Below the pieces are notes generated by a model. That model saw only the letters and a program-made list of their open reading frames with translations. It was not told the DNA's origin and did no database searches. The translations under genes and the position numbers were made by a program. From positions 1 through 38,604 of IMG/VR virus record IMGVR_UViG_3300034072_002194: DNA of 38,604 nucleotides; one strand, given 5' to 3'. Origin of the DNA: a virus. Positions 1-38,604 of this stretch are shown piece after piece; the stretch's first letter is position 1; every line of letters begins with the position of its first letter.

Positions 1-270
1 ATGTTGCTGAATGACGTTAAGTGGGAAAAGCCCGTTACCATCTCCCTTGAAAACGGTGCCCCTCGAATTTTCACAGGCGTTTACGAAGCCTTCGATTTTC
101 TCCAGCATGAGTGGCCCGAGCGGGGAGACAAGGCGCACGAACAGGCGCTTCGCCTGTGCCGCGCCTCGCTCATGGGCGATGTGGGGGGAGAGATAGCCCG
201 CACGGCCTTCGTCGCCGCCAGCCGGCAGGCGCGTTGCCTCGTTGAGGAGCCGGAAAAAATCGCATCCTGA
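1..270 (+). CDS. DUF982 domain protein
   Basis: Small 89-residue protein of the DUF982 family, which is abundant and multi-copy in Rhizobiaceae; no biochemical role is established for it. The family look comes from the order of a beta-rich N-terminus ending in IFTGVYEAFDFLQHEWP, followed by a helical half with A.RLCRASLMGD and ARTAFVAASRQA. It fills the usual family length of about 80 to 100 residues. The ATG is the first base of the window, so an upstream start cannot be excluded. A strong intrinsic terminator follows 27 bases after the stop, which makes it the end of its transcript. Chromosomal host gene. Confidence 0.8.
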   Translation: MLLNDVKWEKPVTISLENGAPRIFTGVYEAFDFLQHEWPERGDKAHEQALRLCRASLMGDVGGEIARTAFVAASRQARCLVEEPEKIAS

Positions 271-296
271 GCCGATTTTGGAACTGACGTGTGAAA

Positions 297-330
297 GGCC
301 ACCCGCCCAAAACGGGTGGCCTTTTTTGTT
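297..330 (+). terminator. Intrinsic terminator after the DUF982 gene
   Basis: A perfect 9-bp stem GGCCACCCG (297-305) / CGGGTGGCC (313-321) with a 7-base loop is followed by six T residues. It separates the DUF982 gene from the ogt-like gene, which therefore needs its own promoter in 330-395. Confidence 0.9.
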
Positions 331-395
331 GTGTGGCAGGAAACGGGTTGTTTCGAATGCGGGATATGGCATCGTGCAGGCGTAAAGGCGAATGA

Positions 396-962
396 GTGAC
401 GGTGATGGGCAGCCACTACGGCTATATTGTTTTTCCAACGGCGCTTGGCCATTGCGGCCTCGCATGGGCGGGGCGAGGTATCGTGCGTCTGCAATTGCCG
501 GGAGCGGACGCCGGCGAAACGGAAAAGCTCCTTCAGAAGCGCCTGCCGTCCGCCTCCATCGCCGTTCCCGAGACGCGGACACGTGAGGTGATTGCGATGA
601 TCACCCGTTATTTCGGCGGTGAGGCAATCGATTTTAAGGCCGTGGACCTTGATCTCGCCGGGCAGGAACGATTTTTTCTCGACGTCTATGCCGTCGCGCG
701 ACAGGTCGGCTGGGGCAACACGACGACGTATGGCGGCATCGTGAAGACACTCGGTCTTGGCATGGAGAGAGCACGCGACGTCGGCCAGGCAATGGCGAAA
801 AATCCGGTGCCGCTGATCATTCCGTGTCACCGGGTCCTTGCCGCAGGTGGCAGGCTTGGCGGCTTCTCCGCACCGGGCGGAACCACTACCAAATTGCGGA
901 TGCTGGACCTTGAAAATGCCGGCCGTAGCCGTGCGGATGATGCGCAGGGCAGCCTGTTCTGA
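396..962 (+). CDS. ogt: Methylated-DNA--protein-cysteine methyltransferase (Ogt/MGMT type)
   Basis: Suicide repair enzyme that moves alkyl groups from O6-alkylguanine or O4-alkylthymine in DNA onto its own cysteine. The 188-residue protein has the signature PCHRV with acceptor Cys144 and His145, the preceding DNA-binding helix region GNTTTYGGIV, and the GGFSAPGG loop after the active site, all in family order. An N-terminal ribonuclease-like domain covers about the first 90 residues. The GTG at 396 has AAAGG about eight bases upstream; the in-frame ATG at 405 is an alternative start without a good ribosome site. It ends before a 113-base gap and appears to be a single-gene unit belonging to the host chromosome. 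Confidence 0.93.
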   Translation: MTVMGSHYGYIVFPTALGHCGLAWAGRGIVRLQLPGADAGETEKLLQKRLPSASIAVPETRTREVIAMITRYFGGEAIDFKAVDLDLAGQERFFLDVYAVARQVGWGNTTTYGGIVKTLGLGMERARDVGQAMAKNPVPLIIPCHRVLAAGGRLGGFSAPGGTTTKLRMLDLENAGRSRADDAQGSLF

Positions 963-1075
963 AGCAATGACAGATCAGCCCGCATGAATAGGCGTCTGAT
1001 TTCTGCCCATTTCTCGTCAAATTGTCGCTAAATTGTCACAATACACGAACGCCCGCTAACATAAGGGCGAGACGT

Positions 1076-1519
1076 TTGAGAGTATCCGCGTTAATTCTAT
1101 CCGTTGCCTTGTCTTTTACAGTCGTGGCACCGGCCTCGGCTGGCATGCTGAACCAGGCTGAGAAATACACCGGGCTGCATGAGTCCAAGAACAACAAGAG
1201 CCTCAAGAACATTCTTGGGGCAAATCCGAGAAGTACGCCGTGGTGCGGCCTTTTCCTGCATGCCGTAGCCAGCAAGGCCGGCCGGCAATCACCCAAATCC
1301 TACGGATTTGCGAAATCCTGGAGTTCCTTCGGTTATGCCGTCCCGGTTGGCCAGGCAAAGCCCGGTGATGTCGTCGTCATCCGCAACGGCCGGGGATATC
1401 ATGCTGGTATTCTAAAGAGCATGAGCGGCAAGACCGCACAAATCCTGGGCGGCAACCAATCGGGCAGGGTGCAGGTCTCGAATTTCAACCGCAAGGCCAT
1501 CGTTTCGGTTCGGCGATAA
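1076..1519 (+). CDS. Exported Cys/His hydrolase-like protein (TIGR02594 family)
   Basis: Probably an exported cell-wall amidase-like protein. Starting at TTG 1076 it gives a signal peptide: MRV, a hydrophobic stretch LILSVALSFTVV, then an A-S-A cleavage site, leaving a mature part of about 125 residues. The mature part has PWCGLFLHAV, with a candidate catalytic Cys, then PGDVVVIRNGRGYHAGIL with a candidate catalytic His, and a GGNQ motif; this is the order seen in TIGR02594 and CHAP/NlpC-like proteins. AAGGG lies about eight bases before the TTG. The reading frame is open back to another TTG at 1022, but that extension would place charged residues ahead of the signal. Single-gene host unit closed by a terminator. 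Enzyme activity is inferred, not shown. Confidence 0.75.
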   Translation: MRVSALILSVALSFTVVAPASAGMLNQAEKYTGLHESKNNKSLKNILGANPRSTPWCGLFLHAVASKAGRQSPKSYGFAKSWSSFGYAVPVGQAKPGDVVVIRNGRGYHAGILKSMSGKTAQILGGNQSGRVQVSNFNRKAIVSVRR

Positions 1520-1540
1520 ATTCCCTGCATTCCCTTGATA

Positions 1541-1570
1541 AAGGCGGGCCTCGACCCGCCTTTTCCTTTT
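1541..1570 (+). terminator. Intrinsic terminator between convergent genes
   Basis: An 8-bp perfect stem AAGGCGGG (1541-1548) / CCCGCCTT (1555-1562) with a 6-base loop is followed by a T-rich run (TTCCTTTT). It lies between convergent genes: it clearly serves the plus-strand hydrolase gene. On the minus strand the T run is weaker, so bidirectional use is possible but less certain. Confidence 0.85.
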
Positions 1571-1808
1571 AAGGCTGTTCTCTCGTGCCTGGCGCCGCCT
1601 CGCGCTGGTCGTCGTCCTCCAGATCGGTGGCGACAATGAAAGCATCCTCGTGCTGCCTTGCAGCCTGCCGGCGTGCACGCAGGTTCATGCTCTCGTCCGG
1701 ATAAATCTCGCCTTCCTTGTCTTTCAACTCGCTGTCTGTCTCGAAACGCGCAACGTCGTCGTCTTCAATATCAAGCGGTTCGGGTTTCGGCTTCTGCGGG
1801 GTGTTCAT
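1569..1808 (-). CDS. Hypothetical acidic protein
   Basis: 79-residue hydrophilic protein with no recognisable domain. It is rich in Asp and Glu (EPLDIEDDDVARFETDSELKD) and has a short basic segment (RARRQAARQ). Short proteins of this type are common in Rhizobiaceae. The start at 1808 is preferred because AGGAG sits about nine bases upstream; a longer reading to 1886 has no ribosome site. Convergent with the exported hydrolase gene. No function can be assigned. Confidence 0.6.
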   Translation of the reverse strand: MNTPQKPKPEPLDIEDDDVARFETDSELKDKEGEIYPDESMNLRARRQAARQHEDAFIVATDLEDDDQREAAPGTREQP

Positions 1809-1810
1809 GA

Positions 1811-2383
<573 letters not shown>

Positions 2384-2597
2384 TGGCTTGACGGCCGCAC
2401 AGCAGGAAGTCACGAAAACTTCCAGTTCACGCCGGGCGAATTGCAGCTGCACTTCGCTCGGCTGACACGCTTTTGAGAAAAATGGCTCCCCGGGCCGGTG
2501 TGGGATCCAACTGGTTCGCGATAACCTTGGTTATGAAAATCAATTAGTTATGATGCGTTCTCAGAATAGTGCGGGCGTTGTGTAGACATTTTTGTAT
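2384..2597. other. Probable left host-prophage junction
   Basis: No gene is seen here. The stretch is visibly more AT-rich than its surroundings from about 2520 on. It holds a 6-bp hairpin GGAAGT (2405-2410) / ACTTCC (2418-2423) and an inverted repeat ATAACC-TT-GGTTAT at 2521-2534. The leftward phage operon ends at 2598 and the last host-type gene at 2383, so attL should lie here by inference. No tRNA, integrase or transposase is present, and without the right end the att core cannot be identified. No good terminator for the minus-strand operon is visible. Confidence 0.45.
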
Positions 2598-2810
2598 CTA
2601 AATTGTAGCCCGAGTGGCTCCTATCAGATTGCGGATGCGGTCGCTTTGAGAGCCTCTCTTTTTTGCTTCTATTGCCGCTAGATACTCACGCTCGACACGG
2701 TCTAGCAACGGTTGCGCAATCGGCCCTTTGGCGTCGACGACCTTGGCGGCGAACACGAGCATTTCCTCAAGTCTCTCAATGGTGACACCCTGGTAGGTAA
2801 AGACGGTCAT
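2598..2810 (-). CDS. Hypothetical phage early protein
   Basis: 70-residue protein of unknown function and the last gene of the leftward early operon. It reads MTVFTYQGVTIERLEEML, then a helical, charged body with EREYLAAIEAKKR and RIRNLIGATRATI. The start at 2810 is chosen because its ATG overlaps the TGA of the upstream gene (ATGA), the coupling used throughout this operon; an ATG five codons earlier lies inside the upstream gene. No domain recognised. Confidence 0.65.
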   Translation of the reverse strand: MTVFTYQGVTIERLEEMLVFAAKVVDAKGPIAQPLLDRVEREYLAAIEAKKRGSQSDRIRNLIGATRATI

Positions 2811-3346
2811 CTGCCGTCCTTCCATGCGTAGTAATCACGGCGCAGTCGCTTCCAGCGCGCAGCGGCCTGGTGGTCTGTTTTCAGTTCGGCCCTGGAGCGG
2901 ATGTTAAGAATATGCCGCACGCGAGTGTTGACGCGCTCGTCGTCTCCCGCGTCTGTGAGATCGTGACACTGGATGAGGTAGTGCCGGAAATCTTGCTTTC
3001 CGCACAGCATCGCGCATTCTGCCGGGAAGTCCTTTTCCTTGGGCTGCGGCGGAGTTTGCGCCGGTCGCTGTTGGCCCTCCAGCCTGCGGATCTTCGCAAA
3101 GGCTTCATCAATCACCATCATCAGCGCGCGGAAATACGTCAGCGATTTCTCGACGAGCTGTCCATCGTGGTATGGGCAATCCGGGCGGATGATGACGATC
3201 GGAAAGATTTCGCCGGTCATGTCATCGCGCTGGCAGATTTCGACCTGGCTGGTCGCGGGATTGTAAGTCCGCTCCCATTCGTCAGAGACGAGTGGCAAAA
3301 GCTCCTTAACTTCGCGGTAGGTGCGTTTGGCTTCGTCGAGGTTCAT
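2807..3346 (-). CDS. Hypothetical phage early protein
   Basis: 179-residue soluble protein of unknown function. Visible features are an N-terminal helix NLDEAKRTYREVKELLP, a beta-rich stretch VEICQRDDMTGEIFPIVIIRPDCPYHDG, a Pro/Gln-rich linker (RPAQTPPQPKEK), and a C-terminal half with several Cys and His residues (ECAMLCGKQDFRHYLIQCHDL), which could bind metal but does not match a pattern I can name. The start at 3346 overlaps the upstream TGA as ATGA. Between the HNH gene and the last gene of the operon. Confidence 0.65.
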   Translation of the reverse strand: MNLDEAKRTYREVKELLPLVSDEWERTYNPATSQVEICQRDDMTGEIFPIVIIRPDCPYHDGQLVEKSLTYFRALMMVIDEAFAKIRRLEGQQRPAQTPPQPKEKDFPAECAMLCGKQDFRHYLIQCHDLTDAGDDERVNTRVRHILNIRSRAELKTDHQAAARWKRLRRDYYAWKDGR

Positions 3347-3690
3347 GGATTGCCCGCCTCGACTTCCTCGCACCGCATCCGTCGAGCCTGCTCACGGCGC
3401 ATGGCGTTCTGTTTGCGCGTGACCATCTCCAGATGCTCAGGATCCGGATTTACACACAGCCGGTTACGGCACTTGTGGTCCAGCTCCTTCTTACCGGGTA
3501 TGTATCCGTGCTCGTTGGTCCACATCGCGATGTGCACCGCGACGGTTTGGCCTCCAAGCGACATGCGAGGGTAGCCGTGGCCGCGCCCGCTGGTGCCGGA
3601 CGTTGGGCCTGTCCAAAGCCAGCAGCCCGTGACCGGATCAACGCTGACACGGCTCATGATCTTTTCGCGGATAGACTGGCGGCGGCTCAT
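3343..3690 (-). CDS. HNH endonuclease
   Basis: 115-residue phage HNH nuclease, expected to cut or nick DNA using a beta-beta-alpha metal fold. The core reads LDHKCRNRLCVNPDPEHLE: Asp71-His72, Cys74, Asn76, Cys79, Asn81 and His86 provide the HNH and zinc-type residues. Upstream TGCWLWTGPTSGTSGRGHGYPR is the beta-rich segment typical of small phage HNH_3 proteins, and AVHIAMWTNEHGYIPGKKELDH follows the usual spacing. The start at 3690 overlaps the upstream stop as TAATG. It may be a free-standing homing-type nuclease or a phage DNA-processing enzyme; it is far from the terminase, so a packaging role is less likely. Confidence 0.88.
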   Translation of the reverse strand: MSRRQSIREKIMSRVSVDPVTGCWLWTGPTSGTSGRGHGYPRMSLGGQTVAVHIAMWTNEHGYIPGKKELDHKCRNRLCVNPDPEHLEMVTRKQNAMRREQARRMRCEEVEAGNP

Positions 3691-4052
3691 TACGCAGCAC
3701 CTACCTGCCGCTGCTGCCGCGACTTCCATTTCGCATATTCGATAAAGGACATGCTCCCGTCGTAGCTGAGCCAATCCCGGTATCGCTGTTGCCCGCGCGT
3801 GAGCTTTGGTGGCGTCGGGCTATGCTCACGAACTGCACGCTTCCCGGCTTCGGTGACCCAGAAAGCGTCGTCGCCGCCGGCAAGGGGATGGCACTTGCGA
3901 ACGCCCATATATCCGGCCTCAACCAGCGCCACGCAGTTGGCGTAATCCGCGCTGCCCTCGCCGGTAACGAAGTGGTTGCGATAGAACGTACCTCGTCCGT
4001 ATTCGTCGAGGCCAAGGGAATGCTGGAGGATCTGGAGCTGCTCCTCATTCAT
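3690..4052 (-). CDS. Hypothetical conserved phage protein
   Basis: 120-residue protein. It reads as a compact winged-helix-like fold: EEQLQILQHSLGLDEYGRG, then NCVALVEAGYMG and FWVTEAGKRAVRE, a pattern resembling small phage proteins that judge old against new sequence only by HTH-like helices, so DNA binding is a guess. The tail is basic and Gln-rich (KWKSRQQRQ). ATGA overlap with the gene upstream. No catalytic motif is visible. Confidence 0.7.
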   Translation of the reverse strand: MNEEQLQILQHSLGLDEYGRGTFYRNHFVTGEGSADYANCVALVEAGYMGVRKCHPLAGGDDAFWVTEAGKRAVREHSPTPPKLTRGQQRYRDWLSYDGSMSFIEYAKWKSRQQRQVGAA

Positions 4053-4537
4053 TGGCGCTTGCCCTCCTGCTTTGCGGGTGCTGCAGCGCGGATAACGCGG
4101 TCTAGTTCGGCGGCGATAAGCGCCCCAGCCTTTTCAAGATCGCGTACACGGGTAGTGGGCTTCCAGAAGTGTCGCTCCCAAGGCCATATCGACAGAAAGG
4201 CCGCCCAGCCTTCTACAGCCTGACCGTCATTTGTCAGACTCCGCGGCAGTTGCGTTGATCTGCGCGCGTTGTCACTGACGGCAGCAAACATCGCATAGCA
4301 GGCTGCCGCGAGGGCGATGCTCCCGTCGCAATGTGCGTCATCATGATCCGCAGACCAGCCCTCCTGCTCGATCTGACGGCGGCGCTCTGCGGCAATTGCT
4401 TTTATTGCAGGGCTGACCGGCTCCGCAGCGGACAGTGCGGCGTCGAGTGCGACGCGTCTGCCATCCTCAAAACCGCGACGGTACACCGCCGTCAAGCGGC
4501 GGCTAGGTCGATTTTGCTTCGCGCGTGAGCTGCTCAT
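4049..4537 (-). CDS. Conserved phage protein (ERRRQ..EGW family)
   Basis: 162-residue protein with the recurring phage pattern AAERRRQIEQEGWSADHDDAH, then SIALAAACYAMF, WPWERHFWKPT and RDLEKAGALIAAELDRVIR. Proteins with this order occur widely in phages of proteobacteria, often near nucleotide-metabolism or replication genes, but their activity is unproven. The Glu/Asp/His-rich helices recall all-alpha NTP pyrophosphatases, which is only a suggestion. The N-terminus is basic (RAKQNRPSRRL). Its start overlaps the stop of a 16-codon frame as ATGA. Confidence 0.78.
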   Translation of the reverse strand: MSSSRAKQNRPSRRLTAVYRRGFEDGRRVALDAALSAAEPVSPAIKAIAAERRRQIEQEGWSADHDDAHCDGSIALAAACYAMFAAVSDNARRSTQLPRSLTNDGQAVEGWAAFLSIWPWERHFWKPTTRVRDLEKAGALIAAELDRVIRAAAPAKQEGKRQ

Positions 4538-4584
4538 TCGCCCGCCCTCCGAAACCGGCGGATTGGTCCCGATTGCTCGTTCAT
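4534..4584 (-). CDS. 16-codon coupling or leader peptide
   Basis: Tiny frame MNEQSGPIRRFRRAGE. Its ATG is two bases after the TAG of the clamp gene and its TGA overlaps the ATG of the next gene (ATGA), so it bridges two genes in the same unbroken coupling pattern as the rest of the operon. It may be a translational-coupling device that carries ribosomes to the 162-residue gene, or a small basic peptide in its own right. It shows no domain. The evidence is purely its position. Confidence 0.4.
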   Translation of the reverse strand: MNEQSGPIRRFRRAGE

Positions 4585-4586
4585 GT

Positions 4587-5759
4587 CTAAACCCTCATTG
4601 GCATGAGGAGCCGGGTCATTTCCGGATCCTGATCGGCGAGGGCAATTGGTCCACCATCGCCATTCAGCTGCATCGCGACGGAACCCTGGCAGCGCTTCAC
4701 CATGTCGGCCATGTACCGGCTGTTGACGCCGATCGGCGCGAGGTCTTCCGGCCAATCGCACGAGGTGGACACCTTGGCTGTGCCAAGCTCCTCGTTCTTC
4801 ACCTCCACATGAAGCTTACCTGAAACACCGTGCAGCCGAATGGCTGAACCGCGCCAGCCGCCGATAGCAGTGGCTTGCCGGATCGCCGGCAGCATCTCGT
4901 CGGTCCGGATCTCAAGTCGGTGGGCAAACTCTTTCGGTATCACCCGCTCGATGTCGGGGAATGTTCCGTCGATAAGCTTGCTTCTCAGAACGAGACCCGG
5001 CCCTTTGAATTCAAGCACGGTTTCGATGATCTTGTTGCCGTTGCTGACGGAGAAGATCTCGACGTCGGCGTTGGCAAGGTGCTGGGAAATCACGCCCACG
5101 GTTTTGCGAGGGATGATGTAGTTGAAGGCGGTTGCGTCTTCGTTTGCCGCGTACCTGCAGAGCGCTAGGCGGTGACCGTCTGTCGCGGCCATGCGTCTGC
5201 CGTTGGGCGTGGACGCCCAGTTGACACCATTCAGGTAATAGCGCGTCTCCTCGGTCGAGATGCAGCCAGACACCTTTTTGAGCGCAAGCGCGAAATGACC
5301 GTTGGTGAAGCGCTCGACCATGCCAGCCTTGTCGCCTGCTATGGTCGGAAAGTCCTCTGGCGCATGAGCCTCTACTGTGTAAGAGGCGACGCCAACACGG
5401 ATTTCGGCGTTGTGTCGGATCGACGTCGCACCTGTCTTCTCGTTCTTCGTCTCGACCTGAGCGGGCTCGATGTGCACCCACCCTGTTCCTGCGGCAGATG
5501 CTACGGCAGCAAGGAACCGAGCGGGAATGCACAGCGACCAGGTGCCGGCGCCCTCGACCTCGTCGACTTGGATGGTTGCATGCAAGTCGAGGTCGGTAGC
5601 CTCAACCGACAAACCCTTTTTTCCGAAGTTGAGGCGAACGTCGTTCAATATCGGGATGGTGTTCCGCACCTCGATAATCGAGTTCGCGAGCTTGAGCGCT
5701 GAGGCCAGTTCCTTGGCTTCAACGGAGACGTATTTTGATGCCGTCGTTTGGCTGATCAT
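4587..5759 (-). CDS. dnaN: Phage DNA polymerase III beta sliding clamp
   Basis: 390-residue DnaN-like clamp, a dimeric ring that tethers polymerase and other partners to DNA. Seen along the chain: NTIPILNDVRL (33-43), DLDLHATI (57-63), TEETRYYLNGVNW (169-181), RRMAATDGHRLALCRY (188-203), DGTFPDIERVIP (264-275), and the C-terminal LLMPMRV matching the conserved MPMRL end. Three repeated clamp domains fit the length, slightly longer than the usual 366 to 372. No polymerase or clamp loader is in the window, so it probably works with host enzymes or competes with the host clamp. A possible ribosome site AAAGG precedes the ATG. Confidence 0.93.
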   Translation of the reverse strand: MISQTTASKYVSVEAKELASALKLANSIIEVRNTIPILNDVRLNFGKKGLSVEATDLDLHATIQVDEVEGAGTWSLCIPARFLAAVASAAGTGWVHIEPAQVETKNEKTGATSIRHNAEIRVGVASYTVEAHAPEDFPTIAGDKAGMVERFTNGHFALALKKVSGCISTEETRYYLNGVNWASTPNGRRMAATDGHRLALCRYAANEDATAFNYIIPRKTVGVISQHLANADVEIFSVSNGNKIIETVLEFKGPGLVLRSKLIDGTFPDIERVIPKEFAHRLEIRTDEMLPAIRQATAIGGWRGSAIRLHGVSGKLHVEVKNEELGTAKVSTSCDWPEDLAPIGVNSRYMADMVKRCQGSVAMQLNGDGGPIALADQDPEMTRLLMPMRV

Positions 5760-5783
5760 TCCCGTGGCCTTTCGTTTTGGACG

Positions 5784-6749
5784 TTAGGGGGTGAGTGCAG
5801 AAGGCGCGGCGCTGTGCCTAACGCTGACTGTCGCAACTTCGATTTCTGGAAACGCGTTGTGCTCGACACCATCGAGCGTGCGGCCGGATTTGCGCTTACC
5901 GACGCGGACAGCACCGCAACCGTCCGGCCATTCGCGCTCGTCAAACCAGTGGGTGTCGGCCTTCGCGAGCGCAGGTACTTTCACGCCCAGTTCGTCAGGC
6001 TTGAACACGGCTACGTCTCCGAGATCTTCAAAGAAGCCCGTGGCCCATTCGCCGTTCTGCTTGTGGTGGTATGGCTTTCCTGCTGCTGCTGCGGCATCGC
6101 GGATCATGCGAAACCATTCCGGATGCGTGGGCCGCGCCTTGTGCGCACCCTGGTCGGTCTCGCCGCCAGTTATCAGCCAGTCCGGCAATGTGGTGCCTTC
6201 GAACCGGATCGCGCCAAGCAAAGGCTCGTAGCTGCCGAACGAGAAGATTGCGCCGGTCGCTTCCTTTGCGCGTTGCAGCTTCAGCCAGTCGCGGCTCCAT
6301 TCGATCTGATTGCAGAACGTGCCGCCGATCGCGATGTTGCGCGGCATGGTTTTCCCGCTCGTCATCTTCTCGATGTTGCCGATGCGCTTCGTCAGCAAAA
6401 GCCAGACCAGAAACGGCGTGTCGTCGATCAACTGGAAAAAGCGCTCGCGCCACTCCGCCGGCACGGCGTTGTCAAAGGGATCACACAGCGACGGGAACAC
6501 GAACGGAGGGCGGGCAGCATTCGCCTTCGCGGCCTTGCGGTTCCACGCGAGTGGCTTTTTCCAATACTCCTCGGACATGATGCTGCGGGTGCCTTCGCCG
6601 GATCCCGGCGCGCCCCACTCAGCGCGATGCATGCGGGTGTCCATCAGCTGCGCGGCATAACAGCCGTCGCATGCGGGGCTGACGCGCGCGCAGCCGGTCC
6701 ACGGCGACCAGGTGTAATCCGTCCAGGAGATCGCCGTGGTGTCAGCCAT
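5784..6749 (-). CDS. DUF5131 phage protein (Gp37/Gp68 family)
   Basis: 321-residue member of the phage Gp37/Gp68 (DUF5131) family. The N-terminus has the family signature WSPWTGCARVSPACDGCYA with Cys20, Cys27 and Cys30; a three-cysteine cluster of this kind recalls radical-SAM or iron-sulfur enzymes, but no reaction is established. Further matches are LCDPFDNAVP, FLVWLLLTKRIGNI, and ITGGETDQGAHKARPTHPEWFRMIRDA. The start at 6749 follows GGAGAATCCCC and overlaps the upstream gene by 8 bases. It is complete and sits between the clamp gene and a small HTH-like gene. Confidence 0.88.
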   Translation of the reverse strand: MADTTAISWTDYTWSPWTGCARVSPACDGCYAAQLMDTRMHRAEWGAPGSGEGTRSIMSEEYWKKPLAWNRKAAKANAARPPFVFPSLCDPFDNAVPAEWRERFFQLIDDTPFLVWLLLTKRIGNIEKMTSGKTMPRNIAIGGTFCNQIEWSRDWLKLQRAKEATGAIFSFGSYEPLLGAIRFEGTTLPDWLITGGETDQGAHKARPTHPEWFRMIRDAAAAAGKPYHHKQNGEWATGFFEDLGDVAVFKPDELGVKVPALAKADTHWFDEREWPDGCGAVRVGKRKSGRTLDGVEHNAFPEIEVATVSVRHSAAPSALTP

Positions 6750-7032
6750 GGGGATTCTCCAAGGCGGCGGCATAGATCGCAGGGCAGGGCAGCGTGATGC
6801 TGCTGCTGAAACGGCGCACAACGATGGTGTTAAAGTTGAACCGCGCCTCGCGCCATGTCTTGCCATAAAGCGGAGCGACGACGCCCAGCTCGCGCATGCG
6901 CGTGGTGATGCGCTTGATGCTGGCACCATAGTGGTCGGCGATCTGGGTGCGTCCCATGCCCATCTGCGCGCAACGGGTGAGCATAACGGCAGACGGAAGT
7001 TTTGTGCCGCCCAGCTTGTTGTTCTGGCGCAT
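6742..7032 (-). CDS. Small HTH-like phage protein
   Basis: 96-residue basic protein. Residues about 26 to 50 (MGRTQIADHYGASIKRITTRMRELG) look like a helix-turn-helix: a helix, a Gly-containing turn and a recognition helix. The rest is basic and hydrophobic without a known domain. The start is ATG at 7032, directly after the TGA of a 34-codon gene. A DNA-binding or regulatory role in the early operon is inferred. Confidence 0.65.
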   Translation of the reverse strand: MRQNNKLGGTKLPSAVMLTRCAQMGMGRTQIADHYGASIKRITTRMRELGVVAPLYGKTWREARFNFNTIVVRRFSSSITLPCPAIYAAALENPHG

Positions 7033-7033
7033 G

Positions 7034-7138
7034 TCAGAGCACTCCAGCCAGCATGCCCGCCACCATCGCGATGGCGAAGATGGAGCCGACGACGGTCTGA
7101 AGGATGCGCGCTTCGCGCACGATCGCGGATTTAGTCAT
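7034..7138 (-). CDS. 34-residue single-span membrane peptide
   Basis: Very short gene, MTKSAIVREARILQ followed by a hydrophobic segment rich in Val, Ala, Ile, Met and Leu ending in GVL (about residues 15-34), so one membrane span with the basic end in the cytoplasm. It overlaps the stop of the upstream gene by 8 bases (ATGACTAA) and its own TGA is one base before the next ATG; this exact fit into the overlapping chain is the main support. Small membrane proteins in early phage operons can act in superinfection exclusion or on host membranes, but no function is shown. Confidence 0.55.
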   Translation of the reverse strand: MTKSAIVREARILQTVVGSIFAIAMVAGMLAGVL

Positions 7139-7481
7139 GGTCTAGGCTCCCGTTGACTTGGAGCCATTGGCGAACGGCGCGCGAAAGATCGCGGTCGCGG
7201 TTGCTGGCTCCGGAAAGATTGAGAAGGGGAAGGACGGCGCGCAGGACCGATTCCAGCGTGTCGCCCATCATCGTGGCGTCGTGTTCGGGCAGTGTCCTGC
7301 CGTTGGTCACGACCTTAAAGGCGTGGGCAATGTCGGACTGCGCGCCGACCAGATGCGAGTTTGCCTCCGCAAGCTGGCGCTCAACGAACGCGTCGCTTTC
7401 CGTCTTGCGTGGGCCGCCGGCAGAAAAGACGAGGCGCACGGGCGGCTTACGAACGGGCAGGGTGAAGATCTCGGCGCTCAT
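7131..7481 (-). CDS. Hypothetical phage early protein
   Basis: 116-residue soluble protein with no recognised domain. It begins MSAEIFTLPVRKPPVRLVFSAG, then a mostly helical body (ESDAFVERQLAEANSHLVGAQSDIAHAF and GDTLESVLRAVLPLLN). The start at 7481 overlaps the stop of the preceding small gene as ATGA, which rules out the longer reading upstream. Part of the tightly coupled leftward operon. Confidence 0.65.
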   Translation of the reverse strand: MSAEIFTLPVRKPPVRLVFSAGGPRKTESDAFVERQLAEANSHLVGAQSDIAHAFKVVTNGRTLPEHDATMMGDTLESVLRAVLPLLNLSGASNRDRDLSRAVRQWLQVNGSLDHD

Positions 7482-7639
7482 TGCCAGACGCCCTCCTGCT
7501 TGCGGAGGTCGATCTGCGGCGCACGGAATGCGCCGAGCGTGATGACGATCACATCGATCTTGCAAAGCTCGACCATGTCGCCGCGCATAGCGTCGGCAGC
7601 TTCATCCAGTCGGATTTTGAGAAGAACGAGGCGGATCAT
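7478..7639 (-). CDS. 53-residue hypothetical protein
   Basis: Short gene MIRLVLLKIRLDEAADAMRG, then DMVELCKIDVIVITLGAFRAP and a charged end. It is joined to both neighbours by ATGA overlaps (7636-7639 and 7478-7481), which is the reason to call it. No signal peptide or domain is convincing; the hydrophobic stretch KIDVIVITLGAF is too short for a confident membrane span. Confidence 0.55.
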   Translation of the reverse strand: MIRLVLLKIRLDEAADAMRGDMVELCKIDVIVITLGAFRAPQIDLRKQEGVWQ

Positions 7640-7836
7640 ATGCGGGCCGCCTGTTCAAGCTGACGCTCAACCTCGACGACGCGCACGCCGCAGAGAGACG
7701 CGGCCATGAGCAGCGCCAGAAAGGCGGCGCCCGTCATGCTCACGACGGTGATGCGGCCAAAGGGCGCGGGCTCGGCCTTGTTAAAGGTGCCGAGGTTCTT
7801 GCATGCTAAGGGGTATGCGGGGGATATCTGGGTCAC
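7636..7836 (-). CDS. Small membrane protein, GTG start
   Basis: 66 residues from GTG at 7836, or 70 from an ATG at 7848. The GTG is favoured because GGAGG within the upstream ATGGAGGCC sits at ribosome-site distance, exactly as in two related leaders further upstream. Residues about 31 to 55 (RITVVSMTGAAFLALLMAASL) form one clear membrane span, followed by a charged helix VEVERQLEQAARI. Function unknown. Ends in an ATGA overlap with the 53-residue gene. Confidence 0.6.
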   Translation of the reverse strand: MTQISPAYPLACKNLGTFNKAEPAPFGRITVVSMTGAAFLALLMAASLCGVRVVEVERQLEQAARI

Positions 7837-7842
7837 GTTGGC

Positions 7843-7891
7843 CTCCATCCGTTCGGGAAGCCGCCTCAGACGAGGCGGAAACCGGAGCGGA
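7843..7891 (-). repeat. Leader hairpin repeat, copy A
   Basis: 49-base element differing at only three positions from copy B at 8165-8213. It contains an inner perfect stem CCGCCTC/GAGGCGG with a 4-base loop and an outer arm TCCGTTC/GAGCGGA with one imperfect pair. In the minus-strand transcript it lies between the stop at 7895 and the start at 7836, placing the ribosome site at its foot. It is too short and too well placed to be a gene remnant. Confidence 0.85.
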
Positions 7892-7894
7892 CCG

Positions 7895-8158
7895 TCAGGC
7901 TGGCAATGGCGTCATCCGCCGCCCGATGCGCAGATCCTTCCGTGCGTGGAGGAGGGTGATATAGGAGAGGCGCAACGCATCGTTCGCTCTCATTCGACCC
8001 GCGACATAACCCTTTCGGATCTCCGAAGCCGCATGCAGCCGACTGAAAGCGGAAATGATGTGAGCGGCACCAGCTCTCCAGCCGTCATCGATATACGATT
8101 GCCTGAATGCGGGTCCGCAGGTTGCCTTTCGGCGCTGTGCTGGTGATGGCTTTGCCAT
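7895..8158 (-). CDS. Hypothetical phage early protein
   Basis: 87-residue basic protein, MAKPSPAQRRKATCG, then a helical body (AFRQSYIDDGWRAGAAHIISAF, NDALRLSYITLLHARKDL). The start at 8158 rather than the in-frame ATG at 8170 is chosen because GGAG inside ATGGAGACAAAC is a ribosome site for the second ATG. No domain recognised. Both ends are flanked by copies of the same 49-base hairpin leader. Confidence 0.6.
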   Translation of the reverse strand: MAKPSPAQRRKATCGPAFRQSYIDDGWRAGAAHIISAFSRLHAASEIRKGYVAGRMRANDALRLSYITLLHARKDLRIGRRMTPLPA

Positions 8159-8164
8159 GTTTGT

Positions 8165-8213
8165 CTCCATCCGTTCGGGAAACCGCCTCAGGCGAGGCGG
8201 AAACCGGAACGGA
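8165..8213 (-). repeat. Leader hairpin repeat, copy B
   Basis: 49 bases nearly identical to copy A. Here both arms are perfect: outer TCCGTTC (8170-8176) / GAACGGA (8207-8213), inner CCGCCTC (8183-8189) / GAGGCGG (8194-8200) around an AGGC loop. It occupies most of the 59 bases between the stop of the 60-residue gene and the start at 8158 and directly abuts the ribosome-binding GGAG. Confidence 0.88.
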
Positions 8214-8217
8214 CGTG

Positions 8218-8400
8218 TCAGGCGGCTTCAAGAAGCGCGTCGTCGTTCGCCTTCATGCGCGCCTGTTCGTGTAGGCGGTCGATATCGGCGTTCGGGAAAT
8301 ACAGGTTCAGCTGCTCGCGGGTGCAACCTTCGCCGAGGCGGCGCATTGCGGCGGCCATGGCTTCGATCTTTTCATTGTCATTCATCGCACTGACGTTCAT
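8218..8400 (-). CDS. 60-residue hypothetical protein, first gene of leftward operon
   Basis: 60 residues, MNVSAMNDNEKIEAMAAAMRR, then LGEGCTREQLNLYFPNADIDRLHEQARMKAND. The pattern of GCTREQL.LYFP..DI.RLHEQAR suggests a small helix-turn-helix. It is the first gene after the leftward early promoter and is therefore the earliest product of that arm after induction. The start at 8400 is preceded by the conserved block ATGGAGACCGAC, whose GGAG serves as ribosome site. Function unknown. Confidence 0.65.
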   Translation of the reverse strand: MNVSAMNDNEKIEAMAAAMRRLGEGCTREQLNLYFPNADIDRLHEQARMKANDDALLEAA

Positions 8401-8425
8401 GTCGGTCTCCATCCGTTGAAGGGAG

Positions 8426-8466
8426 ACCGGACGGCATCGAGGCGGGGGGAAAAGGTGCCGTCCGGT
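8426..8466 (-). repeat. 11-bp inverted repeat in the leftward early leader
   Basis: Perfect arms ACCGGACGGCA (8426-8436) and TGCCGTCCGGT (8456-8466) with a 19-base spacer. It falls between the predicted leftward promoter and the first start codon, so it would form a hairpin in the 5' untranslated RNA. A second, smaller pair GGTCTCC (8404-8410) / GGAGACC (8422-8428) overlaps the ribosome site of the first gene, so the two folds could compete. Confidence 0.7.
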
Positions 8467-8502
8467 CATTGTCCGGGCCATGTGGTTTGCTCGGATGGAC
8501 GG

Positions 8503-8531
8503 AATTTCGCGATAATCGCAAAATAAGTCAA
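8503..8531 (-). promoter_or_regulatory. Leftward early promoter
   Basis: On the minus strand TTGACT (8531-8526) is followed after 17 bases by GAAATT (8508-8503), a good -35 with a weak -10. The operator palindrome GCGATTATCGC (minus strand) fills the spacer, the same layout as the cro promoter. It would drive genes from 8400 down to 2598. Confidence 0.6.
8509..8519. promoter_or_regulatory. Operator palindrome OL1
   Basis: GCGATAATCGC, an 11-base palindrome around a central A/T. Same sequence as the sites at 9702 and 9736. Inside the leftward promoter spacer, so repressor binding would block RNA polymerase. Confidence 0.7.
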
Positions 8532-8542
8532 GGAGTATTTTC

Positions 8543-8553
8543 GCGATTATCGC
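8543..8553. promoter_or_regulatory. Operator palindrome OL2
   Basis: GCGATTATCGC, the same palindrome with the other central base, 23 bases beyond the first complete left-arm operator and upstream of the leftward -35. It is followed at once by a degenerate copy (GCGATTATTGT, 8552-8562), so two repressor dimers could sit side by side. Confidence 0.68.
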
Positions 8554-8681
8554 GATTATTGTTGCGATGGGCCGCGACAGCGGTGCGCAGATCGCAAAAA
8601 CGAATCAGCAAAAACCGACTCGACTCTTTTGTGCGAAGATGCTTTTTTAGCATGAACGGAACAAGAACAAAGGGTGAGGAA

Positions 8682-8948
8682 ATGAAACGGCCACCAATCG
8701 ATCACCCGGATGCGATGCGATTAATTGTGGAGCTTTCTAACCTCTATGTGGCCTGCGACGACTGCGGCCATTCTCGGATTCTTGGTCTGGATAACCTGCG
8801 AAAAGCGAGCGAGCTTGGGGTGCATAACTACATGCAATTATGCCGGAAGATTAGGTGCAGCGAGTGCCCAAAAACAATTCCGGCATTTAGGAATTTGACG
8901 ATCCGGCCGACGTGGCGCGCCGAATACTCTATTCACAGCAGCGCGTGA
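8682..8948 (+). CDS. Small zinc-ribbon-like protein
   Basis: 88 residues with two CxxC pairs: VACDDCGHSRIL near residues 24-35 and KIRCSECPKTIP near 56-67, spaced as in a small zinc ribbon. Between them is a helix with LDNLRKASELGVHNYMQLCRK. Such proteins are frequent in Rhizobiales genomes and have no proven role. GTGAGGAA directly precedes the ATG at 8682; an in-frame ATG at 8652 lacks a ribosome site. The gene is transcribed against the repressor gene and overlaps its end by 16 bases, so expression of either may affect the other. Confidence 0.7.
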   Translation: MKRPPIDHPDAMRLIVELSNLYVACDDCGHSRILGLDNLRKASELGVHNYMQLCRKIRCSECPKTIPAFRNLTIRPTWRAEYSIHSSA

Positions 8949-9664
8949 AATACGACCTTGTGAATGCTGAAGACTTTGTCTGTCGGGAATTCCAGTTCGT
9001 GTGTTTCGCCAGGTCCTGGATTGTACTGATAAAGACGCAAAACGTCGCCGCTTTGGCTCTCGAACCGCTTAATGTAGCTCGACACTTCGTCATCTTCGAA
9101 ATCACCAAGGATCTGAACGATCACGTCGTCGCCTTTGCGGTAGCGGGCATGGGGATTAGCCCACGCTGTCTCACCATGATAGAAACGCGGCTCTCCTGAA
9201 GTTCCTTGTATTTGAACCGCGTAAGCCCCTTCAACGCCTTCCAAGCCGGGCGGACAGAAAACCCGCGCAATGTCTTGGCCGTTCATGATGAAGCGTCCGT
9301 TCGGCCCCGCGGAAATCTGGCCCCTTAGCGGAATGGAGACGTCGCCAGGAAAGGCTTGCCAGCGAGGGGGGAAGCTTGCGTTTGGTTTCGGTCGTGGCGC
9401 TGAAGGCTGCGCTGGAAGGTCGTTCGACGGATTGAGCCAGCTGGCCATTTCCTCGTAGCCGGGTGGAAGCTCTTGAAAGAACCGGGCGATACCTTCGATC
9501 TCTTGGAGGCTGATTTTCCGCGGCTCTTTAGTGTTTGGCTTCATCCTGCTCAACATCGTCGAGGAGACGCCGATCGTCTCCGCCAATTCGCTCGCCGTTC
9601 CGCGCGGAGAGTTCTTGAGCTTCTGGTCGAGCCAATTCTTAATTTCGTACTGAGGATCTTGCAT
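8933..9664 (-). CDS. cI: CI/LexA-type prophage repressor (HTH + S24 peptidase)
   Basis: 243-residue phage repressor. An XRE-type helix-turn-helix lies at about residues 22-42 (GTASELAETIGVSSTMLSRMK). The S24 domain has a candidate self-cleavage site Ala119-Gly120 (GQISAGP), a candidate nucleophile Ser156 (GTSGEP) and Lys199 (YIKRF). The Ser-Lys distance of 43 equals that of lambda CI as known from the literature, so RecA-stimulated self-cleavage and SOS induction are likely. The usual Met after the catalytic Ser is Gly here. The start at 9664 is chosen because upstream in-frame sequence runs through the operators. Divergent from the cro-like gene; no clear ribosome site. Confidence 0.9.
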   Translation of the reverse strand: MQDPQYEIKNWLDQKLKNSPRGTASELAETIGVSSTMLSRMKPNTKEPRKISLQEIEGIARFFQELPPGYEEMASWLNPSNDLPAQPSAPRPKPNASFPPRWQAFPGDVSIPLRGQISAGPNGRFIMNGQDIARVFCPPGLEGVEGAYAVQIQGTSGEPRFYHGETAWANPHARYRKGDDVIVQILGDFEDDEVSSYIKRFESQSGDVLRLYQYNPGPGETHELEFPTDKVFSIHKVVFHALL

Positions 9665-9677
9665 AGGGCAGACTTTC

Positions 9678-9688
9678 GCGTATTTCGC
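9678..9688. promoter_or_regulatory. Degenerate operator near the repressor start
   Basis: GCGTATTTCGC keeps the outer GCG and CGC of the operator but not the inner bases. At 14 to 24 bases upstream of the repressor ATG, it could be a low-affinity site for autoregulation. Confidence 0.4.
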
Positions 9689-9701
9689 AAAAAAATCTAT
9701 C

Positions 9702-9712
9702 GCGATAATCGC
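9702..9712. promoter_or_regulatory. Operator palindrome OR2
   Basis: GCGATAATCGC, exact copy of the operator at 8509, midway in the repressor-cro intergenic region. Its centre is 34 bases from the next copy, about three helical turns, which would place bound dimers on the same DNA face. Confidence 0.7.
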
Positions 9713-9722
9713 AACAAATGGA

Positions 9723-9758
9723 TTGACATTAAATCGCGATAATCGCAAAGATCGCGAT
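9723..9758 (+). promoter_or_regulatory. cro promoter, possibly giving a leaderless transcript
   Basis: TTGACA (9723-9728) is a consensus -35; a weak -10 (AAAGAT, 9747-9752) lies 18 bases on. A start point about seven bases later falls on or next to the A of the cro ATG at 9759, and no ribosome site precedes that ATG. The operator at 9736-9746 fills the spacer. Confidence 0.6.
9736..9746. promoter_or_regulatory. Operator palindrome OR1
   Basis: GCGATAATCGC inside the spacer of the cro promoter. A further half site GCGATAT (9754-9760) overlaps the cro start codon. Confidence 0.72.
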
Positions 9759-10004
9759 ATGAGCGAAAACCACCTAGAGCCAGCGAAGTCTGTGATCGCC
9801 AAAATCGGCATCGAGAAAGTGTCTGCCGTAACCGGCAAGCACATATCTCGGGTCTATCGTTGGATGTATCCAAAGGAGCGCGGCGGCACTGGCGGCATCA
9901 TCCCGCAGGCCGATGCTTTCGTTTTGCTTGCCCATGCACGGTCGCAGGGTATCGAGCTTTCGCCCGATGATTTCTTTCGAATTTCTCAGGAGGCCGCAGA
10001 ATGA
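9759..10004 (+). CDS. Cro-like regulator
   Basis: 81-residue protein in the cro position: divergent from the repressor and first gene of the rightward arm. A helix-turn-helix is visible in IGIEKVSAVTGKHISRVYRWM (about residues 16-36), followed by a GGTGGIIPQ turn and a helix ADAFVLLAHARSQGIELSPDDFF, an arrangement known from Cro/Cox-like proteins of alphaproteobacterial phages. It probably binds the same GCGATWATCGC operators and shuts off repressor synthesis. The ATG at 9759 has no ribosome site and may lie at the 5' end of its mRNA. Confidence 0.8.
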   Translation: MSENHLEPAKSVIAKIGIEKVSAVTGKHISRVYRWMYPKERGGTGGIIPQADAFVLLAHARSQGIELSPDDFFRISQEAAE

Positions 10005-10021
10005 TGGCGCTCCAGTTTTTC

Positions 10022-10097
10022 CGCAGCGTAGGGAAGCGGTCATCCCGCGTGGTTCATACCCACGATGTCGCAGGTTCGAATCCTGCCGCTGCAACCA
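10022..10097 (+). tRNA. tRNA-Met(CAT), initiator-like, CCA encoded
   Basis: A full 76-base cloverleaf: acceptor CGCAGCG/CGCTGCA, TA at 8-9, D stem GGGA/TCCC with loop AGCGGTCA, anticodon stem CGTGG/CCACG with loop TTCATAC (anticodon CAT), variable ATGTC, T stem GCAGG/CCTGC with loop TTCGAAT, discriminator A and encoded CCA. All stems pair except C1xA72, the mismatch that marks bacterial initiator tRNA and permits formylation. The 11:24 pair is G:C (purine-pyrimidine), also initiator-like. The three G:C pairs of the anticodon stem are only partly kept (U29:A41, G30:C40, G31:C39). It lies 17 bases after cro in the phage early transcript. Confidence 0.92.
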
Positions 10098-10421
10098 ATC
10101 CCGCCGTTCAACGGCCAGACGACGAGCGGGAAACCGGACGGAAGATGCTTTGCACGCCTGCGAACCCTTCCGTCCGGATCGCCTTTCCTGTTGCGCGAGG
10201 GTTCTTCCTTTCCTCTCTGCGCACCCGCCGTGACGCTTTTCCTCCAAGCTCCGGCGGCCCATTCCCTTCGTTGTCATCATCGTTGTCACTCCTGCTGGCG
10301 TCGCCGCTGATGTGGCGCGGCTGTGGTTGATCTGATGAGCAACGAATAGGCCGCGCCCGCGCGGGCTTCACCGAATCCTTTTCCGATTTTCTTTCCTTGA
10401 CGCGTTCTCAGGGGTGTTTTC
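10098..10421 (+). other. Non-coding stretch after the tRNA, with hairpin
   Basis: No convincing gene on either strand. A perfect 11-bp inverted repeat CCGGACGGAAG (10134-10144) / CTTCCGTCCGG (10167-10177) follows the tRNA and shares CCGGACGG with the leftward leader repeat at 8426. A GC palindrome GCCCGC/GCGGGC lies at 10355-10366 with no T run, so it is not a standard terminator. The hairpins may assist tRNA release from the cro transcript; that is a guess. The stretch ends in the ribosome site AGGGG of the gene at 10422. Confidence 0.5.
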
Positions 10422-10898
10422 GTGCGCACTATTTCCGAAGAAGAAATCCGCAGCCTGAAGGGCGCAACCGAAGCCAGCTACAAGCTCGGCGGCGGTGTGA
10501 CCGATTTTCCTCTGCTGACCCGCGTGAATGTCTCGACGCTGTCGAAGTATGCGAGCTTCAATGAGGAAAACAGCGAAGCCCTGATCCCGATCGATGTCGC
10601 CGTCGAGGCAGACCGCCGCGCGAAAAGCCCGGTCATCGTTGGTGCCATGGCGCGAAAGCTCGGTTTCAAGCTTGTCGTCGATGACGAGATGCAGCCAGAG
10701 GCCCGGCCCATCAATGAAAGCGACATGATGGACCTGATGTCGGAGTTTGCCGACGTCATTAAGGTTGTTCAGGAGGCAAAGCAGACCGGCACGCTCGGCA
10801 CTGCTGCCGTAACCAAGCGCATCACGAAGGAAGTTCACGAGCTTATTCGAGAACTGAAAGAACTGATGGTGAATGCTCCGCAGAGGCCAGACCGATGA
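10422..10898 (+). CDS. Conserved phage protein, possible regulator
   Basis: 158-residue protein read from GTG at 10422, with AGGGG about eight bases upstream. N-terminal SEEEIRSLKGATEASYKLGGGVTDFPLLTRVNVSTLSKYASFNEE resembles a DNA-binding helix arrangement, followed by LIPIDVAVEADRRAKSPVIVGAMARKLGF, then a helical C-terminus (EFADVIKVVQEAKQTGTLGTAAVTKRITKEVHELIRELKEL) with coiled-coil character. Similar proteins occur in rhizobial prophages next to DUF2312 genes, as far as I recall. First protein gene after the tRNA; its stop overlaps the next start as ATGA. Confidence 0.7.
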   Translation: MRTISEEEIRSLKGATEASYKLGGGVTDFPLLTRVNVSTLSKYASFNEENSEALIPIDVAVEADRRAKSPVIVGAMARKLGFKLVVDDEMQPEARPINESDMMDLMSEFADVIKVVQEAKQTGTLGTAAVTKRITKEVHELIRELKELMVNAPQRPDR

Positions 10899-11062
10899 CC
10901 TTCTGCATGCCCGAAACAAGCCGTTCCAAACTCGTCAAGGAAGCCCGCGCCGCGCGGGTTTTGGAGTTTTGGCACGCCGGTAGATCCACCCATGAAATCG
11001 CAACGGAGCTTGGCCTCGACGAGGTCGAGGTTTGCCGCATTGTCGAGGAGGCAGGACATTGA
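10895..11062 (+). CDS. 55-residue HTH protein
   Basis: Small basic protein with a homeodomain/resolvase-like helix-turn-helix: KEARAARVLEFWHAGRSTHEIATELGLDEVEVCRIVEEAG. Start ATG overlaps the upstream TGA (ATGA) and its own TGA overlaps the next start as TTGA, so it is translationally coupled on both sides. Such proteins in phage early operons usually act as DNA-binding accessory factors; the target is unknown. Confidence 0.68.
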   Translation: MTFCMPETSRSKLVKEARAARVLEFWHAGRSTHEIATELGLDEVEVCRIVEEAGH

Positions 11063-11295
11063 AAACCAGTGAAAGCGCTCTGACCCTGAAGCCGATATCG
11101 GACGCCGCGCGCGCACTGCTGCGCGACGTTCGTGCGGCTGGCAATAAATTCACCATCCGGGCCTCGTTTCAGGCTCGCGCTTTGGCGGCCGAACTGAAGA
11201 AAGCCGGATACGTCCAGATCGACCAGAGCGGCTATGAACTTCGGCTGACCGGGATGGGGCAGGTATACCTCGATCGACTGATGAGGGCGCACTGA
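11059..11295 (+). CDS. Small winged-helix-like protein, TTG start
   Basis: 78 residues from TTG at 11059, which overlaps the preceding TGA; GAGGAGG lies about eight bases upstream and fixes this start. The sequence KPISDAARALLRDVRAAG, then ARALAAELKKAGYVQIDQSGYELRLTGMGQVYLDRL follows a helix-helix-wing order with the wing at YVQID..GYELRLT. A DNA-binding role is likely but unproven. Ends in a TGATG overlap with the GapR-like gene. Confidence 0.66.
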   Translation: MKTSESALTLKPISDAARALLRDVRAAGNKFTIRASFQARALAAELKKAGYVQIDQSGYELRLTGMGQVYLDRLMRAH

Positions 11296-11618
11296 TGTCC
11301 GATGATTTCGATCCGTACGCAATTCATGAGCCAAAGCGCGCAGGCGAACGCCCCGGAGACAAGCTGGAAAGTGAGCCGGTCGCAGCGTCCCACCTGCGTT
11401 CCTTTATCGAGCGCATGGAGCGCCTGGCCGAGGAAAAAGAAGTCATCAAGGATGACGAGAAAGCAGTGATGGCCGAAGCGAAAGCCATGGGCTTCGACAA
11501 CAAGGCGATCCGCACCATTCTCCGCATTCGCAAGAAGGATCCGCAGAAGCTTGCCGAGGAGCTTTCGATTCTTGACGTCTATCTCGTGGCCCTCGGTATG
11601 GATGAGGGGCTGCGATGA
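11295..11618 (+). CDS. GapR-family nucleoid-associated protein (DUF2312)
   Basis: 107-residue protein whose residues about 33-105 match DUF2312: LRSFIERMERLAEEKEVIKDD, AEAKAMGFDNKAIRTILRIRKKDP, then AEELSILDVYLVALGM. Caulobacter GapR, the studied member, forms coiled-coil clamps on overtwisted AT-rich DNA and aids gyrase and topoisomerase at replication forks and long genes. A phage copy in the replication operon suggests a role in phage replication or late transcription. The N-terminus has a 30-residue acidic/basic extension. TGATG and ATGA overlaps on the two sides. Confidence 0.9.
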   Translation: MSDDFDPYAIHEPKRAGERPGDKLESEPVAASHLRSFIERMERLAEEKEVIKDDEKAVMAEAKAMGFDNKAIRTILRIRKKDPQKLAEELSILDVYLVALGMDEGLR

Positions 11619-13132
11619 CGATTCAGGGCGAAAGAAAGCAAGCAATCCTCGCGGAAGCTTGCGCTAACGGCAAATTCGATGTTGCCACCGAAGCTGATCG
11701 CAAATCGGCGACTATCCTGCATATGGCTGGGTATCTGGCGCGGGATCCGAAGGTCTCCGGGCGTTTCTATCCGACGACTTCGGGATATGACGAGGTTGGC
11801 GTGGCGCAAAAAGTTAGCGTCGGGGTGGAGCGGAAGATCTCGTCTATCATCGTGGGCAAACGACTGAGGACGCTCGACGAAGATAAGGTTGCGGCGCTCA
11901 TGGCGTCGATACCGGAGCATGGTCTGCGCAATCCGGTTTCGGTCTATGGATTGGAGACTGACGAGACTGTCGAGTTATCCGCTGGCGAGCACAGACTTGA
12001 GGCCATGCGTCGCCTCGGCAAGGAAACGGTGCCTTGCGTCCACTATCAGGGCGATGCGCTTGACCGTGAGCTTTGGGAGATTGACGAGAACCTGATCCGC
12101 AGCGATCTCACTCCGGCTGACAGGGCGCTGTTCGTCTTCCGTCGCAAGGAAATCTACCTCCTGAAGCATCCGGAAACCGCCAACGGCGGCGACCGTCGAT
12201 CAGATCGCCAAGTTGGCGAACTGAAGTCGGCAGAGGTGAAGCGCTTCACTGCGGCGACGGCGGAAGCGACCGGGCAATCAGAACGCGTCATCCAGCGCGA
12301 CGCGGAGCGCGGCGAAAAGGTTTGTGAGCGCGCGTTGCGCATGCTCTCCGGTACTCCGCTGAATACAGGCGCGACACTTGACCGACTGAAACGGCTATCG
12401 CCAGAGGAGCAAATCGTCTGGATCGACGGCGCGTTGCGCGAGCGGCGCCGGGTTCAGGATGAAGCAAAGCAGATCCGCACCGAAACAATGAAGATCAACC
12501 GGACTGTGCGCAACGAGCTCGTTAGCGCCATTGCGTCCAAGGGCCGCGTTTCACCTGGTGCGTTGCCTCGCGCTGCGTTCCCTGTCGGGTACGTCGACGC
12601 CCCCTGGCAGCAGGAAGCGTGGTCTGACGAAACGGGGCAGGACAAGGGATTGATGTATCCTTCGATGCCTCTGGAAGAAATCATGGCGCTTTGCGCCGGC
12701 GACAAGTCGCCATTCACGCCTGACGCCGTTCTATTCTTCTGGGTGCCGATGAACCGGCTCGACGACGGTATCGCTGTTATGCGGGCGTGGGGCTTTGAGT
12801 TCGTCTCCGCGATCGTCTGGGACAAGATTGATATCGGCATGGGCCGATGGGTTCGCGATCGCGCGGAAATACTGCTGATCGGCAAGCGTGGCAAGATCTC
12901 GCTTGCGCCGGAGATGGGAACGCAGCCGCCCAGCCTCTATGCCGAAAAGAAGGGCCCGCATAGCCGAAAGCCGGTATGGTTCGCTGAACAAATTGACCGG
13001 CTCTACCCGACATTACCCAAGCTCGAAATGTTCCAGCGGCGCGAAAGCCTCGCTGATGGCGACGTACGCCTGAATGGAACATGGGAATTTTGGGGTAATC
13101 AGGCGGGCACTCCGAAAGGAGGTGCTGAATGA
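11615..13132 (+). CDS. ParB-like domain fused to MT-A70 adenine methyltransferase
   Basis: 505-residue fusion. Residues about 75-165 are a ParB/sulfiredoxin-like domain: ISSIIVGKRLRTLDEDKV, LSAGEHRLEAMRRLG (GEHR at 124-127), then DENLIRSDLTPADRA. The middle (about 165-310) is helical and charged. From about 325 it is an MT-A70-type N6-adenine methyltransferase: VDAPW (328-331), MYPSMPLEEIMALC, VLFFWVPMNRLDDGIAVMRAWGFEF, WVRDRAEILLIGKRG, then SRKPVWFAEQIDRLYPTLPKLEMFQRR. The catalytic DPPW is DAPW here. It probably methylates phage DNA against host restriction or for regulation, with the ParB part possibly giving binding or nucleotide-dependent clamping. ATGA overlap upstream. Confidence 0.88.
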   Translation: MTIQGERKQAILAEACANGKFDVATEADRKSATILHMAGYLARDPKVSGRFYPTTSGYDEVGVAQKVSVGVERKISSIIVGKRLRTLDEDKVAALMASIPEHGLRNPVSVYGLETDETVELSAGEHRLEAMRRLGKETVPCVHYQGDALDRELWEIDENLIRSDLTPADRALFVFRRKEIYLLKHPETANGGDRRSDRQVGELKSAEVKRFTAATAEATGQSERVIQRDAERGEKVCERALRMLSGTPLNTGATLDRLKRLSPEEQIVWIDGALRERRRVQDEAKQIRTETMKINRTVRNELVSAIASKGRVSPGALPRAAFPVGYVDAPWQQEAWSDETGQDKGLMYPSMPLEEIMALCAGDKSPFTPDAVLFFWVPMNRLDDGIAVMRAWGFEFVSAIVWDKIDIGMGRWVRDRAEILLIGKRGKISLAPEMGTQPPSLYAEKKGPHSRKPVWFAEQIDRLYPTLPKLEMFQRRESLADGDVRLNGTWEFWGNQAGTPKGGAE

Positions 13133-14190
13133 TGATCACTCGCACGCCCGAAATAGACGCCATGATCGCCGACGATGCTCCGGTCGCGATTGGAGTTTCC
13201 GGCGGTAAAGACAGCCAAGGCGCTGCTTTGGCTACATTCGCCTATCTCGATTTGGTCGGGCACAGGGGGCCGCGCATTCTCATCCACGCCGACCTTGGAT
13301 CGGTGGAATGGAACGACAGTTTTCCAGTTTGCGAGAGGCTCGCAGATCACCTCAAGTGTGATCTGGTAGTGGTTCGCCGCAAGGCAGGCGGTCTGATGGA
13401 GCGTTGGGAAAGTCGCTGGCTGTCGAGCAAAACGCGCTACCAAACACTCAGCACCGTTACGCTCGTGCCGTGCTGGTCAACTCCCGCGATGAGATTCTGC
13501 ACCTCAGAACAAAAGACACACGTCATTATGGCGGAGCTGAAACGCCGGTTCAAAGGTCAGAAGATCATCAACGTCACCGGAGTTCGCCGCGAGGGGAGCG
13601 CGGCTCGGGCGCGCATGTCGGTCGCAGATAGTGATGCGTCGGGACAAGTTTTGACCTGGCGTCCGATCATCGACCTCACTGTGGGCCAAGTGTTCGCCAT
13701 TATCGACAACTCGGGCTTGCACCCGCACCCGGCCTACCGGATTTTTGGTATGGGCCGGGTATCGTGTCGCTTTTGCATCATGTCCAACATTGCGGACCTA
13801 ACCGCCGCGAGCGCCCAGCCGGAAAGCCACGATCTTTACCGGCAGATGGTGCAGCTTGAAATTGACAGCAGCTTTGCCTTCCAGGGCTCGCGTTGGCTCG
13901 GCGACGTCGCACCCCATCTGCTTACCTCGGAGATGGTCAAGGGTCTGCACTTTGCCAAAAACCGCGCTGCCCTGCGCAAGCATATAGAAGCTCAGATCAC
14001 TAAGCCGATGCTCTACGTCAAAGGCTGGCCAACACGCATGTTGACAGACGCGGAGGCCAATCTGATGGCCTCCGTGAGGCGACAGGTTAGCGACCTGTAC
14101 GGCTTCAGATCAGATTGCCTCGACGTTAGCTCGATCCATGAATGCTACGCGTTTTTACTGGACGAGAAGACGAGGAAGGCGGCTGCATGA
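13129..14190 (+). CDS. PAPS-reductase-family PP-loop protein
   Basis: 353-residue ATP-pyrophosphatase of the CysH/DndC superfamily. The PP loop SGGKDS is at residues 24-29. Cysteines follow in MRFCTSEQKT and CRFCIMSN, and GVRREGSAARARM is the arginine-rich loop seen in phage members. The C-terminal third is helical. CysH reduces PAPS while DndC works in phosphorothioate DNA modification; phage relatives have no fixed reaction. The lack of dndB/D/E genes argues against a full phosphorothioate system. Directly coupled (ATGA) to the methyltransferase fusion, so a joint role in DNA modification is possible. Confidence 0.82.
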   Translation: MMITRTPEIDAMIADDAPVAIGVSGGKDSQGAALATFAYLDLVGHRGPRILIHADLGSVEWNDSFPVCERLADHLKCDLVVVRRKAGGLMERWESRWLSSKTRYQTLSTVTLVPCWSTPAMRFCTSEQKTHVIMAELKRRFKGQKIINVTGVRREGSAARARMSVADSDASGQVLTWRPIIDLTVGQVFAIIDNSGLHPHPAYRIFGMGRVSCRFCIMSNIADLTAASAQPESHDLYRQMVQLEIDSSFAFQGSRWLGDVAPHLLTSEMVKGLHFAKNRAALRKHIEAQITKPMLYVKGWPTRMLTDAEANLMASVRRQVSDLYGFRSDCLDVSSIHECYAFLLDEKTRKAAA

Positions 14191-14480
14191 GATTTCTTAT
14201 CCCAAGGATCGAGAAGCTCGAAGCCTCGCAGACCCACGCCGAACGCTCGGCTTGGCTGCTGTCGTGCCCGCTCGACGTTTTGCTCTCCTGTGAAATGACC
14301 ATTCGCAACCGGCTGCTGAACGCCCGGTTCCGCGAGGGCCTCGAATATCTCGAAATCGAACTGACGGATCTGCGGCGCGAGCGCGGCGCGGACGGCGACA
14401 AATCATTGCGCATGGAAGTGGGCGCAGCGCGGGGGCGTATGGAACGCATCGCGCTGGGACTTCCGGCTGCGCGCTATTAA
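14187..14480 (+). CDS. Hypothetical helical protein
   Basis: 97 residues, mostly amphipathic helix: RFLIPRIEKLEASQTHAERSAW, then LEYLEIELTDLRRERGADGD and EVGAARGRMERIALGL, giving coiled-coil potential. No domain recognised. The start at 14187 overlaps the upstream TGA as ATGA. It sits between the PP-loop gene and the replication-type gene. Confidence 0.62.
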   Translation: MRFLIPRIEKLEASQTHAERSAWLLSCPLDVLLSCEMTIRNRLLNARFREGLEYLEIELTDLRRERGADGDKSLRMEVGAARGRMERIALGLPAARY

Positions 14481-14493
14481 GGGGAAGGGGCAG

Positions 14494-15738
14494 ATGAACG
14501 AGCCAAGACTATCGATCATTCCGGGCTGGATCATCGCGGATCCGCGCCTGAAGGGAAAAGACCTGCAAGTGCTGTGCATGCTTGGTCGCAACGCCAACAC
14601 GCGCCACGGCTGGTGCCGTCGCAGCCAGGTCAAACTTGCGCAGGCGCTCAATTGCTCTCGCTCGACTGTACAGTCAGCGATCGCGCGTCTCGTGGAAATC
14701 GGTGCTGTCGAGCGTCGCGAAGTCGTAAGCCAGAACGGGCGCGACAGCGCGCACTGGTATCGGGTGATCTACGATTCCGCCGTTGAAAGCTCTGCATTTG
14801 ATGCATGGGACGATGAGGATGAAAAGGAATTTGATCCTAATTCTGAGTTCAGCAATGAGGCACCCCCTGCCGGTATATCGGCACCCCCTGCCTACCCAGA
14901 GTCGGCACCCCCTGCCTGTTCTGGACCGGCACCTATTAACGCCTCTCCTTTAACGCCTCCTGATGAACGAAAAGAGAGAGAGACGCCTGCCGGCGCGGCT
15001 GGAAGGATTGAGGAAGAAAATCCGAAAGCTGTGGAAGCTGCGTTCAAGCGGTTCTTCATTGGTTGGAAAACGGCGATCAGCGACAGCGAGCCGGAAGCTC
15101 GGAAGGAATGGCTGGCGCTTTCGCCTGATGAGCGTGGCTTGGCTCTGGAGCATTCGGATGCGTATCAGGCTGCAGCGCTCTCGACCGGCCGTAAGCACCT
15201 TTGCTCGGCGGCAAGGTACCTCAAGGAACAACGCTGGACGAAGCTTTCCCAGCCCAAGCCGGTCTCGGCGCAGGCTGAAAGCTCGGAGACCTTCACCGTG
15301 TTCTCGCGAGCTGGTCGCGCCATGCTGATGTCAAAGCTGCTCCAGCCTATTCGGGCGTTGTCGCTCACTCCGCTTGAGCAGAATATAGTCGATCAGAAGC
15401 CCGAGAAAAGCGACCTCATCTGGCGCGACAAAAAGGAAAAGCAGGGTTGGCCGGAGGCCGTGCAGCTCATAGAGCGCAGGCGCTTCACGGTGATGAACCG
15501 GATCATCGAGATCAGTAAGGATTTCGAGAAGGTCGCTGTTGGCGGCGAGGTTTGGGACGCATGGAAGCGCGCCTATGCAGAGCGGTGCTGGCCATGGCCA
15601 GTTGCTCCAGAGGTGTTGGAGTTCGCCCAGTTCCCACCATTGCCTGCCGAGGTCGCCAACCTCGACGAGGCGGTGTTCGTCGCAATCGAAAACTTCAAAC
15701 ACAGACTGAACGAGGGACGGGACGATGATGCAGCATAA
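14494..15738 (+). CDS. HTH replication-initiator-type protein
   Basis: 414-residue protein in the position of a phage replication gene. Residues 1-95 form a helix-turn-helix domain of the HTH_36 type (GWIIADPRLKGKDLQVLCMLG, SQVKLAQALNCSRSTVQSAIARLVEIGAVER). Residues about 120-165 are a Pro/Ala/Ser-rich linker with APPA repeats, followed by an acidic region and a helical C-terminal domain with Trp-rich motifs (WDAWKRAYAERCWPWPV). This layout recalls lambda O-like proteins: an origin-binding N-terminus, a linker encoded by iteron-like DNA, and a partner-recruiting C-terminus. No helicase or loader is visible nearby. A strong AAGGGG ribosome site precedes the ATG. Confidence 0.72.
   Translation: MNEPRLSIIPGWIIADPRLKGKDLQVLCMLGRNANTRHGWCRRSQVKLAQALNCSRSTVQSAIARLVEIGAVERREVVSQNGRDSAHWYRVIYDSAVESSAFDAWDDEDEKEFDPNSEFSNEAPPAGISAPPAYPESAPPACSGPAPINASPLTPPDERKERETPAGAAGRIEEENPKAVEAAFKRFFIGWKTAISDSEPEARKEWLALSPDERGLALEHSDAYQAAALSTGRKHLCSAARYLKEQRWTKLSQPKPVSAQAESSETFTVFSRAGRAMLMSKLLQPIRALSLTPLEQNIVDQKPEKSDLIWRDKKEKQGWPEAVQLIERRRFTVMNRIIEISKDFEKVAVGGEVWDAWKRAYAERCWPWPVAPEVLEFAQFPPLPAEVANLDEAVFVAIENFKHRLNEGRDDDAA
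14860..14934 (+). repeat. Iteron-like direct repeats inside the replication gene
   Basis: GCACCCCCTGCC occurs exactly three times at 14860-14871, 14881-14892 and 14905-14916, with a partial copy GCACCT at 14929, spaced 21, 24 and 24 bases. A T/A-containing stretch with two TTAACGCC or TTTAACGCC blocks follows. They also encode the APPA linker, so protein-level repetition could explain them. Confidence 0.55.
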
Positions 15739-16375
15739 GTTTGAAGGCATTTCCGGCGTGTCCCTCAAAGGGCTTATGAAGCTGGACAAGATCGCTCAGG
15801 AGGCGGCAAGGGTCGCCCATGAGCGCGAATCGGCATCAAAACAGAGGGCGCTAACCGTGTCTGATTCGGCTTGGGTGATAGCGCGCGTCGAGTATGGACG
15901 CGAAAAGGCTGTTGAAAATGCCATGATTGAAGCCGGTATAGAGGCGTGCGTCATCATGCGGATGGGACCTGAAAGGAAACGCCACGGAAGGCGACTGCCT
16001 GCGTCCAGACTTCCCGTCTTCAACGGAATTGTGTTCGTCTACTGCCTCCCAGACAACCACGCTTTGCGTGGCATCCTGTCGTTCGACGGCGTCAAAAGCA
16101 TCGTGATGGGCGGAGAGAAGGCGGTCAAGGTCAGCGTCAAAACTATCAATGAGTTCAAAGAATTGGCCGCAGATGGCGCATATGATTACGGACGTCGCTC
16201 CGATGCGATCAAGAAGGGAGACAAGGTCAGGATCACAAGTGGTCCGTTCGTCGGTTACGAGGTATCGGTTGATGCGTTTGGAGAGGGTGGGCACGGAGAC
16301 GCGGTCGTAACCATTGTCATATTCGGAAAGCCATCCGTGTTTAACATGCCGCTTGCAATGCTTGAGAAAGTGTGA
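15725..16375 (+). CDS. Phage NusG-like transcription elongation factor
   Basis: 216-residue NusG/RfaH-type protein. After a 48-residue helical N-terminal extension, residues 49-148 follow the NGN domain (AWVIARVEYGREKAVENAMIEAGIEACV, PVFNGIVFVYCLPDNHALRGILSFDGVKSIV), and residues 163-190 form a KOW motif (KKGDKVRITSGPFVGYEVSVDAF). NusG binds RNA polymerase across the cleft; specialised paralogues suppress termination on chosen operons. It is the last gene before the late operon and lies just upstream of a terminator-bearing leader, so it may act as the late antiterminator. It overlaps the upstream gene by 14 bases. ATG at 15725 chosen; the next codon is also ATG. Confidence 0.85.
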   Translation: MMQHKFEGISGVSLKGLMKLDKIAQEAARVAHERESASKQRALTVSDSAWVIARVEYGREKAVENAMIEAGIEACVIMRMGPERKRHGRRLPASRLPVFNGIVFVYCLPDNHALRGILSFDGVKSIVMGGEKAVKVSVKTINEFKELAADGAYDYGRRSDAIKKGDKVRITSGPFVGYEVSVDAFGEGGHGDAVVTIVIFGKPSVFNMPLAMLEKV

Positions 16376-16438
16376 GTACAAATCTGCCCACGGTCGATGC
16401 GGTTCTTAGTGGCGATTACGTTTCACGCCCGCACCCAG

Positions 16439-16474
16439 CCCTGACAGTCTCCCAAGTGAGACACCGATTCAGGG
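16439..16474 (+). promoter_or_regulatory. Compound stem-loop in the late leader
   Basis: Outer arms CCCTGA (16439-16444) / TCAGGG (16469-16474) enclose inner arms GTCTC (16447-16451) / GAGAC (16458-16462). No T run follows, so it is a structural or recognition element rather than a terminator. Confidence 0.6.
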
Positions 16475-16507
16475 TCAGTGCTACAGCTATGCGACGATGA
16501 ACGACAG

Positions 16508-16530
16508 GGCGGCCAGACGGTCGCCTTTTT
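16508..16530 (+). terminator. Intrinsic terminator ahead of the late operon
   Basis: Stem GGCGGCC (16508-16514) / GGTCGCC (16519-16525), 7 pairs with one G-U, loop AGAC, then five T. It lies downstream of the NusG-like gene and upstream of the terminase genes, where late transcripts would need to read through or start after it. Confidence 0.75.
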
Positions 16531-16700
16531 GCATTGTGGGTATGGGCAAAGCTTCGCTGACCATTGGTCGCGATCGGCTCTTCGGCCTTCGACCCTCTCC
16601 GGTCGAACCCCCACCCCCTCTTGGGTCCTCCCTCGATCCCCTCCCCATGCGGGCCGGGACGACCCCGAAAGTTTGCTAGTTACGGCGCGCAAAAAACTGA

Positions 16701-16737
16701 CCTGACTCACCTGACTCGAAAGCTGACGACCTGACTC
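16701..16737 (+). repeat. CCTGACTC direct repeats before the small terminase gene
   Basis: CCTGACTC at 16701-16708, 16710-16717 and 16730-16737, with extra CTGAC units at 16696 and 16723. They end three bases before the terminase ATG and replace any normal ribosome site. They could be terminase-binding repeats of a cos site, or sites for a transcription factor. Confidence 0.6.
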
Positions 16738-16739
16738 CA

Positions 16740-17363
16740 ATGGCAACAGATGCACAGCATAGCCTCCCGGTTGACGGCGGCCTCTGGATTACCGTGGCTG
16801 AGCTTGCCCGCCGTAAGGGGGTGAGCAAGCAGACGGCTGCTGAAAAGGTGAACCGGCTGGAAAACGAGGGTCGGATTTCGACCCGAAAAGAGGGGCGGTC
16901 CCGTCTGGTCGAATTGGCGGCATATGATCGTGCCGTTGGAACCGTTGGCGATGCAGCGAAAGAGATCGGCGCGCAGACGAAGCGCGACGAAACGTCCGGC
17001 GAAAACTCCGGTCTGCGGGATGCCCAGACTGAAAGGGCCAAATACGAGGCTCGCCTTAAGGCGCTCGATTTCGCCGAGCGCAGTGGTCTGGTTATCCCCC
17101 TCAAGGGTGATCATGGCATTGAGGGTGCTCTGATCAAGATCAGCGACCAAGTGCTTCGTGATCTCGGTACGCCCATGCAGTGGGTTGACGACCTGATGGA
17201 AGCAAGCCGGAAGGGTGAACCGCACTTTCGTCGCGTGATGCGTGGCAAGGTCGCGGATCTACGGAAGCTTGTTGCTGAACACTTGCTGGCTCTTTCGGGC
17301 GAGGCGGCCAAGGCCGAAGCGGACGGCATCAATATCAACATCCATTTCGACGGCGACGAGTAA
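16740..17363 (+). CDS. Terminase small subunit (Nu1-like)
   Basis: 207-residue DNA-recognition subunit of the packaging motor. An N-terminal winged helix is visible at about residues 15-50 (LWITVAELARRKGVSKQTAAEKVNRLENEGRI, with wing RKEGRSRLVEL), then a helical region DAQTERAKYEARLKALDFAERSG that would mediate oligomerisation, and a C-terminal part (AEHLLALSGEAAKAEADGININIHFDGDE) likely to contact the large subunit. Its stop overlaps the large terminase start as TAATG. No ribosome site precedes the ATG; three CCTGACTC repeats occupy that place. First gene of the late operon. Confidence 0.86.
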   Translation: MATDAQHSLPVDGGLWITVAELARRKGVSKQTAAEKVNRLENEGRISTRKEGRSRLVELAAYDRAVGTVGDAAKEIGAQTKRDETSGENSGLRDAQTERAKYEARLKALDFAERSGLVIPLKGDHGIEGALIKISDQVLRDLGTPMQWVDDLMEASRKGEPHFRRVMRGKVADLRKLVAEHLLALSGEAAKAEADGININIHFDGDE

Positions 17364-19378
17364 TGCAAATTTCTCTCAAGCGTTCTGCGCTCGCAGTTAT
17401 CGCGGCCACGCTGGCGGCTGCGATCATGCCGCCCGAGCGGCTGGATGCCGTCGAGTATGCCCGCACGATTGTTGTTCCGGATGGGCCTCGCGCGCTCGAT
17501 ACCTGGGATGACAGCCTGACACCGCATATCCGCGAACCATTGCTGATGACGATGGTCGAGAGCGGCCACAATGAAATCGCGGTTCGGAAATCCGCGCAGA
17601 CGGGCTTCACAACCCTGATGCTTTGCTCAGCTGCTTATTCGATCGCGCAAGATCCTTGCCGTATGATGATCGTCCAGCCGACGACCAACGCGCTAGCCGA
17701 ATTCAACCGCGAGAAGCTGTCCGTGATGTTGCAGCAGACAGAGGGACTGCGAAAGCTGGTTCGCGACCAGACGAGCCGGTCGGGCGAAGGATCGACGGCG
17801 CTGGCGAAACGGTTTCCGGGCGGATCGCTGAAACTTGCCATTGCGAATTCTGCTGCGGATCTTCGTTCCTCAACGATCCGCAAGGCATTCCTCGACGAGA
17901 TCGACGAGTACCCGGATGACCTTGACGGGCAGGGCGATCCTTTCGCCATGATCGAGGCGCGTCAGGAATCGTTCCTCACGTCCGGCGATTGGCTGCGCAC
18001 ATACGTATCTACCCCGACCGTGAAAGGTTCGTCGAAGATCGACGACAAATTCATGGCTGGAGATCAGCGCTACTGGAACATGCCGTGCCCTGGCTGCGGA
18101 TCGCATTTCAAATTTGTATTCGACCGGAAGTACTTCCGGTTCAATGACGAGTTTCCTTACGACCCATATTACGCGACACCATGCTGCGGCACGATCATCC
18201 AGAGCCACGAAAAGGTATCGCTGTATCGCAAGGGGAAATGGATTCCCGAGGCTTCGCGCCCCGGCGGATATCCGTCCTACCATTTCGACGCACTGACTTC
18301 TCCGTTCGTGCCATGGGAAAAGATCGCCGAGCGGTTTATCGGTTGCAATGGCGACCCCCAGAAGCTCAAGGCGTTCTTCAACCTGACTCTTGGCCTCGCC
18401 TTCGACATGAAAGGCGACGCGCCCGATCATGTCAGGCTTATGGAGCGCCGCGCCAAGGAACTGAAACGAGGCCAGATCCCGGCCAATGGCATTGTGTTTG
18501 TTGGTACCGCCGACGTTCAGATGAAGGGCATCTGGTACCTGTTCAAAGCCTACGGCCCGGATCGACAGAGCTGGCGAGTAGATGCAGGCTATATCGAAGG
18601 CGACACGGATGATCCGCATGCGGGCGCCTTCCTCAAGCTTGAGGAGTTGCGCCAGAAACAATGGCCGGATGCGTTCGGAAAAAACCGTCAGGTAGATGTG
18701 TTCGGAATTGACTCCGGCTACCGCGCCCACGTCGTTTACACCTGGGCGCGGGGTAAAGCTGGCGTCTTCTGTCTCAAAGGTCTCGACGGATGGACCCGCC
18801 CTCCCATGGGGCAGCCGACTCCGCAGGACATCAATTGGAACGGCAAACGCATCCGTAACGGCGTGATGGTGTGGGGTGTCGGAACGTGGTCTCTGAAAGG
18901 GGCCTTCTATTCCAATCTCCGGAAGGAAGGCAGGGCTGCGGGGCATGATGTTGACCCGCCTGGCTATTGTCACTTCGGCGACTGGATGGACGAGGAATAC
19001 TTCAAACAGATCACGTCCGAGTACCTCGGCGTTGAGGCCCGCAAAAGTAAAGGCAAGGGCAAGGGCCAAAGCCAGCAGAAATGGATTCCCCGCATCGGTT
19101 ACGAAAACCACCTCCTTGACTGTGAGGTGTATGGCGATGCGCTGGGGGACTACCTCGGTATCTCCCGTATGACGCCGGAGGAATGGCGACAACTGATGGC
19201 GCTGCGCGGTGTTCCGGACGGTATCATCAATGCTGATCTTTTTGCACCAACTCCCATCGCCGTTCAGGCGCAGGCCAGCGTTCGGCAATCGTCTCAGGAA
19301 GTGGCAAGCGCCCCGGCCCGAGCCGAGGTTAAACAAAGCACCAGTGCGCGCAGCGGGTGGCTCAAGAGGAATAGATAA
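17363..19378 (+). CDS. Terminase large subunit (GpA family)
   Basis: 671-residue ATPase-nuclease that pumps DNA into the prohead and cuts at cos. The ATPase half has a Walker A-like RKSAQTGFTT (75-84), a Walker B AFLDEIDEY (175-183), and GSLKLAIANSAADLRSSTIRKA before it, the GpA-type order. A Cys-rich element, MPCPGCGSHFKFVF followed by TPCCGT, gives a zinc-binding finger typical of this family. The C-terminal nuclease half includes GTADVQMKGIWYLFKAYG and FGIDSGYRAHVVYTW. The length fits the family (about 640). The first 25 residues are unusually hydrophobic, so a later start is possible, but TAATG coupling supports 17363. Confidence 0.94.
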   Translation: MQISLKRSALAVIAATLAAAIMPPERLDAVEYARTIVVPDGPRALDTWDDSLTPHIREPLLMTMVESGHNEIAVRKSAQTGFTTLMLCSAAYSIAQDPCRMMIVQPTTNALAEFNREKLSVMLQQTEGLRKLVRDQTSRSGEGSTALAKRFPGGSLKLAIANSAADLRSSTIRKAFLDEIDEYPDDLDGQGDPFAMIEARQESFLTSGDWLRTYVSTPTVKGSSKIDDKFMAGDQRYWNMPCPGCGSHFKFVFDRKYFRFNDEFPYDPYYATPCCGTIIQSHEKVSLYRKGKWIPEASRPGGYPSYHFDALTSPFVPWEKIAERFIGCNGDPQKLKAFFNLTLGLAFDMKGDAPDHVRLMERRAKELKRGQIPANGIVFVGTADVQMKGIWYLFKAYGPDRQSWRVDAGYIEGDTDDPHAGAFLKLEELRQKQWPDAFGKNRQVDVFGIDSGYRAHVVYTWARGKAGVFCLKGLDGWTRPPMGQPTPQDINWNGKRIRNGVMVWGVGTWSLKGAFYSNLRKEGRAAGHDVDPPGYCHFGDWMDEEYFKQITSEYLGVEARKSKGKGKGQSQQKWIPRIGYENHLLDCEVYGDALGDYLGISRMTPEEWRQLMALRGVPDGIINADLFAPTPIAVQAQASVRQSSQEVASAPARAEVKQSTSARSGWLKRNR

Positions 19379-19578
19379 TGGCTTGGACCGCTGCGGATCT
19401 GACGGCGATTGAAGAGGCTATTGCAACGGGAGCGAAGCGTGTTCGCTTCCAGACGCATGAGGTGGAGTACCACAGCATCGCCGACATGTTGCGCGCCCGA
19501 GATGTGATCAAGGGCGAGCTTAATCCCGCAGACGCGCCATCGCATATGGTGGTTGCCCGGTTTCATCGAGGGTACTGA
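19378..19578 (+). CDS. gpW-like head-tail joining protein
   Basis: 66-residue protein matching the gpW family: a helix WTAADLTAIEEAIATGAKRVRF, a beta hairpin QTHEVEYHS, and a helix IADMLRARDVIKGEL. gpW fills the portal channel after packaging and forms the platform for tail attachment. The size equals lambda gpW (68). TAATG overlap upstream and TGATG overlap downstream place it between terminase and portal, as in lambda. Confidence 0.9.
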   Translation: MAWTAADLTAIEEAIATGAKRVRFQTHEVEYHSIADMLRARDVIKGELNPADAPSHMVVARFHRGY

Positions 19579-21077
19579 TGCGCCTCAATCTCATTGATAA
19601 GATTGTCCTGGCGATTGCGCCGAGACGTGGTCGCGACCGGATGCTTGCGCGTTTTCAGGCTGATAACCTCCAGCGTGCGGCTCTGCAATATGATGGCGCC
19701 AGCGCTGGGCGGGGCGCTTATGGCTGGCGCTCTATTGGAACCGATGCCAATGCCGAGATCCATTCACAGGGCTACAAGCTCCGCGAAATCGCCCGCGACA
19801 TGGTCCGTAACAACCCTTACGCGGCTCGCGGTGTTCAGATCATTTCGGAAGGCGTGGTCGGGGCTGGCATCATTCCCAGCATTGAGACCACGGTCGCTGG
19901 TGCAAAAGAGAAGATGATGGAGTTGGTGAAAGCGCACTGCGATAGCAATGCGATCGACGCCGATGGACGCAACAATCTCTACGGCATCGAAAATCTCGCC
20001 ATGCGGAGCGTTGTCGAAGCTGGGCAGGTTTTAGTTCGTCGCTTTCCTCGTCGCGCTGATGCTGGTTTGCCGTTGCCTTTCCAGCTCCAGGTGCTGGAGG
20101 CGGATTTCCTTGATACCCGGAAAGATGGCCCTTTGTCTGGCGGCGGATTCATTTTCAACGGTATCGAATTCGACGCCGGTGGCCGCCGTCTCGCTTACCA
20201 TCTCTTTCGAGAGCATCCCGGAAACGTTGCAACGTACCGCTTGCCCGATAGCTCTCGGGTACCTGCTGGTGAGGTCGCGCATATCTACCGGATGGACCGC
20301 CCTGGTCAAATGACGGGGATAACGTGGTTTGCGCCAGTGATCCTGCCGATGCGGGATTTTGCGGATTACGAGGATGCGCAATTGATGCGGCAGAAAATCG
20401 CCGCATGCTTCGCTGCATTCATTACCAGAACGGATGGCGCGACAAATCCGCTTCTCGGAGCAAAGGAGTTGCAGCCAACCGATACCGGTTTGCCGGCTGA
20501 AGGTGTCGAGCCGGGAATGGTGATGCGCCTTCGGGATGGAGAAAGCGTCACGTTCGGCATTCCTCCGCAAGTAGAAGGTTATAAGGACTTCTCGACTGTT
20601 ACGCTTCACAAGATCGCCGTGGGCCTTGGCGTCGATTATGCCAGCCTGACTGGAGACAATAGCCAGGGCAATTTCGCAAACAGCCGTATGGGTTGGCTTC
20701 GCTATCACCGCTCCCTCGAAAACTGGCAGTGGAATATGGTGATACCGAACCTGTGCGACCCTGTCGGAGACTGGCTGCTGGACGGCATCGCGCTCGTTAC
20801 CGGTCGGCGAGTTCCGGCCAAGGTCATGTGGACACCGCCGCGCAGGGAGATGTTCGACCCGTCGAAAGACATCAAGGCGTCGATCGAATCTATTCGTGGT
20901 GGACTTTCCTCCCGCTCCGCAGAGGTCCGGAAGCTCGGCTTCGATCCCGAGGATCTCGATAAGGAAATCAAGGCCGACAACGATCGCGCCGACAAGAACG
21001 GTTTCACCTTCAGCAGCGATAGCCGCCATCCGGTGAACGGCACTCAGGAGAGCCAGAATGTCAAGCAAACTGATTAA
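19578..21077 (+). CDS. Portal protein (lambda gpB family)
   Basis: 499-residue portal, the dodecameric ring at the capsid vertex through which DNA passes. Family markers in order: GWRSIGTDANAEIHSQGYKLREIARDMVRNNPYAARGVQIISEGVVG (N-terminal), SVVEAGQVLVRRF, QVLEADFLDT, FREHPGN, AHIYRMDRPGQMTGITWFAPVI, YEDAQLMRQKIAACFAAFI, VTLHKIAVGLGVDYASLTGDNSQGNFANSRMGWLRYHRSLE and a C-terminal acidic tail. Length normal for the family. Start coupled to gpW as TGATG; its last 20 bases overlap the protease-capsid gene. Confidence 0.94.
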   Translation: MRLNLIDKIVLAIAPRRGRDRMLARFQADNLQRAALQYDGASAGRGAYGWRSIGTDANAEIHSQGYKLREIARDMVRNNPYAARGVQIISEGVVGAGIIPSIETTVAGAKEKMMELVKAHCDSNAIDADGRNNLYGIENLAMRSVVEAGQVLVRRFPRRADAGLPLPFQLQVLEADFLDTRKDGPLSGGGFIFNGIEFDAGGRRLAYHLFREHPGNVATYRLPDSSRVPAGEVAHIYRMDRPGQMTGITWFAPVILPMRDFADYEDAQLMRQKIAACFAAFITRTDGATNPLLGAKELQPTDTGLPAEGVEPGMVMRLRDGESVTFGIPPQVEGYKDFSTVTLHKIAVGLGVDYASLTGDNSQGNFANSRMGWLRYHRSLENWQWNMVIPNLCDPVGDWLLDGIALVTGRRVPAKVMWTPPRREMFDPSKDIKASIESIRGGLSSRSAEVRKLGFDPEDLDKEIKADNDRADKNGFTFSSDSRHPVNGTQESQNVKQTD

Positions 21078-23064
21078 GGATGGCGAACTGCATCTTTACG
21101 GCATGGTCGGTGGCGACTGGACGTGGGATGAAGACGGCATCAAAACCATCGGCTTCACCGACGAGCAGGTTATCGAGGCTCTGGCGGAACTGTCGGGCGA
21201 CATCACTGTGCGGCTCAATTCCGGGGGTGGCATCGCATTTCAGGGGATCGCCATCTATAACGCCCTGAAGGCGTATGACGGCAAGGTAACGATCTATATC
21301 GATGCGCTGGCCGCGTCTGCCGGCTCCGTTGTTGCCATGGCCGGTGACACCATCGTCATGCGGCCCGGATCAATGATCATGATCCATAACCCGGCAACTA
21401 TCACCTGGGGTACATCCGAGGATCATCGCAAGGCCGCCGGCACGCTCGACGAAATCGCGGCTGCTGCGGCGGAGATTTATGCAGCTCGCAGCAATCGACC
21501 GATTCAGGAAATCCTTGAACTGATGGCCGCCGAAACATGGATGCGCGGCGCTGTCGCCCGCACTCTCGGCTTTGCCGATGACGTTGAGGAAGCCGGTGAA
21601 ACCATGTCGGCTCCCGCCTTCAAATATTCTCTCTTCAAGCATGCGCCGGATGGTCTGCTGAAACACCGCGACGGGGCGGATCCCCGTTCTGCTGAGGCTG
21701 CGGCCTCTCGTCAAAAGGAAATCGTAATGACGACTTCTCCTGCGGCCGCTCCGGCCCCTGCAAATCCTGCGGCTGTAACGGCGCAGACGGATATCCGGGA
21801 TGTCACCCAGGATATTTTCTCGCGTTGCCGTTCGGCAAAACTCACGATGGAAGAAACCGAAAAGGTGATGCTGGAGGCCAAGGGCGATGCCAACGTTGCC
21901 CGTGATCTCATCATCAATATGCTTGCCGACCGGTCCGGCCCGGAAACAATCAGTCATTCACCGTCGACGGTAACGGCAGATGCTGGCGAAAAGTTCGTCA
22001 CCGGCGCCACGAAAGCACTGCTGCTGAAGGGTGGTCTTGAGGGCGGGGAAGCGAACGAATTTTCCGGCATGACAATGCGGGAAGTTGCTCGTTATTCGCT
22101 CGACCTTCGCGGCATCAAGAAAACCTTCTCGGACCCGCTCCTGATGGTTGGGACTGCAATGCAGCCGATGATGATCAGCGGCATGCACACAACGTCCGAT
22201 TTCGTCAACATCCTCGCCAACGTCGCCAACAAGTCGATGTTGCGCGGCTATACCGAGGTTGATGAAACCTTCGACCAGTGGACCGCGCGTGGCGTCCTGA
22301 CCGATTTCAAGCCCGGAAGCCGTATCGATGCTGGCCTTTTCCCTGCTTTGGCAAAGGTCGAGGAGGGGGCTGAGTACACCTACGCGACGATGAGCGACCG
22401 CGCAGAAACGATTCAGCTTGCGACCTACGGCAAGATGTTCGCAATTAGCCGGCAGGCTATCATCAATGACGATGTGGGCGCCTTCAGCCGAGTGCCCCAG
22501 AAGATGGGCCGCGCAGCCAAGCGCACGGTCGGCAATCTGATCTATGCGATCCTGACCTCCAATCCCAACATGTCGGACGGTATCCCGCTGTTCCACGCAG
22601 ATCACGCGAACCTCTTGGATGCTGCAGCTATTACCGCGGCATCGATCAGCGCCGCGCGTGCGGCGATGGCAAAGCAGAAAGATGTCGACGGTCACGCCGC
22701 TGGTGGCCTCAACATTCGGCCTCGCTTCCTTCTGGTTCCCGTTGAGCTGGAAGACACCGCAGCCGTCCTGATGGCCTCGGAGTTCGATCCCTCCAAGACC
22801 CAGCGCGTGCCTAACTCGGCTCGCAATGCGGCGACGGTCATTTCGGAAGCGCGCCTCTCCGTAGCGTCGGCCACCGCCTGGTATATGGCGGCGGACCCGA
22901 ACAGCGCCGATACGATCGAGGTTGCGTACCTCAACGGCGTCGACACACCAACGCTCGAACAGCGTGAGGGCTGGGGCATCGACGGCGTGGAATTCAAGGT
23001 CCGCCTTGATGCCGGTGTCAAGGCGCTGGATTCTCGCGGGTTGACAAAGAACCCTGGCGCGTAA
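21058..23064 (+). CDS. Prohead protease-major capsid fusion
   Basis: 668-residue polyprotein. Residues 1-185 form a ClpP/S49-like prohead protease: GDITVRLNSGGGIAFQGIAIYNAL, DALAASAGSVVAMAG with nucleophile Ser87, and MIHNPATITWG with His110. A Pro/Ala linker (about 205-235, PAAAPAPANPAAV) and a scaffold-like acidic helix (REV of QDIFSRCRSAKLTMEETEKVMLE) lead into a HK97-fold-type major capsid part from about 300 (FSGMTMREVARYSLDLRGI, FDQWTARGVLTDFKPGSRIDAG, LATYGKMFAISRQAIINDDVGAF). The protease presumably cuts itself away during maturation. AGGAGAG precedes the ATG, which lies inside the portal gene. Confidence 0.93.
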   Translation: MSSKLIKDGELHLYGMVGGDWTWDEDGIKTIGFTDEQVIEALAELSGDITVRLNSGGGIAFQGIAIYNALKAYDGKVTIYIDALAASAGSVVAMAGDTIVMRPGSMIMIHNPATITWGTSEDHRKAAGTLDEIAAAAAEIYAARSNRPIQEILELMAAETWMRGAVARTLGFADDVEEAGETMSAPAFKYSLFKHAPDGLLKHRDGADPRSAEAAASRQKEIVMTTSPAAAPAPANPAAVTAQTDIRDVTQDIFSRCRSAKLTMEETEKVMLEAKGDANVARDLIINMLADRSGPETISHSPSTVTADAGEKFVTGATKALLLKGGLEGGEANEFSGMTMREVARYSLDLRGIKKTFSDPLLMVGTAMQPMMISGMHTTSDFVNILANVANKSMLRGYTEVDETFDQWTARGVLTDFKPGSRIDAGLFPALAKVEEGAEYTYATMSDRAETIQLATYGKMFAISRQAIINDDVGAFSRVPQKMGRAAKRTVGNLIYAILTSNPNMSDGIPLFHADHANLLDAAAITAASISAARAAMAKQKDVDGHAAGGLNIRPRFLLVPVELEDTAAVLMASEFDPSKTQRVPNSARNAATVISEARLSVASATAWYMAADPNSADTIEVAYLNGVDTPTLEQREGWGIDGVEFKVRLDAGVKALDSRGLTKNPGA

Positions 23065-23103
23065 GGCGGCGAGCACCGACCATCCTGCTACCAACTCAAA
23101 TTT

Positions 23104-23127
23104 GAGGCTGTCCGACATGTCAGCCTC
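23104..23127 (+). promoter_or_regulatory. Hairpin between capsid and decoration genes
   Basis: Perfect 7-bp stem GAGGCTG (23104-23110) / CAGCCTC (23121-23127), 10-base loop, in the 86-base gap after the capsid gene; a second small stem AACCT/AGGTT follows at about 23130. No T run. It may stabilise the heavily used capsid mRNA or tune the DUF2190 gene. Confidence 0.5.
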
Positions 23128-23150
23128 GCAACCTCGGGAAGGTTATTCTA

Positions 23151-23483
23151 ATGAAAAATTTCGTTCAGCTAGGTGATGTGATCACCGTGCCAGCACCTGC
23201 AGCCGTGACCTCGGACAAGCTTGTGGTCGTTGGCGCTCTGGTCGGTGTAGCCCAGAAATCTGCGGCAGTCGGCGAGGATTTGCCCCTGTTGACGGAGGGC
23301 GTGATCTCCTACGCCAAGACTTCGGCTCTCGCGATAGCCATCGGCGACAAGCTTTATTATGATGCTGCCAATGACGTGGTGAATAAGACCGCGAGTGGTA
23401 ACACACTTGTGGGTGTTGCCGTCGCCGTCTCGGCCAACCCGTCGCCGACAGCCAAGTTCAAGCTTGGCGCAACAACGGTCTGA
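23151..23483 (+). CDS. DUF2190 capsid decoration protein
   Basis: 110-residue protein of the DUF2190 family, found next to capsid genes of many phages and thought to be a trimeric capsid-stabilising (cement) protein. Features are a short N-terminus NFVQLGDVITVPAPAAVTS, VVVGALVGVAQKSAAVGE, and the beta-rich VSYAKTSALAIAIGDKLYYDAANDVVNKTASGNTLVGVAV segment, in which a Gly-Asp-Lys-Leu-Tyr-Tyr-Asp motif is the family mark. Ala- and Val-rich, no Cys. Gap and hairpin upstream suggest expression level set apart from the capsid gene. Confidence 0.88.
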   Translation: MKNFVQLGDVITVPAPAAVTSDKLVVVGALVGVAQKSAAVGEDLPLLTEGVISYAKTSALAIAIGDKLYYDAANDVVNKTASGNTLVGVAVAVSANPSPTAKFKLGATTV

Positions 23484-23487
23484 CGCT

Positions 23488-23889
23488 ATGCCGTCGATCT
23501 TCGAGCGGCTGGCCAAAACCAGCCGCTCCACCGTCGAGCGCGTCCATGGTGACGATGTGACCGTCTTTCCGATCAGCACTCATGATCCGAACGCCGGCGC
23601 CAGGCTGGATAGCTCCAACCCTCCCTATCCAACGGTTGCGTGTTTTTTTGAGAATACGGAATTCAAGGGAGAACAGAAAGCGCAGCCATCCTCGGATGGG
23701 CGAAAGATCCTGCATCGTGCACCCCAGCGTCAGGCCTCGATCCGGCTTATCGACGGAAAACCGTTCAAGACGGATTTCTGTATTCGCCGAGAAAGTGACC
23801 AGAAGCTTTTCACCGTAGTTCAATTCGACCCGGACGGATCCGGCAATGTCATGGCGTTGCTTGCCGTCGCCGGGTCACTCCCGATTTGA
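23488..23889 (+). CDS. Probable head-tail completion protein
   Basis: 133 residues, in the slot where lambda encodes gpFII. Visible is an N-terminal helix PSIFERLAKTSRSTVERVHGDDVTVFPIS, then a beta-rich body (ASIRLIDGKPFKTDFCIRRESDQKLFTVVQFDPDGSGNVMALLAVAG). An N-terminal helix followed by a beta barrel fits small head-tail adaptors. The ATG at 23488 is four bases after the DUF2190 stop; no good ribosome site is visible. Function inferred from position only. Confidence 0.65.
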   Translation: MPSIFERLAKTSRSTVERVHGDDVTVFPISTHDPNAGARLDSSNPPYPTVACFFENTEFKGEQKAQPSSDGRKILHRAPQRQASIRLIDGKPFKTDFCIRRESDQKLFTVVQFDPDGSGNVMALLAVAGSLPI

Positions 23890-23904
23890 GGAACTGGAAA
23901 CGTC

Positions 23905-24636
23905 ATGCTGGCTCCTGAAGCATGGAGACTTATCACCGTTGAGGTTCTGCGCCCTACGGCGTCGTTGACATCAGGCGTATTCCCGACGGTGGCCGGCCGT
24001 CTCGTGTATGACAGCCGCGAAATCGCGGTGCAGGATATTTCGACGGAACGGCCTTATACGCCGGTGCTTGCCCTGCACAGTTCGACGGCTGCTCTGAAAC
24101 CTCGGGGTGAGCCTGCCGCCCTTGACGACCTTGAACATGAGGCGGTTCTCGATATCGTCGCTGAACTCGCTGTCGTCGCTGGCGACGAGGCAGGGGCTTA
24201 TGCTGATGCCCTTGCCGGAACTGACCCGAACGCTCGCCTTGTCCTGGCGGCGCTATGTTCCAAGGTTCGCTTTCTGCTGGAGAGGTCATCTTCCGGTGCG
24301 CCGTGGCGCAAACTCGTCAAGCGTATTGTCTCCGTCGAGGCGATCCCTTTCGCGATCCCTGATCTCGGCTGGCGTTACCAGCGCACCACGTTGCGGTACA
24401 CCGTAGAACTGGCGGCGGACGTCTTTAATGTCGAGGAAGGTGGGTTGCCCGAACCGATACGATCTGTGTTCAACAGCCTGCCCGCCGAATCCTACGCGAA
24501 GGCAAAGCTTGCCGAACTGGCTGGTTATTTCAGTGCCGAGTCCGTTGAAAAGCTCGAAGAAATTGCCGGATCCGTATCGGGTCCTGGCGGCGTTACCCTT
24601 CAGGTCGGTCGCAACGATCTGAACTCCACCCCCTGA
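23905..24636 (+). CDS. Hypothetical tail completion/neck protein
   Basis: 243 residues with no family I can name. It begins APEAWRLITVEVLRPTASLTSGVFPTVAGRLVYDS, then RPYTPVLALHSSTAALKP and a long helical middle (EHEAVLDIVAELAVVAGDEAGAYADAL), and RTTLRYTVELAADVFNVEEG, which resembles the strand order of tail terminator proteins that cap the tail tube. It lies between the head-tail adaptor and the DUF2635/sheath genes, the usual place for neck and terminator proteins. Assigned by position. Confidence 0.6.
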   Translation: MLAPEAWRLITVEVLRPTASLTSGVFPTVAGRLVYDSREIAVQDISTERPYTPVLALHSSTAALKPRGEPAALDDLEHEAVLDIVAELAVVAGDEAGAYADALAGTDPNARLVLAALCSKVRFLLERSSSGAPWRKLVKRIVSVEAIPFAIPDLGWRYQRTTLRYTVELAADVFNVEEGGLPEPIRSVFNSLPAESYAKAKLAELAGYFSAESVEKLEEIAGSVSGPGGVTLQVGRNDLNSTP

Positions 24637-24649
24637 CCGGAGACTTTCA

Positions 24650-24832
24650 ATGTCCAAGATTTATGTGGCGGCCGAAGGGTGCGCCATCCCGGGCGGCTGG
24701 CCGGAAGGTGGTCGCCCCATCGATCCGCTCTCGCGCCAGCATCGCCGCATGATCGAGACCGGTGATCTGGTCGAAATAGAACAGGCCGAAGAACCGCCGG
24801 TCGAACCCGCAAAACCGTCCAAGAAGGATTGA
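24650..24832 (+). CDS. DUF2635 protein (Mu gp38-like)
   Basis: 60-residue protein typical of Mu-like tails, immediately before the sheath gene. It has SKIYVAAEGCAIPGGWPEGGRPIDP, where the family shows a short beta unit and a Pro-rich turn, then ETGDLVEIE and a Pro/Lys-rich tail. Role unknown. The stop is followed by five bases before the sheath ATG. Confidence 0.82.
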   Translation: MSKIYVAAEGCAIPGGWPEGGRPIDPLSRQHRRMIETGDLVEIEQAEEPPVEPAKPSKKD

Positions 24833-24837
24833 CCCCG

Positions 24838-26316
24838 ATGGTGAACAACATTCCCGACAATATCGTCGCCCCGCTGCTCGCCTTCGACATCGAGTCCGGC
24901 GGGCAGTTTTCTTCCGAACTGAACGAAATCCTGCTCGGCTTCGGCACCGCAGACGGCGCCCTTGCCGAAGGTGAGATCGCCATCTGCAGCACCGTCAATG
25001 AAGCCAGACGCCTTGCCGGTCGCGGTTCGATGCTGGAAAGCATGTTCATCCGTGCGCGCAAGAATGCGCCCGCCCAGGTCATCTATCTCGGCCGCGTCGC
25101 CGATACCGGCACGGCGGAAGTCCGGACGCTGACCGTGGGCGCCATCCCCGCGGCGGGCGGACAGGCCGTGGTTCAGATCGCTGGCGAAAGCGTATCGATC
25201 GATATCGCCGCCGGGACCTCGGCGAGCGATACGGCCTCGGCGCTTGCGGCGGCGATCAACGCCTATTTCAATGCGCTCACGAAGAAGAGCCTGCCTTTTA
25301 CCGCGACCGTGGCGACGAACGTTGTCACGCTGACGGCACGCCACAAGGGCGCTTATGCAGGCAGGCTCGATATTTTCATTCCCATTCTGGAGGGCGGCAA
25401 CGTCTTTACCAGCGCCAACCTGACGGCGGCAACGACAACGGCAGGAGCGGGCAACCCCGACCTTTCCACCATCCTTGCGGCGATGGGCGATGATCCTTTC
25501 GAGGCGATCGTGTCCGCATTCAGCGACGATGCTGCCGTGGCGCTACTGGATGCGTTCGTGACGTCTCGCTGGGGATATGATCAGCAGCTTTATGGCCACG
25601 CTTTCTATCCCTTCACTGGCACTGACAGCCAATTAAACACGAAGGGTCTGGCGCGCGACACCTGGCACCTGTCACTGATCCCGATCCTTTCGGGCGGCGG
25701 TAATGGTACTCCGGATTACGAGGCCGTCAGCGCCGTTGTGTCACGGGCACTGCCTATGCTCGGCTCCGGCTCCGATGGCCGCGTTTCCGCAAATCAGTCC
25801 GGTCTTGTGGTCAGCGGCGTCATTGCCCCGCGTGATCGCAATTACTGGCCGGATTATCCGACCCGCAATGCATGGCTCCAGAACGGCGTTTCGGCATGGA
25901 AAGTGGACCGTAGCGGCGACGTGATCATCGACAAGATCATCACCCAGCAGCAGACGACGAACGGCGTTCCGGATACGGCTCTGCGCGATATTCAGGCGGT
26001 CTATCAGTTGACCTATGCCCTGAAATTCATCCGCGCGCAGCTGGCCTACGAACATTCCAACAAGGCCATCGCCGATGACAACCCGGCCAATCTGCCGACC
26101 CTTGTCACGGTTCTCGATATCAAGGCGACGCTGGTGCATGCCTGCATCGACCTTTCTCGGCGCGGGGTTCTGGAGTTCGGCAACGATATCGCGGCGCAGA
26201 TTACCGTCACCCGCAATCTCGACAATCCGAACCGGGTGGACATCGTACTGCCGATGGATCGCGTCAACCCGCTCGACATCTTCGCCGGCCTTGCCCGCGT
26301 CTACGCCCAGCTTTGA
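24838..26316 (+). CDS. Contractile tail sheath protein (Mu gpL-like)
   Basis: 492-residue sheath subunit that contracts to drive the tube through the cell envelope. Markers are NIPDNIVAPLLAFDIESGG, GFGTADGALAEGEIAICSTVNEARRLAGRGSMLESMF, a domain of 150-270 (VDIAAGTSASDTASALAAAIN), DDPFEAIVSAFSDDAAVALLDAF, SRWGYDQQLYGHAFYP, and the C-terminal RNLDNPNRVDIVLPMDRVNPLDIFAGLARVYAQL, the characteristic end of sheaths of this group. ATG 24838 is preferred over a TTG at 24829 because AAGGA lies about nine bases upstream. Directly followed by the tube gene, as in Mu. Confidence 0.94.
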   Translation: MVNNIPDNIVAPLLAFDIESGGQFSSELNEILLGFGTADGALAEGEIAICSTVNEARRLAGRGSMLESMFIRARKNAPAQVIYLGRVADTGTAEVRTLTVGAIPAAGGQAVVQIAGESVSIDIAAGTSASDTASALAAAINAYFNALTKKSLPFTATVATNVVTLTARHKGAYAGRLDIFIPILEGGNVFTSANLTAATTTAGAGNPDLSTILAAMGDDPFEAIVSAFSDDAAVALLDAFVTSRWGYDQQLYGHAFYPFTGTDSQLNTKGLARDTWHLSLIPILSGGGNGTPDYEAVSAVVSRALPMLGSGSDGRVSANQSGLVVSGVIAPRDRNYWPDYPTRNAWLQNGVSAWKVDRSGDVIIDKIITQQQTTNGVPDTALRDIQAVYQLTYALKFIRAQLAYEHSNKAIADDNPANLPTLVTVLDIKATLVHACIDLSRRGVLEFGNDIAAQITVTRNLDNPNRVDIVLPMDRVNPLDIFAGLARVYAQL

Positions 26317-26365
26317 GGCGGTCTCCGCCTCTCCCTCTTTTTGATCCATTCTGCGGAGAACACCC

Positions 26366-26737
26366 ATGGCAGGCAATGATTTTGGCGGGCGCATGACCGC
26401 CCGTCTCGCGAGCGGCTCCCTTCTGTCGTTGCGCGGCAATTTTACCGTGATGTCGGCTGGGCAGTCGAATGAAGCCATCACCAACCAGGACGGCTCGACG
26501 GACCGCATCGGCACGCCGACCGCGCCGCGCGCCGAGGTGACTTTCAAAGACGCCAGCGATGTCGACTTCAATGCACTGATGACGGCCCCGCGCCAGAATT
26601 TCACGGTGCATGAAGAGTTCACCGGCGTGACGCATTATTTCTTCAATGCGTTTTTCGGCGGCGAACCGAGTTCCAACCGGCTCAACGGGGAATTGTCCGG
26701 CCTCCAGATCATCGCTGAAACTTACCGGCGCGGTTAA
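26366..26737 (+). CDS. Tail tube protein (Mu gpM-like)
   Basis: 123-residue tube subunit, packed inside the sheath. Recognised by AGNDFGGRMTARLASGSLLSLRGNFTVMSAGQSNEAITNQDGSTDRI, with family-typical GSLLSLRGNF and GSTDRI, and by VTFKDASDVDFNALMTAPRQNFTVHEEFTGVTHYFFNAFFGG, followed by ELSGLQIIAE. Length agrees with Mu-type tubes (about 118). A GGAG site lies upstream in the 49-base gap after the sheath. Confidence 0.93.
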   Translation: MAGNDFGGRMTARLASGSLLSLRGNFTVMSAGQSNEAITNQDGSTDRIGTPTAPRAEVTFKDASDVDFNALMTAPRQNFTVHEEFTGVTHYFFNAFFGGEPSSNRLNGELSGLQIIAETYRRG

Positions 26738-26746
26738 GGGTCGCCC

Positions 26747-27067
26747 ATGACAGAGAAGACCATCACCCTTTCCCGGAAATATGAGTTTCTGGGAGTTCAG
26801 CCTTTCTCGGAAGTTAGGCTTCGGGCGCCAACGTACAAAGAGATCTACATGGACGGAATCGGCGAGCCGCGTGAAACACACGTGTTCGCCGGCCAGCCGA
26901 TGGTGGTGACACACTATGAGGCTATTGACGGCCATCTCAAAAACATCTGCCTGGCCCCGAATTACGATGCGCTTTCGGTGCTTGAAGCGCATGACGCAAT
27001 CGAAGTCGCAGAGGCTGTCTGTGATTTTTTTATGCGGCAGCCGGAGTTGTCGACGCCGTCGACCTGA
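26747..27067 (+). CDS. Tail assembly chaperone, zero-frame product (gp41-like)
   Basis: 106-residue protein, in the place of lambda gpG and Mu gp41, between tube and tape measure. It starts TEKTITLSRKYEFLGVQPFSEVRLRAPTYKEIYMDG, then TEVV.. of HVFAGQPMVVTHYEAIDGHLKNICLAPNYDALSVLEAHDAIEVAEAVCDFF. A T7 run at codons 93-95 lets ribosomes slip to -1 and add a 50-residue extension, so this zero-frame protein and a 145-residue fusion are both expected. The zero-frame end FMRQPELSTPST looks like low-information tail sequence, as is common at such sites. Confidence 0.85.
   Translation: MTEKTITLSRKYEFLGVQPFSEVRLRAPTYKEIYMDGIGEPRETHVFAGQPMVVTHYEAIDGHLKNICLAPNYDALSVLEAHDAIEVAEAVCDFFMRQPELSTPST
27025..27063 (+). 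promoter_or_regulatory. -1 programmed ribosomal frameshift site
   Basis: The zero-frame codons GAT TTT TTT ATG contain seven T (27025-27031), a T-TTT-TTT heptamer on which both tRNAs can re-pair after slipping -1. The new frame (TAT GCG GCA...) is open for 50 codons to 27183. A hairpin from the two self-complementary GTCGAC units (27049-27063) with a GCC loop lies 17 bases downstream, farther than the usual stimulator. Confidence 0.82.
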
Positions 27068-27183
27068 TGGTGTTCCAACTCGGCTGGGACCCGATGCGGG
27101 TGCAGGAAATGACGGCCTCTGAAATCGCGCACTGGTGCAATCGTGCTGTCATCTTCGCCGAACGAAAACGGAGCCGGTCATGA
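27067..27183 (+). CDS. -1 frame extension of the chaperone (gp42/GT-like)
   Basis: 38 codons (MVFQLGWDPMRVQEMTASEIAHW, then a basic end RKRSRS) can be read alone from ATG 27067, which overlaps the zero-frame stop as TGATG. It is better read as the end of a -1 frameshift fusion, 145 residues, with AAAGVVDAVDL joining the two parts. LGWDP..VQEMTASEIAHW resembles the T domain of tail chaperone extensions. Its stop overlaps the next gene as ATGA, so it is certainly translated in some form. Confidence 0.75.
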   Translation: MVFQLGWDPMRVQEMTASEIAHWCNRAVIFAERKRSRS

Positions 27184-27734
27184 GACTGGAAATGAACAGC
27201 AAGGATTTCGAGGAACTGGAGCGCGCTTTCCGGCGGCTCCCCGGCGAAATCCGAACGAAGGCAATGCGTAGGGCAATGACGCGTGTTGCGCAGACGGCGC
27301 GATCCCGCATTGTTGCGCGCCTCGGCCCGCACACGCAAATGCCGCGCGAGCTGGTCGCATCGCTGACGACGGCACATTTCAACGCCGGCGGCAACACTTC
27401 CAAGGTGGTTGCCGAATCCGGCTGGATACCCTTGCAGCGTCTTGGTGCTGTTCAGAATGCTTCCGGCGTCTATGCGAAACTTCGCGGCTCGTATCGCCAC
27501 GCTTTCATTGCCGCCATGAAAAGCGGCCATGTCGGCGCATTTCGGCGGGTGCCTGGCACGCAGATGTCGTCTGCAACCGGCAAGCGCGAACAGATCCGTG
27601 AACTGTTCGCAGCGAACCCCGCTCACGCCATCACCAACAATCCGGATGTCTATCTGGATGTCCTTGCCGGTGTGATCGAAGACTATTTCTTTCCGCGTGT
27701 CGTTCACGAAATCGAACGCCTCTTACCTCGATAG
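27180..27734 (+). CDS. Minor tail protein Z / neck-completion-like
   Basis: 184 residues resembling GPZ/HK97-gp10-type tail completion proteins. It starts MRLEMNSKDFEELERAFRRLPGEIRTKAMRRAMTRVAQTARSRIVARL, the typical helix in which the protein is compared with the family, followed by basic and aromatic strands RHAFIAAMKSGHVGAFRRV and a C-terminal helix VYLDVLAGVIEDYFFPRVVHEIERL. Begins with an ATGA overlap. Placement between the chaperone and tape measure is unusual relative to lambda but found in Mu-like phages. Confidence 0.75.
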   Translation: MRLEMNSKDFEELERAFRRLPGEIRTKAMRRAMTRVAQTARSRIVARLGPHTQMPRELVASLTTAHFNAGGNTSKVVAESGWIPLQRLGAVQNASGVYAKLRGSYRHAFIAAMKSGHVGAFRRVPGTQMSSATGKREQIRELFAANPAHAITNNPDVYLDVLAGVIEDYFFPRVVHEIERLLPR

Positions 27735-27743
27735 GATGCATCC

Positions 27744-29702
27744 ATGGCCAATCGGAAAATCCGGGCGGAGCTTGAGATCGATGGCAAGGACAGTACCAGT
27801 CCTGCTTTCCGATCCGTTGCCACCCGTATGGGCCAGATCGAGCGCCAGATGTCGCGGTTCAACAAGACCGCTTCCGACTTCGACCGCAAGGTCGCATCGA
27901 TCAATAGGCATTCGGCTGGAATGCAGCGCGCCGCCGAAGGCTTTAACAAGGCCGGTACGATGTTGCGGACCGGTATCGCTGGCTACGGTGCCTATGAGGT
28001 AGGCCGCGCGATTGCGGGTACGGTCAAGGATTTCGCCGCGCTCGAACGCCAGATGACCCGTATCGGCATCACGGCCGACGCCTCGGCCACGCAAACAAAA
28101 GAAGCTTTCGCGCAGGCGCAGCAGATCGCGAAGGATCTGAACTACGATAGCGTGCAGCCTGCGATCGAGGCGCTTGATACGCTGGTTGCGTCTGGCAAGT
28201 CGCTGGATGAGGCGATGGCGTTTCTGCCTTCCGTACTCGCCACGGCGCAGGCCACGGGTGCGGCAACGCAGGACATCGCCAACACCGGTCTCAAGGCCGC
28301 TGACGCCCTGAAAATCGAAACGAAGAATATGCAGCGCGCCTTCGATATCATGGTCATGGGCGGTAAAGCCGGCCAGTTCGAATTGAAGGATATGGCGCAA
28401 TACATCCCCGGCCTCGCTAACAGTTTCGCGTCGCTCGGTTACAAGGGTGAGGGCGGCCTGAAGAAACTTGTCGCCATCCTTCAGACAATCCGTGAGGACA
28501 CTGGCGATGCCAGCAGCGCCGCCACACAGGCGCAGAACATCTTCGGCAAGATGTATTCTGAAGAAACGGGCAAAAAGTTTGCCAAGTTCGGCATTGATCT
28601 TCGGAAAGAGATGGAGGCCGCAAAGAAAACCGGAGAAGACGCCGTCACCGCGTTCATCCGGCTTTCGAATGAAGCGATCAAGGGCGATCTTTCCAAGTTG
28701 CCGCTACTGTTCAGCGATCAGGAATTCCGCCTCGGCATGCAGTCCCTGATGACCAGCAGTGACAGCCTGAAGCGGTTCATTGATACGATGAATTCCGCTG
28801 AAGTGAATGGCACGGTTTTCCGCGATGTGAATCGCATCTTTGGAGACACGCAAGCATCGATCGACAGGATGTCGAATAGCTGGGAGAAGCTCAAAACGTC
28901 TCTTGGGGAGAGCGTTGCTCCCGCTGTCACTCCTCTTATGGATGGCGCTGTAAAGCAGCTCGATCGCTATAATGCTCGTCAGCGAGGTATGGAGAAGCGT
29001 GGCTGGGGCTGGTTCCGCAGGAACATGGGTATCATCACCAATCAGGAGGAGATGGATCTCGCGTACGAAGGTGGATACCGGGACGAGAAGTTTCTTGGTG
29101 AGTACTGGGCTTCTCGATATGGCGCAGGCAGAGACGATCCGCGCCGCCCCCGCACTTCGACGGGTCGTCAGGGACGTCCGGTTGTCATTGGCGATTTCCC
29201 AGGCGGTGGGCATGGATATAGCAACGGGACGTTGCCAGCCGGTTCCGCGCCCGTTCCTGCACCTCGCCCGAGAGAAATTCCTTCCAGTCCCTCCGCTGTG
29301 AGTGATCTCCAGCGGCAGTATCGCGAATACGGACAGGGTAGGGTGGCTGGACAAAAGATTTCGACCGAGGTCGCGAACATGGATGTGTTCCGCGGCATTC
29401 GCGAGCGTCTGGAACAATCGACCGAGATTGCCGGATCCCAGGCTGGAAAGTCGATTGCCGATGGCGGTCAGACGGCTGCCGCTGCTATCGAGAGCGGATC
29501 GCAGAAACTGCAGACTGCCGGGGACAGCTTTCTGTCGGGCCTTAGTGCTGCGGCACAAAAGCTACTCGATGCGGCGAACAGGTTGCAGAACATCCGGATC
29601 AATGCGTCGGCGATCGGGGCACAGGGCGGCCGGGCGCTCGCAAACGCTGATACCGGCAGGACCTTCCCGCCGGATATCTCGAAGCCGACCGGCGCACAAT
29701 AA
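27744..29702 (+). CDS. Tail tape measure protein
   Basis: 652-residue protein that sets tail length and is ejected ahead of DNA. It matches TP901-type tape measures: NRKIRAELEIDGKDSTSPAFRSVATRMGQIERQMSRF, GTMLRTGIAGYGAYEVGRAIAGTVKDFAALERQMTRIGITADAS, TKEAFAQAQQIAKDLNYDSVQPAIEALDTLVASGKSLDEAMAFLPSVLATAQATGAATQDIANTGLKAADAL and GKAGQFELKDMAQYIPGLANSFASLGY. The C-terminal 200 residues are Pro/Ser/Gly-rich then Ala-rich helical. AGGATGC precedes the ATG. If about 1.5 A per residue applies, the tail would be roughly 100 nm; that is a rule-of-thumb estimate. Confidence 0.93.
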   Translation: MANRKIRAELEIDGKDSTSPAFRSVATRMGQIERQMSRFNKTASDFDRKVASINRHSAGMQRAAEGFNKAGTMLRTGIAGYGAYEVGRAIAGTVKDFAALERQMTRIGITADASATQTKEAFAQAQQIAKDLNYDSVQPAIEALDTLVASGKSLDEAMAFLPSVLATAQATGAATQDIANTGLKAADALKIETKNMQRAFDIMVMGGKAGQFELKDMAQYIPGLANSFASLGYKGEGGLKKLVAILQTIREDTGDASSAATQAQNIFGKMYSEETGKKFAKFGIDLRKEMEAAKKTGEDAVTAFIRLSNEAIKGDLSKLPLLFSDQEFRLGMQSLMTSSDSLKRFIDTMNSAEVNGTVFRDVNRIFGDTQASIDRMSNSWEKLKTSLGESVAPAVTPLMDGAVKQLDRYNARQRGMEKRGWGWFRRNMGIITNQEEMDLAYEGGYRDEKFLGEYWASRYGAGRDDPRRPRTSTGRQGRPVVIGDFPGGGHGYSNGTLPAGSAPVPAPRPREIPSSPSAVSDLQRQYREYGQGRVAGQKISTEVANMDVFRGIRERLEQSTEIAGSQAGKSIADGGQTAAAAIESGSQKLQTAGDSFLSGLSAAAQKLLDAANRLQNIRINASAIGAQGGRALANADTGRTFPPDISKPTGAQ

Positions 29703-29725
29703 CCCGATAATTGGAGACACGAAAA

Positions 29726-30184
29726 ATGAGAGACTGGGCATCAACGCTCCGGCCCGCCAGTTTTCGCGGTGTCCGCTTTTGGGTGGAATTCGATGATTTA
29801 GCGGGCGGAAAGCGTCTGGCGCGGCATGAATATGCTGGCGGCAGACGCACTCGGATGGAAGAGATGGGACTTAAAACGCCGGCATTCAGCGTTACGGCCT
29901 ATCTCCTTGGCGACGCCAGCGATGTTTCGGCAGCGTTGCTGTCGTCGGCCTGTCTAGCGGCGGGGCCCGGAAGGCTTGTTCTTCCTATGGACGCTGGCCA
30001 GCTTGCCTATGTCGAGGATTTTCACCGGTCACGGGAGCGGGATCGTCGTGGGTATGTCGCATTCGAATTCACGGCAATACCGGCATCAGGCGAGGTTCTG
30101 CCGTCACTCAGCCTTGCTGATGTCGATACCACGTTTCTCACCGCTTTGTCGGTGGCGGCTTCTGCATTCGGAAGGCTGTTCTGA
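29726..30184 (+). CDS. DNA circularization/baseplate protein gpN, N-terminal part
   Basis: 152 residues equal to the N-terminal domain of Mu gpN (DNA circularization family): RDWASTLRPASFRGVRFWVEFDD, then GGKRLARHEYAGGRRTRMEEMGLKTPAFSVTAYLLGDASDV, GPGRLVLPMDAGQLAYVEDF and GYVAFEFTAIPASG. In Mu the family protein is over 450 residues; here it stops and the C-terminal part continues in the next gene, overlapping as TGATG. GGAG lies ten bases before the ATG. In the particle it belongs to the baseplate hub. Confidence 0.85.
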   Translation: MRDWASTLRPASFRGVRFWVEFDDLAGGKRLARHEYAGGRRTRMEEMGLKTPAFSVTAYLLGDASDVSAALLSSACLAAGPGRLVLPMDAGQLAYVEDFHRSRERDRRGYVAFEFTAIPASGEVLPSLSLADVDTTFLTALSVAASAFGRLF

Positions 30185-30807
30185 TGGCTGCTGATAAACA
30201 GGCAATATGCGAATGGCTTGGCAGTCTCGCAACGACCATAGTCACCGATATGCTCGACGCGGAGAATATCACCGCGCGCCTTGATGCGGCTCCCGTGTTG
30301 CCCGCCGATGATTTCGCGATGGAAAGCCTGTCGATTATGCGGGTCGTTGCCGAGAGTGTTTCATCGGCCTCCGGCTTTGATACTCTCCGATCCGGGCAAT
30401 TCGAGGATGCGGAGACCACAAACGCAGCCTCTGTCTTGCTTGCAGTTGGACTTGCGATTGCAGGCGGGCGCGCGGACTGGATTTCTCGGCCGCAGGCGCG
30501 CGCCGGCAGAGACCGCATTGCTATGGCGGGCGACGCTGCACTGATTGTGATTTCGGCCATGGGCGCAAACGGCGTCGATCTCTATGTCTGGCTCTCTGCC
30601 CTGACAAACATCGCCGTGCGCCTGGTGTCCGATCAGGCGGCCGACGCCGTTCCCGTGGTCCGCGTCGAGACAGGTATATCGCTACCTTCGACGTTTCTTG
30701 CTTACCAGCTTTATGGCGATGCCAGCAGGGCTGAAAGCCTTGTCGAAATCGCCGGCGTTTCCACACCGATGCTCATGCCATCGGCCTTCAATGCTCTGGA
30801 AAAATGA
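30184..30807 (+). CDS. gpN C-terminal part, separate gene
   Basis: 207 residues that look like the C-terminal region of DNA circularization proteins: the end STFLAYQLYGDASRAESLVEIAGVSTPMLMPS follows the family pattern LAYRLYGDASRADELAxRNxIxHPxFxP. The N-terminal part is helical and Ala-rich (ICEWLGSLATTIVTDMLDAENI, TNAASVLLAVGLAIAGG). It may work with the N-terminal gene as a two-chain gpN. The start overlaps the previous stop as TGATG; the stop overlaps the next ATG as ATGA. Confidence 0.75.
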   Translation: MAADKQAICEWLGSLATTIVTDMLDAENITARLDAAPVLPADDFAMESLSIMRVVAESVSSASGFDTLRSGQFEDAETTNAASVLLAVGLAIAGGRADWISRPQARAGRDRIAMAGDAALIVISAMGANGVDLYVWLSALTNIAVRLVSDQAADAVPVVRVETGISLPSTFLAYQLYGDASRAESLVEIAGVSTPMLMPSAFNALEK

Positions 30808-31871
30808 TGCAGGAAACTTCGACAGGACCATTCGAGACGGTCGTCTGCGACGGCCTGCCGCCGATCATCCGCATCAATATCAGGGTGTCGGCAGAAGAGG
30901 CCGCTCGTAGCGCGAATGCCGATTTCGTCATCACGGGATCTGGCCTGCCTGTCGCGCCGGGGAAGCCGACGAAGATTACGGCGAGTGGCGATCTGTTGCT
31001 TACCGGTTATGTGCGCGACGTCGATAGCGGATATGATTGGCAAGGCCGGTCGCTATCCTGCGGCATTGTCTCTCGGACCGTGGATTTCGTCGAATGCTCG
31101 GCCGAGCATGCGAGTGGTGAAATTCTCGACAAGAGCCTAGACGATATTGCCAAGGATCTGGATAGCCACGGAATCGGCATTGAGACGGATGGCAGCGAAC
31201 TGCCGAAGGAAGCGCGCCACAAACTCATGGTCGGGGAGAGCGCGTTTTCCAGCATTGAGCGTCGTTCGAGGGGCCGCGGTGTTCTTATCCACGATACGCC
31301 GGAAGGTCGCGTCAAGTTGGCGACGAAGCCTGCCGGCAAGCATGCTGGCAGGCTGAAACGGGGTGTCAACATCCTGCCGGGATCCAGCGCCAGCTTTACG
31401 GAAAAGGGCCGGTACAGCGATATCAAGGTTCGCGGGCAGGCCACGGAAGGCAGCGATAAACAGCAGTTTCGCGGCCAGTCATCGGCGAAGGATAACGGCA
31501 TCAGCCGCAAGCGGACGCTGATCCTGCGGCACGAGGGCGAAGCATCCACCGGCCGCATGAAAAAGCGCGCCGCATGGCACGCCAGACGGGCGGCAGGCAA
31601 CGGCACGACCGCAAACATTGTCGTTAGCGGCTGGCGTGATGAGGCGGGTAAACTCTGGCAGCCGAACTACCTTGTTTATGTTGACGATGACTGGCTTGGT
31701 CTCGACGGCTGGATGGTCATCAAGGATATCGATTTCGAACAGGGTGATATGACGAAGGCGACGCTTTCGCTCGCCGACCCTCGCGCACTCGGCGGCGAAA
31801 ATCCGCGCGGCAAGACGGCATCCGGTTACTCCGCTGCGGCGGTCGATGAAGGGGACTTCGAGGACGAATGA
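30804..31871 (+). CDS. Baseplate hub protein (Mu gp44/gpP-like)
   Basis: 355 residues, the trimeric hub that joins tube to spike. Family marks are IRINIRVSAEEAARSANADFVI, GDLLLTGYVRDVDSGYDWQGRSLSCGIVSRTVDFVECSA, DIAKDLDSHGIGI, FSSIERRSRGRGVLIHDTPEGRVKL, and YSDIKVRGQA, followed by ARRAAGNGTTANIVVSGWRDEAGKLWQPNYLVYVDDDWLGLDGWMVIKDIDF. These follow the order of Mu gp44. Length close to Mu gp44 (379). ATGA overlap upstream and downstream. Confidence 0.9.
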   Translation: MMQETSTGPFETVVCDGLPPIIRINIRVSAEEAARSANADFVITGSGLPVAPGKPTKITASGDLLLTGYVRDVDSGYDWQGRSLSCGIVSRTVDFVECSAEHASGEILDKSLDDIAKDLDSHGIGIETDGSELPKEARHKLMVGESAFSSIERRSRGRGVLIHDTPEGRVKLATKPAGKHAGRLKRGVNILPGSSASFTEKGRYSDIKVRGQATEGSDKQQFRGQSSAKDNGISRKRTLILRHEGEASTGRMKKRAAWHARRAAGNGTTANIVVSGWRDEAGKLWQPNYLVYVDDDWLGLDGWMVIKDIDFEQGDMTKATLSLADPRALGGENPRGKTASGYSAAAVDEGDFEDE

Positions 31872-32356
31872 GCGGTTTCATACGTTTCGACTTCGATGGC
31901 CGCCTTGAAGAAAAGGGCGGTCAGCAATTTGTCTCCGGGCGGGGCATGTTCAATGACGGATACACCCGTATCCATCGCCCGGAGCCGCATGGCTTTGCTT
32001 CTTCGCCACCGTCAGGGTCGAAAGGTCTTCTGCTGCCATCGCCGGGCAATCCGGATTTCGCGGTTGTTCTCGGGCTCGAACATCCGGGCCATCGACCGAC
32101 CGATATACCGGGTGGCGGCTCGGCGCTCTACGATGCCTCCGGCAATATCATCAAGGTCGTCATGGGTGACGGCATCGTGGTGGATGTCACCGGAACCGCA
32201 TTCCAGATCCGCAAGGGTGGCGTGACCTTAACGGTGTCCGCCGACGGCGTCGATATTCAGGGCGGGACCGTCAAGCATAACGGCAAAGATATCGGCGATA
32301 CACACCGTCACACCGGCGTGGTTCCGGGTAGCGGTCAAACGGGCGTGCCTGCATAG
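31868..32356 (+). CDS. Baseplate spike protein (Mu gp45-like)
   Basis: 162-residue central spike that pierces the outer membrane. N-terminal OB-like part GRGMFNDGYTRIHRPEPHGFASSPPSGSKGLLL, then a beta-helix-type repeat region (SALYDASGNIIKVVMGDGIVVDVTGTAFQIRKGGVTLTVSADGVDIQGG) and the apex DTHRHTGVVPGSGQTGVPA. The HxH in THRHT is the iron-binding tip motif known from Mu gp45. Shorter than Mu gp45 (197) but with all parts. Confidence 0.9.
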   Translation: MSGFIRFDFDGRLEEKGGQQFVSGRGMFNDGYTRIHRPEPHGFASSPPSGSKGLLLPSPGNPDFAVVLGLEHPGHRPTDIPGGGSALYDASGNIIKVVMGDGIVVDVTGTAFQIRKGGVTLTVSADGVDIQGGTVKHNGKDIGDTHRHTGVVPGSGQTGVPA

Positions 32357-32366
32357 GAAAACACAC

Positions 32367-32903
32367 ATGCTTCGCATCATACCTCTCGACGAGGCGGACG
32401 AAACCTACCGTTCGCCCGATCTCGGCTGGGATGGCCTTGTCGGTGATCTTCTGCTGAACGACTTCGGCCACTCCACAGCGCCCGGTGATTTCCGGGCTGA
32501 GCAGGGACTGGCAACGCAGGTTTTGATCCTGCTGATGACTGATCGCCGCGTCGAGGACAGCGAACTTCGCGACGGGGAGCAAAACCGTGGCTGGTTGGGT
32601 GACAGTTTCGACCGCCTCGACGGCGAGGATGTCCTTGGTTCGCGGCTGTGGCTGCTGACGAGACGGGCGATCTATGACGGTATCGAGGTAGATGCGCAGG
32701 ATTATGCGCGCGAAGCTCTTGAGCCGCTTGTGACGCAAGGCGCCGTCGCGAGCGTCGATGCTATCGCCACGGCGAACCGCGCCCAAAACCGAATCGACCT
32801 CGATATCGCGCTTTATGGGCGCAATGGCGAGGCCGTGTTCAATCAGAAATTTGGACTGTTATGGAGACAGATAGATGGCGTGGAATATCCGCTCGCTGGA
32901 TGA
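32367..32903 (+). CDS. Baseplate wedge protein (Mu gp46-like)
   Basis: 178-residue protein of the gp46 family, peripheral to the hub. Seen are LATQVLILLMTDRRVEDSEL, then RGWLGDSFDRLDGEDVLGSRLWLLTRRAIYDGI and VDAIATANRAQNRIDLDIALYGRNGE. RGWxGDSFD...GSRLWLL is the family signature. Its last 29 bases overlap the gp47-like gene. AGGAAAA precedes the ATG. Confidence 0.9.
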   Translation: MLRIIPLDEADETYRSPDLGWDGLVGDLLLNDFGHSTAPGDFRAEQGLATQVLILLMTDRRVEDSELRDGEQNRGWLGDSFDRLDGEDVLGSRLWLLTRRAIYDGIEVDAQDYAREALEPLVTQGAVASVDAIATANRAQNRIDLDIALYGRNGEAVFNQKFGLLWRQIDGVEYPLAG

Positions 32904-33960
32904 TGCCTCGGCTGCCGTGCGCGGCGCCTTTCGCCGGTATCTTCCCGGCACGGATACCGCCCTCAAAAACAATTTCGTCACGATCGTTGCCAAGGTTCTG
33001 GCGGCCATCTCCTATGAGTTCGAATTGCGTATGGGGTGGCTTTCGAAACAGATACTGCTTTCGACCTCGACGAACCTGGCGTGGATCAAGCTGCATGCCG
33101 CCGAGGTGGGAATATACCAGCGGGTTGCCACGGCTGCGAGCGGGGAGATTAACGGAACCGGCGCGGCTTTAACCACCTATCCGTCCGGCATTCGTTTCGT
33201 TTCCGGCAATGTGACCTATGTCTCCACGATACCCGTGACGTCAGCCGCCGATGGCAGTATGACGATGCCTGTTGCAGCCGAAGTTCTTGGCTCGACTGGA
33301 AACAGGTCGAGCGCGGGCATTCTGACGCTTGCGGATCCGGGCATTTATCCGACGCTCGGAACAAACTGGGTTGTCGATGATGACGGCCTTGGCGGCGGTG
33401 CAGATGCGGAAGAGGCCGATAGTCTGAAAGAGCGAGCCTTGCAGCGCAAGCGCAATCCTCCTGGTGGCGGCACGCTGACAGATTATGAACGCATCGTGAT
33501 GGGCGTTTCCGGGGTATTGAAGGCGTGGGCCTTTCGCGTTCCAAACTCTCCCGGTGGCGTCGTGGTTCATTTCTTGTTCAACGGTCGACCGGACAATATT
33601 CCGATCGCTTCTGATGTGGAGGCGGTGCAGGCGGTTATCGATGCTCAGCGTCTCATTCGAGTGGATGATAGCGTTGCCACGGCGCCAGTGTCCCGGCCAG
33701 TCGACGTTACAATCACCGGGCTTTCAGGCGATACCGCAGAAATCAGGGCGGCGATCAAAAGCGGCATAACCGCCATGTATCTTGCAAGGTGCCGTCCAGG
33801 TCTCACGGGTGACAGTTTCACGGTCTCCCGGAGCTGGTATTCCGAAGTGATTTCTTCGGTGACCGGAGAGGAGCGGCACACTCTCGTCGAGCCTGTCGGC
33901 GATATCGTGCTGACGGGTGGCCAGTTTCCGATAAACGGGGAGTTCGACTTTGGCTCGTGA
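32875..33960 (+). CDS. Baseplate J-like protein (Mu gp47-like)
   Basis: 361-residue baseplate wedge protein. It starts WNIRSLDDASAAVRGAFRRYLPGTDTALKNNFVTIVAKVLAAISYEFELRMGWLSKQILLSTSTNLAWIKLHAAEVGI, typical of gp47/J; followed by EINGTGAALTTYPSGIRFVSGNVTY and EEADSLKERALQRKRNPPGGGTLTDYERIVMGVSGV, with RxRxPPGGGTxxDY the strongest signature. SPGGVVVHFLFNGRPDNI follows. GGAGAC lies before the ATG inside the gp46-like gene; its stop overlaps the next TTG start. Confidence 0.92.
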   Translation: MAWNIRSLDDASAAVRGAFRRYLPGTDTALKNNFVTIVAKVLAAISYEFELRMGWLSKQILLSTSTNLAWIKLHAAEVGIYQRVATAASGEINGTGAALTTYPSGIRFVSGNVTYVSTIPVTSAADGSMTMPVAAEVLGSTGNRSSAGILTLADPGIYPTLGTNWVVDDDGLGGGADAEEADSLKERALQRKRNPPGGGTLTDYERIVMGVSGVLKAWAFRVPNSPGGVVVHFLFNGRPDNIPIASDVEAVQAVIDAQRLIRVDDSVATAPVSRPVDVTITGLSGDTAEIRAAIKSGITAMYLARCRPGLTGDSFTVSRSWYSEVISSVTGEERHTLVEPVGDIVLTGGQFPINGEFDFGS

Positions 33961-34654
33961 TCCGGGACTGAACACCGTAACGACGACGGCCAGCGCCGGC
34001 GCGCCAACCGGTGGCGTGCCGGCTGCATGGGATAACCTGTCATCGCCATCCAATGATAATCTTATCGGTGGCGCTGTTTCACTCTGGCCGCCGGGCGCAG
34101 CCTTCGGGACACCCGATGGTCAGGCAATGTCATTGTCGAGCCTGCTTGCTCGCTTTACCAGGGTGCTGATTTCCCCATGGGAATGGCTGTATGCCCGCGC
34201 TTACAAGCTCACCACCGAAAGTACCGTCTTTGGCGTAGACGAGATGCTTGGCGACTGGGAGGTCGAATACGGTCTTCCAGACGCATGCGGGGCGGAAGAC
34301 GAAAGCATTGCGGGGCGGCTGCGTGCACTTGAAGCCAAGCTGATGGCTGTCGCCATCATCACGCCATCGGATTTCATCCGCCTGGCGGCTTCCTTCGGCT
34401 TTACTATCACTATTGAAGAGCCTGCGATATTCGAATGCGGGTTTTCGGAATGCGGCGGCGAACACACTGTCGGCGATGTCAGGCAGGAGGTTTACTGGCT
34501 GGTGACTGTCACGGGCCTTGCCGTCGATTACTTCCGCTGCGGTGAAAGCGAGTGCGGTTACGACCCGCTCTTTTCCTTCGGTGAGGCGGAGCGGCTGCTT
34601 TGCCTCCTGCGTCAACATTCGCCCGCATGGGCGATCCCCGTTCTGGCAAATTAA
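33950..34654 (+). CDS. Baseplate protein of the Mu gp48/DUF2313 family, TTG start
   Basis: 234-residue member of the YmfQ/DUF2313 family that attaches fibres to the baseplate. LWPPGAAFGTPDGQAMSLSSLLARFTRVLISPWEWLYARAYKLTTESTVFGVDEMLGDWEVEYGLPDACGAEDESIAGRLRALEAKLMA is the classical segment. The C-terminus has the Cys pattern FECGFSECGG and FRCGESECGY, a repeated CG.xECG motif that may bind metal, then LRQHSPAWAIPV. No ATG fits; TTG at 33950 has GGGGAG nine bases upstream and overlaps the gp47-like stop by 11 bases. Confidence 0.85.
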   Translation: MARDPGLNTVTTTASAGAPTGGVPAAWDNLSSPSNDNLIGGAVSLWPPGAAFGTPDGQAMSLSSLLARFTRVLISPWEWLYARAYKLTTESTVFGVDEMLGDWEVEYGLPDACGAEDESIAGRLRALEAKLMAVAIITPSDFIRLAASFGFTITIEEPAIFECGFSECGGEHTVGDVRQEVYWLVTVTGLAVDYFRCGESECGYDPLFSFGEAERLLCLLRQHSPAWAIPVLAN

Positions 34655-34669
34655 ACGGAGCCATCTCCC

Positions 34670-35689
34670 ATGAAATATCACGCTCCTTACGGATCGACCG
34701 ATCCGGATGCGTCTTACGTTGACAAGAATGTTCCCGGCGCAGTGCGAGGATCGCCCGTCCCTGCTGCTGCGATAGAAGATCCGCAGCGCGAGCTTGTGGA
34801 TTTCATCACTAAGTCTGGAATCGTACCAGCAGACGACTTGCAGTTATCCCGCGCAGTGCAGTCGGGAAAAGTCAACTTTGTTGCAGCCACCGGAACTGCG
34901 GCTGCAATTACCGCAACGATGAGCCCGGCTCCTGCAGCCCTGACCAACGGTCTTGAGGTCAATTTGCAGCTGGCATCCGCCCTTCCAGGGGCCGCCACTC
35001 TGAACCTCAATGGTCTAGGGGCGGTACCGATCAAAACCCCGTACCGTAACGACCCTGTAGCCAACGACGGCCGGGCCGGTCAACTTGTGCGGTTGGTCTA
35101 TTCTTCCGACCAATTCATTCTACAGCCGGCGGACGCGCCAAAACACGCGGTGCAAGTATTTAACACCGCCGGGACGTCTACGTGGACTGCCCCCGTCACG
35201 GGGTGGTACTGGGTCGAAGTCTATGGCGGCGGGGGCGCTTCCGCTAATTTTACCGGCAGCGTCGAAGGGGAAGGCGGCGGCGGTGGGGGTTATGCAGGAG
35301 AGTGGCTTTTTTTCGCTGCTGGCGATGCTGTGTCAGTGACGGTAGGTGCCCCCGGGTCATTTGGGGGCGCGGATGGTGGAACATCATCCTTTGGCGCTTT
35401 CCTGTCGGCTACCGGGGGCGGAACGGCAACATCGGCAGGAGTTCCGGGGAACGGGGGTATTGGCACTGGGGGGCAGATAAACCTTCAGGGACAAAGCGGC
35501 ACTGATGGTCGTACTGCTGGGCAATGGGCTGGTTTTGGCGGAGACGCGGCAGGGCCAAATGGTGGCAAGGGGGCGGTTTCCGATAGAACCGCCATTTGGC
35601 CGGGCGGAGGTGGTGGGCTACTGTCATATCAAGGTAGCACCATCTGGATTGGTAATCCGGCCGCAGGCGGCGTCATAGTTTCATACTGA
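34670..35689 (+). CDS. Tail fibre with glycine-rich tip
   Basis: 339-residue receptor-binding fibre. N-terminal KYHAPYGSTDPDASYVDKNVPGAVRGSPVPAAAIEDPQRELVDFI is the baseplate-attachment part common to small Mu/rhizobial fibres. The middle repeats short beta motifs. The C-terminal 150 residues are a Gly-rich beta domain, from QVFNTAGTSTWTAPVTGWYWVEVYGGGGA to GGGGGLLSYQGSTIWIGNPAAGGVIVSY, with many GGxGG turns; similar domains form polyglycine-type adhesive tips in other phages. Host range is probably set here. Nothing suggests phase variation. Confidence 0.85.
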   Translation: MKYHAPYGSTDPDASYVDKNVPGAVRGSPVPAAAIEDPQRELVDFITKSGIVPADDLQLSRAVQSGKVNFVAATGTAAAITATMSPAPAALTNGLEVNLQLASALPGAATLNLNGLGAVPIKTPYRNDPVANDGRAGQLVRLVYSSDQFILQPADAPKHAVQVFNTAGTSTWTAPVTGWYWVEVYGGGGASANFTGSVEGEGGGGGGYAGEWLFFAAGDAVSVTVGAPGSFGGADGGTSSFGAFLSATGGGTATSAGVPGNGGIGTGGQINLQGQSGTDGRTAGQWAGFGGDAAGPNGGKGAVSDRTAIWPGGGGGLLSYQGSTIWIGNPAAGGVIVSY

Positions 35690-35698
35690 GGGTCTCCG

Positions 35699-36247
35699 AT
35701 GACAAAATTTGCACGTATAGAAAATTCCAAAGTCGTTGAAATCATCGAAACCGATCAGCCATTGAAAGACCTATTCCATCCATCGATTGTCAAGACGATG
35801 GTAGATGCGCCGGACAATATCGCTTGCGGGTGGTGGTATTCTAATGGGGAGTTTCAGGAGCCCCGAGGAGAAAGTATCGACCAGCTCAAGGCGAACAAAA
35901 CGGCCGAGCTTGCCGGGGCTTGTGCAAACACCATTGTCTCCGGTTATTCCTCAGAAGCTCTCGGCACCTCGCATTTCTACCCGTCCAAGACGACAGACCA
36001 AATCAATATGATGGGATCTGTAACCAGCAGCCTCCTTCCTAGTCTTCCGGCAGATTGGTCAACGCCGTTCTGGTGCGCTGACGAAAACGGCGAATGGGCT
36101 TTTCGAGATCATTCACCTTCGCAAATCCAGCAAGCTGGAGCCGACGGAAAAAGGCATATCGTCGACTGCCAAGGTAAGCTCGAAGCACTGACGCGGGAAG
36201 TCATGGAAGCGGCGGACGCCGAAGCGCTATCCGCCGTTGTTTGGTGA
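35699..36247 (+). CDS. Tail fibre assembly-type protein (DUF4376)
   Basis: 182-residue protein directly after the fibre gene. N-terminal KFARIENSKVVEIIETDQPLKDLFHPSIVKTMVDAPDNIACGWWYSNGEFQEP is the usual fibre-assembly start, and SGYSSEALGTSHFYPSKTTDQINMMG matches DUF4376, with the YSSxALG..H.Y.S...DQ.NM pattern. Probably a chaperone for, or a part of, the fibre. Seven bases separate it from the fibre stop, with GAGGG as ribosome site. Confidence 0.87.
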   Translation: MTKFARIENSKVVEIIETDQPLKDLFHPSIVKTMVDAPDNIACGWWYSNGEFQEPRGESIDQLKANKTAELAGACANTIVSGYSSEALGTSHFYPSKTTDQINMMGSVTSSLLPSLPADWSTPFWCADENGEWAFRDHSPSQIQQAGADGKRHIVDCQGKLEALTREVMEAADAEALSAVVW

Positions 36248-36278
36248 CGCCGGTCGAGTGATGGGCATACCTGCAGTC

Positions 36279-36296
36279 GCACCATGAAAATGGTGC
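36279..36296 (+). promoter_or_regulatory. GAAA-tetraloop hairpin before the lysis genes
   Basis: GCACCAT (36279-36285) / ATGGTGC (36290-36296) closes a GAAA tetraloop, followed by a second stem CGCCG/CGGCG at about 36311-36325. No T run. In the 108-base gap between fibre-assembly and amidase genes, so it may set mRNA ends or slow lysis gene expression. Confidence 0.5.
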
Positions 36297-36355
36297 CACC
36301 TACAACTTGAAAACGCCGTAACCCGGCGCCCAAAACCCATAATCAGGAGGCGATC

Positions 36356-37060
36356 ATGGCGACTGTACGCGAGGTACAGCAGCGCTTGATTTCGCTCGGC
36401 ATCCCTTTGCCCAAGTATGGTGCAGACGGTGACGCGGGAGGCGAAACCTTGGCTGCGATCAACAAGGCCTTGGATGAGTTGGAGGCGCGGCGGGGCGGCA
36501 GCAAGCCCACTCCAGTGCCGCCGGTTATCAGTAAGGCTGAGGCTGTGGTGCCGGCCGACTGGATGCCATCGGCTAAGATGGAACGGATTATCTGTCATTG
36601 GACGGCAGGAACCCACAAGGCAACCGAGTTCGACCGAGGCCACTATCACCTCCTGATCGAGGCAGACGGCAATCTGGTTCGCGGTATTCCGTCGATCAAG
36701 CTGAACGAGGCGCCAGCAAAGAAGGGATATGCGGCTCATACGCTGAACTGCAACACGGGCTCGATCGGCGTTTCGCTCTGCTGCATGGGAGGCTCTGTCG
36801 AGGCTCCGTTCATGCCTGGCAAGTATCCGATGACGAGAGCGCAGTGGGACAAGCTCACATCCCTCGTTGCGGATCTCTGCCGCAAATACGGGATCAAGGT
36901 CACGGATCGCACCGTCCTTTCCCATGCTGAAGTGCAGCACAATCTCGGTATCCAGCAAAAGGGCAAGTGGGATTACACCGTGCTTGCCTTCGATCTGTCC
37001 GTGAAAGGCGCTCGCGCCTGCGGCGATAAACTGCGCGCGGAAGTCCTCGCGAAACTCTGA
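36356..37060 (+). CDS. Endolysin, N-acetylmuramoyl-L-alanine amidase
   Basis: 234-residue endolysin of the Amidase_2/PGRP type. Residues 3-45 (VREVQQRLISLGIPLPKYGADGDAGGETLAAINKAL) look like a short peptidoglycan-binding domain; a Pro-rich linker (about 48-60) follows. The catalytic domain has zinc ligands His81 (IICHWTAG), His190 (VLSHAEVQHNLG) and Asp206 (KGKWDYT), with KKGYAAHTLNCNTGSIGVSLCCMGG between them. No signal peptide, so it needs a holin. AGGAGG lies before the ATG. First gene of the lysis cluster. Confidence 0.93.
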   Translation: MATVREVQQRLISLGIPLPKYGADGDAGGETLAAINKALDELEARRGGSKPTPVPPVISKAEAVVPADWMPSAKMERIICHWTAGTHKATEFDRGHYHLLIEADGNLVRGIPSIKLNEAPAKKGYAAHTLNCNTGSIGVSLCCMGGSVEAPFMPGKYPMTRAQWDKLTSLVADLCRKYGIKVTDRTVLSHAEVQHNLGIQQKGKWDYTVLAFDLSVKGARACGDKLRAEVLAKL

Positions 37061-37084
37061 ACCCACTTCTTCAAAGGAACGATC

Positions 37085-37411
37085 ATGTTCAAGTCTCTGC
37101 TCATTGTGGCGGCGGCAGCCTTTGGTTTGTCCGCATGCCAGTCTACCGGATCGATCGATACTGGCATTCGCAACAGCCTCCCGCAGGTATGCGCTGCCGG
37201 CGAAACTGCTTTTGGCGTGCTTCAACCGTTCATCGTGGCCGACAAGCTCAAGCCCAAGACCGGAGCAGCCGCACAAGCGGCCTATGACAGCCTTCATCGG
37301 CTTTGCGCGAACAAGGACACCGCAACGCTGGCGACAACGTTGGTGGCGGCTTCTGCGGCCTATCTGACGATTACTACGGCCATACGTGAAGCCCAGAAAG
37401 TGGGAGGCTGA
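37085..37411 (+). CDS. Small lipoprotein, possible spanin subunit
   Basis: 108 residues with a lipoprotein signal: FKSLLIVAAAAFGLSAC, lipobox L-S-A-C and Cys18 as lipid site. The mature part is helical and Ala-rich (TGAAAQAAYDSLHRLCANKDTATLATTLVAASAAYLTITTAI). In a lysis cluster, an outer-membrane lipoprotein can be the o-spanin, but o-spanins are usually Pro-rich and this one is not, so it may instead be a moron-like lipoprotein. GGAAC upstream. Gap of 24 bases after the endolysin. Confidence 0.72.
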   Translation: MFKSLLIVAAAAFGLSACQSTGSIDTGIRNSLPQVCAAGETAFGVLQPFIVADKLKPKTGAAAQAAYDSLHRLCANKDTATLATTLVAASAAYLTITTAIREAQKVGG

Positions 37412-37413
37412 CC

Positions 37414-37914
37414 ATGGTGCGCATCTGGTATTTGATTGCCGCGGTTCTGGCGCTCACCTGCATCGTCGGCTTCTTCTTCGCTCCGGCATGGGCGCAGGAC
37501 GCTGGCCTGGTCATTGCCCCTTCCTCGGTCTGGTACGAGGTATGGACCATCATACAGCCCGTTGTGGTGCTGCTGGTGTCAACCGTCGGGCCGGTGCTTG
37601 TGACGTGGATTGCCGCCCGCCTGATCGCACTCCTGAAGGTGACGGACGAAAAGCAGCGGGTCGAGATTGAAGCCAAGCTTCGTGATGCACTTCATCAGTC
37701 GGCCGCCAATGCCATCCGCTTTGCCTTTAGAAAGGCGGGGCTTCCCAACGTCGGCGGCGTCATCAACGACACGATCCTAGCGGAAGCTCGGAAATACGTG
37801 GTGGAGAAGAACCCGGAAGCGCTCGAAAAGCTCGGGGTCGATGCCAAGAGTCTTGAGGAAATTATTATCTCCAAGCTTCCCGATCTCCTCCGGCAGACCG
37901 AGAAACCGTTCTGA
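37414..37914 (+). CDS. Holin-like membrane protein
   Basis: 166 residues with two hydrophobic segments: residues 4-26 (IWYLIAAVLALTCIVGFFFAPAWA, ending in an AWA signal-like site) and about 47-74 (IIQPVVVLLVSTVGPVLVTWIAARLIALL). A long cytoplasmic, charged helical tail follows (TDEKQRVEIEAKLRDALHQSAANAIRFAFRKAG, IISKLPDLL). The layout recalls the Holin_LLH superfamily, with a signal-anchor, one more span and a charged coil. As holin it would form the hole releasing the endolysin at lysis. Two bases after the lipoprotein stop. Confidence 0.75.
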   Translation: MVRIWYLIAAVLALTCIVGFFFAPAWAQDAGLVIAPSSVWYEVWTIIQPVVVLLVSTVGPVLVTWIAARLIALLKVTDEKQRVEIEAKLRDALHQSAANAIRFAFRKAGLPNVGGVINDTILAEARKYVVEKNPEALEKLGVDAKSLEEIIISKLPDLLRQTEKPF

Positions 37915-37924
37915 CAATAGCTCT

Positions 37925-37951
37925 CCGGTTTCGACCGGGGCTTCCTTTTAA
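37925..37951 (+). terminator. Weak hairpin after the holin-like gene
   Basis: CCGGT (37925-37929) / ACCGG (37934-37938) with a stable TTCG loop, followed after GGCTTCC by TTTT. The distance to the T run makes it a poor terminator; it may be partial attenuation before the last gene. Confidence 0.35.
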
Positions 37952-37971
37952 TCGCATGACAGGCTGGGGCA

Positions 37972-38604
37972 ATGGCAGGAAACGACGACATGGCGAACAA
38001 CGGCAACATCGAGCGCAGCTATACCGATGCTGTCACTGCGCAGCTCGGTGAGCGTGTCACCAATCTTGGCCGCCGGCAGAGCGATCTCGAAACCGAGATG
38101 CGCGCCGGGTTTAAGCAGGTTGAGAATGGCATGTCCGCCATTGCCAACGAGATGCGCACCTCTATTTCAGCGCTATCTTCCAACCTGTCGGAGCGCAATA
38201 AGCCTCAGTGGCAGGCAATCGGCGTTGCCATTACTTTCTGCACCGTCATCGGCGGGTTGGCTTATTGGCCAATCAATTCCTCCACGTCGCGACTTGAAAA
38301 CGCAGTCCTTGCCCTGTCGGAAAAGATTGTGACGCGGCAAGAGATGGAATACCGGCAGGCCCGTGGAGCTGAAGACCGTAATCGCATGGAGATTTCCATC
38401 AAAGATGTTCGCGAGGCCCAGGTGCCGCGTGCCGAGCTCGAAAGGGTATGGACAAGCCAAGCAAACATCCATTCTGATCAGCAGCGGCAGATTGATGAAC
38501 TGAAACAAGATCAGACGAGCGTATACGGCGCCAGAGATGTGATCCTAGACCTTCGCCAGCGAGTAGACCGCATTGAGCGGGAGAAGGCCTCGCCGGGCAG
38601 CTGA
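37972..38604 (+). CDS. Coiled-coil membrane protein, last lysis-region gene
   Basis: 210 residues. N-terminal 80 are coiled-coil (TAQLGERVTNLGRRQSDLETEMRAGFKQVENGMSAIANEMRTSISAL), then one membrane span at about 82-100 (AIGVAITFCTVIGGLAYWPI), then a long coiled-coil half (AVLALSEKIVTRQEMEYRQ, REAQVPRAELERVWTSQANIHSDQQRQIDELKQ). It could be an i-spanin-like or membrane-anchored lysis regulator; no family match is certain. ATG 37972 or the in-frame ATG 37990 (with AGGAAA) may be the start. It ends on the last base of the window, so its downstream neighbour is unknown. Confidence 0.7.
   Translation: MAGNDDMANNGNIERSYTDAVTAQLGERVTNLGRRQSDLETEMRAGFKQVENGMSAIANEMRTSISALSSNLSERNKPQWQAIGVAITFCTVIGGLAYWPINSSTSRLENAVLALSEKIVTRQEMEYRQARGAEDRNRMEISIKDVREAQVPRAELERVWTSQANIHSDQQRQIDELKQDQTSVYGARDVILDLRQRVDRIEREKASPGS

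Follow-up and report, generated by a model that had tools for sequence, protein, structure and literature searches.

An initiator-type tRNA gene keeps a fixed place between cro and cII in temperate rhizobial phages and often carries an anticodon loop nearly absent from cellular genomes

Many temperate rhizobial phages with unrelated cro or cII genes keep an initiator-type tRNA at the same place, between cI/cro and cII and on the same strand. We describe this tRNA from a viral sequence record 38,604 bases long, the whole of which is referred to as the window. Its anticodon loop, with U32 and C38, is a recurrent viral variant that is nearly absent from cellular genomes and not universal in phages. 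It has long been asked why phages carry tRNAs, and this is a clean case: a single tRNA, always an initiator, occupies one regulatory site, and its loop class is used by viruses and almost never by cells. Since the initiator reads the same codon as that of the host, codon-usage compensation cannot easily explain it, and the case separates models of supply or evasion from models of codon bias. Initiator tRNAs of phages were already known and exist in databases, usually labelled tRNA-Met. The fixed cro-cII site and the viral loop class look new, and we found no account in the open-licence literature of the cro-cII address or of a virus-restricted U32/C38 initiator loop.

ARAGORN placed a tRNA-Met(CAT) of 76 nt with encoded CCA at exactly 10022-10097 on the plus strand, the sole tRNA of the window. 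The Rfam model RF00005 matched it over its full length (61.4 bits versus a gathering score of 29, E = 4.4e-11), and the strand folded alone formed a cloverleaf in which position 1 does not pair with position 72. Bacterial initiators are marked by the absence of a 1:72 pair, by an R11:Y24 pair and by G2:C71 and C3:G70. The latter two are the transformylase determinants, while the missing strong 1:72 pair serves formylation and exclusion from elongation. Reading the sequence directly, we found C1xA72, G2:C71, C3:G70, G11:C24, the anticodon CAU within the loop UUCAUAC, A37, U29:A41, G30:C40, G31:C39, A73 and the CCA end. The cloverleaf, encoded CCA, C1xA72 and G11:C24 described in the earlier note were all seen in this way, and the covariance score, which that note had named as a check for a pseudogene, is that of a genuine tRNA. 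Together with the covariation among relatives, these data confirm an intact CAU tRNA with bacterial initiator sequence marks. Charging by the host MetRS and formylation by the host transformylase are predicted from its identity elements.

The same marks recur in relatives. Among 20 of them, 1:72 is a mismatch in 16 and U:A in 4, and 11:24 is G:C in 14 and A:U in 6. Only 1 of the 255 distinct initiator-type tRNAs among the matches listed (two host ones excluded) pairs strongly (C:G) at 1:72, in contrast to elongator-type CAU tRNAs of the same loci, where 12 of 21 have G:C. Position 1 is the most changeable site among close relatives. G2:C71 is kept in 122 and C3:G70 in 123 of the 134 C38 forms among the matches listed, found with a search pattern that did not force these pairs. 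We also analysed how the stems had changed. Across the 20 relatives, 12 base pairs had changed on both sides versus 5.3 in shuffles (none of 500 shuffles reached 12). These compensatory changes occur in all four stems and over deep divergence, and slid structures lost pairing. Thus, the tRNA fold is maintained and is not a product of chance.

Judged by sequence comparison, the window tRNA is of a phage lineage and is neither a captured host gene nor an att-site copy. This assignment follows from its identity to the rhizobial host initiator, which is at most 73% (between the two retrieved host sequences it is 99%). Copies that phages have in this setting share 74-97% identity with it, the closest phage copies 96-97%. 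The earlier note had taken the gene to be probably phage-borne, unless it proved identical to the host initiator, and these figures favour its view. The two tRNAs have in common CAU, a 1:72 mismatch, G2:C71, C3:G70, R11:Y24, G30:C40, G31:C39, A73 and CCA. They differ in the D stem (GGGA/UCCC in the window versus GAGC/GCUC in the host) and in the loop (UUCAUAC versus CUCAUAA), and the window gene sits in a phage operon. In bacterial genomes with prophages of this kind, the anticodon stem-loop of the host initiator reads UCAGG-CUCAUAA-CCUGA, with A29:U41. Host and window therefore both have only two of three G:C pairs at 29-31:39-41. Two of three is the local norm, so three consecutive G:C pairs cannot serve to define the initiators of this group. 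The reduced anticodon stem pointed out in the earlier note is real in so far as U29:A41 is present, but it is not a peculiarity of the phage.

The att sites of many prophages are tRNA genes (PMC5537653), and the gene could in principle be the att-site copy of a host tRNA left by integration. We rejected this origin. The tRNA 3' end is present only once in the window, identity to the host initiator is just 73%, and the gene lies between cI/cro and cII rather than at a prophage end, in complete phages too. An integration-site remnant is therefore very improbable.

The window also encodes a replication gene, a terminase, a portal, a head protease and tail/baseplate genes. Its CI-type repressor lies on the minus strand at 8933-9664 (PHROG 4 transcriptional repressor, E = 1.3e-15), with a probable ATG start at 9664. 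Divergent from it is a gene of 81 amino acids (9759-10004, plus strand) without a match to any PHROG or Pfam family, which we call cro by position only, that is, by its divergence from cI and by synteny with annotated phages. The tRNA begins 17 nt past this gene and lies upstream of a CII-like activator on the same strand (10422-10898, GTG start, PHROG 101 CII-like transcriptional activator, E = 1.4e-9). The spacer between tRNA and cII (10098-10421, plus strand) has no assigned gene. By folding it forms a strong hairpin (CCGGACGGAAG..CTTCCGTCCGG), and its homologue is retained in L002, L035 and L117 despite different cII genes. A sigma-70 promoter scan upstream of the tRNA gave no match. The placement in an early operon proposed in the earlier note is borne out, and many rhizobial prophages have the same arrangement. 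Its suggestion that the tRNA might serve GTG and TTG starts found no support and was rejected: the anticodon is CAU, like that of the host, and no excess of such starts is shown, the list of first-start open reading frames being mechanical.

According to BLAST searches and annotated records, cI, cro, the tRNA and cII follow one another in Agrobacterium phage Rivra, Rhizobium phage RR1-A, Mesorhizobium phage vB_MseS-P1 and the Mesorhizobium plasmid MesoLjLa5. Scanning viral contigs with a pattern yielded further cro-cII cases, and among the bacterial genomes scanned the same site was present in prophages from Agrobacterium, Rhizobium and Chelativorans. Looking through other rhizobial prophages, as had been proposed earlier, thus turned up the same kind of tRNA at the same site. 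To obtain contigs that were not chosen by their tRNA, we searched with CII proteins. Among 98 distinct cII contigs, 16 had a tRNA at most 1.5 kb upstream of cII and on the cII strand. All 16 were initiator-derived (15 with CAU, one decayed to CAA), and no non-initiator tRNA was present in the 1.5-kb stretches upstream of cII in the 98 contigs. The proportion of 16% is inflated because some CII queries came from tRNA-bearing phages, which does not affect the uniform type of tRNA. As 82 of the 98 cII-bearing relatives are without a tRNA, it is dispensable. A covariance model built from 20 cro-cII tRNAs and run on the tRNA-less relatives detected only one remnant beyond the known copies (L359).

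The genes on either side are exchanged around the tRNA. In L305-L308, homology to the window starts at 9989-10017, and cro is different there. The tRNA block is common to the window and to L002, L035 and L117, while cro and cII both differ, and in L150 the same tRNA is flanked by an RR1-A-type cI and cro on one side and by a cII of the window type on the other.

Some copies are decayed or hidden in the records. The Rivra copy (L002:5023-5098), annotated as tRNA-Leu(CAG), is an initiator tRNA in decay whose anticodon stem is broken; other decayed copies are L408:3210-3285 (CAA) and L359:3731-3818. In vB_MseS-P1 (L003:4005-4079) the tRNA is unannotated and lies beneath the coding sequence gp13 ('transcriptional repressor'), the C-terminus of which is translated tRNA. 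A protein frame through the tRNA was considered, as the cro stop of the window is overlapped by an ATG, the frame is open across the tRNA, and one subgroup has spacings of 14, 17 or 20 nt. It was rejected because the frame differs in L003, L142 and L153, and the proteins resembling gp13 look like read-through artefacts.

We then compared the anticodon loops. Host initiators have C32 and A38 (CUCAUAA), whereas the window tRNA and many phage tRNAs have U32 and C38. Counting distinct sequences among the loci fetched, at least 107 had U32 with C38, at least 27 had C32 with C38 and 125 had C32 with A38. C38 thus occurs in at least 134 distinct sequences, the great majority of them from the viral scan. 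Among the genomes of the host family, a C38 initiator was found in 3 of 298 (4 loci), in every case flanked by cI- and cII-like genes of a prophage; among those of the phylum it was found in one further of 398, beside phage head genes. Since C38 occurred in these genomes only within prophage or phage contexts, it is a viral variant. It is not the rule in phages. With a matched D-arm pattern, viral contigs held at least 120 A38 loops versus 45 C38 loops, and the host-type CUCAUAA stands at the same cro-cII site in L003, L005, L305, L335 and L347. Fast evolution of positions 32 and 38 was rejected, as only 4 of 99 close pairs change there. One exception is L305 (tRNA at 3601-3676), which is 97% identical to the window across 1.2 kb around the tRNA and cII; despite this window-like flank its loop is CUCAUAA, as in hosts, and its cro is unrelated.

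What could such a tRNA do? The reading we favour, to which we give about even chances, is that of a delayed-early initiator tRNA, borne by the phage, that backs up or replaces the host initiator when the latter is cut or limiting. Judging from strand and position, the tRNA would belong to the rightward cro-cII operon and be transcribed at the delayed-early stage. Host RNase P would process it, and its identity elements suggest that host MetRS would charge and host transformylase formylate it. The phage would benefit from a spare copy that supports initiation after infection or induction, once the host initiator has been cut by toxins or nucleases or has become scarce.

Cleavage of this kind is known. 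VapC toxins of Shigella and Salmonella cleave tRNA-fMet at A38/C39 (PMC4105405), and a VapC of Bosea (Hyphomicrobiales), whose initiator anticodon stem-loop is the same as that of E. coli, also cleaves tRNA-fMet (PMC8522696). Evasion through anticodon-loop changes at toxin cut sites was proposed for other phage tRNAs, and enteric phages are said mostly to avoid encoding tRNA-fMet (PMC10264068). The loop of the window tRNA differs from that of the host at or next to this known cut site (U32/C38 versus C32/A38). Because C38 replaces the nucleotide 5' of the A38/C39 bond cut by VapC, the spare copy would be expected to resist. Five bacterial genomes carrying such prophages have 2-15 PIN-domain genes each. 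PIN genes are common, and their presence, a necessary condition for evasion of VapC, is weak evidence for it; we know of no tRNA-fMet-cutting toxin in the actual host. The published cleavage, the proposed evasion and these genes, along with the initiator marks, the fixed place and the viral loop class, lead us to favour the spare initiator. For nuclease evasion by the window tRNA the case is circumstantial, namely that a virus-restricted loop adjoins the VapC cut site. The loop change is not general at the cro-cII site, where CUCAUAA occurs as well, and A38 outnumbers C38 in viral contigs; loop-based evasion can thus not be the general role. Against a spare initiator speaks that the tRNA is dispensable in most relatives, that the Rivra and L408 copies are decaying, and that tRNA-fMet was reported to be mostly avoided by enteric phages (PMC10264068). 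A wider proposal, that the cro-cII interval of temperate Hyphomicrobiales phages is an anti-defence locus in which a VapC-resistant U32/C38 initiator would sustain initiation through abortive infection, is tentative, and we think it may well be wrong.

An ordinary extra copy could also raise initiation simply by dosage, as phage transcripts flood the cell, with the loop drifting neutrally. The retention of every initiator mark, the location in an early operon, the occurrence of both loop types at the same site and their rare change between close relatives would all fit. However, rhizobial hosts often have several identical initiators (G005 has 5 host-type matches), and a single added gene shifts dosage little unless strongly expressed. 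Dosage also leaves unexplained why the loop variant is nearly absent from cellular genomes, and we consider it rather unlikely.

If the tRNA fold and the hairpins served outside translation, as an element for processing, transcript ending or antitermination, with RNase P separating the cro and cII messages, one would understand why the tRNA always lies between cro and cII, oriented like cII and next to hairpins. The lambda counterpart of this interval is the place of tR1/nutR. Yet such an element would not need CAU, A73, CCA, G2:C71, C3:G70 or the 1:72 mismatch, all of which are kept. Any tRNA would serve, but all are of initiator type, and similar initiators are located elsewhere in other phages (L004, L006, L009), which makes this role improbable. 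It is just as hard to credit that the tRNA is a passive joint, kept as shared sequence bordering exchangeable immunity modules, or a relic being lost. This would agree with homology starting at 9989-10017 in relatives with a different cro, with the persistence of the tRNA block where cro and cII both differ, and with the decayed copies of Rivra, L408 and L359. For a joint, however, nucleotide identity alone would suffice, whereas the compensatory changes in four stems and the retained identity elements show selection on the RNA itself.

Several known phages invite comparison. The cultured mycobacteriophage Myrna and Caulobacter phage CcrSC have an initiator-type CAU tRNA in their genomes, deposited as tRNA-Met, as the window does, but they are large phages with the host-type loop CUCAUAA, and where we looked the gene lies outside any cro-cII site. 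Closer in kind are the temperate phiLM21-like prophages of Sinorhizobium with a lone CAU tRNA. A tRNA gene is reported in 15 of 25 of them, nearly all CAU, and tRNA-Met and tRNA-fMet are both listed (PMC12429752). Unlike that of the window, the phiLM21 tRNA adjoins HNH and terminase genes. For this tRNA-Met (phiLM21_p036, L006:3976-4052), the record gives the minus strand and ARAGORN the plus strand. The putative evasion tRNAs of mycobacteriophages follow the same proposed logic of a loop change near a nuclease cut site, but they form large arrays in one phage cluster, unlike the single tRNA of the window (PMC10264068). The actinobacterial Micromonospora phage pMLP1 (L009:2996-3070) has a lone R11:Y24 CAU tRNA with A1xA72, without annotation in the record.

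Upstream, the tRNA adjoins a conserved block (9989-10021, plus strand) that may act as a terminator or bear a ribosome-binding site, and homology to L305-L307 starts at its first base, 9989. It contains a hairpin (GGAGGCC...GGCGCTCC) that spans the cro stop codon and is followed by AGTTTTTC. In most loci a GC-rich hairpin and a pyrimidine-rich tract adjoin the tRNA 5' end, for example upstream of the tRNA in L018, L047, L052, L335, L395 and L399. Hairpin strength had a mean z of -2.3 over 29 loci (z of -3 or lower in 10 of 29), whereas the window itself reached just -0.5. At the tRNA border, Cro proteins from different families share the ending EAAE-stop, which an ATG overlaps. The hairpin resembles a tR1-type terminator or a hairpin for translational coupling, and it may also be a recombination border.

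Elsewhere in the window, a phage-encoded homologue of the DNA polymerase sliding clamp lies at 4587-5759 on the minus strand (PHROG 947); Rivra also has one. Downstream of cII (11615-14190), a ParB-N/DNA methyltransferase-like fusion is followed by a PAPS-reductase-like gene, in the same order as in Rivra, and the two may be a DNA modification pair. The left end of the window (1-2400) looks host-like, with DUF982, an O6-methylguanine methyltransferase domain and an NlpC/P60-like gene, so the record probably crosses a prophage border.
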